A stretch of DNA of 64,000 bases from Syntrophomonas sp. (GTDB lineage Bacteria > Bacillota > Syntrophomonadia > Syntrophomonadales > Syntrophomonadaceae), in NCBI GenBank assembly GCA_016841425.1, contig JAENZE010000003.1:124001-188000 (forward strand), read 5' to 3'. The first letter of the stretch is position 1; each line of letters opens with the position of its first letter. Both the position numbers and the translations under genes were made by a program. This document shows positions 1 through 64,000 of the stretch, in pieces. Below the pieces are notes generated by a model that was given only the letters and a program-made list of their open reading frames with translations, did not search any database and was not told where the DNA came from.

Positions 1-189
1 TCTGTCAAAAAATGATAGAATGTAGTCATTCGAATTATGCCAGGTGGAAGTGACCTGATACAATGATTAGAGGTAAAGCATTTTCGAACTTTGGGTCATT
101 GAACCCCCAGGCATTATAGCCATAATTTCGATAAGACCTGAGACTTATTGAGAATAAGGTAATTTTAGTTATGCAGGAGTGAATTTTAA

Positions 190-1635
190 TTGATTAGACC
201 AAGCGTTATACTCGGCATCATGGGGAAGATACTCGTTATAATTGGTCTGGCTATGGCCACCAGCGTATTGTGCTCACTATATTACCATGAAGCAATTTAT
301 AACCAACTATTAATGGCTACAGTTATTACCCTGATCAGCGGTTTCATTCTCTGCTTTTTTTTCGGAGATGCGAGTGAACTCAATTACAAAGAAGCCTTTG
401 CTATCGTAGCTTTGGGATGGCTGACCGCCTGTTTTTATGGTTCCCTGCCTTTTGCACTTAGCGGGTACTTTGCATCTTATACTGATGCATTATTTGAGAC
501 AGTATCCGGGTTTACAACGACCGGTGCTTCCATATTAACCGATATTGAGGCCCTGCCCCGCGGCCTCTTATTTTGGCGCAGCCTTACCCAGTGGCTGGGG
601 GGTATGGGAATAATGGTGCTGTTTGTAGCCCTTATTCAGGTTATTGGCATTAGAGCCAGCCAAATCTACAAGAACGAGATAGCAGGCGGGTCAGTAGCAG
701 GTAAGGTCAATTCCAAAGCCCGTGATACAGCCAAAAACCTCTGGATAGCTTATCTGGCGCTTAGTGCTATACTGCTGCTTGTGTTGTGGGGAGAAGGCAT
801 GGGTTTGTTTGATGCGTTCTGTCATACCTTTGCAACTATGGCCACCGGTGGTTTTTCTACTCACAATGCCAGCATAGCATACTTCACCAACCCGGCCATA
901 CATTGGACCCTAATAGTATTTATGTTTCTGGCCGGAATCAATTTCGCTTTGTATTATCTTGCTTTTGCTAAAGGGGATCTGTTAGTATTCCCGCGTAACC
1001 GGGAATGGAGATTTTACCTGCTGGGAGTCATCATTGCCACTGTCCTGGTCTTTGCAGGCCTGCATGATCTTCCAGTTGGCGAATACCGGATCAGAACCAG
1101 CCTGTTCCAGGTTATATCAATATTCACCACTACCGGCTTTGCTACTGCTGATTACCTCCAGTGGAGCATGCTTTCTCAGGGTATACTGCTGATACTGTTT
1201 TTTATCGGAGGCAGTGCTGGATCAACCGGAGGAGGAATAAAGGCAGGCCGCCACCTCATTATGCTGGAGAGAGCCAGGATAGAACTAAGAAAAATAGTCC
1301 ATCCCCGGGCTGTCATTTCCCAGCGCCTGGATCAAAATACTATCAGCGATTCCCTGGTAATGAATGTGTTACTGTATTTTTTCCTGTATATGTTTATAGT
1401 ATTTATAGGGATGTTACTGCTGGCCGCCATGGGTATAGATATTCTAACCAGTTTTACGGCTGCAGCCAGCTGTATGGGCAACGTCGGCCCAGGTTATGGG
1501 GCAGTAGGACCGGTCCTAAACTACGCATTTATCCCGGACGCCGGTAAACTTATGTTAGCGGTTCTTATGCTGCTGGGCAGGTTGGAGATATTCCCGCTTT
1601 TAGTATTGTTTTATCCGCTTTTCTGGAAAAAATAA
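190..1635 (+). CDS. trkH: TrkH/KtrB-family potassium uptake channel subunit
   Basis: This is an integral membrane potassium channel subunit that imports K+ together with a cytoplasmic TrkA/KtrA regulator; no regulator gene lies next to it here. The 481 residues carry the four pore-loop filter repeats of the family: TTTGAS near residue 110, ATGGFST near 217, TTTGFAT near 317 and MGNVGPG near 427. Eight or more hydrophobic helices surround them. The start is TTG at 190, preceded by AGGAGTG with suitable spacing. The 189 bases upstream hold no gene; I looked for a c-di-AMP riboswitch there and could not support one. The family is secure. Whether it is the Trk or Ktr subtype is not. Confidence 0.93.
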   Translation: MIRPSVILGIMGKILVIIGLAMATSVLCSLYYHEAIYNQLLMATVITLISGFILCFFFGDASELNYKEAFAIVALGWLTACFYGSLPFALSGYFASYTDALFETVSGFTTTGASILTDIEALPRGLLFWRSLTQWLGGMGIMVLFVALIQVIGIRASQIYKNEIAGGSVAGKVNSKARDTAKNLWIAYLALSAILLLVLWGEGMGLFDAFCHTFATMATGGFSTHNASIAYFTNPAIHWTLIVFMFLAGINFALYYLAFAKGDLLVFPRNREWRFYLLGVIIATVLVFAGLHDLPVGEYRIRTSLFQVISIFTTTGFATADYLQWSMLSQGILLILFFIGGSAGSTGGGIKAGRHLIMLERARIELRKIVHPRAVISQRLDQNTISDSLVMNVLLYFFLYMFIVFIGMLLLAAMGIDILTSFTAAASCMGNVGPGYGAVGPVLNYAFIPDAGKLMLAVLMLLGRLEIFPLLVLFYPLFWKK

Positions 1636-1672
1636 CTTCACTTAGACCAGCATAGAAAGGAAGTGGCGTTTA

Positions 1673-2644
1673 ATGAAATCAAGCCTGGAACGAGTATCGC
1701 TGGGTTTTTTCCCTACCCCTTTGCATAAGCTGGAAAATCTTAACCGCATCCTGGACGGACCTGAGCTCTATATGAAACGGGACGACTACACCGGTCTGGC
1801 TCTGGGTGGGAACAAGGTGAGGAAATTAGAGTATATAATGGCTGAGGCCCTTGATAAAGGTGCCCAGGTTATAATAACCACCGGTGCAGTTACCTCCAAC
1901 CATGCCCGGCAAACAGCCGGAGCCGCTGCTGCCCTGGGTTTAAAATGCCAGCTGGTTCTATCCGGAGATGAACCGGAAACCAGGCAGGGCAACTTCCTGT
2001 TGGATTATCTGATGGGAGCCGAAACTTACTGTGTTAAGCCGGAAGATGCAGAGGCGCAAATCAACCTGCTGGTCTCTCAAAATGACCGCCAGGGTCTGAA
2101 CACCTATGTAATTCCAGTAGGTGGGAGCTGTATGCCGGGTATTATTTCCTATGTAGAAGCATACCAGGAGATAAAAGAACAAAATCCCCAGGAATTTGAC
2201 GCTATAGTGATGGCGGTTGGAACTGGTTCAACCTGTGCCGGATTAAATGTAGGGGCGCGGATGGCGGGGGATCGAACTAAAATCGTAGGAATCGGAGTAG
2301 GCCTGGGCGATCGGGAATGGTGTCAGATGGAAATAGCCCGTCTCTCCAACCTGGCCGAAAACTATTTAGGCCTGGTGCCTTCCAGTCCTGATCAAATCAT
2401 AGTGTTTGATGAGTATATGGGAAGCGGCTATGCTATCCCTGACGACAAAGTGAGAAATGCTATTAAACTCCTGGCCTCCAGTGAAGGTATACTGCTGGAT
2501 CCTGTCTACAGCGCCAAGGCTATGGTGGGGCTTTTGGATCTCATTGAAAAAGGATATTTTAAGCAGGGAGAAAAGATACTCTTCCTGGCTACCGGTGGAT
2601 GTCCGGAGATATTTGGATTTAACCATTTTCTAAGTGAAGAATAG
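1673..2644 (+). CDS. D-cysteine desulfhydrase / ACC deaminase-family PLP enzyme
   Basis: This is a fold-type II pyridoxal-phosphate enzyme of the D-cysteine desulfhydrase/1-aminocyclopropane-1-carboxylate deaminase family. It would release ammonia from a small D-amino acid such as D-cysteine or beta-chloro-D-alanine. The PLP lysine lies in LALGGNKVRKLEY (about residue 47). TSNHARQTA follows near residue 80, and the glycine-rich cofactor loop AVGTGSTCAGL near 182. The length of 323 residues is normal. The ATG start follows GAAAGGAAGTGG. It lies 37 bases after the potassium channel gene and may be cotranscribed, although the functions are unrelated. Substrate cannot be settled from sequence; true ACC deaminases are usually of similar size and share the fold. 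Confidence 0.85.
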   Translation: MKSSLERVSLGFFPTPLHKLENLNRILDGPELYMKRDDYTGLALGGNKVRKLEYIMAEALDKGAQVIITTGAVTSNHARQTAGAAAALGLKCQLVLSGDEPETRQGNFLLDYLMGAETYCVKPEDAEAQINLLVSQNDRQGLNTYVIPVGGSCMPGIISYVEAYQEIKEQNPQEFDAIVMAVGTGSTCAGLNVGARMAGDRTKIVGIGVGLGDREWCQMEIARLSNLAENYLGLVPSSPDQIIVFDEYMGSGYAIPDDKVRNAIKLLASSEGILLDPVYSAKAMVGLLDLIEKGYFKQGEKILFLATGGCPEIFGFNHFLSEE

Positions 2645-2656
2645 TTTTCATAAAAT

Positions 2657-2687
2657 TTGTGCCAAAAACTAAAATAGATGGTATAAT
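2657..2687 (+). promoter_or_regulatory. Promoter for the riboswitch-controlled transporter
   Basis: TATAAT at 2682-2687 is a perfect -10 box. A weak TTGTGC (2657-2662) is the best -35 candidate, at a long spacing of 19 bases. Transcription would start about 15-20 bases before the preQ1 aptamer, which suits a translational riboswitch leader. Confidence 0.6.
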
Positions 2688-2707
2688 AGCTTTTGAAATT
2701 AAAAAGA

Positions 2708-2747
2708 ATGGCGGTCGCAGCCTACCCGCCTCAAAAAAACAAGGAGG
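2708..2747 (+). promoter_or_regulatory. preQ1-I riboswitch (translational type)
   Basis: Stem P1 is GGCGG (2710-2714) paired with CCGCC (2726-2730). The loop starts with UCGCAG, as in the well-known Thermoanaerobacter tengcongensis preQ1-I aptamer. An A-rich stretch follows, then AAGGAGG (2741-2747), which is both the pseudoknot partner and the Shine-Dalgarno sequence of the next gene. Binding of preQ1 would fold the tail into the loop and hide the ribosome site, turning translation off. The gene it controls, a YhhQ-type transporter, fits queuosine precursor uptake, so the two calls support each other. Confidence 0.85.
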
Positions 2748-2755
2748 AATGCTAA

Positions 2756-3442
2756 ATGCAGCCAGCAGAAAAACCCCAATTATCGGTATTATTTCTTATT
2801 ATCACCAGCCTTTTCATCACCTGTCTATTGATAACTAACATCTCAGCCGGAAGGTTGATTGAATTCATGGGAATTCCTTTAACCGCCGACCTGTTTCTGT
2901 TTCCCATCACCTATATTTTTGGAGATGTGCTCACTGAAGTATATGGATTCAAAAGAGCCCGCTTGACGATCTGGATGGGCTTTGGAGCCAATCTGCTTAT
3001 GGCCCTGTTCTTCATATTCATCATTCGTCTGCCTTATCCAGAATTCTGGGAATTCAATGACGCCTACAACACCGTATTAGGTTTTACCCCGCGTTTAGTC
3101 ATCGCATCTCTAGCCGCATACTTTGTGGGTGAATTCTCCAACTCCATGATTCTCTCCCGCATGAAAGTATGGACCGGAGGGCGCTGGCTCTGGACCCGGA
3201 CTATCGGTTCCACCCTGGTAGGGCAAGGCGTAGACACCCTGGTTTTTATGGCCATAGCCTTTGGAGGAACCTACGCCATGCCGGTATTTATGGCCATGGT
3301 CATGGGGCAGTACCTCTGGAAAGTAGGATACGAAATAGCGGCCACCCCGCTTACCTATGTTTTTGTAGGCTGGCTTAAGAGAAAAGAAGACATGGATGCC
3401 TTTGACCAGGGCATTAAGTATAACCCCTTTGGGCTATCCTGA
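2756..3442 (+). CDS. yhhQ: Queuosine precursor transporter (YhhQ/VUT family)
   Basis: This is a 228-residue membrane protein of the COG1738 family, thought to take up 7-deazaguanine precursors (preQ0, preQ1 or queuine) for tRNA queuosine. It has about six hydrophobic helices. The family hallmarks are NISAGRLIEF near residue 27 and ADLFLFPITYIFGDVLTEVYG near residues 43-63. The start ATG sits 8 bases after AAGGAGG, and that ribosome site forms part of the preQ1 aptamer just upstream, giving independent support for the substrate. It is monocistronic, and the next genes are on the other strand. Confidence 0.92.
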   Translation: MQPAEKPQLSVLFLIITSLFITCLLITNISAGRLIEFMGIPLTADLFLFPITYIFGDVLTEVYGFKRARLTIWMGFGANLLMALFFIFIIRLPYPEFWEFNDAYNTVLGFTPRLVIASLAAYFVGEFSNSMILSRMKVWTGGRWLWTRTIGSTLVGQGVDTLVFMAIAFGGTYAMPVFMAMVMGQYLWKVGYEIAATPLTYVFVGWLKRKEDMDAFDQGIKYNPFGLS

Positions 3443-3467
3443 TTGCCGCCCAGGACAATGTAGAGGT

Positions 3468-3875
3468 TTAATGAAGGAATACCGGTTCCTTGATGAGGCG
3501 GATGGAGTTTATCGGTTCATGAACGCAAATCATTTTATGGGGCTTTTTATTGTATTTGCCAGTCATAATTATCAGCTGGTTTTTTAAAGTATCCAGTTCC
3601 AGCTCCTCCGCCGGTTTAAACCAGTGATTCAGCCATTTTATCGCCTCACGACTGTTTCTATCTGTATCTTTCGCTGCCAGGTAAAGACTGCTGTCCATAT
3701 CCTGGTAAGCAATAAATTTGGCCGGGGCCAGCGCATTCACTTCTGGTGAGTAATACCAGTGCAGGAATGCCGGCAGCCTTCTCTGCAGTTCATTGCTGGC
3801 AGGCAAACTGGAATTAAAACGGGCTATATTTTTTACCACCTGGGCATATGTTTCAACCAACTGCAGCTTAATCAT
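3468..3875 (-). CDS. Hypothetical protein (135 aa)
   Basis: A basic, soluble-looking 135-residue protein with no signal peptide or membrane segment. I do not recognise a family. The middle is aromatic-rich (LPAFLHWYYSPEVNAL, then KWLNHWFKPAEEL). The start ATG is preceded by AAGGAAAAGG. It lies 11 bases downstream of the 122-residue gene, so the two form a small minus-strand unit. Coding is supported by ribosome sites on both genes and by their tight spacing, not by homology. Confidence 0.6.
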   Translation of the reverse strand: MIKLQLVETYAQVVKNIARFNSSLPASNELQRRLPAFLHWYYSPEVNALAPAKFIAYQDMDSSLYLAAKDTDRNSREAIKWLNHWFKPAEELELDTLKNQLIIMTGKYNKKPHKMICVHEPINSIRLIKEPVFLH

Positions 3876-3886
3876 TTACCTTTTCC

Positions 3887-4255
3887 TTATCTAACTACCT
3901 GAACGTTCTCTTCCAATATCCAGGTCCGATAGTAGAAAGAAGATCTATCAAACCGGATACTCTTCTGCTTTAACTGTTGTATTATATATCTTTCCAGTGC
4001 ACTGGCCTTCATTTTTCTAAAGCTTTCTACCCAGCCTATGCTGAGCAGTAAAAAATACTCTCCCTTATAATTTATCCGAATCTTATTTTTAATAGGATAA
4101 CATATCAGAGAAGTATCTCCTTCAAACAGGTTCTGGTTTAACAATTTTATAATATACCTAACATAATTAGCGGACGGTGCATGTTTGCGATAAACTGCAT
4201 CTGCATAATGCATACCGCCATTGGCCCGGTTAACTGATTCACTGGTATCTAACAT
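3887..4255 (-). CDS. Hypothetical protein (122 aa)
   Basis: First gene of a two-gene minus-strand unit. The 122 residues have no membrane segment and no motif I can name; the sequence is rich in Tyr, Arg and Lys, for example FYYRTWILEE near the C-terminus. A strong ribosome site, GGAGGTGG, stands at the right distance before the ATG. The function is unknown. Its neighbour is also unknown, so context gives no clue. Confidence 0.65.
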   Translation of the reverse strand: MLDTSESVNRANGGMHYADAVYRKHAPSANYVRYIIKLLNQNLFEGDTSLICYPIKNKIRINYKGEYFLLLSIGWVESFRKMKASALERYIIQQLKQKSIRFDRSSFYYRTWILEENVQVVR

Positions 4256-4537
4256 AATTCCACCTCCAGATTAAGAATCTGTAACTCATTCGCCAAAATT
4301 CACCCTGCTCCAGTCAACTCAACAAGCGTGTATTCACCTTAAGCCATATTATACCAAAATATCAAAGTAATTTATCGTCGAAATGTGTGAACTTAGTCAC
4401 ATGAGGCTAACCCTCATAGTCCCGCTCCGGCTCCCATTAAAAGGGGACTAATAGCTGCCATGGTCCTGGCATAAAATAACAAATATATCGACAGCCCATC
4501 CAATTAATGTCACTATCAGGCTGAATAACGCCCATAA

Positions 4538-4765
4538 TGGGGACTCTATATGGGGACATTCCGCTATACGGGGACATTCCCTGGCATGGGGACATTCCGC
4601 TATATGGGGACATTCCTGCCACCAAGTTCCCCAGGGGCTGGTGTGTCCCCTGACCTTGACTTGAGAATTCCATATTGCAGCCGGCAAAACTTGGCTACTC
4701 TCAACCTTCTCATACCTCTCAACCTGGTGTGTCCCCTGACCTTGACTTGAGACTCCCATATCCAC
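4538..4765. repeat. Intergenic hairpin-repeat block A
   Basis: This block holds several copies of GGGGACATTCC (4552 onward) spaced about 20-27 bases apart, then two copies of GGTGTGTCCCCTGACC with flanking CTTGACTTGAGA. It is the reverse complement of the arrangement in the other blocks (GGTCAGGGGACACACC ... GGAATGTCCCC). The GGGGACA and TGTCCCC ends pair to give long hairpins, as do the inner CACCA and TGGTG. The whole gap 4256-4873 has no credible gene. The block marks the left border of the AT-rich defence island. Confidence 0.8.
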
Positions 4766-4873
4766 TTCCCACTATAATCAATTGCCAATAAAAACTAATT
4801 CTTATGGAGGACTTTACTATAATATAGAAGAATATGTAAATATATTGGTTTTTCAGCGAGAGGGGACATTTAT

Positions 4874-5290
4874 TTGGCATTATTGAATGGCTTGCAGCGG
4901 GGAGACGTAATTGATAATAAGAGTTTAGTTGATATGTTTCAAGTTAGTCCCCAAGGTGGAATGAGACGATCTATTAAAACAAACAGCCTAGTAATCATAT
5001 CGGACCATACTCGGGGCAGTGTATATGAGGACCGTTGGATGGGTGATATTTTTCACTATACCGGTATGGGTCTAACGGGTGATCAAAGTCTATATTATCG
5101 ACAGAATAAGACCTTAGCTCAATCGGCTAGTAATGGTGTGAAAGTATATTTATTTGAGGTCTTTAAACCTAAGAAATATACTTTTCAAGGCCGGGTAGAA
5201 TTAGTTGGACGGCCATATAAGGATAGGCAACCTGACACTGAAGGGCAGATGCGTAATGTGTGGGTTTTTCCACTGAAGATTGTGGATTAA
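4874..5290 (+). CDS. Stand-alone SRA-like (YDG/ScoMcrA-type) modified-DNA-binding protein
   Basis: The 138 residues read as a single SRA-like domain of the kind found in McrA-type HNH restriction enzymes. The run is GDVIDNK, then GGMRRSIKTNSLVI, VYEDRW, FHYTGMGLTGDQSL, a GVKVYLFEV strand and RNVWVFPL at the end. Such domains flip out or read modified bases. There is no HNH or other nuclease motif in this protein, so it would need a partner; an HNH gene lies at the far end of the island. The start is TTG at 4874 after GAGAGGGG. It is separated from the next gene by 259 AT-rich bases. The family call is from pattern memory; the exact ligand is unknown. Confidence 0.7.
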   Translation: MALLNGLQRGDVIDNKSLVDMFQVSPQGGMRRSIKTNSLVIISDHTRGSVYEDRWMGDIFHYTGMGLTGDQSLYYRQNKTLAQSASNGVKVYLFEVFKPKKYTFQGRVELVGRPYKDRQPDTEGQMRNVWVFPLKIVD

Positions 5291-5549
5291 TCATATTACC
5301 TTTATATGTAATAACCCACCTTGAATCAGAAGAAATATTTTGGGTACTTGAGTTTTAGATTAAGAATGGACTTTTTGGTATGTCAAGTGCACATTAATGT
5401 CGTAAGTATCTATTTGTTATATTATTACGATCTTGATCTTAAAAAAGGGGAATTGTCGTAAATATGAGAATTCTCTATAATAATAATTTATTACGTTTAT
5501 TTTTGTTTTCAGAAGACTAGCGTATATATTACCTGATAGGAGGGATTTC

Positions 5550-6668
5550 TTGCTAATGGAAAACAATAAAGACATAAAGCTAAAGATTCTATTGAATGCT
5601 TTTAATAATGAGTTTCTAGCGACAAGGTCTAATACTACAAAGAAAGCATACATCAAGTATATTAATGATTTTTTCCAAACAGAAAATTTAGAAGATATTA
5701 CATTGAGCCAGGTTAGTTCGGTTTCCTTATCTGACGCTCAAATATATCACGATAATTTATTGAAAAAAGGTTTTCAGGAGGTTAGTGTAAATCACCGTAC
5801 CATAGCTTTGTCTTACTTTTACGATTTTCTATTAGAGAAGAACGTAACTAACATGAACCCATTTAGCAAATCACAAGTGTTAAAAAATTATACATTAGAT
5901 TCTTTACTAAAACTACAAATCTCAATGTGGCCAGATCATTCTATTAATAAAATTCAAGAGCTTAAAAAATTAGTTATAAACGAAGAAGAAGTAAAAATTG
6001 GTTTTTGGAGTCTACTAAGATATTTTCCTGACTGGAAAAATAAATCCAAAAAGAAATATGTTTTATTTCTTGATTTACTTGATAATTTAAATATAGGTTT
6101 AGAACCGGATTTCAGATTTACTGGGATAATTCCTGGAGTGAGTGATGATGTAATATTATTTTCACTTGACAATTATGAAGAAAAAGCTGCGTATAGCCCG
6201 GCTTATGCTTTCGCTTCCCTAAATCTAAAGCTAGGAGCTATGGTTTCCAAGGCCGATGGAATAGTAGTTGAAAAAGAAATTATATTACTCAAAAATCAGA
6301 TTAAGCGTTGGCCAGGCCTTAATGCGTTAGAGAAAAAACGACTTGAGTTATATTTGGATTGGATTTTATCTATGCCTATGGACAACAAAAGCATAAATAA
6401 GGGAGTAAGATTATTAAACATTGATGAAAAAAATGTTATTGCTGATTGGCTAATTAAGGTTTCATTGGCAGATGGGATTATACGACCAGAAGAAATTAAA
6501 TTAATGGAGAAGTTGTACTCAATAATGAACCTAGATACTAAAGAACTGCTGCAAAACATAGATGAAGACAATGTAGAGCCAATTACTAAAAAAACTAATA
6601 AAAATATTGAGAAAAATAATCCAACTGCAGTAGAACTATTAGACTTTCTATTGGATTATATAGGGTAA
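5550..6668 (+). CDS. SAM-like (integrase core-binding) domain fused to TerB-like repeats
   Basis: Residues about 12-105 look like the N-terminal core-binding (SAM-like) domain of tyrosine recombinases: NTTKKAYIKYINDFF, then HRTIALSYFYDFLLEKN. The catalytic R..HxxR..Y domain is absent. Residues about 210-345 instead carry two TerB-like helical units, each with an acidic turn: SKADGIVVEKEI and LADGIIRPEEIKLMEKLY. The final 45 residues are low-complexity, rich in Lys and Asn. The start is TTG at 5550, 6 bases after AGGAGGG; ATG 5556 is the alternative. It heads the plus-strand defence genes. TerB-like domains are often linked to stress and phage defence. The fusion is unusual and I know no named family for it. 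Confidence 0.6.
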   Translation: MLMENNKDIKLKILLNAFNNEFLATRSNTTKKAYIKYINDFFQTENLEDITLSQVSSVSLSDAQIYHDNLLKKGFQEVSVNHRTIALSYFYDFLLEKNVTNMNPFSKSQVLKNYTLDSLLKLQISMWPDHSINKIQELKKLVINEEEVKIGFWSLLRYFPDWKNKSKKKYVLFLDLLDNLNIGLEPDFRFTGIIPGVSDDVILFSLDNYEEKAAYSPAYAFASLNLKLGAMVSKADGIVVEKEIILLKNQIKRWPGLNALEKKRLELYLDWILSMPMDNKSINKGVRLLNIDEKNVIADWLIKVSLADGIIRPEEIKLMEKLYSIMNLDTKELLQNIDEDNVEPITKKTNKNIEKNNPTAVELLDFLLDYIG

Positions 6669-6707
6669 TAAAGTTCATTAAATGAAGCTTTTTATATTGA
6701 GGATTAT

Positions 6708-8789
6708 ATGACGAAAGAACCAAATATTTCTATCCATCAGCATAGGGTGATTGACAACAAAATAATAACAATGACTGAAGCATTAAACCAATTACTGCCT
6801 TTGGGTAACAGTTTAAGTATGGCTGTCGGTTATTTTTATTTAAGTGGTTTTCAGCTTATTCAGGACGCCTTGAATCAGGTTGGGGAAAAAGGAGGCGTTC
6901 GTTTAATAATGGGTAATAGAACTGATTATGGAACAGCTTGCGAAATTCAAGAAGGATTTACCGAATACAATCATGACTGTCAACCTCGATCAGATATAGA
7001 GCTTCGACCATTCCAAGCTCTTGAAGTTGAACTTGCACAAATAGAACCGGGATCAAGACAAGCATACGTGGCTTACCGTTTACGGGATCTTGTAGCCCAA
7101 GGAAAATTTCGAGTAAAAGTGTACACTGGGCCGGCTAATTATTTCCATGCAAAAGTATACCTCATTAGCCGAGAAGATCATTTAGATGGTTATGCAATTG
7201 CCGGGTCCAGTAATTTTAGCCGAGGAGGATTTACAGGCAACAGTGAGCTTAACGTTATGACAAAGGATGCCTTCCCAAGCCTAATGGGATGGTTTGATGC
7301 GCTATGGGATTCCAAAGACGTTTCAGACTTTGACCTAAAGTTGATAGATATTATTGAAAGTGCCGTAATTCGTCCACCTGATTATGGATCTGAATGGAAT
7401 GAAAACCAAGGGGATTATGAAATTTACGAGGGACCAGAAATCCCACCATTCATTAAATTACGTGATTACCAGAAAGAGGCCATAACGACATGGTTTAAAG
7501 CACGCGGCAGAGGTATCCTTGAGATGGCTACCGGAACTGGAAAGACGATAACTGCACTTGCCACTTGTGCGACTTTATTAAAACATGTTGAAAACCTAGC
7601 GGTAGTAATTATTTGTCCTTACCAGCATCTAGTAACGCAATGGGAACAAGAATGTCGCCACTTTAAAATGAAGCCCATTCTAGCATTTCAATCACGCAAA
7701 GCATGGGAAGAACCGCTAAACGCTAAGATTACAAGTTATAATATTGGTGCAATCTCTTCTGTTTGTTTAATCACCACTAATAGTACTTTCAGTTCCCCAT
7801 CTATGCAGGCCGCGTTGCATAAAATTAAGGGCAATATTCTGCTTATAGCAGATGAGGTTCACCATTTAGGTGCATCCAATTTGCGTCAATGCTTACCTGA
7901 TAATATTGAGTATCGTTTGGGTCTTTCTGCAACTCCAGACCGTTGGTTTGATGAGAGCGGTTCTGCAGCTTTGAATAATTACTTTGAAAAAGGAGTAATT
8001 TATCGTTTCGGGCTTAGTGAAGCGATTGGTACATACCTTACAGAGTACTATTATTATCCTCATTTCGTGACATTAACCGATGAAGAAAATGAAGAATATC
8101 TTGACCTTAGTAAAAAAATTGCTCGAGCCTTTATTTTTAACGAAGATTATGAACTTACCTCAAATAATGCTTTAAATCTACTCTTAATCAAACGAGCACG
8201 ACTCTTAAGTAGTGCGGCGAATAAATTAGTAGTGCTTAGAGACCTAATGAAGAATAGTACAGATAGTAAATATAACCTTTTTTATTGCGGTGATGCGCAA
8301 ATAGGCGGTGAGCGACAAATCGACTTGGTAATCTCCATTTTAGGTAAAGAGTTGGGGATGAGAGTCCACCCCTTTACGGCTCAGGAAAACCAAAAACAAA
8401 GGAAACAGCTTTTAAATCAATTCGAGAATGGTGTATTGCAAGGCCTTGTCGCTATTCGCTGTTTAGACGAGGGGGTAGACGTGCCTGCCACTCAAACCGC
8501 ATATATCTTGGCAAGTAGCACAAATCCTCGTGAATTTGTTCAAAGACGCGGGAGAGTATTGAGAAAACATCCAAATAAGAAATACTCTTATATTCATGAT
8601 TTTATAGTAATTCCTAGAAATCCTCAAGAAATAGATCAATTAGATACAGTTACGTTTAATATTGAACGAAAAATGATGACCAGAGAATTGAGACGCTTTC
8701 GGGAATTTGCAGAACTAGCTATTAACGGACCTCAGGCGTCCTTAAAGGTGCTTGAATTTGCTGAAATGTATAACCTACTAGATCTTTAA
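6708..8789 (+). CDS. PLD-nuclease/SF2 helicase, candidate Dnd-linked restriction enzyme
   Basis: Residues 1-200 form a phospholipase D-type nuclease domain with FHAKVYLI near residue 146 and AGSSNFSRGG near 165. Residues about 250-640 form a superfamily 2 helicase: the entry motif LRDYQKEAI, Walker A MATGTGKT near 275, DEVHH near 382, LSATPDR near 405, and the C-terminal motif FVQRRGRVLRKH near 612. Such proteins are annotated next to dnd genes as phosphorothioation-system restriction enzymes, as I recall. It would translocate on DNA and cut it. The ATG follows TTGAGGATT. It begins 39 bases after the SAM-TerB gene and is followed closely by the 55-residue gene, suggesting one operon. Confidence 0.85.
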   Translation: MTKEPNISIHQHRVIDNKIITMTEALNQLLPLGNSLSMAVGYFYLSGFQLIQDALNQVGEKGGVRLIMGNRTDYGTACEIQEGFTEYNHDCQPRSDIELRPFQALEVELAQIEPGSRQAYVAYRLRDLVAQGKFRVKVYTGPANYFHAKVYLISREDHLDGYAIAGSSNFSRGGFTGNSELNVMTKDAFPSLMGWFDALWDSKDVSDFDLKLIDIIESAVIRPPDYGSEWNENQGDYEIYEGPEIPPFIKLRDYQKEAITTWFKARGRGILEMATGTGKTITALATCATLLKHVENLAVVIICPYQHLVTQWEQECRHFKMKPILAFQSRKAWEEPLNAKITSYNIGAISSVCLITTNSTFSSPSMQAALHKIKGNILLIADEVHHLGASNLRQCLPDNIEYRLGLSATPDRWFDESGSAALNNYFEKGVIYRFGLSEAIGTYLTEYYYYPHFVTLTDEENEEYLDLSKKIARAFIFNEDYELTSNNALNLLLIKRARLLSSAANKLVVLRDLMKNSTDSKYNLFYCGDAQIGGERQIDLVISILGKELGMRVHPFTAQENQKQRKQLLNQFENGVLQGLVAIRCLDEGVDVPATQTAYILASSTNPREFVQRRGRVLRKHPNKKYSYIHDFIVIPRNPQEIDQLDTVTFNIERKMMTRELRRFREFAELAINGPQASLKVLEFAEMYNLLDL

Positions 8790-8803
8790 AGGAGGAGAAA
8801 CTA

Positions 8804-8971
8804 ATGGCAAGTAAAGAAGTTGAGGTAAGAGAATTACTTCAAAAAGCGTCACAGGAAGTGCGGGGCATTGTTGAGCAGGCTATCGATCTGGAGTACGCTA
8901 AAATTCATATGAATAACCCCAAGGGAATTAAAGAGGAAATTACTCAATTGGTTCGGGGGGTGATTAAATAA
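8804..8971 (+). CDS. 55-aa small protein of the Dnd-linked restriction operon
   Basis: A short gene with an excellent ribosome site, AAAGGAGGAG, 4-5 bases before ATG 8804. Its TAA overlaps the ATG of the next gene (TAATG), which implies translational coupling. The product is mostly helical and charged: it opens MASKEVEVRELLQKASQEVR and ends ITQLVRGVIK. There is no membrane segment or known motif. It lies between the helicase-nuclease and the DndD-like ATPase, so a small subunit or regulator of that complex is a fair guess. It is easily missed because of its size. I do not know its family. Confidence 0.75.
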   Translation: MASKEVEVRELLQKASQEVRGIVEQAIDLEYAKIHMNNPKGIKEEITQLVRGVIK

Positions 8972-10962
8972 TGATTCTTGATCAAATCCGAATCAAGAAT
9001 TTTCGTCAATATTATGGTCTGCAGACTATTAGGTTCTCCAAAGACAAAGATAAAAATGTCACCGTTATTCATGGGGATAATGGAGCAGGTAAGACCACTT
9101 TTTTAAATGCTCTGTTATGGGGCCTATATGGAAAAATTAGCCTTCCTAGACCTGGGACATTGGTTAGCGAAAAGGCAGAAGCGGAACTTAAAGAAGGTGA
9201 TACAGTTGAAATGTTCGTGGAGATAAGGTTTCGTGATCGTGTGCGTAATTATACAATAATGAGGAATTTAACTGGTACAAAACAACGAGGCCAGTTTCGT
9301 ACAACACAACCTTCACTTACAGTGACTATTATTGATGAGAAAGGTAAGACCATAGAACCTAAAAACCCGCAAAACATGATTGATGAAATTATGCCTAGAG
9401 AGATGAGTTCATACTTCTTTTTTGATGGGGAAAGAATTGATAATTTATCAAAAGAAGCAGGGGCAGAGGATATAAAAGAAGCAATCAAGACCATAATGGG
9501 TTTGAAAGTATTGGAACGGACCAAGGAACATTTAGATGATGTGCGGAAAATATTTTCCGCGGAGGTTAAATCTGCTGCGACTGGAGATCTGTCAATTTTA
9601 TTATCAAAACAGGAATCGCAGGAGGAACAAATAGAAGATTTAGAACAAAAAATCGTAGAAATTTTTAAAAATCGAAAAGCTGTGGTCCAGGAAAAGGAAG
9701 CTATTGTGGCTAAATTGCGAGAAGCTGAAGAGAGCCGTGTAATTCAGACTGAAAGGGACCGGCTTGAAAAAGATTTAACTGAAATACAAAAGGCAATTAA
9801 AGACATCGATCAAAACGTTAAGACTTTGTGCAGTAATCAAGGTTATTTGGCTTTTGCTAGGGTTATTCTAGAGCGCACACAATCAATTCTCGAAGATAAA
9901 AGACAAAAAGGAGAAATTCCAGTTGGAATTAAACAGCAATTTGTAGAAGATTTACTCGAGCGGCAACTTTGCATATGCGGTATTAAATTGGAGCCGGGTA
10001 GCCAACATTATAACGAAGTTGCAGCTTGGCTTAGTCAAGCAGGGACAAAAGAGTTGGAAGATAAATTCACGGAGGTGGCTGCTGGGATCAAGGTTATGTC
10101 CCAATATCGGATAGACCTTTTTAGTCAACTTAAAACTTATCGTTCACAACGAGAAAAGCAGCTTGATCATCAGCAAAGTATTGAGGAACAACTTGATGAG
10201 ATCAGTTCAAAATTAAGTGATAAGGATTCCGAAACAATACGCAGTTTGGAACGTCGTCGTCAGGAACTTGATGATAATATTAGGGATTGTGATGTTCAAG
10301 AAGGTAAAACGAGGGAAGCAGTAAGGAATTCTGAAGGTAAATTAGATGATATCAAGAAGGAAGTAAAAAAATACGAAGCATTAGAAGCGAAAACAGCTTT
10401 GGCAAAAAAGAGAATGGAAGCTTGCCAGGAAGCCCGAGACATTGTAGCCAAAATTCATGAGGCAGCGGCTTTAAAAACCAAAAGTAATCTTCAACTGAGA
10501 ATTAATGAGGTTTATACACATTTTCTTCGTAAGGGTTATTATGCAAAACTAAACGATGATTATTCTTTGCAGATTATTAAGGAATTTGGTGAAACGGAAA
10601 AGACCGTTGCGATGTCCCAAGGTGAGCGTCAGATAACCAGTCTAGCGTTTATAGGTGCACTAGTTGATATTGCTCGCGAACAGTATGAAAAGGGGAAGAA
10701 TAAGTTTTTTCGAGGTGGCATTTATCCAATTGTGATGGATTCTCCTTTTGGAACTCTTGATCCTGATCACAGGGCTAGAATAGCTCAGGGTATTCCCACC
10801 CTTTCTCATCAAGTTATTATTTTAGTTACTGATTCGCAGTGGGAAGGGGATGTTCAAAAACAGATCGGTAGCCGTATTGGTACCGAATATATACTTGTTA
10901 ATTACTCGCCTAAAAGCCCACGGCCTAGTCAATATGAATATACCGATATAAGGGAGGTTTAA
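8971..10962 (+). CDS. DndD-like SMC/Rad50-type ATPase (restriction-side paralogue)
   Basis: An SMC-type ATPase of 663 residues. Walker A, GDNGAGKTT, is near residue 35. The family-typical YFFFDGERI is near 150. Long coiled coils (about 205-300 and 365-500) flank a central ERQLCICG cysteine element near 333. The ABC signature MSQGERQ is near 549 and Walker B IVMDSPFGTLD near 588. It is closest in style to DndD, yet it is not in the dndBCDE operon, which has its own dndD on the other strand. It likely powers or gates the adjacent helicase-nuclease. It overlaps the upstream 55-residue gene by one base and is 2 bases from the next gene, so it is firmly in that operon. Confidence 0.85.
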   Translation: MILDQIRIKNFRQYYGLQTIRFSKDKDKNVTVIHGDNGAGKTTFLNALLWGLYGKISLPRPGTLVSEKAEAELKEGDTVEMFVEIRFRDRVRNYTIMRNLTGTKQRGQFRTTQPSLTVTIIDEKGKTIEPKNPQNMIDEIMPREMSSYFFFDGERIDNLSKEAGAEDIKEAIKTIMGLKVLERTKEHLDDVRKIFSAEVKSAATGDLSILLSKQESQEEQIEDLEQKIVEIFKNRKAVVQEKEAIVAKLREAEESRVIQTERDRLEKDLTEIQKAIKDIDQNVKTLCSNQGYLAFARVILERTQSILEDKRQKGEIPVGIKQQFVEDLLERQLCICGIKLEPGSQHYNEVAAWLSQAGTKELEDKFTEVAAGIKVMSQYRIDLFSQLKTYRSQREKQLDHQQSIEEQLDEISSKLSDKDSETIRSLERRRQELDDNIRDCDVQEGKTREAVRNSEGKLDDIKKEVKKYEALEAKTALAKKRMEACQEARDIVAKIHEAAALKTKSNLQLRINEVYTHFLRKGYYAKLNDDYSLQIIKEFGETEKTVAMSQGERQITSLAFIGALVDIAREQYEKGKNKFFRGGIYPIVMDSPFGTLDPDHRARIAQGIPTLSHQVIILVTDSQWEGDVQKQIGSRIGTEYILVNYSPKSPRPSQYEYTDIREV

Positions 10963-10964
10963 TT

Positions 10965-11417
10965 ATGGCTGATCGTTTTCGTCGCCCTAAAGACAAGGAA
11001 GATATATTCAAGCGTTTGGTTAGTGCAGATGATGCTCCCTTTATGACGTTCAAGGATTTATTCATTGTGGCGGCTTGTATTGGTTATACCAAACAAAAAA
11101 AGATAAACCTACCAACAGGTGGAGAGCAAATACATTGGTCAGTTTTTAAACAAGGCACTGATCAAGTTATGATAAATGCTATTGCGTTGTGTGAAAACGA
11201 AGACTTTAATATTCTTCGAGAAACTGTAGGAGCAACGGACGCAAAATTTGCTTTAATTGAACAATATGCTAGTGCTGGTCTCGATGAACTAAAAACAGTC
11301 TTAATTGATTCCCCTGGTGATCCTTTAGATAATCTGGTTGAATTAATATTTCAACAGGAAGCAAACACCGAAATTAAGTCCCGTTCCTTTTTGGATGAGA
11401 TTGATATACAATTTTAG
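10965..11417 (+). CDS. Dnd system-associated small protein (150 aa)
   Basis: This soluble 150-residue protein starts MADRFRRPKDKEDIFKRL and has a hydrophobic helix-like stretch FKDLFIVAACIGYTKQ around residue 28. The pattern resembles the family annotated as dnd system-associated protein 4, which is found beside phosphorothioation genes; that assignment is from memory and moderate. There are no catalytic motifs. It starts 2 bases after the DndD-like gene, which makes cotranslation likely. It probably forms a complex with the SMC-like ATPase and the helicase. Confidence 0.7.
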   Translation: MADRFRRPKDKEDIFKRLVSADDAPFMTFKDLFIVAACIGYTKQKKINLPTGGEQIHWSVFKQGTDQVMINAIALCENEDFNILRETVGATDAKFALIEQYASAGLDELKTVLIDSPGDPLDNLVELIFQQEANTEIKSRSFLDEIDIQF

Positions 11418-11488
11418 AGTTAATTAGTTAACATGACAATGTATAAATGATAAGCTTTTACTAAAATTTAAGGGAAGAGGTCGAATTT

Positions 11489-13264
11489 ATGCATCCAAGG
11501 GATTATTTTATAGCACAGGAAACAACTCTTTATAATTTATTCGTTGATGGAGATTATAAATTTAAAATTCCTGATAATCAAAGGCACTTTTCATGGAGCG
11601 ATTTGCAGTTACAACAACTTTGGAAAGATCTAAAAGAAACCGTTTCTCGCTCATATACAGCGGGTTATGACCTATTACGAGATGATCAGATAGAACCACA
11701 TTTTTTTGGTGCTATTTATTTAACAGAAGAATCACTACGTTCTGGCTTGCAAGACATTTCAGATGGGCAACAGCGTCTAATATGCTGCACTATACTTTTA
11801 AAGTTACTTTCCGAATATTCTTCTAAATTAAGCGCCGAAGCACATGCAGGAATAATGGGATTAATAATACCTTGTTTGCAAAAAAGTAAATATGGAGAAC
11901 CATATCAGCCAAGATTAGAATTAGATGATACTGTAGACAGTTTTTTTCGCAACTACATCTTGTTAAAAAATTCAATGATTGAACGTAATACATATTTAGA
12001 AACCCAATCCATCCCCAGTTACATGGATTCAATATCTAACATTATTGCATGTAATGCTTTTTTCAATAAGTGCCTGGAGTTAGAATTGCCAGATTTTCTG
12101 TTGGCAGAAAACCCTTTGCTTTATGAAAAGAAATTGCTTGCTTTCATTAAAACTCTTCAGGACTTTTTTGTACTTCTTCGCATTCAGGTTAAAAAAGAAG
12201 CAACCATGTATGTTATATTTGAAACATTAAATGACCGCGGTTTGGATCTTTCTGAATCGGATTTGATTAAGAATCTGTTTTTTAAACAACCAAATATAGC
12301 GAAACAAGCAATAAAAGAAAAGTGGGATAACATAACCGAAAATATAGAAAATGAAGACTTAACTTCCTATATTCGATTCCATTACAATAGCAAAAATACG
12401 GACATAGTTGATCCGAAAAACCTTTTTAATAAGGTAAAAGGGTATTTAGAACGCCCTGATGTTGATCCGATTGTATATCTGCAGGATTTACTAGATGAAT
12501 CAGTTTGGTATGGACATCTGACTTTGAAAGGTACGTCCTTTTGGAACAATGAAACGAATGAAAAACTTAATGATCTACTAAACAGGATTAGCGTTTCCCA
12601 TAGTCTTCCTCTCCTTCTGGCTGGAGCAGTTCAATTCGGCAATAGTCAGCATGAATTCCTGCGATTGGTTAATGCAATATTGGCCTTCTGTTTTCGCTTT
12701 TTTACCATTGGAACAGCCAAAGTTGAAGAACTAGAGAGGAAAATGAATACATGGGCAAATGCACTCAGGACTGGCGATTCGGTGGACCAATGTATAGATA
12801 AAATGAAGGACGTATCTAAGGACGACGTATTTAAGTTGGATTTTGAGAACTTTTCTACTAAATCTAATGATTTAGCTTTTTATGTTTTTTACCAATTGGA
12901 AAAATATAAAGGTAGCAATGCTGGGCTGATACCACACCCCCATAGTACTAGCCAACATGTTGAACATATTATGCCTAAAAAGCCCGGCAATTATTGGCCC
13001 CACGTTAGCAATGACCCATTATATAATAAATTTGTATATCGTTTAGGTAACCTTTTGATATTGGAAAGGGATATTAATCAGAGGGTTAAAAATAAAGAAT
13101 ATTCTTTTAAAATTAGTAATTCCAATAATCAGGATTATAATCATTCTCATCTTTACTACCCTCGTCAGGTGGCTGGAAGTTATTCATCTTGGGATTTAAA
13201 AAATATACAAGACCGGCAGATGGAAATAGCAAAAGAAGCAGTTATTGTATGGGCAATTGATTAG
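11489..13264 (+). CDS. DUF262/DUF1524 (GmrSD/SspE-like) restriction nuclease
   Basis: The N-terminal DUF262 domain shows IPDNQRHFSW (about residue 28), ISDGQQRLICCTILL (about 90) and FETLNDRGLDLSESDLIKN (about 245). The C-terminal DUF1524 domain carries an HNH-like nuclease signature, HVEHIMPKKPGNYW near 490, and YRLGNLLILERDIN near 520. This is the architecture of type IV GmrSD enzymes, which cut modified phage DNA, and of SspE, which is stimulated by phosphorothioate DNA. A standard ribosome site, GGGAAGAGG, precedes the ATG. It lies 71 bases after the 150-residue gene and converges on dndE, so it may be a second, independent effector that reads the Dnd mark. Confidence 0.85.
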   Translation: MHPRDYFIAQETTLYNLFVDGDYKFKIPDNQRHFSWSDLQLQQLWKDLKETVSRSYTAGYDLLRDDQIEPHFFGAIYLTEESLRSGLQDISDGQQRLICCTILLKLLSEYSSKLSAEAHAGIMGLIIPCLQKSKYGEPYQPRLELDDTVDSFFRNYILLKNSMIERNTYLETQSIPSYMDSISNIIACNAFFNKCLELELPDFLLAENPLLYEKKLLAFIKTLQDFFVLLRIQVKKEATMYVIFETLNDRGLDLSESDLIKNLFFKQPNIAKQAIKEKWDNITENIENEDLTSYIRFHYNSKNTDIVDPKNLFNKVKGYLERPDVDPIVYLQDLLDESVWYGHLTLKGTSFWNNETNEKLNDLLNRISVSHSLPLLLAGAVQFGNSQHEFLRLVNAILAFCFRFFTIGTAKVEELERKMNTWANALRTGDSVDQCIDKMKDVSKDDVFKLDFENFSTKSNDLAFYVFYQLEKYKGSNAGLIPHPHSTSQHVEHIMPKKPGNYWPHVSNDPLYNKFVYRLGNLLILERDINQRVKNKEYSFKISNSNNQDYNHSHLYYPRQVAGSYSSWDLKNIQDRQMEIAKEAVIVWAID

Positions 13265-13412
13265 TAATTGATGGCTTTACCAATCTTATGCAAGTTGGTG
13301 GTGGTGTGCGCAATATTCTTAATTGTAAATAATTACCATAAAACGATAGTGCTCCGAGTGTCAATATAGTTTTCGTTTTACCATAATGGCTTATAATTAC
13401 ATAACAAATATC

Positions 13413-13793
13413 TTATATACTAGTTTTACTGTGACAAAGAGTCGTTAAGAATTTTTCCGCGTTACCAGCATATTCGTATTTATTGCTGAGTTTTAAAGCG
13501 CCTCTATCTAGATGTTTTTTTATATATTCTGGGAAGTATTCATCGTCATTAAGGTGTCGCCTGCAATGTTGGGAAATTAGGGCTTTATATACAACATCAT
13601 GCTCACCTGTAAGAGTATGCCGATTAAATTCAAGGCCAGAATTGTCCACTTCCAGGTCATCAATCGGGTCAAGATCTTGCAGCGATAAACCGATGGCTAA
13701 ACGAGCTAGAATATTAGGTGCTAGTCTTGTTTTAATTTGCAAGTCTTTCAAAATATGCATGGTTTTAGCTGATGTCCGCATTCTGAAGTGCAT
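13413..13793 (-). CDS. dndE: DNA phosphorothioation protein DndE
   Basis: DndE is a small protein of the phosphorothioate-modification complex, reported to bind nicked DNA and to act with DndCD. The 126 residues contain the family features LAIGLSLQ near residue 31, FNRHTLTGEHDVVYKALI near 56 and RGALKLSN near 98. It is the last gene of the minus-strand dnd operon and overlaps dndD by 29 bases. The same DNA is open on the plus strand for 108 codons, but that frame has no ribosome site and no family resemblance. Confidence 0.87.
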   Translation of the reverse strand: MHFRMRTSAKTMHILKDLQIKTRLAPNILARLAIGLSLQDLDPIDDLEVDNSGLEFNRHTLTGEHDVVYKALISQHCRRHLNDDEYFPEYIKKHLDRGALKLSNKYEYAGNAEKFLTTLCHSKTSI

Positions 13794-15804
13794 AAAAGTT
13801 TCTCCTTAGATCAAAATATTTATTTTCAATTACAATCGAATGATCCGAGTCAGCAGTTAATGTATATTCTCTATTGGTACGAGGTTTAATCAGCTCATAA
13901 TATTCTGCATCAATTTCAGTATCAGTACTTAAAACGATTACTTGAGGACTAATGTATGGTAGTAAGTTATTAATTATTTTTTCCCGATGTGAGGTATCCA
14001 GCCGGCCCAGAAGGGTATCGAAAAATATTGGAGTTTCTCGACCCGAAGTTTTTATTAATGCCCAGGTGATGCTGAGTAAAAAAATTTGTTTTTCTCCTGC
14101 AGATAGAAGACTATGCTTTATGGGATTATTATCGTTATCGATGAGAGTAATTTTGAAATCCTGGGTATTAAAGTTTACTTTAGCATCTTTAATAAAATCG
14201 TCTTTCCGAATGATAGTTAAAAACGAGTTTAAAAAATGCTTTTTAAATGTGCTGGTTTTAACCCTAATAATTTCCTGAATAAAACTGTCGAGGGCTTTAT
14301 CCATCCTGTGGCATATAGCGAAAATATTTTCGTCTTTTTGGGCTTGAGTTATTTTCTTTTCAATGCGTTCTAACTCTACAGCGACCTTATCCATATTCTG
14401 CGTGGTCTCCTGATGTTTCTGTCTTAGTTGTTCATAGTGCTTCACTGCTTCGATACTTTTATTGTTATTTCCCTGGATATCCTGAAGCAGTTGGTTTAAG
14501 TCTTGGTTATCGCGGTTGTAGTACACTTGCTTATTCAATTTGGAGATTTTAGAATTGTGGGTAGTTATTTTTTTAATAGTGTCTGAAATTGTCTTGGGGT
14601 TGAACTTGTCTACTCGCTGTACAATGCTGTATAATTGATATTTTTCTGATTCATTGAGGTCATGAATTATGGGTGAAGACGTTTTGTTATGGCTAATTAG
14701 AGAATCGATTAAGTCATCCAGGAGCTGTCGTGAATAATCCTCGGCTACTCCTGGCCGTGAGACTTTAATATTACGGTCTAAAATCAATTCTTCATATATT
14801 TGGCGCGAGGATTCAATTCCTGTTTTTGCAAAGGCATGGTAAATAGTATACTGTTGTTCGCGGCTTACTTGCTCATGGGTTTGTTTAAGTAAATCCTTTA
14901 CCATAAAAAACGGCAGTAACTCGGATATACTATTTCTAAGCAATTCAGCTGCTTCCTTTTTTCCCTGCTCTAATCTAATTATAGTATTTTTAGCATTTTC
15001 ACGAGCCTCTACCAGCAGTCCTCCGTTTAAGCGAAACTCATTTTCGAACTGGACAATTTCTTCCTTCAAGTCCTTAATTCTTTGCTCTAATCTTAGTAAC
15101 TCTGATTCTTCCTCTTCAAATTGAAGTTTAATAAAGGCAAAATCTTGAGAGACAGCAGTATAATTTTTCTGTTCGAGATCCAATTGCTCAAATATATTAG
15201 CCTGCAGCAGATAATTCCGACTATCTTCCTTCAAAAGATATACTAAATCCAAATTTAATAATGTGAAAAAAGCTTCTTTCAAGTTTATTAGAAGTCTATC
15301 TTCGTTAAGCTGGAGGTGAATGTCTTCCCCATCAAACAAGAAAAATTCAAATAAACTGGGCGGCCAGAATTTGCGTACAAAGTTTTCAAAATCAACAGCT
15401 TCTTTAGAGCTTAAAGATTCATTGTTCTTGAAAACAGACAAGGTCTCTTTGATATCGGAATTTTCCAGAAACCATTGGCGTTTTATCGTGATTTCATCAC
15501 TTGCACCATTTACTCCCATAGAAAATTTGACAGTAACCCCCGCCTGGTTTTCATTTCGCATAAATGCTGACTTATTCATTTTTTCCTTGATTAAAGCCTT
15601 GTACTGGGTATTAATATGTTTAAACCCAAATGACAGCGGCCCATAAAGCCCTATTTTTATAGAATTCAGCAGAGTTGTTTTACCAGCACCGTTTTTAGCT
15701 CCAATTAGTATGATGTTTTTCTCAGAGCTATCGGGTGTGAGATCAAATTTTACAATACCATCATAGATGCCAAAGTTCTGTATGCTTATTTCTCTAAAAA
15801 TCAT
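13765..15804 (-). CDS. dndD: DNA phosphorothioation ATPase DndD
   Basis: SMC-like ATPase of the sulfur-modification complex, 679 residues. Walker A, GAKNGAGKTT, is near residue 36. FFLFDGEDIHLQL is near 155. Coiled coils run from about 205 to 300 and about 400 to 490. The signature LSAGEKQIFLL is near 567 and Walker B IFFDTLLGRLD near 592. It overlaps dndC upstream by 11 bases and dndE downstream by 29 bases, the compact layout typical of dnd operons. DndD hydrolyses ATP, probably to nick or open DNA for sulfur insertion by DndC. It differs from the plus-strand paralogue in lacking the central cysteine element. Confidence 0.92.
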   Translation of the reverse strand: MIFREISIQNFGIYDGIVKFDLTPDSSEKNIILIGAKNGAGKTTLLNSIKIGLYGPLSFGFKHINTQYKALIKEKMNKSAFMRNENQAGVTVKFSMGVNGASDEITIKRQWFLENSDIKETLSVFKNNESLSSKEAVDFENFVRKFWPPSLFEFFLFDGEDIHLQLNEDRLLINLKEAFFTLLNLDLVYLLKEDSRNYLLQANIFEQLDLEQKNYTAVSQDFAFIKLQFEEEESELLRLEQRIKDLKEEIVQFENEFRLNGGLLVEARENAKNTIIRLEQGKKEAAELLRNSISELLPFFMVKDLLKQTHEQVSREQQYTIYHAFAKTGIESSRQIYEELILDRNIKVSRPGVAEDYSRQLLDDLIDSLISHNKTSSPIIHDLNESEKYQLYSIVQRVDKFNPKTISDTIKKITTHNSKISKLNKQVYYNRDNQDLNQLLQDIQGNNNKSIEAVKHYEQLRQKHQETTQNMDKVAVELERIEKKITQAQKDENIFAICHRMDKALDSFIQEIIRVKTSTFKKHFLNSFLTIIRKDDFIKDAKVNFNTQDFKITLIDNDNNPIKHSLLSAGEKQIFLLSITWALIKTSGRETPIFFDTLLGRLDTSHREKIINNLLPYISPQVIVLSTDTEIDAEYYELIKPRTNREYTLTADSDHSIVIENKYFDLRRNFYALQNADIS

Positions 15805-17185
15805 TTGATGTTACCTCATCTTCATCAATATGTAACCAGTCCTGGCATAAAATAGAATGCATTTCCTTGTATAAACCATGCTTAAACTTGTAGCCATAAT
15901 GTTTTTCTTCCACTTTCAACAGCTTATGGACTAATTCCAAGGGAATATCATTTTCATTGCACGCGTCTTCCAAAACCCTTAACTCATCTTGAGTAAATAA
16001 TGGGCGTTCTTGTTCCTGCCATTGCAGAGGTTTACCGATTATTTGCTGAAATATTTTGGGGACTGAGTTTTCCCAATTTCCTTGATCCATCCAGATATTA
16101 TCTATCAATTTAAGTTCCTCTTCACTTATCAGGAGCTGAAAACCATATTTGCTAGTGTATGCTGAATCAGATAGGATAGTGGACTGTGTTGTAAGTAGTT
16201 CCTGCAGCATTTCTTTTCTGGCTTCCAAAGTAAATGGTCCCAATCCGCGCCGCCTAGTATCATCTTTCCCAATATAGTAAATACTTCCGTTTTTTCTTTT
16301 AAGCTCACGTTTTTTAGGGTTATCTCTGATCTGGTATAAGTAGTTACGAAACTTAAGTAATGGTTCAAGTTCTGGATGGTTGTTGTTAATGAATCCAACT
16401 AAAGCTTTATCTTCTTTGACCACAGTGCAGGTCCAGCAACCGAATCGGCTGGTACCGGCAGCCGGGGCAGACTTGTCCAGCATAAAAACAGGTTCTTCTG
16501 ATGAGTCTTGATATATATCCAATAACTTATGATGATCAGTGTCCCAAGGGGAATTATCTGCTAATAAATATCTCCATACTTCATCTGTACTTAAGTCTTC
16601 TATAGGAGCAAAAACGTATGCATTAGTTAGAGAAGTATGTTTCTTTAGAACATGATTCTCAATTCTATGCTTTTCAAGTACCTGTGCACGACTGGAACTT
16701 TCTGCTTTGCGTACTCCTAATACAACAATAACCTCGCCATACTCAGATATTCTTTCACGAATAAATTTGTTTGTAGGCTCTATTTTCAATCTATCTGTAC
16801 ACCAGCGAAAGTGCTGGCGAGGAGAGGGATATCCTCGACCTATCAGATTTACCCAGAATGACTTCTCGTATTCAGGTTTCACTGGATAAGTGCTTACGGG
16901 TAGACCCTTGGCATCAGCACTCTGCTGTATATTACCAAGATTATAATCAATATGAGATATGATCACAGGGTTTTCTACTAAAGTATTAGATGAAATAATA
17001 TACACTTGTTTTATTCTATCATGAGGTCGTAGCTGGGAAAGAGCTTCAAAAACAAGTTGTACCACTAGTGTAGAATCCTTGCCTCCACTATAGCCTATTA
17101 CCCACGGGCGTTTATCGGCCTGATAAATATCTGTTATTTGCTGTTTAATAGAGAGGTAAGGATCATAAAATTTAATGTTCGGCAT
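15794..17185 (-). CDS. dndC: DNA phosphorothioation sulfurtransferase DndC
   Basis: PAPS-reductase-like PP-loop enzyme of 463 residues that activates the DNA backbone and transfers sulfur. The PP-loop SGGKDSTLV is near residue 29. FRWCTDRLKIEP near residue 128 and FGCWTCTVVKED near residue 249 supply cysteines for the expected Fe-S cluster. LGVRKAESSSRA near 157 is also typical. It overlaps dndB by 14 bases and dndD by 11, so expression is coupled. The sulfur donor DndA is absent from the window; a housekeeping IscS/NifS would have to deliver sulfur, as reported for other dnd hosts. Confidence 0.93.
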   Translation of the reverse strand: MPNIKFYDPYLSIKQQITDIYQADKRPWVIGYSGGKDSTLVVQLVFEALSQLRPHDRIKQVYIISSNTLVENPVIISHIDYNLGNIQQSADAKGLPVSTYPVKPEYEKSFWVNLIGRGYPSPRQHFRWCTDRLKIEPTNKFIRERISEYGEVIVVLGVRKAESSSRAQVLEKHRIENHVLKKHTSLTNAYVFAPIEDLSTDEVWRYLLADNSPWDTDHHKLLDIYQDSSEEPVFMLDKSAPAAGTSRFGCWTCTVVKEDKALVGFINNNHPELEPLLKFRNYLYQIRDNPKKRELKRKNGSIYYIGKDDTRRRGLGPFTLEARKEMLQELLTTQSTILSDSAYTSKYGFQLLISEEELKLIDNIWMDQGNWENSVPKIFQQIIGKPLQWQEQERPLFTQDELRVLEDACNENDIPLELVHKLLKVEEKHYGYKFKHGLYKEMHSILCQDWLHIDEDEVTSNDF

Positions 17186-18266
17186 TAGAAATCAATCCTT
17201 GTTCAAGTTTTTCTTCATCGGGGCTTAGGGGAATGGATAGTATTTGTTTAATTTTAGCACTGGTTAGAAGAATATTTGTCTTACTTTTTATTATTTTACC
17301 CTGTGTACTAAAGGCTCGGTCTTGCCAGTCAGCTACATTGTCACGCTGCCAATTAATTTGATCCAGTTTCGTAATGTAATCTTGCCAATCAGGATAGTTG
17401 TTTATCCATAGATAATTAAAAACTACTGCCATTGCTTCTAAAACTACTCCGTGTGAGCTCAAATACTTCAATCGTAAATCTGCAGCAGTTATCAATTTAT
17501 TTTTAACCAGGTTCCACTCGCTAATAGACTCGCATAGAATTTTCCAATACTGTTCGATAAACTCAATATCTTCAGTACTTAGTCTATTTGATTTTTTATT
17601 TCCGAGTAGTATTTTATTTGCATTATACAAACTACTTAAGGTGAAAATCTTAGGGGAATATTTGGGAAGAGAAGAGTTCTCTTTGTCAGTTAGTACCTGA
17701 AGAAGATCGATTGTGTATATAAGACGCTTAGTCAAAATTGACAAATGGTCGCGTGAATCATATAGGATTCCTATTGACTTTGTAGTATTTATTGCATGTT
17801 TGTTAAGGTCAGCGAACATTTGCTGACTGTTGATTAGACCTTGATCATGAAAGATCACAACGGAAATAGTTTCATTACCAAGTTGTGGATTTTCTTTTAA
17901 TGCTTCTTCAATAGCAGCTCTACGGTGTTGGCCATCATTTATAACAAAACTGGCATCCATTGAAATAATTAATCGCCCAATATTTGGATCATGATCGCTT
18001 ATGGGGACGAATTCAAGTTCACCATCAATAGATACGGTTATTGACGAAAATACATAATCCGTAGGATTTTCAGTTATGTAATTAACAATATATGGGATGC
18101 GCGACCGGTTTAATATACGTTGAGCACGATGCTCAGGGGGTAGTTCCTCTTCGTTGAAAATAAATAGTTTTGGTATAAGTTTTAAGGGACACATCGTTAT
18201 AAAAAAATCCCTATTCGCCTGAATACCCCTTACAGCTGGGAACGTATAAGAATAATTGTATTCCAT
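17172..18266 (-). CDS. dndB: DNA phosphorothioation regulator DndB (DGQHR family)
   Basis: First gene of the modification operon. The 364 residues include the defining motif INDGQHRRAAIEEAL near residue 116 and ADLNKHAINTTKSI near 151, typical of the DndB/ParB-like DGQHR family. DndB is not needed for modification itself but tunes how many sites are modified and, in Salmonella, represses the dnd promoter. The ATG follows TAGGAGTTATT. A promoter with repeated CAATATGT boxes lies directly upstream and is a candidate autoregulatory site. Confidence 0.9.
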   Translation of the reverse strand: MEYNYSYTFPAVRGIQANRDFFITMCPLKLIPKLFIFNEEELPPEHRAQRILNRSRIPYIVNYITENPTDYVFSSITVSIDGELEFVPISDHDPNIGRLIISMDASFVINDGQHRRAAIEEALKENPQLGNETISVVIFHDQGLINSQQMFADLNKHAINTTKSIGILYDSRDHLSILTKRLIYTIDLLQVLTDKENSSLPKYSPKIFTLSSLYNANKILLGNKKSNRLSTEDIEFIEQYWKILCESISEWNLVKNKLITAADLRLKYLSSHGVVLEAMAVVFNYLWINNYPDWQDYITKLDQINWQRDNVADWQDRAFSTQGKIIKSKTNILLTSAKIKQILSIPLSPDEEKLEQGLISNAEH

Positions 18267-18307
18267 AATAAATAACTCCTACGTACGTAAATAAAGCTAT
18301 TTTAAAC

Positions 18308-18348
18308 AAAATATACCAATATGTAATATAAGTCAAGTCGCAATATGT
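18308..18348 (-). promoter_or_regulatory. dnd operon promoter with direct-repeat boxes
   Basis: Reading the minus strand, TTGACT (18331-18336) and TATTTT (18308-18313) are 17 bases apart, a sigma-A type promoter 42 bases ahead of dndB. Two identical boxes, CAATATGT on the plus strand at 18317-18324 and 18341-18348, flank the -35 with a 24-base period. They would put a bound protein over the promoter. DndB or the divergent HNH product is a possible ligand. Confidence 0.6.
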
Positions 18349-18464
18349 GTTTTGTTCGTGGAAGGTAATAGTCTTTAAGTTTAGGTTGCAAACCTATAGG
18401 AGGAAAATTACCTAATGCTTTAGAATAATATAGGTATTCAGAAAAAATAAGGAAGTTATTGTAT

Positions 18465-19448
18465 ATGCAAGGTTGGAAACTGAAAGAGGGAAGAATCAAC
18501 TCTGCAAAACTCTCTGAAGATGAACTTTGGGGATTATTTAATTATGTTTTTTCTACTAGATCTAAAAATCAGTCAAGTTACAAGTTTGGCCTAATTAGAT
18601 CATTAATAGAAAACCTTTATAATGTCGATGATAAACTGATACTTTCTTATGACAAGTTATTTTCTACATTTACTAATGTATACTGGAATCTAATAATTAA
18701 GTATGGTTTGTCTCAAAGTGACAGTAGTCACAAACAATCAGCCATCGAAAAGGTATTGTATACTGCTCAGATGAGCCATGAAATACCAGATCAATTGAGC
18801 TTTGATCAGTTGTCTGAAATAGCTCAACTATCTATATTGAAAGACATAAAGAAAAACGGAAAAAGATATGTCTTTGGGGCTCTTTATCAGGATATGGAAG
18901 GTGTATTATATGGTTTTTCTAACAAAAATGAAATATTGCAATTCAATTCAATAGCATATACATTCATGAAAAAATACCACTCTACAATATTTCGACTTAA
19001 TAATTACGAGTGGGCCAAATTCCTAGAAAAGAATAACACTGTTGCGGTAGGGTTTATTAATTCAATTGAAGGCTTAACCAAAAGAGATTCTTTGGAGTGG
19101 TATAGAAACATATTGGAAGAAAATACGGAAAGAAAATGCTTTTATTGCGGAAAAGAAATCAAACATTCTGTTTTTCATGTTGATCATTTTATCCCTTGGT
19201 CATATCTCCATAGTGATAACCTTTGGAATTTTGTTTTAGCTTGTCAAAGGTGTAATCTTTCTAAGCATAATAACTTACCAGAACAAATGTTTTTGGAAAA
19301 GCTTGTGGAAAGGAATCGCATGCTTAATGATTCAGATGATGTGCAAGTGATTAATCAACTTGGGAACTATAGATCAACAAATCTGCTTGAATTGTATAAG
19401 TATGCAGAACGAAACGGATTTAAAACGGGTTGGACACCTCCCTATTAA
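18465..19448 (+). CDS. HNH endonuclease
   Basis: The 327-residue product ends in an HNH nuclease domain: ERKCFYCGKEI near residue 222, HVDHFIPWSYL near 238 and WNFVLACQRCNLSKHNNLP near 253. The zinc-binding CxxC pairs and the catalytic His of VDH are intact. The N-terminal 200 residues are unrecognised and may bind DNA or a partner. I chose ATG 18465, 9 bases after AAGGAAG, over TTG 18459, which would be only 3 bases from it. The gene diverges from dndB and shares the AT-rich composition of the island, so it is probably part of the defence cargo. Confidence 0.85.
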   Translation: MQGWKLKEGRINSAKLSEDELWGLFNYVFSTRSKNQSSYKFGLIRSLIENLYNVDDKLILSYDKLFSTFTNVYWNLIIKYGLSQSDSSHKQSAIEKVLYTAQMSHEIPDQLSFDQLSEIAQLSILKDIKKNGKRYVFGALYQDMEGVLYGFSNKNEILQFNSIAYTFMKKYHSTIFRLNNYEWAKFLEKNNTVAVGFINSIEGLTKRDSLEWYRNILEENTERKCFYCGKEIKHSVFHVDHFIPWSYLHSDNLWNFVLACQRCNLSKHNNLPEQMFLEKLVERNRMLNDSDDVQVINQLGNYRSTNLLELYKYAERNGFKTGWTPPY

Positions 19449-19528
19449 TGTTTAAATTACCTACAAAGACTAAAACATGAAAAGCACGACCATGACGGTT
19501 TCTGTAATTTTATTCAGGAGGACAAATA

Positions 19529-19849
19529 ATGACTGTAATCAAATACAACAAACTAATCCGCGATTTAATTCCACAAATAATAGAAAAATCCAATAAGAAA
19601 GCCATAACCAGCATAGCAAATGATGACGCGGAATACATTGCATTTCTTAATAATAAACTAGAAGAAGAACTGGATGAATATAAAACAAGTGGTGATATTG
19701 AAGAACTGGCTGATATTCAAGAGGTTATTGATTCTCTTGTTAGGGCCAGGGGACTATCAGCAGACGATTTCGAAGCCTTGTGTTTGAAGAAACATGAAGA
19801 GCGAGGTGGATTTGAGGGCCGAATAATCCTGATAGAGGTCATTGAATAA
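19529..19849 (+). CDS. MazG-like / phosphoribosyl-ATP pyrophosphohydrolase-like protein
   Basis: A single all-alpha NTP-pyrophosphatase domain of 106 residues. It starts YNKLIRDLIPQII, then has the metal-binding acidic cluster LEEELDEY near residue 46 and EELADIQEVIDSL near 59. Stand-alone proteins like this hydrolyse unwanted nucleoside triphosphates in house-cleaning, and some act in phage defence by depleting nucleotides. The ribosome site CAGGAGGAC is strong. It is at the right edge of the defence island, so a defence role is possible but not shown. A histidine-pathway role is unlikely, since no his genes are near. Confidence 0.8.
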   Translation: MTVIKYNKLIRDLIPQIIEKSNKKAITSIANDDAEYIAFLNNKLEEELDEYKTSGDIEELADIQEVIDSLVRARGLSADDFEALCLKKHEERGGFEGRIILIEVIE

Positions 19850-19902
19850 ACACAACACCCTTGCCATAATTACAATCTGGTAAAGAGAAGAGGTGAGGTA
19901 CA

Positions 19903-20082
19903 TTGACGGCAGGGACTCTGATATTAGGTAACTTGTACGTGTTTTGGAGCTTACTAAATATCTTATTGTTTATTTTGCTGGTGGCAGCTATGGCAACATG
20001 TATTATCTTGCTGGTTAGGATGAACCGACGTGTAAAACAGATGGAAGAGATGCAAAAAATGTTAGATGATGACCAGGGGTAG
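19903..20082 (+). CDS. Small single-pass membrane protein (59 aa)
   Basis: A short gene starting at TTG 19903 after GAAGAGGTGAGG. The product has a hydrophobic helix from about residue 11 to 38 (YVFWSLLNILLFILLVAAMA and on), then a basic turn VRMNRRVKQ and an amphipathic tail rich in Met and Asp. It resembles in layout the other small membrane protein at 22021 (one helix, then a charged coiled tail). The function is unknown. It may be cotranscribed with the MazG-like gene 53 bases upstream. Confidence 0.6.
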   Translation: MTAGTLILGNLYVFWSLLNILLFILLVAAMATCIILLVRMNRRVKQMEEMQKMLDDDQG

Positions 20083-20223
20083 CCTGGTTATGTTTAGTAT
20101 TAGAGATTTTTAGGTATTGAAGGGGGAGTTTTTATGGCAGCACCAGTGGGACATGCCCCTGACTGAAAAAGCTGCTGCATGTAAGATCAAATCAGAATGT
20201 GTTACTAAAACATAACCGACCCA

Positions 20224-20988
20224 CTATGGAGTCTTTAATCTCTTTAAAATCTTGGCCTGTATGTTGACCGAGGCTAATATATCCTGAGGAGACAGGCCAT
20301 ATTCTGAGGCAGCTTCGATAACCCCCATCCATTCTTCCTCATCTTTGATGGTCAGGTAATCAGTATATATTTCGTACCCCGGTGCATCTAACCTTATTAG
20401 AGACGCCAGCTGCCCGATGGCAGTGCAACTATTTGCCTGATAGTCTATATCGGGATAATAAGGATTAGCTGATTTTAATACTGCCTTTCCTGCCTCTTTA
20501 AAGTAGTACCTCAAGGATATTTCAACAAATTGGCCGGCAGTATTTTCCCTGACGGCTATTATCTGTCCTGGTTTGGGCTCTGCAGATGCTCGGCATAAGG
20601 CCAGGTCACCCTCCAGAATTCCTGCACCAATCATGCTGTCATCGCTAATTTTCAATATAAAGTCGGCAGATAGATATACAGGAACGTCCAGGTAGTCTTG
20701 AATATTATTTTTATCCAATAGCAGCAGGTCTTTGTGCACCTGTCCCAGTAGGGGAAGTTTAACCATACTAGACGAGCTATAGTACCTGTCATCAGATATA
20801 CCGAAGAGGTAATCTACGCTGCATTCAAAATACCTGGCGATCTTAATAATTATATTTATATCGGGAACTCGTATATCGTTTTCCCATTGAGAAACTGCAG
20901 ATTTGCCAACAGTAAAAAGCCTGCCTAAATCTTCCTGCCTGAGAGCTTTAGTTTCTCTTAATTCACGTAATCGACTACCAAATGACAT
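20224..20988 (-). CDS. XRE-type repressor with S24 (LexA/CI-like) C-terminal domain
   Basis: The 254-residue product has an N-terminal helix-turn-helix (RLRELRETKALRQEDLGRLF, then VGKSAVSQWENDIRVPD) and a C-terminal peptidase S24 fold with the serine context ISDDSMIGAGILEGDLAL near residue 120. Where the family normally has the general-base Lys (TVKR-like), I align ISLRYY, that is Arg, so self-cleavage may be altered. The start is ATG 20988, 9 bases after AAGGAGGA; a start 30 bases further upstream has no ribosome site. It is divergent from the deacetylase gene, with half-sites TGTGAA/TTCACA between them. It is likely a phage-type or stress repressor. Confidence 0.82.
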   Translation of the reverse strand: MSFGSRLRELRETKALRQEDLGRLFTVGKSAVSQWENDIRVPDINIIIKIARYFECSVDYLFGISDDRYYSSSSMVKLPLLGQVHKDLLLLDKNNIQDYLDVPVYLSADFILKISDDSMIGAGILEGDLALCRASAEPKPGQIIAVRENTAGQFVEISLRYYFKEAGKAVLKSANPYYPDIDYQANSCTAIGQLASLIRLDAPGYEIYTDYLTIKDEEEWMGVIEAASEYGLSPQDILASVNIQAKILKRLKTP

Positions 20989-21014
20989 GCTGAAATCCTC
21001 CTTGAAATAAGATA

Positions 21015-21093
21015 TCACAAGCTGTGAACCAGCAAAATTTTATTCACAACAATAAAACAAAACCTTGACGGTTTACGATATGTGAACTAACAT
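21015..21093. promoter_or_regulatory. Divergent promoter/operator region with TGTGAA half-sites
   Basis: TCACAAGCTGTGA (21015-21027) is an inverted repeat. TGTGAA (21023-21028) and TTCACA (21043-21048) form a second one with a 14-base spacer. Another TGTGAA lies at 21081-21086, inside a plus-strand promoter TTGACG (21065-21070) to TAACAT (21088-21093), spaced 17. The layout suggests that the S24-type repressor controls itself and the deacetylase gene. Confidence 0.55.
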
Positions 21094-21164
21094 TTAATCA
21101 TCTGCAATTACAAAATAAGTAAATTAAGACAGAAAAAGTATTGCTGGTCTGGAGGAGATTAAAC

Positions 21165-21800
21165 GTGCAAGTTAATAATTCTTCTGTTATATTTTCCAGA
21201 GGGGATATTCATTTACAGCAAATTGCCCTTACCTATGACTGTGGGACAGACCGGGGAAAAGCTGGGGAGATTTTAGATGTGTTGCAGAGGCATGGTGTGC
21301 GGGCCACTTTTTTCATCACTGGAGAGTGGGCGGAAAAAAATTCTGATATATCTCAAAGAATTGTAAATGAGGGCCACGAAATAGGAAACCATTCTTATGA
21401 CCATGCGGATTTAACCCGGCTAGGCAGGGAGGAGTTGATAAGGCAAGTTTCTGCTGCTAATAATTCAATCTATCGGGTTACCGGAAAGCAGACCCAACCT
21501 CTTTTTCGTCTTCCTTTTGGCTCGTATAGTCGTCAGGTACTAGATATACTAGGTGCTATGGGTTATAAGTATTGCATTCATTGGAGCCTTGAGACTTTGG
21601 ATTACCGGCAGAGGACAGCTAATAGTATTGCTAACCTGATTTTACAGAAGGTCAGGAACGGGGATATTATTCTCATGCATGCAGTAGGGAAGGGGACTGC
21701 TAAGGCATCTGATCTGGCAGTAGCTAAACTGAAGAATCAAGGTTATGAATTTGTTACCATTGGCAGCATGTTGAGGAAGGTATTTGAGGCGGGTAAATAA
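21165..21800 (+). CDS. Polysaccharide deacetylase (NodB domain)
   Basis: A carbohydrate esterase family 4 enzyme of 211 residues that would remove N-acetyl groups from peptidoglycan or another amino-sugar polymer. Motif 1 is LTYDCGTDRG near residue 22, with the catalytic Asp present but Cys at the usual second Asp. Motif 2 is HEIGNHSYDHADL near 68, which supplies the metal histidines. Motif 3 is RLPFGSYSRQ near 111. The C-terminal His motif is ILMHAVGKG near 167. There is no signal peptide, which is unusual for a cell-wall enzyme. The GTG start at 21165 follows GGAGGAG; a TTG 24 bases upstream has no ribosome site. Confidence 0.86.
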   Translation: MQVNNSSVIFSRGDIHLQQIALTYDCGTDRGKAGEILDVLQRHGVRATFFITGEWAEKNSDISQRIVNEGHEIGNHSYDHADLTRLGREELIRQVSAANNSIYRVTGKQTQPLFRLPFGSYSRQVLDILGAMGYKYCIHWSLETLDYRQRTANSIANLILQKVRNGDIILMHAVGKGTAKASDLAVAKLKNQGYEFVTIGSMLRKVFEAGK

Positions 21801-21827
21801 TCGCGTTATGCAATTAGCCTAGGTCAG

Positions 21828-21990
21828 GGGACACACCGGGGCTAGTAGCTATGAGTTATCTAAAGTCGACCATCGAATGGCAGGCAGTGAAGAAATTTTC
21901 TCGGGCTAAGGAAAGGGGACACACCTACCCCTGGGGAACTTGGTGGCAGGAATGTCCCCATTATGTGGTGGCAGGTATGTCCCCATTATA
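21828..21990. repeat. Intergenic hairpin-repeat block B
   Basis: It starts AGGTCAGGGGACACACC (21824-21840), has a degenerate middle, then GGAAAGGGGACACACC (21911 onward) and GGTGGCAGGAATGTCCCC (21943 onward), followed by a second GGTGGCAGG(T)ATGTCCCC. Outer GGGGACA/TGTCCCC and inner CACC/GGTGG pair into hairpins. It fills the gap between the deacetylase and the small membrane protein. Confidence 0.8.
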
Positions 21991-22020
21991 TATCCCGGTT
22001 ATATATAAGGAGGTGATTTG

Positions 22021-22245
22021 ATGGTTGGACCGGTTGGACCGGCGGGACACACGCCGGAATTTACGTTTAGTATACTAGTTTTCTTTACTATACTGCAGCA
22101 GCTGGTAATATTTCTGGTTCCGGTAGCTGTACTGGTGATATTGATAAAGATTAATAAGAAGCTGGATAGTATGATAGAATTGCTTCGGGCTATAAAGAAA
22201 GATGACATACTTGGAGATAGGCCGGAGGACACGCCCTTAAACTAA
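22021..22245 (+). CDS. Small membrane protein (74 aa)
   Basis: The ATG follows a near-perfect ribosome site, AAGGAGGTGAT. The product opens MVGPVGPAGHTPEFTF, then one long hydrophobic helix (LQQLVIFLVPVAVLVILIKI), then a charged helix KKLDSMIELLRAIKKDD. This layout is common in small Firmicute membrane proteins of unknown function. Its last 56 bases overlap the convergent gene on the other strand. A role with the ArsR-linked membrane protein cannot be judged. Confidence 0.65.
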   Translation: MVGPVGPAGHTPEFTFSILVFFTILQQLVIFLVPVAVLVILIKINKKLDSMIELLRAIKKDDILGDRPEDTPLN

Positions 22246-22432
22246 GGGTGACTATTGAGCTAAATACGTCTTCTGCCAACTGGCGATAAGCTTCTTCTTT
22301 GTATATTTCAGCAGCGACTTTCATTTTCGTCTGGGCGATTTTAGAACCCTGCCAGATAATAACAATTATGAGCGCCGTAATCATTAATGCGATAGCGATA
22401 ACAAAGCTCATTCCTGCATACTCGATAGTCAC
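22190..22432 (-). CDS. Small membrane protein downstream of ArsR regulator (80 aa)
   Basis: It starts with GTG at 22432 after AAGGAGGG. The product has an N-terminal hydrophobic helix (SFVIAIALMITALIIVIIW) followed by a charged helix KMKVAAEIYKEEAYRQLAEDV. It lies 21 bases downstream of the ArsR-type gene, so the two form an operon. This pairing suggests a membrane protein or stress sensor controlled by the regulator. The function is unknown. Confidence 0.7.
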   Translation of the reverse strand: MTIEYAGMSFVIAIALMITALIIVIIWQGSKIAQTKMKVAAEIYKEEAYRQLAEDVFSSIVTLSLRACPPAYLQVCHLSL

Positions 22433-22453
22433 TTGGTTCCCTCCTTTCCAGTA

Positions 22454-22804
22454 TTATTCGACCTCATTGCCTTTTTTAAAGGTTAGTGTATCTGCTGCAT
22501 GAAGAATGCTGTTTGGACTTATCTCAATTGAAAAAGCGACTAATTCAAAGTAATTCATGGCTTTACCGTCATCAGACAGTTCAATTTTACTCGTAACCAA
22601 TTCGGCTTCCTGCAAGCGTTTTAGATGCATGTACAGTAGGGGGCGACTTATCTGGGCTTCGCGAGCCAGCTGACTGACATGAACCCTTCTTCCTTCCAGT
22701 AAAGCAATTATTTTTAAACGATGCGGGTTGGCTAATGCTTCTAATATTTTGAGAAGTTGATCTCCAGATACAGGTGTGTTTTCAGAGGCATTAAATTTAT
22801 TCAT
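22454..22804 (-). CDS. ArsR-family transcriptional regulator
   Basis: A winged helix-turn-helix regulator of 116 residues: LLKILEALANPHRLKIIALL near residue 20, VHVSQLAREAQISRPLLYMH near 40 and KRLQEAELV near 62. No DxCxxH metal motif is present, so it probably does not sense arsenic-type metals. The C-terminal part (NYFELVAFSIEISPNSI) may bind a ligand or mediate dimer contacts. It leads the operon with the small membrane protein. A 15-base perfect inverted repeat overlaps its promoter, suggesting autoregulation. Confidence 0.85.
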   Translation of the reverse strand: MNKFNASENTPVSGDQLLKILEALANPHRLKIIALLEGRRVHVSQLAREAQISRPLLYMHLKRLQEAELVTSKIELSDDGKAMNYFELVAFSIEISPNSILHAADTLTFKKGNEVE

Positions 22805-22874
22805 TAGAAATGGCAGATCACCTCCTTGTGCTTATATACACGGATTTTTATGCTAGGGCTCAAAATTAAATAAT

Positions 22875-22925
22875 AAATATCTAACACCTATAATAAATAT
22901 ATTACAGGTGTTAGATATTTGTCAA
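22875..22925 (-). promoter_or_regulatory. ArsR operon promoter and operator
   Basis: A perfect inverted repeat, AAATATCTAACACCT (22875-22889) and AGGTGTTAGATATTT (22906-22920), is separated by 16 bases. On the minus strand a -35 TTGACA (22920-22925) and a -10 TATATT (22896-22901) sit 18 apart, with one operator arm inside the promoter spacer. This is a textbook repressor site, about 70 bases before the regulator gene. Confidence 0.75.
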
Positions 22926-22928
22926 GAT

Positions 22929-23025
22929 TCATCTGGCTCATGGGTAATTCACTGAGATCTTCTTTGATCCTGCTGTTTACCAAAAGATAATCTAGTGCCA
23001 TATAGGTCTGGCTGACATTGATGAA
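22929..23025 (-). pseudogene. Relic of a second aldehyde dehydrogenase gene
   Basis: Translated on the minus strand, this piece gives FINVSQTYMALDYLLVNSRI and then KEDLSEL. It matches the intact neighbour's KFLNAGQTCVAPDYLLVNTR-IKEP region position by position. The catalytic Cys is Tyr here. No open frame extends either side, so it is a decayed fragment about 100 bases long. The rest of 23026-23270 holds nothing I can identify. A duplication of the dehydrogenase followed by decay is the simplest reading. Confidence 0.7.
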
Positions 23026-23270
23026 ACAGCTGTAGTAAGCAAAAGCTTAGATAATAAACCGGGTAAGAGAGATTGATATTGATAGATAATAGGAATAACG
23101 ATTTGGTTTTTAATAAACAATAGTTTAACCAAATAGGGGGTATAAGTTCTCGCAGCGGTAGGTAAGAATAGGGGCATGTTTTTATATAGAGAGATAAATG
23201 CTAATGATATAAAAAACGAAGGTTTATCAGTATTAAATGAAGGTATAAAACGAGCAACCCTGATGCAGTT

Positions 23271-24644
23271 TTACATAAAGCGCAGTAAGGTCTTGAGCCT
23301 GTTCAAGGAAATCCGGTAAGGGGGATATTTCTCCTTCAGGTCGAAGCGGGTGGAATTCTTAAAAACGCTTCTTCTATGGGAGAAGCAGTGAAAAGATGCA
23401 TCTCCATGGTAGGCCCCCTTACCGCTTTCACCTACTCCTCCGAAGGGCAGCTCATGAGGCAAGACGTGGCTTACCGTGTCATTGATGCATACTCCTCCAG
23501 AGCTGGTCTCGCGGACCACTTTCTCCTGTATTCCCTGGTCGTGGGTGAAGAGATAAAGGGCCAGCGGTGTGGGCTGTTCATTGATTATATCCAGGGCCTG
23601 GTCCAGGTTTTCGTACTCCAGGATAGGGAGGAGCGGGCCGAATATTTCTTCGCCCATAATAGGGTCGGCCCAATCTGCTTGAATGAGGGTTGGGGCAATA
23701 TATCGGGACTCCTGATCTGTCTGTCCGCCATAGATTATTTGGCCTGTCTTCATTAAGCCAGTAAGGCGCTTAAAGTGCATATCGTTTACGATTCGAGCGT
23801 AATCGGGGCTGTTCTGGGGGTTGGCCCCATAGAAGCTGTTAATGGCCTGCCGCATTTCTTCAATGAAAGGTTCCTTAATCCTGGTATTTACCAGCAGGTA
23901 ATCCGGCGCCACACAGGTCTGTCCGGCATTAAGGAATTTTCCCCAGATAATGCGTCGGGCACTGAGCTTCAAATTAATGTCTGGCTCCACAATGCAGGGA
24001 CTCTTTCCCCCTAATTCCAATATCGTCGGAGTCAAATGACGGGCTGCTGCCTGCATTACAGTTCTGCCCATACTGGTGCTGCCGGTAAAGAATATGCAAT
24101 CAAATTTTTGCTCCAAGAGGGCGGCCCCTACCTCTGCTCCGCCTTCTATCAGGGTGACATGTTCCGTCGGAAAAGCACGCTCGATCAGATGGCGGGATAC
24201 ATTCGCGCAGAATGGTGCATGTTCTGAAGGCTTTAAAACCACGCAGTTACCTGCCGCCAGGGCTCCGATCAGCGGCCGTAAGAGTAAATGAAAGGGATAA
24301 TTCCAGGGAGCCATAACCAGCACTACTCCAAGCGGCTGGGGCATTATACGGCTGGACCCGCCCGCCAGGCCCAGGGGGGTGCGCACCTTGCGCGGCCGGG
24401 CCAGGCTCGGCAGGTTTTTCAACATATATTTAATATCCCCAATGATGGGGCCGATATCGGTGCTGTACCCCTCAAACAATGGTTTGCCAAGATCATGCAT
24501 CAGTGCTGCCAGCATATCCTCTTCCGACTCAAGAATACTTTCTTCCAGCCTTTTCAAGGCTTCCTGGCGGAAATGCAGGTCTTTTGTTTTTCCGGTACGG
24601 AAATAGCTCTTTTGTCTCTCTGCTATATTTTTAATGTCTTCCAT
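23271..24644 (-). CDS. Aldehyde dehydrogenase (class 3-like)
   Basis: NAD(P)-dependent oxidation of aldehydes to acids. The 457 residues have the length and C-terminal tail of the class 3/YwdH-type group. Key motifs are PWNYPFHLLLRPL near 113, FFTGSTSMGR near 187, the general-base ELGGKSPCIVE near 214, the catalytic Cys in FLNAGQTCVAPDY near 243, and EEIFGPLLP near 336. I chose ATG 24644 after GGGAGAG; a longer frame upstream adds 21 residues without a ribosome site. The hydrophobic-basic C-terminus could touch the membrane. A fatty-aldehyde substrate is possible but not shown. Confidence 0.9.
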   Translation of the reverse strand: MEDIKNIAERQKSYFRTGKTKDLHFRQEALKRLEESILESEEDMLAALMHDLGKPLFEGYSTDIGPIIGDIKYMLKNLPSLARPRKVRTPLGLAGGSSRIMPQPLGVVLVMAPWNYPFHLLLRPLIGALAAGNCVVLKPSEHAPFCANVSRHLIERAFPTEHVTLIEGGAEVGAALLEQKFDCIFFTGSTSMGRTVMQAAARHLTPTILELGGKSPCIVEPDINLKLSARRIIWGKFLNAGQTCVAPDYLLVNTRIKEPFIEEMRQAINSFYGANPQNSPDYARIVNDMHFKRLTGLMKTGQIIYGGQTDQESRYIAPTLIQADWADPIMGEEIFGPLLPILEYENLDQALDIINEQPTPLALYLFTHDQGIQEKVVRETSSGGVCINDTVSHVLPHELPFGGVGESGKGAYHGDASFHCFSHRRSVFKNSTRFDLKEKYPPYRISLNRLKTLLRFM

Positions 24645-24759
24645 AAGTCTCTCCCATCTACAACATCTGCCGCTTGTTAGCAATACTGGAATTTTGACCC
24701 AGGTCATCTCTAAACATTATAAGCTAAATTATCTCCCACATAAAACCTTTCCAGTTCTT

Positions 24760-25620
24760 TTACCTTAAACCTAAAAAGACGGTCTGAACTTTTGGGGATA
24801 ACATAGGCTCATACATCATTACCGCATGATTTTCAGCAATGAAAGTATCAGCAACTACCTGGCCGTCTCCATCATATGCTATCCGGTTTATCACATTGTG
24901 ACGCATATAGCCGCCCCACCATTCATAAGTGATCAAATGTTCCTGCTCGTAAACCTCGAAGGTATAGGCCGAAGGTTGCCTGGAACGCCATTGGCCGTTT
25001 AAATAATCGTCATCCAGCCCCAGCACTAACTGGTATTCGCTATCGGTATTGTTGCAAATCTGTAAATCAATATAATTATAAACAACGGTAGCGCCACAGC
25101 CAAAGGGTTGAGTTCGATCGGAATCAGGGAAGACATCATAGTTGTGCCTCCAGCGCTCCTTTACTGTTAAGGGAGTATGTAATGTCATCCAGTAAATCAG
25201 ATTTGATAATTGGCACAAGCCCCCGCCTATGCCAGGCTCAAATGAACCATTGCACAATACCATCCCATTCAAGAATCCTTTGCTGCGGGTAGGCTTCCCA
25301 AGCAGGTACCAGAAGGAAAAAGTTTCACCCGGTCGTATGATAAGACCGTTGATAGCTTGTAGTGCCAGTTTTAAGTTAGTTATTTTGTTATACTGCATCC
25401 ACATGTCAACATTACGCAACTTACGGACCAGGGGAGTTTTATGGGAGTAAATTAAATAGGGGAGACGAATATCCGGCTTTTTTAGTTGGGCATAATTTCG
25501 ACCATATTTGATCCATGACAACCTGCGTTTTGCGGTAAAAAATAATTTGCCTAAATTGTGGCGAATCTTGGACCTGCTTTGTGGAGGATTAGATACTTTC
25601 AATTGTACTTGCTGCGGCAT
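24760..25620 (-). CDS. VanW family protein
   Basis: A 286-residue protein with the VanW domain: RPGETFSFWYLLGKPT near residue 96, PGIGGGLCQLSNLIYWM near 129 and RHNYDVFPDSDRTQPFG near 158. The domain belongs to accessory glycopeptide-resistance loci and to many Clostridial envelope proteins; its activity is not known. This one has no signal peptide and no vancomycin-resistance genes beside it, so a resistance label would be unjustified. The ribosome site AAAGGAAGTG precedes the ATG. Confidence 0.88.
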   Translation of the reverse strand: MPQQVQLKVSNPPQSRSKIRHNLGKLFFTAKRRLSWIKYGRNYAQLKKPDIRLPYLIYSHKTPLVRKLRNVDMWMQYNKITNLKLALQAINGLIIRPGETFSFWYLLGKPTRSKGFLNGMVLCNGSFEPGIGGGLCQLSNLIYWMTLHTPLTVKERWRHNYDVFPDSDRTQPFGCGATVVYNYIDLQICNNTDSEYQLVLGLDDDYLNGQWRSRQPSAYTFEVYEQEHLITYEWWGGYMRHNVINRIAYDGDGQVVADTFIAENHAVMMYEPMLSPKVQTVFLGLR

Positions 25621-25739
25621 AGATGCACTTCCTTTAATTATGCAAAGTTACTTAAGGTATGTACCTTATGCTTAATTACACCTACTATGATTACTCCCAT
25701 CTCAAATAAATCTTGCCTCCATATAATAGCATATATTTC

Positions 25740-25796
25740 TTGACAAACAAGGTTTATTGCAATAAACTCAAAGTAGGTCTATCCAAATAAACCTAC
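25740..25796 (+). promoter_or_regulatory. BlaI-type operator and promoter
   Basis: TTGACA (25740-25745) and TAAACT (25763-25768) are spaced 17. A perfect 16-base palindrome GTTTATTGCAATAAAC (25752-25767) overlaps the -10. A second near-palindrome, GTAGGT...ACCTAC (25773-25796), follows. The half-site AATAAAC is shared by both. The neighbouring BlaI-like repressor is the obvious ligand. Confidence 0.7.
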
Positions 25797-25810
25797 GGGG
25801 GTCAATATAT

Positions 25811-26170
25811 ATGGAGCAGTATAAATTGTTTGATGCGGAATATAAATTTGTAAGCCTTATCTGGGAAAACGAGCCTGTGAATTCAACCCGGCTGGTACGG
25901 CTCTGCCTGGAACAGCTGGGGTGGAAAAAATCGACTACTTATACCGTACTGCGTAAACTGTGTGAGCGGGGCATCCTGCAGAATGAAGGTGCCCTGGTCA
26001 CTTCTCTGGTCAAACGGGAAGATGTGCAAAAATATGAAAGCCAGGCGCTGATTGAAAAAGCTTTTGACGGGTCTTTGCCACGGTTTTTAACTGCCTTTCT
26101 CGGCGAAAGGAAGCTGTCTGCCGAAGAAGCGGAGGAACTGAAACGGATTATTGAAAGGGCGGAAATATGA
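25811..26170 (+). CDS. BlaI/MecI/CopY family repressor
   Basis: A 119-residue winged-helix repressor: FDAEYKFVSLIWENEPVNS at the start, then WKKSTTYTVLRKLCERGIL near residue 38, the DNA-recognition region typical of BlaI/MecI. A C-terminal dimerisation helix with LSAEEAEELKRII follows. These repressors are inactivated by a BlaR1-type membrane protease, and one is encoded directly downstream with a 4-base overlap. Operator palindromes lie upstream. No beta-lactamase is in the window, so the inducing signal is unknown. Confidence 0.9.
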   Translation: MEQYKLFDAEYKFVSLIWENEPVNSTRLVRLCLEQLGWKKSTTYTVLRKLCERGILQNEGALVTSLVKREDVQKYESQALIEKAFDGSLPRFLTAFLGERKLSAEEAEELKRIIERAEI

Positions 26171-28401
26171 ACGTACTGCAGGAAGTTTTCACATATGTCT
26201 TAAATATGAGCCTGACTGCATCGTATGTGGTGGTTGGGGTTATGCTGGTTCGTCTGCTCTTTAAAAAGGCGCCCCGGATATTTATGTATGTTTTATGGTC
26301 AGCGGTATTTTTTCGGCTGGTTTGCCCGGTTTCCTTTACTTCTGATTTAAGTTTTTTCAATCTGGTTAATCTGGATATGGCACAAAACACAGGGATAACA
26401 GAGTACTTGCAGTATGATACGGCTGGCATGCCAGGCCCTGCTGCTGACAAAGGTGCCGGCAGTATTGGTGATACGATGAATGATGGATATGCTGGCCTGC
26501 AGGCTGAGGAGAATGCAGGTATGAACTCCGGTCAGACAATGCTGGGCGTTTTGAGCGTTATATGGCTGGCGGGGATAATTGTGCTGTTCTTCTACAGTGT
26601 TATTTCTTATGTCAGAGTAAAAAGGAAACTGAGAACCGCGACCCGGGTGAAGGATAATATTTTTGAAACGGACACCATCGATACGGCTTTTATATGCGGA
26701 TTTATAAAGCCTGAAATATATGTTCCTGTGGGCGTGAGCGATGCCGATATGACATATATTGTGGCCCATGAACAAATACATATTAAAAGATTCGATTATT
26801 TGATCAAGCCTTTTGCGTTTCTGGTGCTGATTATTCACTGGTTCAATCCCCTGGTATGGGTGTCTTTTGCACTCCTGAGCCGGGATATTGAAATGTCCTG
26901 TGATGAGAGCGTGATCAGAGATATGGGGATGAAAGCCAAAACCGGCTATTCAGGTTCTCTGCTGTCTCTGGCGGCGAAAAAAAGTATCCCGGTAACCGGA
27001 AGCCCCCTGGCTTTTGGCGAAAGCGATGTTAAGGCCAGGATAAAAAATATACTGAATTATAGAAAACCGGCCTTCTGGGTCCTGGCGGCAGCAGCGATAG
27101 TTTGCTGCGTCGCGGTGGTGGGGTTGGTATCAAATCCCAAAGTTCCTTTTGATCTGGAAAAGACTAAAGCACAGGCCATGCTGTTTACAAGTGGGGAACA
27201 AGATTTGCTCAAGGTTGGGGAGACAGCCTTTGAACACTACTATTCTTCGTTTATGGGAGAAGATGTGCCGGAAGAGTACCGGATCACGGGCTATAAGCTT
27301 AACAAGGTTGCGCTTCTCGCGGGTGATGAAAAGGAATTCTGTGTGCGGATCGAGTCGGACTATTCTACGACAGGGCTCTACTTTATGAGCGCCAATGGCA
27401 GTTTCAAGCCTACGGATGCGGGCTATGAGTGTGAAGGCAATTACAGCGAATTTCGCATTAAAAGCCTTGGTAATGATGAATACCAGATCGTCAGCATCGG
27501 CACGGGCGGAGGGGGCCAGGGACTAGAACCCGGTGTGGAGCAGTATTTGAACATCATCATGTCCTCACCCCGGGAATCATCGAATCCCCAGGATTATATC
27601 GATGCCCATAAACAAGAGTATAGAGCCATTCTCGCCCTGGATACGGAGGCTCTGCCTTATTTATTCCGCGAGTTTGAAAAGGGCGGACAGACCGGGTTAA
27701 AGGGGCATATCATGGAGAGCTTATGCCGGACTATTCTGGGTGGAGAAGATATCAAGTATGCCAGTACTGATCCGCAGGATTGGTATGACACCTTTAAAGC
27801 ACATATTCAGAAAATTGCGGACTTAAATTCACTGGAATGGGTAAAGGAAAACTGTCCGAAAGCTTCGCTGGTTTTGGTAACGGCCAATCAAGCGGATGAG
27901 GTTGTCACACTTCCTGATTTTATTTATGATGGAGTCGATGAGGTTGAAAAACTGGTATATGCTACGGAAACTGATAAATACTCGGACCCTAAGCGCGGTT
28001 TTACGGTTGTCGCTCCAAGAATTTTCGGAAGCTATGAGGAGGGTGAGCAGCTTAAGGTTTTCGTAACTACCTACAGCGCAACTTATAAGCTTCAAGACCA
28101 TGTCTTATCCCAGCAGGGAGGAAGTGTGGTTCCGGCGGCAATCACTTATATCAAGGGAAATGATGGCCGTTATATTCTGAAGGATTATGAACAAGCCAGG
28201 GATGGTGCTGATTTTGCAGAATCCATCCGGAAGTTCTGTACCATGCCGGTATCAGGGTCGGAAATAGCTGGCCTGGCTGATCAGATCCTTGATCATTACG
28301 GAGATTACGAGGATATCCGCACCCTGCACAGGGAAAACCTGATCCAGCATTTAAAAGCCCATCAGCAAAACAATGTTACTCTTTATTCACCTTCAGTATA
28401 A
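26167..28401 (+). CDS. BlaR1-like M56 family sensor metalloprotease
   Basis: A 744-residue membrane protein. The N-terminal third has about four membrane helices and the M56 zinc-protease site VAHEQIHIKRFDY near residue 200, plus RDIEMSCDESVI near 238. A further helix (FWVLAAAAIVCCVAVVGLV) near residue 300 leads to a large C-terminal domain of about 420 residues, presumably outside the cell. That domain lacks the penicillin-binding SxxK/SxN/KTG set of true BlaR1, so it probably senses something else. It would cut or inactivate the BlaI-type repressor encoded just upstream (ATGA overlap). Confidence 0.88.
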   Translation: MNVLQEVFTYVLNMSLTASYVVVGVMLVRLLFKKAPRIFMYVLWSAVFFRLVCPVSFTSDLSFFNLVNLDMAQNTGITEYLQYDTAGMPGPAADKGAGSIGDTMNDGYAGLQAEENAGMNSGQTMLGVLSVIWLAGIIVLFFYSVISYVRVKRKLRTATRVKDNIFETDTIDTAFICGFIKPEIYVPVGVSDADMTYIVAHEQIHIKRFDYLIKPFAFLVLIIHWFNPLVWVSFALLSRDIEMSCDESVIRDMGMKAKTGYSGSLLSLAAKKSIPVTGSPLAFGESDVKARIKNILNYRKPAFWVLAAAAIVCCVAVVGLVSNPKVPFDLEKTKAQAMLFTSGEQDLLKVGETAFEHYYSSFMGEDVPEEYRITGYKLNKVALLAGDEKEFCVRIESDYSTTGLYFMSANGSFKPTDAGYECEGNYSEFRIKSLGNDEYQIVSIGTGGGGQGLEPGVEQYLNIIMSSPRESSNPQDYIDAHKQEYRAILALDTEALPYLFREFEKGGQTGLKGHIMESLCRTILGGEDIKYASTDPQDWYDTFKAHIQKIADLNSLEWVKENCPKASLVLVTANQADEVVTLPDFIYDGVDEVEKLVYATETDKYSDPKRGFTVVAPRIFGSYEEGEQLKVFVTTYSATYKLQDHVLSQQGGSVVPAAITYIKGNDGRYILKDYEQARDGADFAESIRKFCTMPVSGSEIAGLADQILDHYGDYEDIRTLHRENLIQHLKAHQQNNVTLYSPSV

Positions 28402-28437
28402 AACCCAGGGGTGCAAGTTTGCACCCCCTGGGTTTTG
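28401..28437 (+). terminator. Terminator after the BlaI/BlaR1 operon
   Basis: AAACCCAGGGGTGCA and TGCACCCCCTGGGTTTT form a long stem with a short loop, ending in TTTT, directly after the BlaR1-like stop codon. A single degenerate half of the intergenic repeat family (GGTCGGGGGACACACC, about 28502-28517) follows it. Confidence 0.8.
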
Positions 28438-28524
28438 AGAAGGAGAGATCCTGTCATGATTTGTTTGCGTACAGTGTCTATCCTTTTGACAGGCAGGTTA
28501 AGGTCGGGGGACACACCCGCCCTA

Positions 28525-30492
28525 CTATATTTTAAACTGCATGATGAGCTGGTTGAGTTTTTCCGCATTTTCTGCCATCTTCTTGGCTGCAGTGTTGATG
28601 TCCATAGCTCCGCTGGCAGCTTGTTCACTGCCTTTGGCTATTTCCTGAGAGCTTGCTGCAGTCTGCTGAATAGTGGCGGCGGTATTTGCTATAGCGTGGT
28701 TGATTTCTTGAGCAGAGCTGGTAACGTCTTTAATACTGTTGGATACGTTTTGTACCAGGGCCGCAACTAGATCCGAATCTTCCTTATACTGCACACCTAT
28801 AGCAACCATCTGATCATAGTCTTCGATTACCTCATCATTTATAAACGAGAGCAGTTCGTTGGAGTGCTGGGTCAAGTTCCCTATGGAGACCTGGACTTGT
28901 TTGGTTAAGGATTGGATATTCACTACCGCCTGCGATGAATCTTCGGCCAGTTTTCTAACTTCCTCAGCTACTACGGCAAATCCGCGACCCTGCTCACCGG
29001 CTCGGGCTGCTTCTATTGCTGCATTGAGGGCCAGCAGGTTAGTTTGGTCAGCGATGCCTGCTATACTTTGAGCCAGGCTGGAAATTTCATCTACTACTTT
29101 TGCTTCCTGGATAGCCTCAATTACAGCATCTTTGATTCCATTGTACATGCCCTCGGCCTGTTGGCGTGAATTTTGTGCCTGCTGCTGAACTTTGGAAGCT
29201 CGCGCTTCTATTTCTGTTGACTGCTGGTAGCCCTGCCTGGTTTGTTCTTCTACCTGTTCCAGGGCTGCACCTATTTCCTGTCCCGAAGCATTTATTTCTT
29301 CTGCTGCCGCCGATACTTGCTGCATACCAGCTGCTATTTCTTCTGTAGATGCGGACACTTCCTCCATGCTCGCACCTATATTTTCAGAGGAGGCCGATAA
29401 TTCTTCACTTGCAGAGGCTACATCATTAGATTGAGCTGCAATTTCCCGTATAATTTCTCTTATTTTTATGTTGATCTCATTAAATGCCCTGGATAAGTCA
29501 CCAATCTCATCTTTGCTTTCCAGAAAGGCAGGTGGAACGTCTACACTGAAATCACCAGTGGCCATAACCCTGGCATGGTCTGCTGCCAGAACAATGGGAC
29601 GAGAAATAGGTCGTCCGATAACAAAGGCTAATCCTAATCCTAGCAAAAGAGCCAGAATGGAGGCTATGAGTGAACTGTTTCTTAATCCTTCTAAACCAGC
29701 CATAACCTCACTGCGTTCACATACAATGGCTGCTGACCATCCAGTGCCTTCGACAGGTGCAAATGCTATTTCATAGGTATCTCCATTAGATGAATACTGA
29801 CCAAACTGGTTTTCTCCGTTTATCATGAGATTTTCCAGCTCGGCCAGGGGCGTTAGATTTTGATCTGTTTTGGCCTTTTCTATGATATTATCCATCCCGG
29901 TAACCAGGCTGAAATCAGGATGAGCAATTTTGGTTCCTGTTCCATCCAGCATATATGCATAACCGGTGCTGCCAAAAGTAATGTCATTGGTAATAGTACT
30001 TAATACTGAAATATCCAGGCAGCCTACTAAAACTCCATTTATGGAGCCATTGTCCTGAATAGGGCAGCTGATAGGGATTAAGATAGAGGAGTCAATTTTG
30101 GAAATAATGGGGTCATTCATGCTGCTCTGTCCGGACATGGCTTTGGTAAAATACTCCCGATCTTCGATATTGACCACATTACCGTCGATAGTTTTCATGA
30201 TTCCATCGGTGGATGCCACTCCTATTAGCTTATATCCCAGACGTTCATTCTCTGCTTGCAGGGTCGGAAATTGTGTTTCCCAATTCATATCTTTTATTTC
30301 ACTGCGTGCTGCGATGGATTCCAGAACAGCTAATTGAGCCTTTACTCCCCTGGCTATGAGTTTGGCTGCGTCCTCTGCTTTGCCGGGCAGGGTTTCTTCA
30401 ATGCTGGTCTGCAGCATTTGACTGGAATTGTAATATGAGACTCCGCCCAGTGCAGTACATACAATTAATACAATAATACCTATTGAGACCAT
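28525..30492 (-). CDS. Methyl-accepting chemotaxis protein (dCache type)
   Basis: A transmembrane chemoreceptor of 655 residues. It has an N-terminal helix, an extracellular dCache-like ligand domain (about 35-270, with [20 protein letters not shown]), a second helix near 280, a HAMP region, and a cytoplasmic signalling domain with the hairpin tip [20 protein letters not shown] near 485. It relays ligand binding to CheA. The ATG at 30492 has no ribosome site. A CTG at 30516 lies 6 bases after GGGGTGG and would add a natural-looking start (xHSINQRL), so the real product may be 663 residues. It is monocistronic. Confidence 0.9.
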
Positions 30493-30787
30493 TAAACGTT
30501 GATTGATACTATGCAGTTTAATCCACCCCTTTAATTATTTTCTCTCCCAAGTGTATATGTGACATAAATTCTATAAAAAATATTAATTTAGTATAAATAA
30601 CCCCCTTTTATATATAATTTAGTACTAAGCTTCCTATGCAATAATAATGCCACCGTTACAGGAGAGTTGCGAAAGAGGGTATAATGCCATTATTTAGAGT
30701 TTATAAGAGGTTTGAATAAATAGACGAGGAATGAATTGAGGTTGGACAAAAATGTCCGATTAACAAATGTGTATTACAAAATTGTTG

Positions 30788-32245
30788 CTATTTAAGGTTA
30801 GAGCGGCTGATGTCCCATTTCTTTAACTTGTATGAAAGGGAGCGGGTGGAAATATCAAGATACCTGGCGGTGTTACTGATGTTCCCGTTATGAATTTCCA
30901 GTGCTCGTGTGATTATATCTCGATTTATGCTCTCAAGTGGTAATCTGTCTGCGCACAAATCAAATTTAATATAATCAAGACTGTGGGCAGGCACCGGGTT
31001 TTTATTTTTGATCTGGGGATCACCCCGGATAATGTCCAGGTGTTTTTCCTTTAAAATAGTATCATTGTGAAAGAGTGTGACCGAATCAATCACACTGCGT
31101 AACTGCCTTATGTTACCGGGCCAGGGGTGAGAACGCAGCAGTTTGGCTGATGCATCACTTATACTGACAAAATCCTTTTGCCTTTGCTTGGAAAACTCCT
31201 TAAGGAAAACCTGGGCCAGAGGAATGATATCTGCAACTCTTTCACGAAGAGGAGGTACCTTCAGGTAAACGGTATTGATACGATAAAATAAATCTCTTCT
31301 AAATCGATTCTTGTCAACAAGCTCTTCAATGTTCTTATTGGTAGCACAGATTATGCGTACATCATTTTCAATCTGCTTCAATCCACCTAAACGATAATAC
31401 TTTTTTTCCTGTATTACCCGAAGTAATTTCGCTTGTAACTTGAGCGGCAGTTCGGCTATTTCATCCAGGAAAAGAGTGCCTCCTTCAGCTAAATCTAGTT
31501 TGCCCCTCTTTCCGCTGCTGACTGCCCCGGTAAAAGCGCCGGCATCATAGCCAAAAAGCTCACTTTCGAACAAGCTGTGGGTGAGGGTTGAACAATTGAT
31601 GGCAACAAAGGGGCGATAGCAATCATAGCTGTCATTTTCAAAATGTATATAGCGGGCAACTAATTCCTTTCCGGTACCGGTTTCGCCTTCTATTAGAACA
31701 GGAATTCCGCGGTCAGAATGCAGGAGCGGGGCCAGCTCATAAATCTGCTTGACAACAGGAGAATTGAGAAATACCGGGCCAATCCCATCGATTAAAATAT
31801 GTGGTACATTGGTTTGACGCATATCTAAAGACACTGGCTTGGAAGGAGTTGTCAGGCTATTGAAATCAGGAATTTTCTTGTTATAGTTCAGGGCGGCTTG
31901 ATTTATGGTCATATGAAGATATTCCAGATTGATGGGGTTAAGCAAAAAGTCATAGACCCCTTTGCGTAAAGCCTCAATTACACAGTTGGCATCAGCATTT
32001 GCAGAGAATAAAATTACCTGGGGTTTGAATGGGTATTTGGACTGATTGATTTTATCCAGCAAATCCAGACCGTTTATTACTGGTATATTTACTTCGGCCA
32101 ATATTAACTGGAAATCGGCTTTATAATATTTATCCAGGGCTTTACTTCCGTTGTCAGCAGTTGCAACCTGGTGGCCCAGACCGGTTAAGAAATTTTTAAG
32201 ATAGTTAAGATTCTGCTGTTCCTGGTCTACCAATAATATATGCAC
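30788..32245 (-). CDS. Sigma-54 activator with degenerate receiver domain
   Basis: An NtrC-type protein of 485 residues: receiver domain (1-120), AAA+ sigma-54 domain with Walker A GETGTGKELVARYIH near 185, ELFGYDAGAFTGAV near 229, GGTLFLDEIAELP near 254, and a Fis-type HTH near 453-485 (NISNTARYLDISTRSL). The receiver is atypical. The acidic pocket reads LLVDQEQ, the phospho-acceptor position is Glu (ILAEVNIP) and the late Lys is Asn (FLLNPIN), so normal phosphorylation is not expected. I chose GTG 32245 after AGGGGTAG over a longer frame. Its target sigma-54 promoters are not visible nearby. Confidence 0.87.
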   Translation of the reverse strand: MHILLVDQEQQNLNYLKNFLTGLGHQVATADNGSKALDKYYKADFQLILAEVNIPVINGLDLLDKINQSKYPFKPQVILFSANADANCVIEALRKGVYDFLLNPINLEYLHMTINQAALNYNKKIPDFNSLTTPSKPVSLDMRQTNVPHILIDGIGPVFLNSPVVKQIYELAPLLHSDRGIPVLIEGETGTGKELVARYIHFENDSYDCYRPFVAINCSTLTHSLFESELFGYDAGAFTGAVSSGKRGKLDLAEGGTLFLDEIAELPLKLQAKLLRVIQEKKYYRLGGLKQIENDVRIICATNKNIEELVDKNRFRRDLFYRINTVYLKVPPLRERVADIIPLAQVFLKEFSKQRQKDFVSISDASAKLLRSHPWPGNIRQLRSVIDSVTLFHNDTILKEKHLDIIRGDPQIKNKNPVPAHSLDYIKFDLCADRLPLESINRDIITRALEIHNGNISNTARYLDISTRSLSYKLKKWDISRSNLK

Positions 32246-32676
32246 TTTTCTACCCCTTCCATGGACTATAAACAGCAAATGCGGCAGTAACAAGTCCTAT
32301 ATCCTGCTAGCAAATTTAGCGCTGCTGCAGGCTTTATCTTTAGTACCCGGGTTCCAGGTTGATCATAAGATACCAGGTGAGTTTGCTTGCTATTAGAGGA
32401 TGAACCTGCTGGATTGACCGTTTGGAGTAAGCTTTGATGCATAATTGTTCATTCTAACTCACTTGTATTATTATCCTCTGACATAGTTGTTGGTTTTAGG
32501 TGTATGTCCAATAGTGAATAGAATCAATATACTTTATTTGCTTATTAAATACAACCAATTGATATACGGTTTTATTTTATTTTTAATATGTATAATGTAT
32601 CTGAATGGGTAATTTGAAGACAGTCTGGTCAGTGACTTGGCTGGTATTGTTAATAAATAGATTTAGATATAATAAA
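32246..32676. other. Intergenic region without a recognisable gene
   Basis: About 430 AT-rich bases between the sigma-54 activator start and the terminator of the DUF2922 gene. Short open frames here lack ribosome sites and overlap the terminator. The promoter of the activator should lie within it, but no clear -35/-10 pair stood out. Confidence 0.5.
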
Positions 32677-32711
32677 TCTGGGGCGAGGTATTTAAACCTT
32701 CGCCCCAGATG
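32677..32711 (-). terminator. Terminator after the DUF1659/DUF2922 genes
   Basis: ATCTGGGGCGA and TCGCCCCAGAT form a strong stem around an AGGT...ACCT inner pair; on the minus strand it is followed by a T-rich stretch (TTTATTATA). It lies 2 bases beyond the stop of the minus-strand DUF2922 gene. Confidence 0.75.
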
Positions 32712-32712
32712 T

Positions 32713-32940
32713 TTACACGATATCGAATTCGTCTATCTGTGTGGTGATCAACCGGGCGCTTACTTTTTCAACCAGCTCTCCCCCGGTCCCTGAAAAGATG
32801 TTCTTGGTGATAATGTTATCCATTGCTGCTGTTACTTCCGCGTCAGTTGCATCGCTCCTGGCATCTTCAACACGGATTACATGTTTTTTGTCTAGTTCAG
32901 TGGCAAATGTCATCTCCAGGGTTCTGCTCGTTTCACTCAA
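32713..32940 (-). CDS. DUF2922 family protein
   Basis: A 75-residue protein with the DUF2922 pattern: LEMTFATELDKKHVIRVEDA, then VTAAMDNIITKNIF near residue 38. The family is small, soluble, of unknown function, and nearly always paired with a DUF1659 gene, as here. It starts with TTG after AAGGAGGAG. The 132 bases between the pair contain a perfect palindrome, AGGGATGCATCCCT (33037-33050). Confidence 0.85.
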   Translation of the reverse strand: MSETSRTLEMTFATELDKKHVIRVEDARSDATDAEVTAAMDNIITKNIFSGTGGELVEKVSARLITTQIDEFDIV

Positions 32941-33072
32941 TAGTTCTCCTCCTTATAGTTGAAGAAATTAGCTTTACGATCTCATCTAAACCGCTGTCAT
33001 TATAACCCGGTCCCTGATGAAAGAAAGGCGGTAATTAGGGATGCATCCCTGGCTTCGGTTATTAGATGCTCG

Positions 33073-33297
33073 CTATTCCTCTTCTATTTCGCTAGAGTCA
33101 TTGCGCTGGATGGAAAGATTGGTCTTTTCCTGCAGTCCTAAAAGGCTCTGGGCTACCGAAAAAACATCTTCGCTATCTGCTGCTGTTTTAACATATCTGT
33201 AGACCCGATTCTTTTTTAACTGCTGCCCAGTTGCTCCGATGCCATTATCCATGACTAATACCATTTCGCTGGTCACCGGTATAGTTATTACTGCCAA
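33073..33297 (-). CDS. DUF1659 family protein
   Basis: A 74-residue protein of the DUF1659 type, with QQLKKNRVYRYVKTAADSED and VAQSLLGLQE in order. It is the upstream partner of the DUF2922 gene. It starts with TTG at 33297, 8 bases after a G-run. The acidic tail SSEIEEE is short. Its role is unknown; the conserved pairing suggests the two proteins work together. Confidence 0.85.
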   Translation of the reverse strand: MAVITIPVTSEMVLVMDNGIGATGQQLKKNRVYRYVKTAADSEDVFSVAQSLLGLQEKTNLSIQRNDSSEIEEE

Positions 33298-33426
33298 GTA
33301 ATAAACCCCCCGTAGTGTTTTAGAAGCCTCATACGAGACCTCTGATATAATATATGTTAAATTGTGGAATATGTTCTAATTAAAGGTGAGTAAATTCTCT
33401 GAAGGGATGATAACATTATAAGTATA

Positions 33427-33517
33427 TGCAGCACTTATTCTTAAATCCTATATTAATAGTAGTGCTGCAATATGATACAGAAAGATTGGATATTAGTCTT
33501 GGAGAAGACAATCCAAT
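33427..33517 (+). promoter_or_regulatory. Tandem hairpins in the leader of the sirtuin gene
   Basis: TGCAGCACT (33427-33435) pairs with AGTGCTGCA (33461-33469). A second structure nests ATTGGAT/ATCCAAT (33485-33491, 33511-33517) around GTCTT-GGAG-AAGAC (33496-33509). It ends 24 bases before the start codon. A -10-like TATAAT is at 33346-33351. The function is unknown. Confidence 0.45.
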
Positions 33518-33541
33518 AGGGAAGGCAGGGATATTGGGTAA

Positions 33542-34303
33542 ATGGAAAAGAATGATCTTGATCAAGTGGTAAGTGTTCTGGCTAATTCTCGTAATACCAT
33601 AGTCGTAACTGGTGCGGGAATCAGTACCGAGGCGGGTATTCCTGATTTTCGGGGACCGGATGGGATATACCGAAAACTGGGAGAAAACCAGGTGATGAAT
33701 ATCATCAATATAAATGCCTTTAATCGTAATCCAGAGGAGTTCTATGCCTTTTACCGCCAGCATTTTGTATTCCCGCCTGCAGTACCTGGTAAGGCGCATC
33801 AGGTACTGGCAGATATGGAGAAAAAGGGACGGGTTAAGGGCATCGTTACTCAGAATATAGACAGTTTGCATGAAAAGGCGGGCAGCCGAAAGGTTATCGC
33901 CATTCATGGTACAGCTGATCGTTACATATGCAGAAATCGCGGGTGCCAGGTAGTTTATGGTGATGAATACGTCAAGAGTTATGAGGATATAGTTCCGCGC
34001 TGCAAAAAGTGTGGAAGTGTTTTGAAACCTGATGTGGTGCTGTTTGGTGAGAATATAAAGAATTATGTAGAAGCTCGGGATATGATACTGGGAGCTCAGG
34101 TATTAATAGTTATTGGTTCATCTTTGACTGTTTATCCTCTGGCTGGTTTTGTTAAGGAGTTTTCAACTTTTTATCAGGATTTGATTATTATCAATAAAGG
34201 CCGTACCCAGCTGGACCATGCAGCCCTTCTGAAAATTGACGGGGGGCATACCGGAGATACCCTGGAGGAGATAAACCGGCAAATGGATCTTAGAGGGAAG
34301 TAG
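33542..34303 (+). CDS. cobB: Sir2-family NAD-dependent protein deacylase
   Basis: A sirtuin of 253 residues that removes acyl groups from lysines using NAD. The NAD-binding motif GAGISTEAGIPDFRGPDG is near residue 25. TQNIDSLHEKAGS is near 104, and the catalytic His is in IHGTADRY near 122. A zinc site is formed by CRNRGC and CKKCG. PDVVLFGE and IGSSLTVYP follow. All key residues are intact. The ribosome site is modest (GGGAAGGCAGGG). Acyl-lysine removal fits an anaerobe rich in acyl-CoA metabolism, but specificity is not readable here. Confidence 0.93.
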   Translation: MEKNDLDQVVSVLANSRNTIVVTGAGISTEAGIPDFRGPDGIYRKLGENQVMNIININAFNRNPEEFYAFYRQHFVFPPAVPGKAHQVLADMEKKGRVKGIVTQNIDSLHEKAGSRKVIAIHGTADRYICRNRGCQVVYGDEYVKSYEDIVPRCKKCGSVLKPDVVLFGENIKNYVEARDMILGAQVLIVIGSSLTVYPLAGFVKEFSTFYQDLIIINKGRTQLDHAALLKIDGGHTGDTLEEINRQMDLRGK

Positions 34304-34310
34304 GGCAGAA

Positions 34311-34325
34311 CGGTGCCAGGCACCG
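34311..34325. repeat. GGTGCCAGGCACC palindrome (copy 1)
   Basis: CGGTGCCAGGCACCG, a perfect 7-base stem around one A, 8 bases after the sirtuin stop. The same core is at 53772-53784 after leuD. It is likely a small dispersed intergenic palindrome. Confidence 0.6.
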
Positions 34326-34388
34326 AAATTGGGGCCACAGTAAAAACGTCTCCTTGTGGCCTGTCCTGTTAAGAAAGGGGGAAGTAGT

Positions 34389-34889
34389 ATGGTTGGTATC
34401 TTGAAGGTGAAGCGGACAATAGGATGGCCGTCGCTGATTGCTGCGATAATTCTTACCCTGGGGGTTGGCGGGTTAAGTTCCATTTTAACCAGCAATGCAT
34501 TTGAGGCTTATAAAGCGCTGCAACAGCCGGAGTTTGCTCCGCCGGGCTGGATTTTTGCCCCGGTCTGGACTTTATTGTATATTATGATGGGTATTGCTGC
34601 CTATCGTATATTTATGTATGGTCTGGAAAGAAGAACTGTACGGGCTTCATTGTGGGTTTATCTGCTGCAGCTGGTATTTAATTTCTTCTGGACCTTGATT
34701 TTTTTCCGCTGGGAATTAAGAGGTCTTGCCTTTGTGGAAATACTTATATTGCTGGTATTGATTGTGACAAACACCTGGCAGTTTATTAAAATAGACCGGC
34801 TGGCGGGTTTGTTGATGGTTCCTTATGTATTATGGGTAGCATTTGCTTCGGTTTTAAATTTCAGTGTATGGATTATTAATATAATATAA
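34389..34889 (+). CDS. tspO: TspO/MBR family membrane protein
   Basis: A five-helix membrane protein of 166 residues, homologous to the mitochondrial translocator protein and to bacterial tryptophan-rich sensors. The tryptophan-rich signature FAPPGWIFAPVWTLLYIMMG is near residue 47, and LQLVFNFFWTLIFF near 97. These proteins bind porphyrins and other ligands; the role in anaerobes is unclear. The start is ATG 34389 after GGGGGAAG; an upstream in-frame ATG has no such site. It is 85 bases after the sirtuin gene. Confidence 0.9.
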   Translation: MVGILKVKRTIGWPSLIAAIILTLGVGGLSSILTSNAFEAYKALQQPEFAPPGWIFAPVWTLLYIMMGIAAYRIFMYGLERRTVRASLWVYLLQLVFNFFWTLIFFRWELRGLAFVEILILLVLIVTNTWQFIKIDRLAGLLMVPYVLWVAFASVLNFSVWIINII

Positions 34890-34892
34890 GGA

Positions 34893-35145
34893 ACGGGGAC
34901 ACACCAGGGCTAAGCAACACTGAGCTTTCGAAGTACATCTCACGGATGGTAGGAAGTATCGCGCGAATCTCATGTCAAGGAAAGGGGACACACCAGCCCC
35001 TGGGGAACCTGGTGGCAGGAATGTCCCTGAGTATACGGAGCTTTCGGGGTACACTTCATGGATGGTGGGCAGTGAATATGGGAGTCTCAAGCTAAGGAAA
35101 GGGGACACACCTACCCTTGGCGTTCCAGGTGGTAGGAATGTCCCC
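34893..35145. repeat. Intergenic hairpin-repeat block C
   Basis: Two full units with the order GGGGACACACC ... CTGGTGGCAGGAATGTCCC and GGGGACACACC ... AGGTGGTAGGAATGTCCCC (34983 and 35101 onward), preceded by a partial unit at 34894. The connecting DNA contains GAATATGGGAGTCTCAAG, which is also present in reverse in block A, so the mobile unit is larger than the hairpin. It lies between the convergent tspO and chemoreceptor genes. Confidence 0.8.
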
Positions 35146-35153
35146 ATTGTGTG

Positions 35154-37139
35154 TTAAGAAACTTTGAATTGGAGTATCAGGTTGTTTAGTATTTCTGCGC
35201 TTTCGGCCAGTCGGGCAGCGGTAGAATTGATCTCGGAAGCAGCCGTTGCTGCAGTTTCTGTGTGTCGGGCTATTTCCTGGGATCCTGCATTGGATTGTTC
35301 GATGGTAGCTGCAGTAGCCTCTATAGCACGGGTGACGTCCTGCATGGAGGCCATAATATGTTGGATATTCTTGCTGGTATCCCCGGTCAGCTGGGTAAGC
35401 ATATCGGCATCATCAGAGTAGTATTTTCCTGCGGTGGTCATACGTCCGAGGTCTCTGGTAACATTGTTGTTAATGAACCCGAGTAGTTCCTCGGTGTTTT
35501 CCGTAAGGTTCATTATAGAATTTTGTACCTGCTGGGTTAGGCTTTGAATAGCATCGACCGAGTCAGCTGAATCTTCCGCTAGTTTCCGCACTTCTTCAGC
35601 TACCACTGCGAACCCTTTGCCGTGTTCACCAGCCCGGGCGGCTTCTATGGCTGCATTAAGAGCCAGCAGGTTAGTTTGATTGGCTATCTCTGCTATTTTT
35701 CCAGCCATTCCGGATATTTCGTTGATTACTTTAGAATCTTCAATGGCCTTTTCAACTTTACCGCGAATACTGCCATATATCTGGTTGGTTTCGTCCAGAG
35801 ACTTCTTAGATTCATCACGAGTATAAGCGGCCCGCTTTTGAACCTGAAGAGAATTTTCGTAGCCCTGGTCAGCTTCATTGTTTACCTGGGCTAAAGTCGC
35901 GGTAATCTCTTCCGATGAGGCGTTAATTTCTTCCGCTGCTGCAGATACTTCTTCCATTCCAGCGGATATTTCCTCTACTGCTGCTGAAGTCTCCTGCATA
36001 CCAGTGGCGATGTTCTGACTGGATGCGGAAAGCTGCTCGCTGGAAGCCGCCACTTCTTGGGAATTGCGCGCAATATCGATAATCATGTTCTTCAGATTGT
36101 TAATCATATTATTCATGCTGACCAGCAAGTGACCTACTTCATCTTTCCGGTTCAGCATGGATGCCGGGATCTCTACAGTAAGGTCATTCTGGGCTATCTG
36201 TTCGCTATAGCCGGCAGCAGCAGATATAGGTTTGGCTATCTGTGCGCCCAGCCAGAAGGCTATCAAAGCACCGAGCAAAAGAAAGGCCAAGGAGGCAGCC
36301 ATAGTCTTTTGGGACATATTAGTAATACCGGCCATAACTTCATTTTTCTCCCCGGTAACTGCTACTGACCAGCCAGTGCCTTCTACTGGCGCATAACCCA
36401 TAAATTTGGTTTTGCCATCCGTCCACAGATACTCACCAAAACCGGGTTCTCCAACCTTCATTTTTTCCACATGGGCAATAAGGTCAGCAAGTCCGCTGTC
36501 AGCAGGATTATACTGGTCGACTACCAGCTGCTGGTTGGGGTGGGCGATGACGGTTCCTGCTTCATTACACATATATGCATAGCCGGTCTCTCCAAAAGTT
36601 ATTTCTGCTACTTTCTGAGATAACACTCCTGCATCCAAAGCTGCTACCAGGACTCCTTTTATCTTCCCGGCGTCATCTTTGATGGGAACTGCCAGAGTAA
36701 CTACTACACTGGAATCTACCTTACTTACTAAGGGATCTGATATGTTGGACTGACCTTTTAAAGCTTTCTGGAAATAATCCCGGTCTGCCATATTAAAGGC
36801 AACTCCGGTGGTGGTTAAAGCGTCTCCATTTGGGGCAGCTGGCCCGCACATGATATACTCCAGCCTGGAGTTTTCCTTTTTCAGCAGCGGCATCTGTTGT
36901 TCCAGGTCCATAGTCTTGATTGTTTCATTAGCAGCCAGAGTCTCAATGACTGCCAGCTGCTTACTTACTTCATCAGCTACCGCCTGAGCTGCATCTTCAG
37001 CTTTGGTAGATACCTGAGTGTTAATGTTTTCTAATATGGTTTGTGAAGCCAGGCTATAACTGATCCAGCCCAGTCCTCCACACACCAGAAGAACCAGAAT
37101 CACTACATACACGGTCAACTGTGCTCGTACACTTCTCAT
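35154..37139 (-). CDS. Methyl-accepting chemotaxis protein (dCache type)
   Basis: A 661-residue chemoreceptor. The N-terminal membrane helix ([17 protein letters not shown]) is followed by a dCache-like sensor domain (about 35-275, with [17 protein letters not shown]), a second helix near 290, HAMP, and a signalling domain with the tip [20 protein letters not shown] near 490. It is a clear paralogue of the next receptor, sharing the unusual tail segment with [17 protein letters not shown]. The ATG is 661 codons from the stop. It lies between two repeat blocks and has no chemotaxis partners nearby. Confidence 0.92.
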
Positions 37140-37439
37140 TATATATCTCTCCCTCTTCGTATAAGTGCGTCCAGTTTAGGCTGTGTTGTGATGTTTTTAA
37201 ACTACCTATGCTATTGCTTTTAGCTGGACTCTTATTAAGTATAATCCCCCCATTTTTTACTTAAGTAATACCCCCCCTTCACTAAGGTCCAATTATTACC
37301 ACCCAAATAAGACCCAAACGTAGTCTATTTATTAAGATTTCTTCACAATTCGAGACATATCCTGCTAATTTTGTGAAAATACAAAAAAATAATAGAAAAT
37401 AGGGACTAAAAGTACCTGGAATAAAAAAATTAGGGCGAG

Positions 37440-37990
37440 GAAGAGGGGTGGACCAGCTTGGGAACACGGAGGATTGCATGAATGATGGGGATAGAGGGGA
37501 CACACCAGGATGAGACTACTGAGTTCTCCAGACGATCTAGCGATGGTGGGAAGTAGGTTGGAATTCTCAAAATAAGGAAAGGGGACACACCAGCCCTTGG
37601 GGAGCTTGGCGGCAGGAATGTCCCCGTGGCAGGTTGAGTGGTTTTTGAGAATAGTAGGAAATGGGGACGAGGGTCTCAGGTTAAGGAAAGGGGACACGCC
37701 TACCGGTTAAGGTCAGGGGACACACCAGCCGGTTAAGGTCAGGGGACACACCAGCCCTTGGGGAACCTGGTGGCAGGAATGTCCCCATTATGTGGCGGCA
37801 GGAATGTCCCCATAATGTGGTGGCAGGAATGTCCCCATAATGTGGTGGCAGGAATGTCCCCGTGGCAGGTTGAGTGGTTTTTGAGAATAGTAGGAAATGG
37901 GGACGAGGGTCTCAGGTTAAGGAACAGGGACACACCTACCCCTATGTTCCTGGTGGCAGGAATGTCCCTGAGTATGTGTCCCGATTACAG
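37440..37990. repeat. Intergenic hairpin-repeat block D, with 78-bp duplication
   Basis: The largest block. A 78-base segment is present twice without a mismatch (37611-37688 and 37847-37924). Between the copies are two AGGTCAGGGGACACACC units and four tandem GGCAGGAATGTCCCC units (37772, 37797, 37822, 37847) with a 25-base period. The hairpin ends GGGGACA and TGTCCCC recur throughout. The flanking 37140-37439 has no gene or clear signal. Short open frames through the block are repeat artefacts. Confidence 0.85.
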
Positions 37991-38016
37991 GCAGTAATGT
38001 CCCAGTATTATATAGG

Positions 38017-40122
38017 TTATGCGATTTGAGCTTGAGATTTGTCCTTGTCGTTCGGGAATAGTTCTTCCAGGGGTGGTTCGACACCGGTCCTATTAACATC
38101 GCTCATGACGGCTCTGCCTTTATTGCTGCTTTCGTCCAGTTTGAACTGCTGCATGAGTTCGTATAGAATTCCAGCACTTTCGGCCAGTCTTTCCGAAGCG
38201 CTGTTTATTTCCATGGCAGCGGTAGCTGCAGTTTCAGTGTTGCGGGCAATTTCCTGGGAGCCGGCACTGGCTTGCTGGGCGGTTGCAGCAGTAGCTTCAA
38301 TGGCTCGAGTGACTTCCTGCATGGAAAGCAGCAGCTGATTCATATTTTTGCTGGTATCTGATGTAAGGTCTGACCAGGTATCTGCATCCTGACTATAATA
38401 TCTGCCGGCATCAACGGTACGGCCATAGTCAATGATTACGGTGCCGTTGATGAATTCCAGCAATTGGCTGGTGATATTGACCAGGTTTTGCAATGCTCCC
38501 TGTACCTGCCCGGTCAAGCCGTGAATTCCTTCTACAGTGGAAGAAGAATCTTCGGCCAGTTTTCTAACTTCTTCAGCTACAACTGCAAATCCTTTGCCGT
38601 GTTCACCAGCTCGGGCAGCCTCAATGGCTGCGTTTAAAGCCAGGAGGTTAGTCTGGTTGGCGATATCGGAAATGTTTACGGCCAGACTGTTAATCTGATC
38701 TATTACCTTGGCTTCTTCTACAGCTTTTTCCAGCTGGACTTTGATTCCGGTATATATTTTTTCAGATTTATCCTTGGCTTCAGTAGCTTCCCGTTCTGTA
38801 TACCGGGCCCGTTTTTTAATAGGTACCGAATCTTCAAAGCCTTTCTGGGCCATTGCATTAACCTCAATAACCGCTGATGTAATTTCCTCGGTTGAGGCAT
38901 TAATCTCTTCGGTGGCTGCTGATACTTCCTGCATACCAGCGACTATTTCTTCTACTGAAGCTGAAGTTTGCTGCATGCCGGTAGCAATATTTTCGCTGGA
39001 TGCTGCCAGTTGATCACTGGATGCCGCTACTTCCTGGGCGTTCAAAAGGATATTGCTCATGGTTATTTTTAAACTCTTTACCATATTATCAAGGCTGCGG
39101 GCCATTTCGCCTAGTTCGTCGGTTTGCTTCAGATATTTTTCTTCAATCTTTACAGTGAGATCCCCTCCGGCTATTAAGGCAGCATGCCCTGAAGCCGCCC
39201 TGATGGGGTTGGATATGACTGTTCCTAACCAAAAAGCAACTAAGGAACCGAGAATAATGAAGGCCAGCGCAGCAAAGATGATGTTGAGTTTCATTTTTTC
39301 TACTCCGGCCATTAGTTCACTTTCAGGTGCAGTGACCGCTATTGACCAATCCGTATTTGGCACTTGAGCAAAAGACATTAGTTTAACAGAATTGTCAGTC
39401 CAGGTGTATTTGCCAAATCCGGACTCGCCGGCAATCATTTTGTCAACCAGTACCAGCAATTCAGTTACATTGTTTTTGCTGTCCTGGTAAGGATTATAGG
39501 TATTGATCATGTCGTGATTGGGATGTGCAATTACGGTCCCCTCTTTATTAATCATATATCCATAACCGGTTTCGCCAAATTCAAGGTTTTCAACCACATG
39601 GCTCAAGACTTCGGCATCAAATATAGCCGAGAGGACTCCCACGATATTGCCTCCAGCATCCTTAATGGGCGCTGCGGCCACTACGATAAGGCTGTTAGTT
39701 ACCTTGCTGATTAATGGTTCAGATATGTTGGATTGTCCTTGCATAGCCTTTTTGAAATATTCCCGATCGGCACCATTGGAAAGTGACCCGTCAGTTCCAT
39801 GAAAAGTACCGTCTTTTTCCATAAGTCCTATCATCGAATAGCCCATTCGGTTACTTTCGGCCTGTAAAACAGGCATCATCTGGTTTACATCCATGCTCTT
39901 AACTACCGGCGTTGAGGTCAGAGTTGCCAGGGTATTTACGTTAGCATCTACCTGCTGGCTGACCATGGCGGCTACATCTTGCGCCTTGGCCAGTGCGCTT
40001 CCCTCGATTGATTCTGCCAGTGATTTGGATGCCATATTATATGCAATCAATCCGCATCCCGAGCATACCAGAATAACAACCATTACAACATAAACCGTTA
40101 GTTTTGTACGCAAACTTCTCAT
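38017..40122 (-). CDS. Methyl-accepting chemotaxis protein (dCache type)
   Basis: A 701-residue chemoreceptor: N-terminal helix ([19 protein letters not shown]), dCache-like sensor domain (about 35-280, with [15 protein letters not shown]), a second helix near 290, HAMP, and a signalling domain with the tip [20 protein letters not shown] near 490. The C-terminus is about 40 residues longer than its paralogue at 35154, with a polar tail ending [10 protein letters not shown]. No NWETF-type CheR-binding pentapeptide is visible. It is probably a duplicate of the neighbouring receptor that has diverged in its ligand domain. Confidence 0.92.
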
Positions 40123-40382
40123 TACACTCGCCCTCCCATTTTTACATTCTCCCGTCGCTTCCTCGCCATTAATTAATTGGCACTAAAAATAGTAAGACTA
40201 ACTTATTTGGCATACAACATAAATATATTTTATATTTTTCGAATTAAACAAGGAAATACTTTAATTTAATAGACTAAAATCCTATATTATCAAATTTATT
40301 ATATATAATCGGCATCATTTAACATGCCCGGGAACATACTGGAAGAATCAGGGAGAGCGAAAAAGGAGGAATGGAGCGGAAG

Positions 40383-40580
40383 ATGTCGAAACTTGCAAAA
40401 CAAATCACATTATGGGATAATGATGATGACCTTCATTTTCATTCTAATTTATATTCTTATGAAACCCGTGCACACGGGTTTTTTTGTCGGGCAAACTACT
40501 CCCCTGGGGAAAGAGCAATTAAGAGTTTTAATGCGGGTTCAGATTTGCAGATATATAAAAAATGGCTCACTCAGCAGTGA
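40383..40580 (+). CDS. Putative small protein (65 aa), doubtful
   Basis: It opens MSKLAKQITLWDNDDDLHFH and is polar throughout. An AGGAGG stands at 40364-40369, too close to ATG 40371 and rather far from ATG 40383. A terminator-like hairpin with a T-run lies inside the frame at 40462-40485, so a full-length mRNA would be rare. Either the frame is chance, or it is a short leader-type gene subject to attenuation. Confidence 0.3.
   Translation: MSKLAKQITLWDNDDDLHFHSNLYSYETRAHGFFCRANYSPGERAIKSFNAGSDLQIYKKWLTQQ
40462..40485 (+). terminator. Rho-independent terminator on the plus strand
   Basis: AAACCCG and CGGGTTT pair around TGCACA, followed by TTTT. No plus-strand gene ends nearby, so it would end a short transcript starting about 150 bases upstream (a TATAAT is at 40304-40309). 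A small RNA is possible. Confidence 0.6.
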
Positions 40581-40606
40581 ACCATCTTTAAGTAGAAGAG
40601 CAGCGA

Positions 40607-40768
40607 TTAGTCCATGGGCCCGCCTTCCCAGTATTGCCTAACTTTCCGTAAGCCATAGGCTCCGAAATAGAGACCATTGACAAACGCTAGAGGGATGGCC
40701 ATGGCTCCAAAGGTATTAAATTTCTGTTTAAGATCTTCCTTACCGTCAGTCGTTCTGTATCTAGTCAA
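40607..40768 (-). CDS. Small membrane protein (53 aa)
   Basis: A short gene starting at TTG 40768 after AAAGGAGGG. The product opens MTRYRTTDGKEDLKQKF, continues into a hydrophobic segment GAMAIPLAFVNGLYFGAYGL, and ends in a basic tail RKVRQYWEGGPMD. Coding is supported by the very good ribosome site and a membrane-protein-like composition. I do not recognise the family. Confidence 0.6.
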   Translation of the reverse strand: MTRYRTTDGKEDLKQKFNTFGAMAIPLAFVNGLYFGAYGLRKVRQYWEGGPMD

Positions 40769-40829
40769 TTGTATCCCTCCTTTCTTTTATTTTTAACAGT
40801 TAGGAGAGAAATATTGCAGGATATAATTA

Positions 40830-40934
40830 TCACTTTTTGTTACTTACGGTAGGAATGACTTTAAAAAACAGTAGATACAATAATGTTCCGCCAATTAAGA
40901 GAATAAAAAATAAACTTAATATTTTAATAAACAT
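40830..40934 (-). CDS. Small membrane peptide (34 aa)
   Basis: ATG 40934 is preceded by GGGTGATT. The peptide is a single hydrophobic helix (ILSLFFILLIGGTLLYLLFF) followed by KVIPTVSNKK. It precedes the 53-residue gene on the same strand by 61 bases. It is short, so chance is not excluded, but the composition is typical of small membrane proteins. Confidence 0.45.
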   Translation of the reverse strand: MFIKILSLFFILLIGGTLLYLLFFKVIPTVSNKK

Positions 40935-41098
40935 AAAGCAATCACCCGTATTTAATTTATACTAAAATTTGCTTATTAATACATTATAAAAAGATTGGAT
41001 TTGCAGATAGGAATGGATATGGAGCTCCTCGCTGGATAAACCGGCTGCCGGACAGATGAGGCGCATTTAATTGACTTAATATTCCGGCAGACGGGAGC

Positions 41099-42184
41099 TT
41101 AGTTGAAGGGCACTTCTTCTTCCTGAATCGGTCGGGTGATCATAATGGTTTTTAAACGAGATAAATCTATCTCACGAGGATTGGGGATTCGTTTTTTGTC
41201 TTTATCAAGTACTATTTTAAGTTTGGGTCGGGTGGGGTTGTTCTTATTGGCGTCTACAACTATACCAATATCGCCGGTGGTAAGCTGTACAAAGCTTCCT
41301 ATTGGATAAATGGCTACATTGGATTTTAAAGCCATTACACAATCATAATCCAGATAACTGCCAGCCATGCGGGTTAAAATATTTAGAGCCTGATTAACAT
41401 TATAGGCAGGTCGATATGGCCGGTCTGCTAAAAGAGCATCATAAACGTCTGCTGCTGCTACTATCCTGGCATGCTGATGTATGTCATATCCAACTAGTCC
41501 ACGAGGATAACCATTTCCGTCCCATCGTTCATGATGCTGGTAGGCAATGTGAGCTGAGAGCAGAGATATTTCCATATATTCTCTAAGTATATTAAAGCCA
41601 TATTCAGTATGCCGCTTTATTTCATTGAACTCTTCCGGAGTCAGATCACCAGGCTTGTTAAGTACTTCCTTATCAATTTTGGTCTTGCCAATATCGTGCA
41701 GCAGTGCCCCCACTCCAAGTTCCTTGAGTTTTAGCTCGTTGTAACCCAGGGTAAGGGCGGTAATAATAGAAAGAATGCATACATTAACTGAATGACCAAA
41801 AGTATAATCATCAAAGCTCCGTATGTCAGTAAGATGAACAAGTATATTCTTGTTATCCAGTAATTCATCTATTATGTTGTTTACTATGTTTTTTACAGCA
41901 TGGACATTGAAATTGCTTTTTTTCTCCAGGTTAACGAAGCTGCTTTTTATGACCTTGACAGTTTCAGCCCTGGTTTTCTCTGATACAATATCGTTTATTA
42001 ATACTTCATCGTCTAGCAATCCGTCTTTAATAAAGATAGATGCAATGCCTAGTTCACCTAGTCGTTTAATGTATTTCTCTGTCAGAGCCATACCGGAACT
42101 AAGCAATATACGACTATCACTGTCGATTATTGTCCGTGCTACGATCATATCTGGTCTTAAATTGTCAGTTTTAATTCTTCTCAC
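41099..42184 (-). CDS. HD-GYP domain cyclic-di-GMP phosphodiesterase
   Basis: A 361-residue soluble protein. The N-terminal 90 residues resemble the domain often found before HD-GYP. The HD-GYP domain itself runs from about 120 to 285: FGHSVNVCILS, LLHDIGKTKIDKEVL near 163, HTEYGFNIL near 193, HHERWDGNGYPRGL near 217, and DVYDALLADRPYR near 248. All metal and GYP residues are intact. It should degrade cyclic di-GMP to pGpG/GMP and thereby affect motility or surface behaviour, in keeping with the nearby chemoreceptors. A C-terminal beta-rich tail (about 60 residues) is extra. It starts with GTG after AAAGGTGA. Confidence 0.92.
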   Translation of the reverse strand: MRRIKTDNLRPDMIVARTIIDSDSRILLSSGMALTEKYIKRLGELGIASIFIKDGLLDDEVLINDIVSEKTRAETVKVIKSSFVNLEKKSNFNVHAVKNIVNNIIDELLDNKNILVHLTDIRSFDDYTFGHSVNVCILSIITALTLGYNELKLKELGVGALLHDIGKTKIDKEVLNKPGDLTPEEFNEIKRHTEYGFNILREYMEISLLSAHIAYQHHERWDGNGYPRGLVGYDIHQHARIVAAADVYDALLADRPYRPAYNVNQALNILTRMAGSYLDYDCVMALKSNVAIYPIGSFVQLTTGDIGIVVDANKNNPTRPKLKIVLDKDKKRIPNPREIDLSRLKTIMITRPIQEEEVPFN

Positions 42185-42457
42185 AAAATCACCTTTATGC
42201 TAAAGCTGATATATTATATCGAATAAAAAGGCATATTACCTTAATTTCGTTATGCAGAAAATACTTCCTGCAAATAAATGAACAATATTTTCAATTGTTA
42301 ATCGAGGAGAAATAACATATATTTAGTTAGTATTACATCTATAGTATCTCCATTAACCTATCCTTAGGAATGACGGATTAAAGGATGAGTTGCTATATCA
42401 AAGGCAAAATGGTACATTACATGTAAATAGAGGCGACATTACCACAGGAGAATAATT

Positions 42458-44458
42458 ATGAAGAAACCAAAAAATTTCTTTCCCCGGCCTGTTTTGAAAA
42501 GCTTTGTCGATGATATAAAAAAATTAGTAGGAAATAACGAAGGCCGAATGATCATATTAGAAATGATGGAAGATATACCGTATGAACTAAGACCTGATCT
42601 CATACAGAACCTTAGTTCATTTTACGACCCGGACCTGGTTGGCTTTTTTTATCTGTTAAGATTAGAGTACGGCCGGGAGTTTGAAGTTGTATGCAACCGG
42701 GTTTTGGAAAAGTATAGTATGGCTGGAATTGATACTACTCCACCTCAGATATTTGCGGGGGTGTTCCAGGGTGCTTATGCTAGCATGACCCGTCACTGTG
42801 GCCGCCTTGCTGTTGATGTAGCCTGGTCTACGGGAAATAATAAGGTGCAGGCCGAATGTTTCTATTTGACTTTCAATCCGGATGGTATTCACAGCTTTTT
42901 TCTGGTAGAAGGAATGAATGAGCATCGATATGAGTCGGACCGTAAATTTTTGAAAGATATGGTTCCGCTGAGTTTTGAAGAAGTATGCTTTCTAGTATCA
43001 CGGGCTTATGATTATAATATTCGTCACATGAGCAAGCCTGCGCCGGGCCGGTTTCTATATAACAAATATTTGAATCAGATGGCAAGATTCTCGAATGACT
43101 GGCAGAGAAAGCTTATTGATAAACTATCCATAAGATTAACTCCAAGACAGATAGTCAACAGCCTCTTTCATGCTGTTAAAAATCAGGATATTGACTATGT
43201 GTATGCTGTGCTCCCGGGAGGGAGCTATTCAGAGAAAGGCGGATTGGATTCAACATTGCTGCTGCAGGGTAACATGCTGGTTGAAGGTGGAGTCACTGAT
43301 GCCCAGGGAAATCATGAGCATGTTGGTATCAGCGCTTATGCCATAACTCTAGAAGAACGTCAGCTTCTCCGCCATGAATATGAAATTAGGTTGGCTCGAA
43401 ATGCTGATCGGTCCTGGCATATCGACTACATGAAAAATATTGGCACCGAAAAAGTGGGACCTAATGCCTCCATCAATCCTTTTGATAAAGAGATATTCTG
43501 CCGTGTTTATGAGATTATCAATCTTGATCTTTTATTTGACATCATTGACAAAGTAGACGATATAAGGGAGGTCAAAGAGCTGCCTTATGGAATGCATATG
43601 CGTATTACCTGCAGTGAAGAGGATTTTACCACGCCTGTTTCAATTTTAAGCGATGTTCTGGCTGATCTGGTTATCAATGGTGAAGAATTTGTAGTCATGA
43701 GCAGAGACTATAATGCTATATTAGATTTTGATAGTATACTTACCCGTAATATAAATTATCCCGCAGTTAAAATGGGTGAATATGAAGTGAACGTATTGAC
43801 AGCCTTCCGTTATCTGGGAGGACAGTATTTAAGGTTTGAGGATCTGCTGCTGCAAGATGAGGGTGACAGCATTTTTGAGGATGGAATGCGCTTTATAAGC
43901 ACGCGTTATCTGGTCAAAGATCGCGATACGGTTCTTAAACAGATAAATTCTCTGGAAAACATCGCTTACAGCTTCACAGATGATTGTGATGTATTCTATC
44001 AGTTAGAAGGGGATGATGATGAGGGCAAATTTCTGGCGGAATATATGGTGGGTATGAATTGGATTACCCTGTCGACCTTTGGAGATCGCGATATGAACCA
44101 GGCCCGCAAGAATTTTGAAAATAAAATGTACGAGTGCCTGGAATTTGATGGCCTGGAGGTTCGAAAAGAGGGTATATTCGACATCCTGACTTCAGACTTA
44201 AAAAAGGAATATCCGGATTTGGAGCAGTTCCTTAAGGATGTATACTTGAACAAGTGGTTTAATTCCCGACTGCCTATTCTGCATGGAATGAGTCCTTCCG
44301 AAGCCTGCCAGACTGAGGAGGGAACCCGCCTGTTATGGGCCATGTTTAAAAGAATAAAAGATAAAAATAGAGGGAAATATCTCTCTGGTGGTCCGAAATA
44401 TATTCAGCTGAATGAGTATATAAGAAAGTTAGAGCAAAAAAAACATAAAAACATATGA
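42458..44458 (+). CDS. Large uncharacterised protein (666 aa)
   Basis: A long soluble protein with no membrane segments, opening MKKPKNFFPRPVLKSFVDDI. I cannot name the bulk of it. The last 70 residues contain NSRLPILHGMSPSEACQTEE and then GTRLLWAMFKRI, a pattern reminiscent of the C-terminal toxin-binding domain of Xre/MbcA/ParS-type proteins and of SEC-C-linked proteins (W..., GxTPxEA..T..G...L). It has acidic patches (GDDDEGKF). The ATG follows ACAGGAG. It ends just ahead of the ilv-leu promoter and has no functional neighbour. The composition is like the rest of the chromosome. Confidence 0.75.
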   Translation: MKKPKNFFPRPVLKSFVDDIKKLVGNNEGRMIILEMMEDIPYELRPDLIQNLSSFYDPDLVGFFYLLRLEYGREFEVVCNRVLEKYSMAGIDTTPPQIFAGVFQGAYASMTRHCGRLAVDVAWSTGNNKVQAECFYLTFNPDGIHSFFLVEGMNEHRYESDRKFLKDMVPLSFEEVCFLVSRAYDYNIRHMSKPAPGRFLYNKYLNQMARFSNDWQRKLIDKLSIRLTPRQIVNSLFHAVKNQDIDYVYAVLPGGSYSEKGGLDSTLLLQGNMLVEGGVTDAQGNHEHVGISAYAITLEERQLLRHEYEIRLARNADRSWHIDYMKNIGTEKVGPNASINPFDKEIFCRVYEIINLDLLFDIIDKVDDIREVKELPYGMHMRITCSEEDFTTPVSILSDVLADLVINGEEFVVMSRDYNAILDFDSILTRNINYPAVKMGEYEVNVLTAFRYLGGQYLRFEDLLLQDEGDSIFEDGMRFISTRYLVKDRDTVLKQINSLENIAYSFTDDCDVFYQLEGDDDEGKFLAEYMVGMNWITLSTFGDRDMNQARKNFENKMYECLEFDGLEVRKEGIFDILTSDLKKEYPDLEQFLKDVYLNKWFNSRLPILHGMSPSEACQTEEGTRLLWAMFKRIKDKNRGKYLSGGPKYIQLNEYIRKLEQKKHKNI

Positions 44459-44466
44459 TTACGCTA

Positions 44467-44495
44467 TTGACACCAACCTGTGCTTTAAATATACT
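44467..44495 (+). promoter_or_regulatory. Promoter of the ilv-leu operon
   Basis: TTGACA (44467-44472) and TATACT (44490-44495) are exactly 17 bases apart. The start of transcription would fall just before the T-box stem I. It begins 8 bases after the stop of the upstream gene. Confidence 0.85.
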
Positions 44496-44499
44496 CTAT

Positions 44500-44790
44500 A
44501 GATAACCATATAAATTAAGGCTATGACAGGAACTGACATGTGGAATCACTTGATAACAGAGAACCGGAAAGGCTGAGATCCGGGATCAATATTTCATGTG
44601 GTGCTCATCCTCGAGCCGCTATCTGAAAGGCATTCCAGCCTAGTAGGTGATGCCGGACGAAAAAAGTCCGTTAACAAGTAGGCATATGGTATTTATGTGC
44701 ATCATAAGAGGTTGTGTTTTTACACGGCAACCAGGGTGGTACCGCGGGATATCCCTCTCGTCCCTGAAATTGGGCGAGAGGGTTTTTTAT
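44500..44790 (+). promoter_or_regulatory. T-box leader (probable leucine specifier)
   Basis: The T-box core AGGGTGGTACCGCG is at 44733-44746. The terminator CCCTCTCG...CGAGAGGG plus a T-run is at 44753-44788. In stem I, AGAGA, CCGGaaaGGCTGagatCCGG and a later CTCATCCTCGAG segment fit the family layout. The CTC at 44604-44606 is the best specifier candidate, which would make uncharged leucine tRNA the signal, as in the Bacillus ilv-leu operon. The specifier is inferred by eye. The T-box itself is certain. Confidence 0.93.
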
Positions 44791-44842
44791 ACATTTTTTT
44801 GGGTGATAACATTTAGAATTTTCTTAAAAAGGGGTGGAACAT

Positions 44843-45001
44843 ATGGCACTTAAATTTTATATTGATGGTGAGTATTATGATGAGGATAATGCCAGGGTGT
44901 CAGTGTTCGATTACGGTTACCTAAATGGAGATGGTGTTTCCGAAGGTATCAGGGCTTATCATAACAGCGTATTCCGACTTAAGGAGCATGTTGGCCGGTA
45001 A
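44843..45001 (+). pseudogene. ilvE: Truncated ilvE (branched-chain aminotransferase) relic
   Basis: Fifty-two codons remain from the N-terminus of a branched-chain aminotransferase: [20 protein letters not shown], then [20 protein letters not shown] and RLKEH, ending VGR and TAA. The intact enzyme is about 290-300 residues, so the PLP-lysine region is gone. The start codon and ribosome site (AAAAGGGGTGG) survive. It sits exactly where a first structural gene would be, between the T-box terminator and ilvD. An internal deletion during operon remodelling is the likely origin. The short peptide could still be made. Confidence 0.85.
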
Positions 45002-45058
45002 AATCATTCAAAACCACCATACTGCTTATCCTGCAGGTGTGGAAAGGAGAAGAAACGG

Positions 45059-46720
45059 ATGAAAAGCGATATTGTTAAAAAGGGATTAGAAAAAGCTCCT
45101 CATCGTTCATTATTTAAGGCCCTAGGTCTTACTGAAGAAGAAATATCCAGGCCGTTAATTGGAGTAGTTAACTCTAAAAATGATATTGTTCCGGGACATA
45201 TTAACCTGGATAAAATTGCCGAGGCGGTTAAGACCGGGATAAATATGGCCGGAGGGACCCCTATTGAGTTTCATACCATAGGGGTTTGTGACGGAATAGC
45301 CATGAATCATATCGGGATGAAATATTCCCTGGGAAGCCGTGAATTAATAGCTGATTCGGTAGAAATTATGGCTACTGCCCATGCTTTTGATGCTCTGGTA
45401 TTTATTACCAATTGCGATAAGATTATACCCGGCATGTTAATGGCGGCTGCCCGATTGAACCTGCCTTCCATATTTATAAGCGGAGGTCCTATGCTGGCTG
45501 GAACTGCGAATGGCAGGAAGCTGAGTTTAACCCAGGTATTCGAAGGAGTAGGAGCTGCAGCTGCTGGGCGTATGAGCGCAGAGGAACTGGCCTATTTGGA
45601 AGAACACGCCTGCCCGAGCTGTGGATCATGTGCAGGTATGTTTACAGCTAATTCTATGAACTGCTTAACTGAGGCTCTGGGTATGGGGCTGCCGGGTAAT
45701 GGCACCGTACCAGCGGTATTCTCGGAAAGAATCCGTTTGGCCAAGAAAGCTGGCATGAAGATAATGGAACTGCTGGAGAAGGATATTCGTCCTCTGGATA
45801 TAATGACTTCCGATGCTTTCGTCAATGCTATACATCTGGATATGGCCATCGGATGTTCTACCAATTCTGTTCTGCACCTGCTGGCCATTGCCAGTGAATG
45901 TGGAGTTAAGATCGATTTAAACCTATTTAATGAAATTAGTTCAGTTACCCCTAATCTCTGCCGTTTGAGCCCGGCGGGACCACATCACATGGAAGATCTA
46001 TACCGGGCTGGCGGAGTGCAGGCTCTCTATAATGAAATTAATAAAAAGGGCTTGGTAAAACCCGGCTGTATAACCGTTACGGGTAAGACAGTGGGAGAGA
46101 ACATTGCCAGCCAGCCAGTACTGGATCATGAAGTCATAAGATCAGTAGATGACCCGTACAGTACTTCCGGTGGTCTGGCTATGCTATTTGGTAATGTCGC
46201 CAGTGAAGGAGCAGTGGTAAAGAGGAGTGCGGTAGCAGAAGAAATGATGCAGCACGAAGGCCCGGCCAGGGTTTTCAATTCTGAAGAAGAAGCTGTTCAA
46301 GCGATACTGGCCAACCTGATTAATTCAGGCGATGTAATAGTGATACGCTATGAAGGGCCCCGGGGGGGACCGGGTATGAGGGAAATGCTTACCCCAACAT
46401 CAGCGATAGCTGGTATGGGACTAGATAAAGAAGTCGCTCTAATTACCGATGGACGTTTTTCAGGTGCTACCAGGGGAGCTTCAATTGGTCATGTCTCTCC
46501 GGAGGCCGCTGCCGGGGGTATAATAGCTCTGGTAGAGGAAGGCGATATGATACGAATAGACATACCAGCCCTACGACTAGAACTACTAGTAGATGATACG
46601 ATACTAGCAGAAAGAAGAACCAGATGGCAGGAGCCCGACGCAAATATTAAGACCGGTTATATGAAACGATATGCTCAAATGGTACAATCAGCAAGTACCG
46701 GAGCAATCTTCAAGAAATAA
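45059..46720 (+). CDS. ilvD: Dihydroxy-acid dehydratase
   Basis: It catalyses the third common step of valine and isoleucine synthesis, dehydrating dihydroxy-acids to 2-oxo-acids with an Fe-S cluster. The 553 residues are full length. [14 protein letters not shown] near residue 118 and [20 protein letters not shown] near 183 carry the cluster cysteines. [20 protein letters not shown] near 464 is the C-terminal hallmark. It starts with ATG after GGAAAGGAG. It follows the truncated ilvE by 57 bases and is the first intact gene of the operon. Confidence 0.96.
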
Positions 46721-46741
46721 GCCAGAACCTAACCGGTTTAG

Positions 46742-46768
46742 ATAGCGGGCCACATGCTGGCCCGCTAT
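46742..46768 (+). terminator. Hairpin after ilvD
   Basis: ATAGCGGGCCA and TGGCCCGCTAT pair perfectly around CATGC, but no T-run follows. It may weaken or stabilise the mRNA between ilvD and ilvB rather than end it. Another possibility is partial termination. Confidence 0.5.
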
Positions 46769-46915
46769 TATGCTTTAAAGACGACTGCTAGACCCTAACT
46801 TACCGGGCTAACTCAGGATAAACATCATTTATCCGGGATTATAATATAAATGATTTTTAGATACTATAATTACTTATTAACTATTTTTAGCCTAAATAAA
46901 AATGGAGGTGATCGT

Positions 46916-48598
46916 GTGAAGTTAAAGGGAGCCGAGATCTTACTGCAGTGTTTGAAGCAGGAAGGCGTTGATACCATTTTTGGGTACCCGGGAGGAACGG
47001 TTTTACCGATTTATGATGCTTTATATGATTCTGATATCCGTCACATTTTGGTTCGCCATGAACAGGGAGCGGCTCATGCCGCAGATGCTTATGCCAGAGT
47101 AACTGGGAAAACGGGCGTATGTATTGCTACGTCAGGTCCGGGTGCTACTAACCTGGTTACCGGGATAGCTACAGCTAATATGGATTCTGTCCCCATGGTT
47201 TGTTTTACCGGGCAGGTGGTAAGTCCCTTGATTGGCAGGGATGCCTTTCAAGAAGCTGACATAACCGGTATTACTATGCCGATTACCAAACATAATTATG
47301 TTTTGGAAAGAACTGAGGACGTACCCAGGCTAGTAAAGGAAGCCTTTTATGTTGCTTCTACCAATCGTCCTGGTCCGGTAGTGGTAGATCTTCCCAAGGA
47401 CTTTATGGAAAGAGAGATAGAATATGAGCCCTATAATTCGGAAATAAATCTTCGCGGTTACCGGGTTATGAAAGGATGCAATTATGGCCAGGTAGTTTCC
47501 GCGGCAGAACTCATAAATAAATCAGAAAGACCTGTTATTTATGCCGGTGGTGGAGTTATAGCATCAGAGGCTGCTGAAGAACTGAGACAATTGTCTGAGA
47601 AGCGAAAGATACCGGTAACCACTACCCTGATGGGAATGAGTGCTTTTCCGAGCAGCAATTATCTATCCCTGGGTATGCTGGGGATGCATGGTACCCGGTA
47701 TGCTAACTATGCTATCGGGGAATGCGATCTCTTGATAGCAGTTGGGGTTCGCTTTGATGACCGGGTTACTGGAAAAATAGCGGAATTTGCTCCTCATGCC
47801 AGGATTATTCATATTGATATTGATGCCGCTGAAATTGGTAAGAATGTTGATGTACATATACCAATAGTCGGCCAGGTTAAGGAAGTATTACAGGCCATTA
47901 ATAAGCGCATCGAAACAATAGAAGAATTTACTGAGTGGCACCAGATAATTGACCGCTGGAAAGCAGAATATCCATTGAGGTACGGTGCATCTTCTGAGGG
48001 ACGCATTATGCCCCAGCATGTTATAGAAAAAATATCTGAATTGACCCAGGGAGAAGCCATTATAACTACAGAAGTGGGACAAAATCAGATGTGGGCAGCT
48101 CATTATTACAAGTTCAAAAACCCTCGTTCCTTTGTAACTTCAGGAGGACTGGGAACAATGGGATTCGGACTCCCGGCCGCTATTGGTGCCAAAGTTGCCT
48201 GCCCGGACCGTCCGGTTATCGATATTGCTGGAGATGGCAGTATACAGATGAACATACAGGAACTGGGCACCGCGGTAGCATACAAAATACCGGTCATTGT
48301 TTGTATATTAAACAACCAGTATTTGGGTATGGTCCGGCAGTGGCAGAGCTTGTTCTACGGGGGAAGGTTCTCTTATACTGATATAAGCAGTCAGCCGGAT
48401 TTTGTTAAATTGGCTGAAGCATATGGAGCTATAGGGATGAGAGTCAAAAATACGCAGGAAGTTGATAACGCATTGAGAGAAGCTTTGAAAGTAACTGATC
48501 GACCGGTGGTAATTGATTTCTGGGTTGACCGTATGGCGGATGTATATCCCATGGTAGCGCCAGGTGAATCTCTGCTGAATATGCTGGGGGAGGAATAA
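46916..48598 (+). CDS. ilvB: Acetolactate synthase, large subunit
   Basis: Thiamine-diphosphate enzyme that condenses two pyruvates, or pyruvate with 2-oxobutyrate. The 560 residues contain [20 protein letters not shown] at the start, the ThDP-activating Glu in [15 protein letters not shown] near 47, and the ThDP-binding [15 protein letters not shown] near 440. I chose GTG 46916, right after GGAGGTGATC; an earlier in-frame ATG has no ribosome site. It is separated from ilvD by 195 bases with a hairpin, and from ilvN by 3 bases. It acts as a complex with IlvN. Confidence 0.96.
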
Positions 48599-48601
48599 AG
48601 C

Positions 48602-49093
48602 ATGAAGAAACATACTCTAGCGGTAACGGTTGAAAATAGGCCCGGTGTATTAACCAGGGTAGCGACCCTGTTCAGGAGAAGAGGTTATAATATCGAAAGC
48701 CTGGCGGTGGGCGCAACAGAAAATCCCTCCATATCTCGTATGACCATAGTCGTAACTGGTGATGATAAAATTATCGAACAGGTCAGCAAACAGCTGTATA
48801 AATTGGTGGATGTCATAAAAGTAGTTGATATTACCGAAGAGCGTCTGGTTGAACGCGAATTAATCTTAATTAAAGTTAAAGCCGATCCCAATGTTAGATC
48901 GGAGATCGTGCAGCTGGTAGAGATTTTCAGGGCCAGGATTGTTGATATCGGGAAGAATACTCTCATTATAGAAGCTACCGGAGATTCAGGTAAAATGGAG
49001 GCTATTGAGGATTCTTTAAAACCTTTTGGGATATTAGAATTGGTAAGAACCGGTAAGATCGCTATTGTGCGCGGCCCCGGACACAGTATTTAG
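48602..49093 (+). CDS. ilvN: Acetolactate synthase, small (regulatory) subunit
   Basis: A 163-residue ACT-domain protein that stimulates IlvB and gives valine feedback control. The ACT domain is residues 1-75 (LAVTVENRPGVLTRVATLFR, then RRGYNIESLAVG). The C-terminal domain includes ELILIKVKAD and FGILELVRTGKIAIVRG. The start is 3 bases after ilvB, so translation is coupled. It is full length and has no oddities. Confidence 0.95.
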   Translation: MKKHTLAVTVENRPGVLTRVATLFRRRGYNIESLAVGATENPSISRMTIVVTGDDKIIEQVSKQLYKLVDVIKVVDITEERLVERELILIKVKADPNVRSEIVQLVEIFRARIVDIGKNTLIIEATGDSGKMEAIEDSLKPFGILELVRTGKIAIVRGPGHSI

Positions 49094-49154
49094 TTAAACC
49101 CGGGATAGATATCCCGTAATCTTAAATATTAAATAAATCAGGAGGATGATATTA

Positions 49155-50168
49155 ATGGCAAAAATGTATTATGATGCAGATGCTAATCTAGATCTATTGA
49201 AAGGCAAAACTATAGCAGTAATGGGTTTCGGTTCCCAGGGTCATGCCCAGGCTCAGAACTTGCATGAGAGTGGCTTAAAAGTAATTGTTGGAATCAGAAA
49301 GCCTTTTGATGAAGCTACCCAGGAAGAATGGGATAAGGTAGTTGCAGCCGGCATTGAACCCATGACCGTTGCTGAAGCGGCTCAGGCTGCAGATATAATC
49401 CAAATACTGCTGCCCGACCAAACCCAGGCTGGGGTATATCATAATGAAATTAAGCCTTATCTACAGGAAGGTAATGCACTGGGATTTTCCCATGGATTTA
49501 ATATTCATTTCGGTCAGATAGTGCCGCCGCCGTATGTTGATGTTTTCATGGTAGCTCCCAAAAGCCCAGGCCACCTGGTTAGACGTATGTATGTTAAAGG
49601 AGTAGGAGTACCAGGTCTGGTAGCAGTGGAGCAGGATTCCAGCGGAAAGGCTAAAGACCTGGCCCTGGCTTATGCCTGTGGGATTGGCTGTACCAGAGCG
49701 GGAGTAATCGAGACTAGCTTTCAGGAAGAAACTGAAACCGATCTCTTTGGTGAACAGTGTGTACTCTGCGGCGGGGTAGCTGAGCTGGTTAAAGCCGGTT
49801 TTGAGACGCTGGTTGAAGCAGGATACCAGCCGGAAATAGCTTATTTTGAATGTATGCATGAGCTGAAACTCATTGTTGACCTAATGTATGAAGGTGGTAT
49901 GGGTTATATGAGATATTCCATCAGCGATACTGCTGAGTGGGGTGATTATATCAAGGGGCCGCAAGTTATCGGGGAAGAGAGCAGATATGCTATGTATGAG
50001 GCTTTAAAAGAAATTCAAGAAGGCAAATTTGCCAAAGAGTGGCTGCTGGAAAACCAGGTAGGCCGGCCTCAGTTTAATGCTCTCAGGAGACAGAACCGCG
50101 AACACTTGATTGAAGAAGTGGGAGCAGACTTAAGAGCCATGATGCCATGGCTGAAGGATACTAAATAA
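49155..50168 (+). CDS. ilvC: Ketol-acid reductoisomerase
   Basis: A NADPH-dependent isomerase-reductase of the short class I form, 337 residues. [17 protein letters not shown] near residue 23 is the Rossmann loop. [14 protein letters not shown] and [16 protein letters not shown] follow. The C-terminal domain holds the metal ligands in [16 protein letters not shown] near 193. ATG 49155 is preceded by GGAGGATG; an ATG nine bases earlier overlaps the ribosome site and is rejected. It ends just before repeat block E, which separates it from leuA. Confidence 0.96.
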
Positions 50169-50174
50169 AGAGTA

Positions 50175-50430
50175 AGGAACGGGGACACACCTACCGGTTA
50201 AGGTCAGGGGACACACCAGCCGGTTAAGGTCAGGGGACACACCTACCGGTTAAGGTCAGGGGACACACCAGCCCTTGGGGAACCTGGTGGCAGGAATGTC
50301 CCTGAGTATAAGATTGGAGATTAAGGTCAGGAACCTTCTGACAATGGCGGGCTGTGGCTTGTAACTCTCAGGCTAAGGAAAGGGGACACACCTACCCTTG
50401 GGGTTCCTGGTGGTAGGAATGTCCCCTATA
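50175..50430. repeat. Intergenic hairpin-repeat block E inside the operon
   Basis: Three or four GGGGACACACC units, with CCGGTTAAGGTCA linkers, then CTTGGGGAACCTGGTGGCAGGAATGTCCC and a second GGGGACACACC ... TGGTGGTAGGAATGTCCCC. It lies between ilvC and leuA and would be transcribed with the operon, forming stable hairpins in the mRNA. It ends 16 bases before leuA, so it may influence leuA translation or mRNA half-life. Confidence 0.85.
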
Positions 50431-50445
50431 TAGGAGGATTATTGG

Positions 50446-51990
50446 ATGGAAAATAAGAACAGGGTATATCTTTTCGATACTACGCTGCGAGATGGAGAAC
50501 AATCTCCTGGAGTAAGCTTAAATGAAGAGGAAAAACTTGAAATAGCTTTACAGCTTGCGCGTCTGGGTGTAGATATTATCGAAGCAGGATTTCCCGTTTC
50601 CTCTCCTGGAGATTTTAAAGCGGTAAGAAGGATAGCCAATGTTGTAAAGGGACCGGTTATTGCAGGTTTGTGCCGGGCTAATCGTATTGATATTGATAGG
50701 ACTTGGGAAGCCGTTAAAGGAGCCGAGAACCCGAGAATACACACGTTTTTGGCTACCTCTCCCATTCATCTCAAATATAAGCTGCATAAATCCCGGGATG
50801 AAGTCCTGGTGCAGGCTGTAGAAGCAGTAAAATACGCCAAAAGGTACTGCAGTGATATTGAATTCTCGGCAGAAGATGCATCGAGAAGTGATCCGGATTA
50901 TCTGGCCCTGGTAGTAGAAAAAGTTATAGAAGCAGGGGCAACTACTGTTAATTTGCCTGATACTGTAGGCTATGGAGTGCCGGAGGAGTTCGGGGCTTTT
51001 ATTAAGAACATTATGAGCAAGGTTGCCAATGTAGATAAAACAATTATCAGTGTACACTGCCATGATGACCTGGGTCTGGCTGTGGCTAATTCACTGGCCG
51101 GGATATTAAACGGTGCCCGGCAAGTAGAGTGTGCGGTGAATGGTATCGGAGAAAGGGCTGGTAATGCTTCACTGGAAGAAATAATTATGGCCCTTTATAC
51201 TCGTCATGCCTTTTATGATAAAGAGATTAATATAAATTATGGGGAGATTTATAGAACCAGCCGTCTGGTCAGTACGCTTACCGGTATGAGCGTTCAGCCA
51301 AATAAAGCTATAATTGGCAAGAATGCCTTTCTGCACGAATCAGGGATACATCAGGATGGAGTATTAAAAGAACGTTCCACCTATGAAATTATGAGCCCTG
51401 AACTGATAGGTTTGAGCCAGGCTAATTTAGTACTGGGTAAACACTCTGGCCGGCATGCTTTCAAAGACCATATGGCAGAGTTGGGCTATATTCTGGATGA
51501 GGATGAACTGGATAAAGCTTTCCACGGCTTTAAGGAGATTGCTGATAAGAAAAAACAGGTTACCAATGAGGATCTGGAAGCACTGGTTAAAGACCGGGTG
51601 TGGGCGATTCCAGAAAGGTTCAGTCTCACCTACCTGCATGTTTCCAGTGGTACTGCGGTCCTACCGACTGCAACTGTGAAGCTCCAGATAGACAACATGA
51701 CTTTTGAAGCTGCAGCTACAGGAGACGGACCAGTTGATGCTGGCTGCAAAGCGGTAGATAGGATAACGGATATTTACGGGAGTATGCTGGAATATAAACT
51801 GAATGCCATTGGCAGCGGGAAAGACGCTCTGGGCGAAGTGCTTTCGCGCATTGAGATTGGCGGCAATATATATAACGGCCGGGGATTGAGCACCGATATA
51901 ATAGAAGCCAGTGTCAAATCTTACATTAATGCGATTAATAAATACTATTATGAAAAACACCGGGATATTCAAAGCAATGGGGACATTTAA
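50446..51990 (+). CDS. leuA: 2-Isopropylmalate synthase
   Basis: The first committed step to leucine: acetyl-CoA plus 2-oxoisovalerate. Of 514 residues, the N-terminal TIM barrel begins [20 protein letters not shown] near residue 10 and has the [16 protein letters not shown] metal motif near 204 and [14 protein letters not shown] near 232. The C-terminal LeuA-dimer domain (about 385-510) gives leucine feedback inhibition. The ribosome site TAGGAGG before the ATG follows the repeat block directly. It is full length with no oddities. Confidence 0.95.
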
Positions 51991-52013
51991 GCCCCGGGAA
52001 AGGAGCTGCTCTC

Positions 52014-53273
52014 ATGGGAATGACAATTAGCCAGAAGATTCTGGCCGCCCATGCTGGAAGAGATTATGTTGAGCCGGGAGAACTGTTGAACTGTAAGCTG
52101 GATGTAGTCCTGGGTAATGATGTTACCGCTCCAGTAGCCATTTCGGAATTTAAACGACTGGATCTGGATAAGGTTTTTGACCAGGAGAAAATAGTTTTAG
52201 TTCCAGACCATTTTGCGCCTAACAAAGATATAAAATCCGCTGAACAATGCAAGATTATGAGGGATTTTGCTGGTCAGTACGGGATAAAGAACTATTTCGA
52301 AGTAGGGCAGATGGGAATAGAACACTGCCTGTTGCCGGAACAGGGATTGGTTTTACCCGGGGATTTGATTATTGGAGCTGATTCTCATACCTGTACCTAT
52401 GGAGCCCTGGGTGCGTTTGCAACTGGAGTTGGTTCCACTGATATGGCCGCCGGAATGGCAACTGGAGAAGCGTGGTTTAAGGTACCGGAATCAATCAAAT
52501 TTGTTTATTATGGTAAACTGCCGGAATGGGTAGGAGGTAAAGACCTCATACTCAACACTATCGGAGATATTGGAGTTGAGGGAGCTCGGTATATGTCTAT
52601 GGAGTTCACAGGTGAAGTTATTAAAAGCCTGTCCATGGATAACCGTTTTACCATGGCCAATATGGCCATTGAGGCGGGAGGGAAGAATGGCATAATCGAG
52701 CCGGATAATATAACCCTGGAGTATATAAAAACCCGGGCTAAAAGGCCGTTTACCCTATTTAAATCGGATGAGGATGCCCTCTACTTTGAAGTAAGGGAAT
52801 ATGATGTTTCTGCTTTGGAGCCGATAATAGCATTTCCGCATCTGCCGGAGAATACCAGGTCGGTCAGTGAGGCTTCCGGAATAAATCTTGACCAGGTGGT
52901 GATAGGCTCCTGCACTAATGGGAGGATTGAAGATCTGGAAATTGCTGCCCGGATATTGAAAGGGAAGAAGATTCATCCAGAGATCAGAACCATAATTTTT
53001 CCAGGAACCCAGCAGATTTTTCTGGAAGCAATGCGCAGAGGATACATTGAAATATTCATCGAAGCCGGTGCAGCAGTAAGTACTCCCACCTGTGGCCCAT
53101 GTCTGGGAGGGCACATGGGAATTCTGGCTAAAGGGGAAAAGGCCCTGGCTACTACCAATCGGAATTTTGTAGGCCGGATGGGCCACCCGGAAAGTGAAGT
53201 ATACCTGGCCAGCCCGGCAGTTGCAGCCGCAAGCGCGATCAAAGGTAAGATTACTGCTCCCTGGGAAGTATAA
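52014..53273 (+). CDS. leuC: 3-Isopropylmalate dehydratase, large subunit
   Basis: An aconitase-family enzyme of 419 residues that isomerises isopropylmalate and, with CimA here, citramalate. The cluster cysteines lie in [14 protein letters not shown] near residue 123, [14 protein letters not shown] near 297 and [14 protein letters not shown] near 357. The ATG follows AAAGGAG with 8-base spacing; a second ATG two codons later is possible. It is 23 bases after leuA and works as a heterodimer with LeuD. The size and sequence suggest the LeuC type with broad isopropylmalate/citramalate use. Confidence 0.95.
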
Positions 53274-53286
53274 GGAGTGATTGAGT

Positions 53287-53772
53287 GTGATTTTTTCAGG
53301 CAGGGTTCATAAATTCGGGGCCGATATTGATACTGATGCGATAATACCGGCCAGATATTTGAACACTTTTGACCCACAAGAACTTGCCAAACATTGTATG
53401 GAAGATGCTGATCCACAGTTTCCTGACAAGGTTCAGACAGGTGATATTATAGCAGCAGATAAAAATTTCGGCTGCGGCAGTTCCCGGGAACATGCCCCTA
53501 TCGCCATAAAAGGGGCCGGTGTTTCCTGTGTGATTGCCAAATCTTTTGCCCGTATATTCTACCGTAATTGCATAAACATTGGACTGCCCATACTTGAGTG
53601 CAGTCAGGCAGTGGATGCATTAAAAGATGGTGATCAAGTCGAAGTAGACCTGGAAACCGGTAAAATAACTAATTTGAGGACTTCAGAGGAGTACCAGGCT
53701 ATGCCTTTTCCTGAATTTATGCAGCAGATAATAGATAAGGGCGGGCTAATAAATTATGTCAAAGATAAATAG
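53287..53772 (+). CDS. leuD: 3-Isopropylmalate dehydratase, small subunit
   Basis: The swivel domain partner of LeuC, 161 residues. [20 protein letters not shown] near the N-terminus and [18 protein letters not shown] near 62 are the family hallmarks. I chose GTG 53287, 9 bases after AAGGAG, giving the normal N-terminus MIFSGRV; TTG 53281 would be too close to the ribosome site. It follows leuC by 13 bases. Confidence 0.95.
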
Positions 53773-53784
53773 GTGCCAGGCACC
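53772..53784. repeat. GGTGCCAGGCACC palindrome (copy 2)
   Basis: The same 6-base stem around A as at 34311-34325, beginning on the last base of the leuD stop. It is a small dispersed palindrome inside the operon. Confidence 0.6.
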
Positions 53785-53826
53785 GCTTGTTAACTTATTA
53801 ACTGTCAAAGAAAGGTGATAAACAGA

Positions 53827-54927
53827 ATGACGTCGACTTATAAAATCGCAGTTTTACCGGGGGATGGCATTGGAGTTGAGATCGTACCGGAAGCTGTGAA
53901 GGCTTTAAAAGCAGTAGCAGAGAAATTTGGCCATAAATTTGAGTTTACTGAAGCTCTGGTAGGGGGGGCCGCATATGATGCGGTAGGCCACCCTCTTCCG
54001 CCTGAAACTCTGGCAATATGCAAAAGTTCAGGCGCAGTACTTTTGGGAGCTATAGGGGGGCCGCAGTATGATGAACTGCCGGTACACCTTCGTCCTGAAA
54101 TCGGAGCTTTATTGCCATTGAGGAAAGAACTGGCTCTGTTTTCTAATCTTCGTCCCTGCATGCTTTTTCCAGGGCTGCTTGAGGCCTCCACTATAAAAGA
54201 AGAAGTTATCCGGGGTGTTGATATAATGGTGATCCGCGAATTGACGGGAGGGCTGTATTTCGGAGACAAATATCGGGAAAAGACTCCTGATGGCGGACAA
54301 AAAGCTACCGATATACTAACCTACTCTACCTATGAGATCGAAAGAATTGTTCGCTTTGCTTTTGAGGTAGCGAGAAAGAGAAGAAAAAAATTATGCTCGG
54401 TGGATAAGGCCAATGTCCTGGAGTCTTCTCGTCTGTGGAGAGAAACTGTAAGCGGACTGGAAAAGGAATATTCGGATGTTGAAACCATACACATGTATGT
54501 AGATAATTGTTCTATGCAGCTGATCAGGGATCCCCGACAGTTTGATGTTATTGTCACTGAGAATATGTTTGGAGATATCTTAACCGATGAGGCATCCATG
54601 TTAACAGGTTCCATAGGTATGCTCCCTAGTGCTTCGATTGGTGGAGAGGTAGGGCTTTATGAACCATCTCATGGAAGTGCTCCTGATATTGCAGGACAGA
54701 ATAAAGCTAATCCCCTGGCTACTATCTTGTCCGCTGCGATGCTCTTAAGATATTCATTTAGTATGGACAAGGAAGCAGAAGTCATAGAACAAGCAGTTAC
54801 CAGAGTTCTAGAAGAGGGCTATAGGACCGGAGATCTGTTATCCTGCAGTACTGAAGAGAAAGAGATTAAATTACTTGGTACCAGGGAAATGGGCGATGTT
54901 ATTGTGGAAAGAATAATGCTACTATAA
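53827..54927 (+). CDS. leuB: 3-Isopropylmalate dehydrogenase
   Basis: A NAD-dependent beta-decarboxylating dehydrogenase of 366 residues. [20 protein letters not shown] is near the start. [16 protein letters not shown] near 137 is the LeuB substrate loop. [18 protein letters not shown] near 222 and [20 protein letters not shown] near 279 form the metal and NAD sites. The start is ATG 53827 after AAAGGTGAT; an earlier in-frame start adds four residues without better signals. In this operon it can also oxidise methylmalate for the citramalate route. Confidence 0.95.
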
Positions 54928-54984
54928 AGAAAAGAATATTATTGGTTAATATAAGAGGAGGGCACAAATATTGGGAATATCAAA

Positions 54985-56556
54985 TTGGTTGATGTAGCCA
55001 TATATGATACTACCCTGCGTGATGGGTCACAGGGAGAGGGTTTGTCGTTCACTATTGATGACAAGCTGAAAATAGCAAAAAAGTTGGATTATCTAGGTAT
55101 CGCTTATATCGAAGGCGGCTGGCCGGGCAGTAATCCTAAGGATTTGGAGTTTTTCCGACAAGCAGGAAATTTAGAGCTTCAGCATGCCAAAATTTCCGCT
55201 TTTAGTGCCACCCGAAAACCGGGAATAAGTATTAAAGCAGATAGTAACATCAAGGCAGTATTGGAGACTGGAGTCTCCACTGCTACAATATTCGGAAAAG
55301 CCTGGGATTTCCATGTTATCCGGGCTCTGGAAACTACCCTGGAGGAAAACCTCAAAATGATTCGCGATACCATTTCGTGTTTAAAAGACAAGGGAATGGA
55401 AGTTATTTTTGATGCTGAACATTTTTTCGATGGGTATAAAAATAACCAGGATTATGCTCTGGAAGTACTGGCTGCTGCTGCTAAAGCCGGCGCTGATTGC
55501 CTGGTTCTATGTGATACCAACGGGGGAGCTATGCCCTGGGAAGTTGCAAATATTGTGGACCAGGTTAAAATTCATAATACCATACCGCTGGGAGTACATG
55601 TACATAATGACTCAGGATGTGCTGCAGCCAATACCTTGATGGCAGTGGAACATGGCTGTGTACACATTCAGGGTACGATGAATGGCTATGGTGAGCGTTG
55701 CGGCAACGTGGACCTCTGTACTGTCATACCCGGCCTGGAATTAAAAATGCGAAAAAGGACATTGCCTCCAGGCAATTTAAAACGGCTGACCGAGGTATCA
55801 CGTTATATCAGCGAAATAGCTAATATGCCCCATCACAATAACCAGCCTTATGTTGGCCACGGAGCTTTTGCTCATAAAGGCGGAATTCATGTAAGTGCTT
55901 TGTTAAAGGATTCGCTGACTTATGAACATATTAACCCCGAAGCAGTAGGCAATCATCGTCGGGTGCTGGTTTCTGAACTTTCAGGTCTTTCAAATCTCCT
56001 TTATAAAGCTCGTGAATTTAACATCGATGTTAACGAGTATGATGCGGAGACCCGTAAGGTTATAAAGCAGATCAAGGAGTTGGAAAACCAGGGTTTTCAG
56101 TTCGAAGGTGCTGACGCTTCAATGGAACTGCTATTGAGGAAAGCATTCAGGCAGTATGACGAATATTTCAAACTCAAGAATCTTAAGATCATCCTGGAAA
56201 AAAATGAAGAGGGCGATATGACGTCTGAAGCAATGATTAAAATTTCTATTGACGATAAAATCATACATACCGCAGCTGAAGGTGATGGGCCGGTTAATGC
56301 TCTGGATAATTCTCTGCGGAAAGCTTTGAATGAAGTCTTTCCTGAAATTGAAGAGATGCATCTTTCGGATTATAAGGTTCGGGTACTGGACGGTAATAAA
56401 GCTACGGCGGCCCGGGTCCGGGTTTTAATTGAATCTGGTGATACGGGCTATAAATGGAGTACCGTCGGGGTATCAGAAAATATTATCGAAGCTTCCTGGC
56501 AGGCTCTTGCAGACAGTATAAATTATAAGCTTATGAAGAAAAAGATGGAAAAATAG
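54985..56556 (+). CDS. cimA: (R)-Citramalate synthase
   Basis: This makes citramalate from acetyl-CoA and pyruvate, the start of the threonine-independent isoleucine route; LeuCD and LeuB take the next steps. The 523-residue product has DTTLRDGSQGEGLSFTIDDK near residue 8, HVHNDSGCAAANTLMAVEHG near 206 and NGYGERCGNVDLC near 232. A C-terminal LeuA-like dimer domain (about 390-515) would bind isoleucine. The frame opens at TTG 54985, which has no ribosome site. ATT 54970, 8 bases after GGAGG, would give the better start MGNIKLVDVAIYD, an infC-like rare start. It is the last gene of the operon. Confidence 0.92.
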   Translation: MVDVAIYDTTLRDGSQGEGLSFTIDDKLKIAKKLDYLGIAYIEGGWPGSNPKDLEFFRQAGNLELQHAKISAFSATRKPGISIKADSNIKAVLETGVSTATIFGKAWDFHVIRALETTLEENLKMIRDTISCLKDKGMEVIFDAEHFFDGYKNNQDYALEVLAAAAKAGADCLVLCDTNGGAMPWEVANIVDQVKIHNTIPLGVHVHNDSGCAAANTLMAVEHGCVHIQGTMNGYGERCGNVDLCTVIPGLELKMRKRTLPPGNLKRLTEVSRYISEIANMPHHNNQPYVGHGAFAHKGGIHVSALLKDSLTYEHINPEAVGNHRRVLVSELSGLSNLLYKAREFNIDVNEYDAETRKVIKQIKELENQGFQFEGADASMELLLRKAFRQYDEYFKLKNLKIILEKNEEGDMTSEAMIKISIDDKIIHTAAEGDGPVNALDNSLRKALNEVFPEIEEMHLSDYKVRVLDGNKATAARVRVLIESGDTGYKWSTVGVSENIIEASWQALADSINYKLMKKKMEK

Positions 56557-56570
56557 CAGAAAATAATTAT

Positions 56571-56603
56571 ATAACCTTCTGTTTCATTTGAACAGAAGGT
56601 TAT
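56571..56603 (+). terminator. Terminator of the ilv-leu-cimA operon
   Basis: ATAACCTTCTGTT and AACAGAAGGTTAT pair over 13 bases around TCATTTG, followed by TTGTATATT. It lies 15 bases after the cimA stop. The following gap to 56839 has no gene that I can support. Confidence 0.8.
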
Positions 56604-56839
56604 TTGTATATTAGTATAACAATTTGTACAGATAATCAATGTTAAATAAAAGGATATTTGATGAATAATATCGGAAGATATACTTTGGAGAAGAAGTATG
56701 GCGTAAAATAATGGCGATAATTTGGACTTTTAATATTGACTTATTATAGTATGTTTTATACACTGATGAAGGTGCTAAGAATATGGCAAAAACTGTTAAA
56801 ATATGAGCAGCAGACTTAAGATACAAGGGGGTAATAATT

Positions 56840-57166
56840 TTGCGGAGCCCGGTGATAAACTGCTATCGGGCTATACTGGCACAGGTAAACCAGTTAGACA
56901 GTATATATCAGCCCAAAATTCATTTAAAGGAATTATACATGGATTTAACTGAACTGGCGTATTATCTGCTGGAAGAAAATAAACATAATGCCTATAAGGG
57001 TGTTGAGCAGATGTATGAGACTATAAGAGAAGTTAACCATAATGCGTCGATGAATCAAAACAGCATGGAAGAGGTTGACTACATAGTTGGAGAAATAAAG
57101 ACTCATCTTGAGTTTTTGGCCATGCAGTTAATGGACACATCCTGTATAAGAACCCAGGTACAATAA
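56840..57166 (+). CDS. Hypothetical helical protein (108 aa)
   Basis: The TTG start follows AAGGGGGT. The product is mostly helical and acidic, with no membrane segment: ELAYYLLEENKHNAYKGVEQ, then MYETIREVNHNASMNQNSME and ending in a helix IKTHLEFLAMQ. I know no family for it. It is monocistronic, with its own terminator directly after, which supports real expression. Confidence 0.65.
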   Translation: MRSPVINCYRAILAQVNQLDSIYQPKIHLKELYMDLTELAYYLLEENKHNAYKGVEQMYETIREVNHNASMNQNSMEEVDYIVGEIKTHLEFLAMQLMDTSCIRTQVQ

Positions 57167-57174
57167 TATTCTTG

Positions 57175-57205
57175 ACCCGGCCGTATATTAAGCCGGGTTT
57201 TTTAT
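57175..57205 (+). terminator. Terminator after the 108-aa gene
   Basis: ACCCGGC and GCCGGGT pair around a 10-base AT-rich loop and are followed by six T residues. Confidence 0.85.
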
Positions 57206-57302
57206 TATATATATATAGGTGAATTAGCGCGAGGTATTTGCGATAAATATCAGGCTCTGGTAAATTATACTTACAACTATAAATAATGGGAGGAACAAAC
57301 AG

Positions 57303-58382
57303 ATGAAGGCTATGATCATGGCCGCAGGGGTTGGATCACGACTGATGCCGCTAACCATGCATATACCCAAACCTATGGTTCCAGTTGGAAACCGGCCTTT
57401 GATGGAACACATAGTTCATCTATTAGGAACTCACGGCTGTAAACAGGTGATAGCCAACCTGCATTATCATTCCCGGATAATTAACGAGCATTTTAAGGAT
57501 GGAACCAGGTATGGGATGTCTATCAATTATTCTTTGGAAGATGAATTGATGGGAACTGCCGGGGGAGTGAAAAAGTGCGATTGGTTTTTAAACGACACAT
57601 TTGTGGTAATTAGTGGCGATGCCTTAACCGACCTTGATATTACTTCACTGCTTCATGCTCACCGGCAGAACGGGGCTCTGGCTACCATTGCTTTGAAAAA
57701 GGTAGATGAAGTGGAGCATTTTGGAATAGTAATAACTGACGAGAATAATAAGATCAAGAGTTTTCAGGAAAAACCGAAACCTGTTGAGGCCCTAAGTAAC
57801 ATGGCTAATACCGGGATATACATATTTGAACCAGAGATTTTCAAATACATTCCAGCTCGGCAGTTTTACGATTTTGGAAAACAGGTCTTTCCCCATTTAG
57901 TCAAGATAGGCGCTCCTTTCTATGGAATTAGTATTGACGACTACTGGTGCGATGTGGGGAACATTGATACTTATCGGCGGGCACATCAGGATCTGCTGTC
58001 CGCTGGGGTGAAAGCCAGGTCTTCCGGTCGATTAATTTATTCTTCAGACCACGCCCAGGTGCTTACAGGTAAGCAGGTTATAATTGGTGATAAGGTAAAG
58101 TTTAGGGGGACCGTAATAATAGGAGATGGTTGCGTGATAGGCTCAGGGGTGGAGTTGAGAAATTCCATCATATGGAATGATACCCGGATAGGGGATCGAG
58201 CTGTGATAAATGAGGGAGTTATAGGTTCCAGGTGCCAATTGGGTTCATCGGTGCAAATGGAGGCTGGGTCAGTTGTAGGCAGTGGATGTGTACTGAACGA
58301 TGGTGATATAATACCAGCCCATTCCAAAGTATTCAATTCAACTGCTGGTGAAGTGCAGTCGGAACATGGTCAAATTGGATAA
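57303..58382 (+). CDS. Sugar-phosphate nucleotidyltransferase with left-handed beta-helix
   Basis: An NDP-sugar pyrophosphorylase-like protein of 359 residues. The N-terminal nucleotidyltransferase domain starts MKAMIMAAGVGSRLMPLT and continues KPMVPVGNRPLMEH near 24 and VVISGDALTDLD near 102. Residues about 250-345 are hexapeptide repeats of a left-handed beta-helix (GDGCVIGSGVELRNSIIW). It most resembles mannose-1-phosphate guanylyltransferase or glucose-1-phosphate thymidylyl/uridylyltransferases, making an activated sugar for the envelope. The nucleotide and sugar cannot be read here. The ATG follows ATGGGAGG. It is monocistronic, with a convergent terminator. Confidence 0.88.
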   Translation: MKAMIMAAGVGSRLMPLTMHIPKPMVPVGNRPLMEHIVHLLGTHGCKQVIANLHYHSRIINEHFKDGTRYGMSINYSLEDELMGTAGGVKKCDWFLNDTFVVISGDALTDLDITSLLHAHRQNGALATIALKKVDEVEHFGIVITDENNKIKSFQEKPKPVEALSNMANTGIYIFEPEIFKYIPARQFYDFGKQVFPHLVKIGAPFYGISIDDYWCDVGNIDTYRRAHQDLLSAGVKARSSGRLIYSSDHAQVLTGKQVIIGDKVKFRGTVIIGDGCVIGSGVELRNSIIWNDTRIGDRAVINEGVIGSRCQLGSSVQMEAGSVVGSGCVLNDGDIIPAHSKVFNSTAGEVQSEHGQIG

Positions 58383-58389
58383 AGATTAA

Positions 58390-58432
58390 AAAAGGAGTCT
58401 CATTATAGAATGTCTATAACATGACTCCTTTT
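58390..58432. terminator. Bidirectional terminator between convergent genes
   Basis: AAAAGGAGTC and GACTCCTTTT enclose a second hairpin TTATAGA-ATG-TCTATAA. The ends give T-runs on both strands, so it can serve both the nucleotidyltransferase gene and the minus-strand gene at 58445. Confidence 0.8.
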
Positions 58433-58444
58433 CGTACTACTCCT

Positions 58445-58993
58445 TTAAGACTCCAGAATAGCCTTGAAATCAGTATCCAAAGCGTCCATATCAAATTCTT
58501 GGACATCTTTTAAATTAGCTTCCTGTAATGGATAAATATTAATGATGTAGAATCGGTCAGTCTCTTTTATAAGCATGGCTATTTCCATACTTATTGGTTC
58601 ACTGCCCTGGGTGAGTTCGTAGACTACCAGTGCACTGTATTCACCATTTCTTGTGTAGGCCGGGTTAACTGCTATACTTACGTCAGGTGGTGTGGGATTT
58701 TGTTGTTCAACCATCGTGAAAAACTGGGCTGCTTCTGCTTCCAGAGTGGACCGATCAGCAAGCAGTTCTGCCGGCTCTTGATCAGCATATTCGGGCAGGA
58801 GCTGTGCAGCCCAGAAAACACTTATGTTTTCCGCTGCCAGTGAATAATCCTGGTTGAAATAAGCTTCATAAAATTCAATAACTGTGTCTTCTGGTGTTGG
58901 GATATCCACATATGCAGCATAATAATACATAGCACCAAGAATAATAACCACAAGCGCAAGCAGACTTTGAGGTACACGATAATTATTGTCCAA
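58445..58993 (-). CDS. Membrane-anchored extracytoplasmic protein, unknown function
   Basis: A 182-residue protein. The N-terminal helix LLALVVIILGAMYYYAAY anchors it, and the remainder is an extracytoplasmic alpha+beta domain: TVIEFYEAYFNQDYSLAAEN near 38 and ALVVYELTQGSEPISMEIAM near 132. The fold type resembles the NTF2/DUF4878-like domains seen in Firmicute lipoproteins, but there is no lipobox Cys. The start is TTG after AGGAGGTTATT, slightly far. The function is unknown. Confidence 0.7.
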   Translation of the reverse strand: MDNNYRVPQSLLALVVIILGAMYYYAAYVDIPTPEDTVIEFYEAYFNQDYSLAAENISVFWAAQLLPEYADQEPAELLADRSTLEAEAAQFFTMVEQQNPTPPDVSIAVNPAYTRNGEYSALVVYELTQGSEPISMEIAMLIKETDRFYIINIYPLQEANLKDVQEFDMDALDTDFKAILES

Positions 58994-59086
58994 TTTCTAA
59001 TAACCTCCTGTATTCAGGTTTACCAATAAGTAGAATTTTAGCAGAAAACTTCAAGAGGATAAAGTTTAATTATTTGGAGGTTCTTT

Positions 59087-60340
59087 ATGGATAACAAAGT
59101 AGCTGTAATTGGCGGAGGTCCGGCTGGAATGATGGCAGCCCTCAACGCCCGGGCACATGGTGCACAAGTTGTCCTAATAGAAAAAAACCAGCGGGTAGGG
59201 AAAAAACTTGGTATAACTGGAAAAGGCAGGGGAAATATTACCTCTACGGTAGATCGAGATCAATTTATTGCATCTTATCCGAGTAATGGAAGGTTCCTTT
59301 ATAGTGCTTTGAACGAGTTTTCTAATCAGGACTTGATTGAGTATTTTGAACAGAAAGGGCTGACCACCAAGGTGGAAAGAGGGAATAGAGTATTTCCTCG
59401 CAGCGAACGGGCACTGGATGTGGTTAACCTGCTTTATCAGAATATGCTCGAAGCGGGAGTGAAAATCTTATCGGGCCGGGAAGTGACCGGAATCTTAATA
59501 GAGTCCGGGCGGGCAGCCGGGGTTATGATGGCCGGTGAAAGAATGAGTGCTGATGCAGTGATAATAGCAACGGGCGGCCTTTCCTATCCTACTACCGGTT
59601 CTACCGGGGATGGATATAAATGGGCGAAAGAAGCCGGTCACCGGATTATAGATCTCCGGGCTTCCCTGGTTCCACTGGTTACGGCTGAAGATTGGGTTAA
59701 GCACTTGCAGGGTCTTAGCCTAAAAAATGTCCGGGCTTCAGCATGGAAGATTGATGGCAGCCAAATTAATGAGGATTTTGGAGAGATGCTGTTCACCCAT
59801 TTTGGAGTATCGGGGCCCATAATTCTGAGCATGAGCAGCGATATTGGGAAATGTTTGTCCCGGGATAAAAAAGCGGTGATACTTACTATCGATTTAAAGC
59901 CAGCCCTAAGTGAAGAAAAGCTAGATGAAAGAATTCAGCGGGATTTATTAAAATACTCACGGCGGAATTTGAAAAATTCCCTGGGCGAATTACTGCCTAA
60001 GAAAATGATACCGGTGATCATAGCTTTGAGTGGGATAGATGCTGATAAAGAGTGCAACGGGATAAGCCGGGAAGAACGCGGCCGGTTGGTGAAGCTGTTG
60101 AAAGCCCTTTCCATGACTGTTGTTGCTACCCGTCCAGTGGCAGAAGCTATTGTGACCGCAGGAGGGGTGGATGTTAAAGAGGTTAATCCGCGCACTATGG
60201 AGTCCAAGCTGATAAAGGGTTTATTCTTTGCTGGCGAAGTCCTGGATATTGATGGCTATACCGGCGGCTTTAACTTGCAGGCAGCTTTTTCAACCGGGCA
60301 TGCAGCCGGCAAGTATGCGTCTCTGCAAAACACAAATTAA
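59087..60340 (+). CDS. BaiN/HI0933-family FAD-dependent oxidoreductase
   Basis: A 417-residue flavoprotein: N-terminal FAD-binding IGGGPAGMMAALNARAHGAQ near residue 7 and GKKLGITGKGRGNITS near 42, a middle domain, and the C-terminal FAD motif GEVLDIDGYTGGFNLQAAF near 383. The family (HI0933-like, including BaiN/RdsA) is known for flavin-linked reductions, but the substrate of most members is unknown. It is full length, starts with ATG after TTGGAGG and has no operon partner. A bile-acid label would be unsupported. Confidence 0.9.
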   Translation: MDNKVAVIGGGPAGMMAALNARAHGAQVVLIEKNQRVGKKLGITGKGRGNITSTVDRDQFIASYPSNGRFLYSALNEFSNQDLIEYFEQKGLTTKVERGNRVFPRSERALDVVNLLYQNMLEAGVKILSGREVTGILIESGRAAGVMMAGERMSADAVIIATGGLSYPTTGSTGDGYKWAKEAGHRIIDLRASLVPLVTAEDWVKHLQGLSLKNVRASAWKIDGSQINEDFGEMLFTHFGVSGPIILSMSSDIGKCLSRDKKAVILTIDLKPALSEEKLDERIQRDLLKYSRRNLKNSLGELLPKKMIPVIIALSGIDADKECNGISREERGRLVKLLKALSMTVVATRPVAEAIVTAGGVDVKEVNPRTMESKLIKGLFFAGEVLDIDGYTGGFNLQAAFSTGHAAGKYASLQNTN

Positions 60341-60370
60341 CCAGCCACAAGCACTTAGAAAAGCTGAGGT

Positions 60371-60517
60371 GGGGATGAAGGCTTAAGAACGCTTGGGGCC
60401 GGTCTTAGCTGTTCAATTAATTAGTTAGCTGAGTGTGCTTCAGATTGATTGGCAAGAGTTATGTGCCCGCTCTTCGAATCGCCTTACCCCCTGCGCTAAC
60501 CTTAAGCCTTCATCCCC
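60371..60517. ncRNA. Long inverted repeat, possible structured RNA
   Basis: A 17-base perfect inverted repeat: GGGGATGAAGGCTTAAG (60371-60387) and CTTAAGCCTTCATCCCC (60501-60517), enclosing 113 bases. The stem can continue imperfectly (CGC/GCG, then GGGG/CCCC). The interior includes a second hairpin with AAGAG/CTCTT and GATT/AATC (60448-60480). It fills most of the gap between the flavoprotein and the MoxR gene, 60341-60641. It is not a tRNA. It may be a structured RNA or a small mobile element. Confidence 0.45.
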
Positions 60518-60641
60518 GCGGAGTAATTTTTTAATTAATCGTTTTGAGAATATTTTCTCAATTGACGCTCTATAGTAGTTCTGTTATCATTTGTTAAGGA
60601 TTGGGGACTTATATTTTAGTATTCACAGGGGGATTGAAATC

Positions 60642-61508
60642 ATGTCAGCAAGTGTAAAAGCATACCAGGGTTCATCCGGGTATATTGTATCTGATGAACT
60701 GAGCAACAGTGTTAATATCGCCATATCATTAAAAAAGCCCCTTTTAATCAAGGGGGAACCAGGAACTGGGAAAACTATGCTGGCCCAGAGCATAGCTGAG
60801 TCTCTGGATATGGAATTGATTATATGGAATATAAAATCGACCACCAAAGCCCAGGAAGGATTGTATGTCTACGATACGGTACAGAGATTATATGACAGTC
60901 AGTTCGGTGAGAGTGATGTAGCTAACATTAAGAAGTATATTAAACTTGGGAAGCTGGGGGAATCTTTTGTGGCACCCCGACAGGTAGTTTTGTTGATAGA
61001 TGAGATAGACAAAGCAGACCTGGAATTTCCTAATGACTTACTGTGGGAATTAGATCAGATGAGTTTTTACATACCGGAAACCAAAGAGACTATAACCGCC
61101 AATCAACGGCCGATAGTGATCATAACCAGTAATGCTGAGAAAGAGCTGCCGGATGCGTTCTTGCGTCGGTGCATTTTTCATTATATAGCTTTTCCAGATC
61201 CTGATACCATGGAGAGTATCATCAGCGTTCACCATCCTAAACTGGAAAGGAAGCTGCTGGAACAGGCTATGGAGACTTTCTACATGCTGCGTAATATTAA
61301 CGATATTCAAAAAAGGCCCAGCACCAGCGAATTGATTGACTGGCTGCAGGCCCTGGTGATCGGAGGAATAAGCCCCAGCAAGATAAAAAAAGAACTTCCA
61401 TTCTTAGGCGTATTGCTCAAGAAAAACGAAGATCTGGATACTCTTCTAAATCAGCTGCAGGGCAGAGGCAATGCTAAAAACTCTAATGTTCTAGGACGTT
61501 TTCGCTAG
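60642..61508 (+). CDS. MoxR-family AAA+ ATPase
   Basis: A 288-residue AAA+ ATPase of the MoxR/AAA_5 kind, which acts as a chaperone for metal-center or complex assembly together with a VWA-domain protein. Walker A IKGEPGTGKTMLAQ is near residue 36. Walker B VVLLIDEIDKADLEFPN is near 114, sensor 1 ITSNAEKELPDAFLRR near 163. The start is ATG 60642 after AGGGGGGATT; a longer frame has no ribosome site. The VWA gene follows by 27 bases, giving the canonical MoxR-VWA pair. Confidence 0.9.
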   Translation: MSASVKAYQGSSGYIVSDELSNSVNIAISLKKPLLIKGEPGTGKTMLAQSIAESLDMELIIWNIKSTTKAQEGLYVYDTVQRLYDSQFGESDVANIKKYIKLGKLGESFVAPRQVVLLIDEIDKADLEFPNDLLWELDQMSFYIPETKETITANQRPIVIITSNAEKELPDAFLRRCIFHYIAFPDPDTMESIISVHHPKLERKLLEQAMETFYMLRNINDIQKRPSTSELIDWLQALVIGGISPSKIKKELPFLGVLLKKNEDLDTLLNQLQGRGNAKNSNVLGRFR

Positions 61509-61535
61509 ACTGAATTGGATCGGGAGCTAAAGAAT

Positions 61536-62747
61536 ATGTTCACGAAATTTTTTTATACACTCAAAAATTATGGCTTGCCTGTATCTATGAATGAATGGCA
61601 GTCTCTGCTGGAGGCCCTGGAGGCTGGTCTGGCCGGGTCCAGCTTGATTGGTTTTTATTACCTGGGCCGAGCCATGCTGGTTAAGACGGAAGCTCATTAT
61701 GATCGATTTGATATGGCATTTGCTGCTTTTTTCAAGGAGATAGAAACCCCGGAAGGACTTCCGGAAAAAATATGGGAATGGTTGAATAAAGAACTGCCGG
61801 AAGTCGAGGTTACCGAAGAGATGCGCAAAAACCACCAGCAGCTGGATCTGGATGAATTAAAACGTATGTTGGATGAAAGACTTAAAGAGCAGACCGAGGA
61901 GCATCACGGCGGGAACCGCTGGGTCGGTACAGGGGGAACTTCTCCCTTTGGCCATTCTGGATATCATCCAGGTGGTATACGTATTGGGGGAGAGAGCAGA
62001 AATTTATCAGCAGTAAAAGTTGCTGGTATGAGAAGATTCCAGGAATTCAGGACCGATGAAACTCTGGGAGTAAGGCAGTTCCAGGTGGCACTGCGTAAAC
62101 TTCGGCAATTCACCACCCGGCTGGATGGAGCCAGAACTGAATTGGATTTGGATGCAACTATAGATAAAACCTGTGATAATGCCGGGCGTCTGGAACTGAT
62201 ATGGAACCGACCGCGTGAAAATGCGATCAAAGTGCTGTTGCTAATGGATTCCGGAGGCTCCATGATTTCATATAGCAGATTATGCAACCAGCTGTTCACA
62301 GCAGTCAACCGTACTGCTCATTTTAAAGATTTAAAAGTGTTTTATTTCCATAACTGTGTTTATGATTGGATGTATCATGATACCCACTGCAGTTTGAACA
62401 ATTATACCCCCACGGATTATATCCTTAATCACTTATCATCTGATTATCGGGTTATTCTGGTGGGTGATGCCAGTATGGCTATGTATGAGCTGATGAGACC
62501 CGGGGGTGTCATAGACTGGGAATTATACAATCAAAAGCCGGGCATTGAATGGCTGAACATGCTAAGACGCAAATTTGAATATTCGGTGTGGTTAAACCCT
62601 ATTCCCAGGAAGTACTGGACTTGGATGGATGGATCATATACCATTAAGAAAATTTCAGAAATATTTCCTATGGAAGAATTAACTGTCGATGGGTTGGAAC
62701 GGGCTATCAAGAGCTTGAAGACCCGCCAGGCCATAAGCGCTGGTTAG
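61536..62747 (+). CDS. VWA domain protein (CoxE-like), MoxR partner
   Basis: A 403-residue soluble protein. A helical N-terminal part (YTLKNYGLPVSMNEWQSLLE) leads to a glycine-rich linker (HHGGNRWVGTGGTSPFGHSG) near residue 128. A C-terminal von Willebrand A domain follows, with VLLLMDSGGSMISYSRLCNQ near 240 (a D-x-G-x-S MIDAS) and LVGDASMAMYEL near 312. I chose ATG 61536, 9 bases after CGGGAG; TTG 61515 has no ribosome site. Together with the upstream ATPase it probably matures or remodels an unidentified client. Confidence 0.88.
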   Translation: MFTKFFYTLKNYGLPVSMNEWQSLLEALEAGLAGSSLIGFYYLGRAMLVKTEAHYDRFDMAFAAFFKEIETPEGLPEKIWEWLNKELPEVEVTEEMRKNHQQLDLDELKRMLDERLKEQTEEHHGGNRWVGTGGTSPFGHSGYHPGGIRIGGESRNLSAVKVAGMRRFQEFRTDETLGVRQFQVALRKLRQFTTRLDGARTELDLDATIDKTCDNAGRLELIWNRPRENAIKVLLLMDSGGSMISYSRLCNQLFTAVNRTAHFKDLKVFYFHNCVYDWMYHDTHCSLNNYTPTDYILNHLSSDYRVILVGDASMAMYELMRPGGVIDWELYNQKPGIEWLNMLRRKFEYSVWLNPIPRKYWTWMDGSYTIKKISEIFPMEELTVDGLERAIKSLKTRQAISAG

Positions 62748-62924
62748 GTTTTATGCTCTTTCAGTTCGGGGGAAGCCACGGAATTACTTTCCGGTTGCAT
62801 TGCTCTTAGCCTTTTTTGCTCGCTCTTTTATATACCCTGCATTCAACTTATTTTCTTGGTATGCTGCAGCTCTTTAAACATCCTTCTGGTAAGATATTTG
62901 CCTTGATTATTCCATCCTGTACAA

Positions 62925-62976
62925 TTGACTTCGGTATTGTAGTAATGTTAACATGTTATTAGATAACATGTTAACA
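62925..62976 (+). promoter_or_regulatory. MarR promoter and operator
   Basis: TTGACT (62925-62930) with a -10 region near 62948. A large inverted repeat TGTTAACATGTTAT (62946-62959) and ATAACATGTTAACA (62963-62976) overlaps and follows it; each arm holds the palindrome TAACATGTTA. Binding here would block transcription of the marR gene at 62997. Confidence 0.8.
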
Positions 62977-62996
62977 AAAAGGGGCGCATAATATTA

Positions 62997-63416
62997 ATGG
63001 AAAAATTCACTGACTTCTGGTGCTTCCGTCTGGGAGCCATAACACGCAAGATCAGCCGGGAATACAATACTCGTTATCAGGAATACGGTATTACTATTGG
63101 CCAGTCTTTTGTTTTATTTGATCTGCTTGATAATGATGGGGACGGAGTAAAAGACATTGCTGCTCGAATACAGCTGGATAGTCCTGCAGTTACCGGCTTA
63201 ATAGACCGGCTCTCAAGGGAAGGACTGGTTCAGCGCATTGAAGACCCCTCGGATCGGCGCAGCGTTAAAATATTGTTAACTCCAAAAGGCCGGGATCTGA
63301 CTGAACAGATTCTGCCTATTGCCCAGGAATACAACCAGCATATTAAAGACACCATTGAATCTTTTGATGTACCAGCATTTGAAAAATCTTTAGCTAATTT
63401 GGAAAAAAACTTATAG
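62997..63416 (+). CDS. MarR-family transcriptional regulator
   Basis: A 139-residue winged-helix repressor. The helical N-terminus (FRLGAITRKISREYNTRYQE) leads to the DNA-binding domain: DGVKDIAARIQLDSPAVTGL near residue 46, then DRLSREGLVQRIEDPSDRRS near 66, the wing signature of MarR. It starts with ATG after AAAGGGGC. Two operator arms lie directly upstream and a third TAACATGTTA copy lies between its terminator and the acyl-CoA metabolism gene that follows, so it likely controls both itself and that gene, perhaps in response to a fatty acyl-CoA. Confidence 0.9.
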   Translation: MEKFTDFWCFRLGAITRKISREYNTRYQEYGITIGQSFVLFDLLDNDGDGVKDIAARIQLDSPAVTGLIDRLSREGLVQRIEDPSDRRSVKILLTPKGRDLTEQILPIAQEYNQHIKDTIESFDVPAFEKSLANLEKNL

Positions 63417-63417
63417 G

Positions 63418-63450
63418 TTAAAAAAATCCCGGTAAGGGATTTTTTTAATA
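63418..63450 (+). terminator. Terminator after marR
   Basis: AAAAAATCCC and GGGATTTTTTT pair around GGTAA, starting just after the stop codon. Confidence 0.85.
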
Positions 63451-63460
63451 AATAAAAAGG

Positions 63461-63470
63461 TAACATGTTA
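63461..63470. promoter_or_regulatory. Third TAACATGTTA operator
   Basis: An exact copy of the 10-base palindrome found in each arm of the marR operator, placed upstream of the enoyl-CoA hydratase gene. It supports a common regulator for both transcripts. Confidence 0.65.
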
Positions 63471-63545
63471 ATAAATAATACATTATGTAAAATGCTGTCA
63501 AGAATAAGGTTATCTTAAGGGAGTGGTAATTATGAGGGTTATTTT

Positions 63546-63614
63546 GGGCCACGGGGACAGGTTCCTTGGCCCTGTCGCGAAGTGACTGAGCCAAGGAACC
63601 TGTCCCCGTGGCCC
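63546..63614. repeat. 25-bp perfect inverted repeat hairpin
   Basis: The left arm is 63546-63570 and the right arm 63590-63614, perfectly complementary over 25 bases (core ACGGGGACAGGTTCCTTGG), with a 19-base loop. It lies between the third operator and the enoyl-CoA hydratase gene. The sequence type is a dispersed hairpin element common in Clostridia, in a different family from the GGGGACACACC blocks although it shares GGGGACA. It is not followed by a T-run. Confidence 0.85.
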
Positions 63615-63677
63615 TGATAAAGGTAGCTGGAATAAGATGTCCGCGTTTTATGTCTTACAGAATTGGAGGGGAGAAAT

Positions 63678-64000
63678 ATGGTATTTACAATTAATTCGAC
63701 CATAGAGGTAGAGGTAAAGGAGTCGGGGGTGGCAGTTCTTTCGTTGAACCGTCCTGATAGATGGAATGCAGTAAATATTGATATGCTGCATAATCTGGAG
63801 AAAATTCAGGATAACATCTTAAAGGACAAAGCAATAAAAGCGGTGATCATAAATGCCAATGGCATACATTTCTCAGTGGGGATGGATTTAGACACCCTAA
63901 AAAACTTTGACTATCAATACATACTGGAAAAAATTAGCTGGCTGCAATATGTATACAGCCGCTGGCAGGAGACGTCCATTCCCGTTATCGCTGCTGTGCA
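63678..64000 (+). CDS. Enoyl-CoA hydratase/isomerase family protein (partial)
   Basis: The gene runs off the end of the window; 107 codons are visible. The crotonase fold is recognisable: VAVLSLNRPDRWNAVNIDML near residue 20, then AVIINANGIHFSVGMDLDTL near 56, which forms the first part of the oxyanion hole, and SIPVIAAV at the break. It hydrates or isomerises enoyl-CoA thioesters in fatty acid degradation. The ATG follows TTGGAGGGGAG. The MarR operator and a long hairpin lie upstream. Confidence 0.85.
   Translation, partial: MVFTINSTIEVEVKESGVAVLSLNRPDRWNAVNIDMLHNLEKIQDNILKDKAIKAVIINANGIHFSVGMDLDTLKNFDYQYILEKISWLQYVYSRWQETSIPVIAAV

What the first reader, a model, noticed from the sequence alone, without database searches (positions are those of the whole stretch)
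5550..6668. Integrase-type SAM-like domain joined to TerB-like repeats without a recombinase domain
The N-terminal part looks like the DNA-binding arm of a tyrosine recombinase, but the catalytic domain is replaced by two TerB-like units with ADGI-type acidic turns. This could be a DNA-binding sensor or an adaptor for the defence operon that follows 39 bases downstream.
Basis: inference. Interest (0 to 1): 0.66.

Follow-up and report, generated by a model that had tools for sequence, protein, structure and literature searches.

The report
Recombinase-arm and Shango-core hybrid protein
Just in front of a DNA-sulfur-based anti-phage system, this bacterium carries an intact gene that joins the DNA-gripping arm of a recombinase to the core of a protein from a different anti-phage system (Shango), which suggests that defence systems swap a shared connector part.

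Summary
ORF 5550-6668 (372 aa) has a tyrosine-recombinase core-binding (SAM-like) domain (aa ~10-107; Pfam E 2e-7; predicted fold matches XerA/XerD, Z ~10.8) and no recombinase catalytic domain. The rest is not two TerB units. It is one TerB domain plus the domain before it, and together (aa 113-345) they are the central part of SngA, the TerB protein of the Shango anti-phage system (leave-one-out profile 174 bits; best shuffle 7). SngA's TerB_N, TerB_C and usual N-terminal membrane segment are absent, and the genome has no match to the SngB-type ATPase family. All 65 SngA-type relatives fetched from genome contigs sit beside sngB and none beside dnd/pbe. The window gene instead lies 39 bp upstream of a complete PbeABCD-GmrSD operon opposite dndBCDE, within a ~14-kb island: a congener has the same flanks with an McrBC-like pair between them. 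I found no second copy of this fusion; 20 other PbeA loci lack it. Best reading: a non-catalytic accessory adaptor of the Pbe machine. DNA binding by the arm is doubtful, because three basic positions invariant in XerC/D-like relatives are lost. Architecture secure; mechanism inferred. New variant of a known kind.

The parts
5550..6668 (+). SAM-like/SngA-core fusion protein, 372 aa (TTG start; alternative ATG at 5556)
5453..5481 (+). promoter-like site TTGTCG-17-TATAAT upstream of the fusion gene (consensus match only; the scan overall is not clearly enriched over shuffles)
5577..5870 (+). core-binding (SAM-like) domain of tyrosine-recombinase type, aa ~10-107, containing the conserved NP (aa 103-104) that closes the domain
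   Evidence: PF02899 E 2.2e-7; alignment to XerC/D-like proteins of relatives; model pLDDT 85; XerA Z 10.9, XerD Z 10.7
5886..6191 (+). SngA 'middle' domain, aa 113-214
   Evidence: tblastn/blastp to SngA; leave-one-out profile covers aa 113-352
6192..6584 (+). TerB domain, aa 215-345 (one domain holding both ADG turns)
   Evidence: PF05099; 2ou3_A Z 9.9
6708..8789 (+). pbeA: PLD nuclease + SF2 helicase (TIGR04095 dnd_restrict_1)
8804..8971 (+). pbeB candidate, 55 aa, between pbeA and pbeC (by position only)
   Evidence: no PADLOC match; position as in PMC6459918
8971..10962 (+). pbeC: DndD-like ABC ATPase
10965..11417 (+). pbeD / dnd_assoc_4 (TIGR04062)
11489..13264 (+). GmrSD-type (Orf5/HEC-06-like) restriction protein
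13413..18266 (-). dndE, dndD, dndC, dndB (phosphorothioation genes)
5291..19516 (.). segment without match in the congener G021, whose flanks are conserved on both sides: the defence island that carries the fusion gene as its left-most gene

Best explanation
The gene encodes a soluble, non-enzymatic accessory adaptor of the PbeABCD phosphorothioate-dependent defence machine, made by fusing a tyrosine-recombinase core-binding domain to the middle+TerB core of the Shango protein SngA. Proposed action: the SngA-derived core docks on the helicase/ATPase part of the machine (PbeA/PbeC), as it presumably docks on SngC/SngB in Shango, while the recombinase-type head takes the place of SngA's membrane segment and TerB_N as the part that selects a target (a DNA structure or a protein). 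Shown: the domain make-up, the loss of the catalytic domain and of TerB_N/TerB_C, an open frame with SngA's conserved residues largely kept, the same-strand position 39 bp ahead of pbeA, the island boundaries, and no match to the SngB ATPase family elsewhere in the genome. Inferred: co-transcription, docking on PbeA/PbeC, and what the head recognises.
For: PF02899 and PF05099 both pass their cut-offs and no catalytic domain is hit. SngA-core similarity by tblastn E 2e-19 to 9e-17 for the best plasmid matches and down to 4e-33 within the fetched contig candidates; leave-one-out profile 174 bits against 7 for shuffles. Of columns conserved in 34 SngA rows, 19 of 26 are kept, including D236, E243, D308, G309 and E315 (the rows were fetched with a P-[EAD]-E-[IV]-K pattern, so P313/E315/K317 are biased). 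The model is confident over aa 120-340, and the arm matches recombinase core-binding domains. In G021 the two flanks are conserved and the segment between 5291 and 19516 is replaced by an McrBC-like pair, so the gene lies within the exchangeable Pbe/Dnd island. No PF10923 (SngB-type ATPase) match in the genome and no other copy of the protein. A TerB protein with a helicase and an ATPase is anti-phage in Shango (PMC10250203).
Against: PbeABCD defends without such a gene (PMC6459918), and 20 of 20 PbeA loci from other genomes of the phylum lack it, so it is not a core part. No interaction evidence exists. The slot before pbeA is variable (cysteine desulfurase, Sigma70_r4 protein, GmrSD), so adjacency alone is weak. 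GC of the gene (30%) is lower than that of pbeA (39%), which fits separate acquisition. No second instance of the fusion was found, so no conservation of the pairing can be shown.
Confidence: 0.42

Rival explanations
1. It is a transcriptional regulator of the pbe (and dnd) genes: the recombinase-type head binds operator DNA, as in the SPbeta repressor MrpR, which has a recombinase fold without recombinase activity, and the TerB half senses a signal.
For: First gene of the operon, upstream intergenic region of ~260 bp with a promoter-like site. MrpR (8a0a, Z 8.9) and the Phi3T repressor SroF (9rd5, Z 9.7) are among the fold matches of the head; MrpR is a DNA-binding repressor (PMC10516654). 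Sigma70_r4-type proteins fill the same slot before pbeA in other loci.
Against: MrpR keeps both the CB and the catalytic-fold domain; here only the CB domain is present. Basic positions invariant in XerC/D-like CB domains are lost: R to H82, K/R to S88, R/K to D92. SngA cores are not known as regulators.
Confidence: 0.22
2. It is an independent small defence or immunity gene that merely sits in the island, acting on its own or as an inhibitor or decoy of Shango-like systems.
For: Variable slot in front of pbeA, different GC, no fixed partner, not required for Pbe in other hosts.
Against: Same strand with 39 bp to pbeA and no terminator-like site between. All 65 SngA-core relatives fetched from genome contigs lie in the Shango gene set, not alone.
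Confidence: 0.2
3. It is a chance chimera: debris of an sngA gene joined to an integrase fragment during island turnover, expressed or not, without function.
For: Apparent singleton; both parents are mobile-element or defence genes; an sngA gene interrupted by a resolvase reading frame exists (L055).
Against: 372 codons open with a ribosome-binding site; the join falls at the CB-domain end (NP) and near the SngA middle-domain start; conserved TerB residues kept; ~30% identity to the nearest SngA means long divergence without decay.
Confidence: 0.11

Closest known systems
SngA of Shango (TerB_N-middle-TerB-TerB_C protein; PADLOC SngA)
   Same: aa 113-345 align with its middle and TerB domains (about 21-33% identity); acidic TerB residues kept; defence context
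   Different: lacks TerB_N, TerB_C and the N-terminal membrane-like stretch found in 49 of 59 full-length SngA; has a recombinase arm instead; no sngB or sngC beside it
XerC/XerD-type tyrosine recombinase, core-binding (SAM-like) domain
   Same: fold and core motif (T30, Y34, F41, G74, F90, N103-P104)
   Different: no catalytic domain; three basic positions invariant in XerC/D-like relatives lost
PbeABCD (CxC ABC-ATPase/DndE-centred) phosphorothioate-dependent defence
   Same: all four pbe genes follow directly; dnd genes opposite
   Different: the fusion protein is not one of the four defining components and is absent from 20 other PbeA loci of the phylum
MrpR (SPbeta) and SroF (Phi3T) repressors
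   Same: recombinase fold reused; MrpR has lost recombinase function; the head matches their CB domain
   Different: MrpR keeps both the core-binding and the catalytic-fold domain, and SroF is a full-length repressor chain of about 310 residues; no TerB

Membership tests
Shango SngA | middle + TerB core | tested here: met
   leave-one-out profile 174 bits, aa 113-352
Shango SngA | TerB_N (PF13208) domain | tested here: not met
   Pfam; own profile
Shango SngA | TerB_C (PF15615) domain | tested here: not met
   Pfam; own profile
Shango SngA | adjacent sngB (BrxC/D-type ATPase) and sngC (helicase) | tested here: not met
   neighbours are pbe genes; no PF10923 match in the genome; 65/65 SngA-type relatives have sngB, 62/65 sngC
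Tyrosine recombinase | core-binding SAM-like domain | tested here: met
Tyrosine recombinase | catalytic domain with R/K/H/R/Y residues | tested here: not met
   no catalytic-domain hit at E<=1; C-terminal half is SngA core
TerB (PF05099) | score above gathering cut-off and TerB fold | tested here: met
   24.9 vs 24.4 bits; 2ou3_A Z 9.9, 2h5n_A Z 9.6
PbeABCD component | is one of PbeA, B, C, D | tested here: not met
   no PADLOC hit at E<=0.1; all four slots are filled by other genes (PbeB by position)
PbeABCD accessory protein | needed for or modulates Pbe defence | not testable with these tools
   needs deletion and phage assay

The most novel reading that the evidence does not exclude
The SngA middle+TerB core is a portable connector that plugs into helicase/ATPase defence machines of different kinds. 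Here it has been moved from Shango into a phosphorothioate-sensing Pbe system and given a recombinase-type recognition head, making a Shango-Pbe hybrid with a new target specificity.
Probability: 0.22. Interest if true: 0.68.

Novelty: new variant of a known kind. Interest (0 to 1): 0.45.

Why it matters
I found no published mechanism for SngA in the literature I could search. A natural minimal copy of its core, freed from TerB_N, TerB_C and the membrane segment and placed in front of a different helicase/ATPase machine, would make a direct test possible: does the TerB core alone bind SF2 helicases or ABC-type ATPases of defence systems? It would also be a case of the recombinase arm being reused without the catalytic domain.

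Tried and rejected
Recombinase function: rejected, no catalytic domain. Two separate TerB units: rejected, one domain. PbeB identity: rejected; a 55-aa ORF sits in the PbeB position and the fusion has no PADLOC hit. Obligate Pbe partner: rejected for this phylum by 20 PbeA loci without it. Searches for a second copy found none: own genome; class, 63 genomes; phylum, 398 genomes, one distant SngA-like hit; viral contigs; plasmids, where the significant matches examined were SngA; phages, none; GTDB contigs. The single-protein contig scans used poorly chosen peptide patterns and the alignment scan of genome contigs used one narrow pattern, so rarity is suggested, not proven. Alignments A1 and A2 gave no usable pattern. 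A joint alignment with integrases misplaced them on TerB, so the arm was modelled apart; its alignment was made of recombinases, which favours that fold, but the Pfam hit is independent. A PDB sequence search gave nothing significant. The middle domain had no fold search of its own. A viral structure library gave no match with E<=0.001.

Full report
What is there. ORF 5550-6668 on the + strand encodes 372 aa. It starts with TTG, 5 nt after AGGAGGG (an ATG lies six bases on), and stops 39 bp before the next gene. Pfam finds the recombinase SAM-like domain PF02899 (aa 26-97, E 2.2e-7, above cut-off) and TerB PF05099 (aa 228-333, E 2.7e-5, just above cut-off), and no recombinase catalytic domain.

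The arm. Aligned with XerC/D-like proteins of related genomes, aa 10-107 keep the core motif (T30, Y34, F41, G74, F90) and the NP (103-104) that closes the core-binding domain. Modelled apart, it folds with mean pLDDT 85, and the PDB matches listed are recombinase or integrase core-binding domains, or repressors of that fold: XerA Z 10.9, XerD Z 10.7 (rmsd 1.9 over 84 residues), SroF Z 9.7, MrpR Z 8.9. The model's alignment consisted of recombinases, so the fold match is not independent of it; the Pfam score is. Three positions of the last helix that are basic in all 14 XerC/D-like relatives read H82, S88 and D92 here, which argues against ordinary DNA gripping. Other recombinase families were not compared at these positions.

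The C-terminal half. A protein search of plasmids found 663 records at E<=0.01, none covering at least 80% of the query; the annotated best matches are mostly 'TerB N-terminal domain' proteins. The one examined in full is SngA of Shango by PADLOC, followed by SngB (a BrxC/D-type ATPase) and SngC (a helicase). [quoted passage not shown] The similarity covers SngA's middle and TerB domains. A profile from 63 SngA cores without the window protein gives it 174 bits over aa 113-352; the best of 1000 shuffles gives 7. TerB_N and TerB_C are absent, and so is the N-terminal membrane-like stretch seen in 49 of 59 full-length SngA. With SngA rows as alignment the model is confident from aa 120 to 340, and the TerB part matches known TerB-like structures (2ou3 Z 9.9, 2h5n Z 9.6).

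Surroundings. Downstream on the same strand: pbeA (PLD + SF2 helicase), a 55-aa ORF in the pbeB position, pbeC, pbeD and a GmrSD-type gene; on the opposite strand dndE-D-C-B. In the congener G021 the gene upstream (window 4874-5290) and the MazG-like gene (19529) are conserved, and between them lie an MrcB_N-AAA gene and a DUF2357-PDDEXK gene, McrBC-like. So 5291-19516 is an exchangeable defence island, and the fusion gene is its left-most gene. The genome has no match to the BrxC/D-type ATPase family PF10923 and no second SngA core.

How general. In 20 PbeA loci from other genomes of the phylum no protein like this one occurs; the gene directly before pbeA is variable: cysteine desulfurase, a ~1000-1300-aa protein (Sigma70_r4 in several), GmrSD or others. 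Conversely, 65 of 65 SngA-type relatives from GTDB contigs have sngB nearby, 62 have sngC, and none has pbe/dnd genes in the stretch held. I found no second fusion, but the scans had limits.

Interpretation. The two parents are clear; what the hybrid does is inferred. PbeABCD works without it elsewhere (PMC6459918), so it is an accessory part at most. The simplest reading uses the common feature of both systems: each has an SF2 helicase and an ATPase. The SngA core would be the connector to such a machine, and the recombinase-type head replaces SngA's own N-terminal part as the recognition end. Rivals are a transcriptional regulator of the MrpR kind (PMC10516654), an independent passenger, and a non-functional chimera; the intact frame, the clean junction and the kept TerB residues speak against the last.

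Novelty. Shango, Pbe and recombinase-fold repressors are known. The fusion of a core-binding domain with an SngA core, and an SngA core in a phosphorothioate defence island, I found in no paper searched. PMC10853773, a broad survey of Dnd neighbourhoods, does not mention TerB or integrase in its main text.

Noticed in passing
L155 (G021:C5:28500-43500), minus strand 4585-9357: The congener carries an McrBC-like pair (MrcB_N-AAA; DUF2357-PDDEXK) exactly where the window has its Dnd/Pbe island: a defence hotspot between the gene at window 4874-5290 and the MazG-like gene at 19529.
   Followed up: yes
L157:3384-6437; L045 minus 9638-13045; L049:4491-8453: A ~1000-1300-aa protein with a Sigma70 region 4 (in some with RNA polymerase alpha-CTD-like/HhH parts) lies directly before pbeA in several Pbe loci, an apparently unnamed accessory gene.
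   Followed up: partly
window 8804-8971: A 55-aa ORF with a good ribosome-binding site between pbeA and pbeC, the likely PbeB; no family model matches it.
   Followed up: partly
window 11489-13264: A GmrSD/SspE-like (Orf5, HEC-06-like) restriction gene follows pbeD, also in the locus L041, where another gene (400 aa, 13781-14983) lies inside the matching stretch.
   Followed up: partly
window 18459-19448: HNH endonuclease gene at the right end of the island, divergent from dndB; best family hits are IscB/Cas9/PtuB-type HNH domains.
   Followed up: no
window ~4530-4780: Short sequence related to many scattered copies in congeners G020 and G021; overlaps an ORF (4448-4765, minus) rich in ECPHIAECPHARECP repeats.
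   Followed up: no
L055 (IMGVR_UViG_2744054524_000007) 7068-9017: An sngA gene whose 5' part is replaced by a resolvase reading frame, apparently a mobile-element insertion in frame.
   Followed up: no
L003, L004 (haloarchaeal plasmids): A haloarchaeal SngA (L004) carries a TM2-type membrane domain at the N terminus, the L003 frame reads a similar stretch, and 49 of 59 full-length SngA proteins from the contig scan have an N-terminal hydrophobic stretch, so SngA is probably membrane-anchored.
   Followed up: partly
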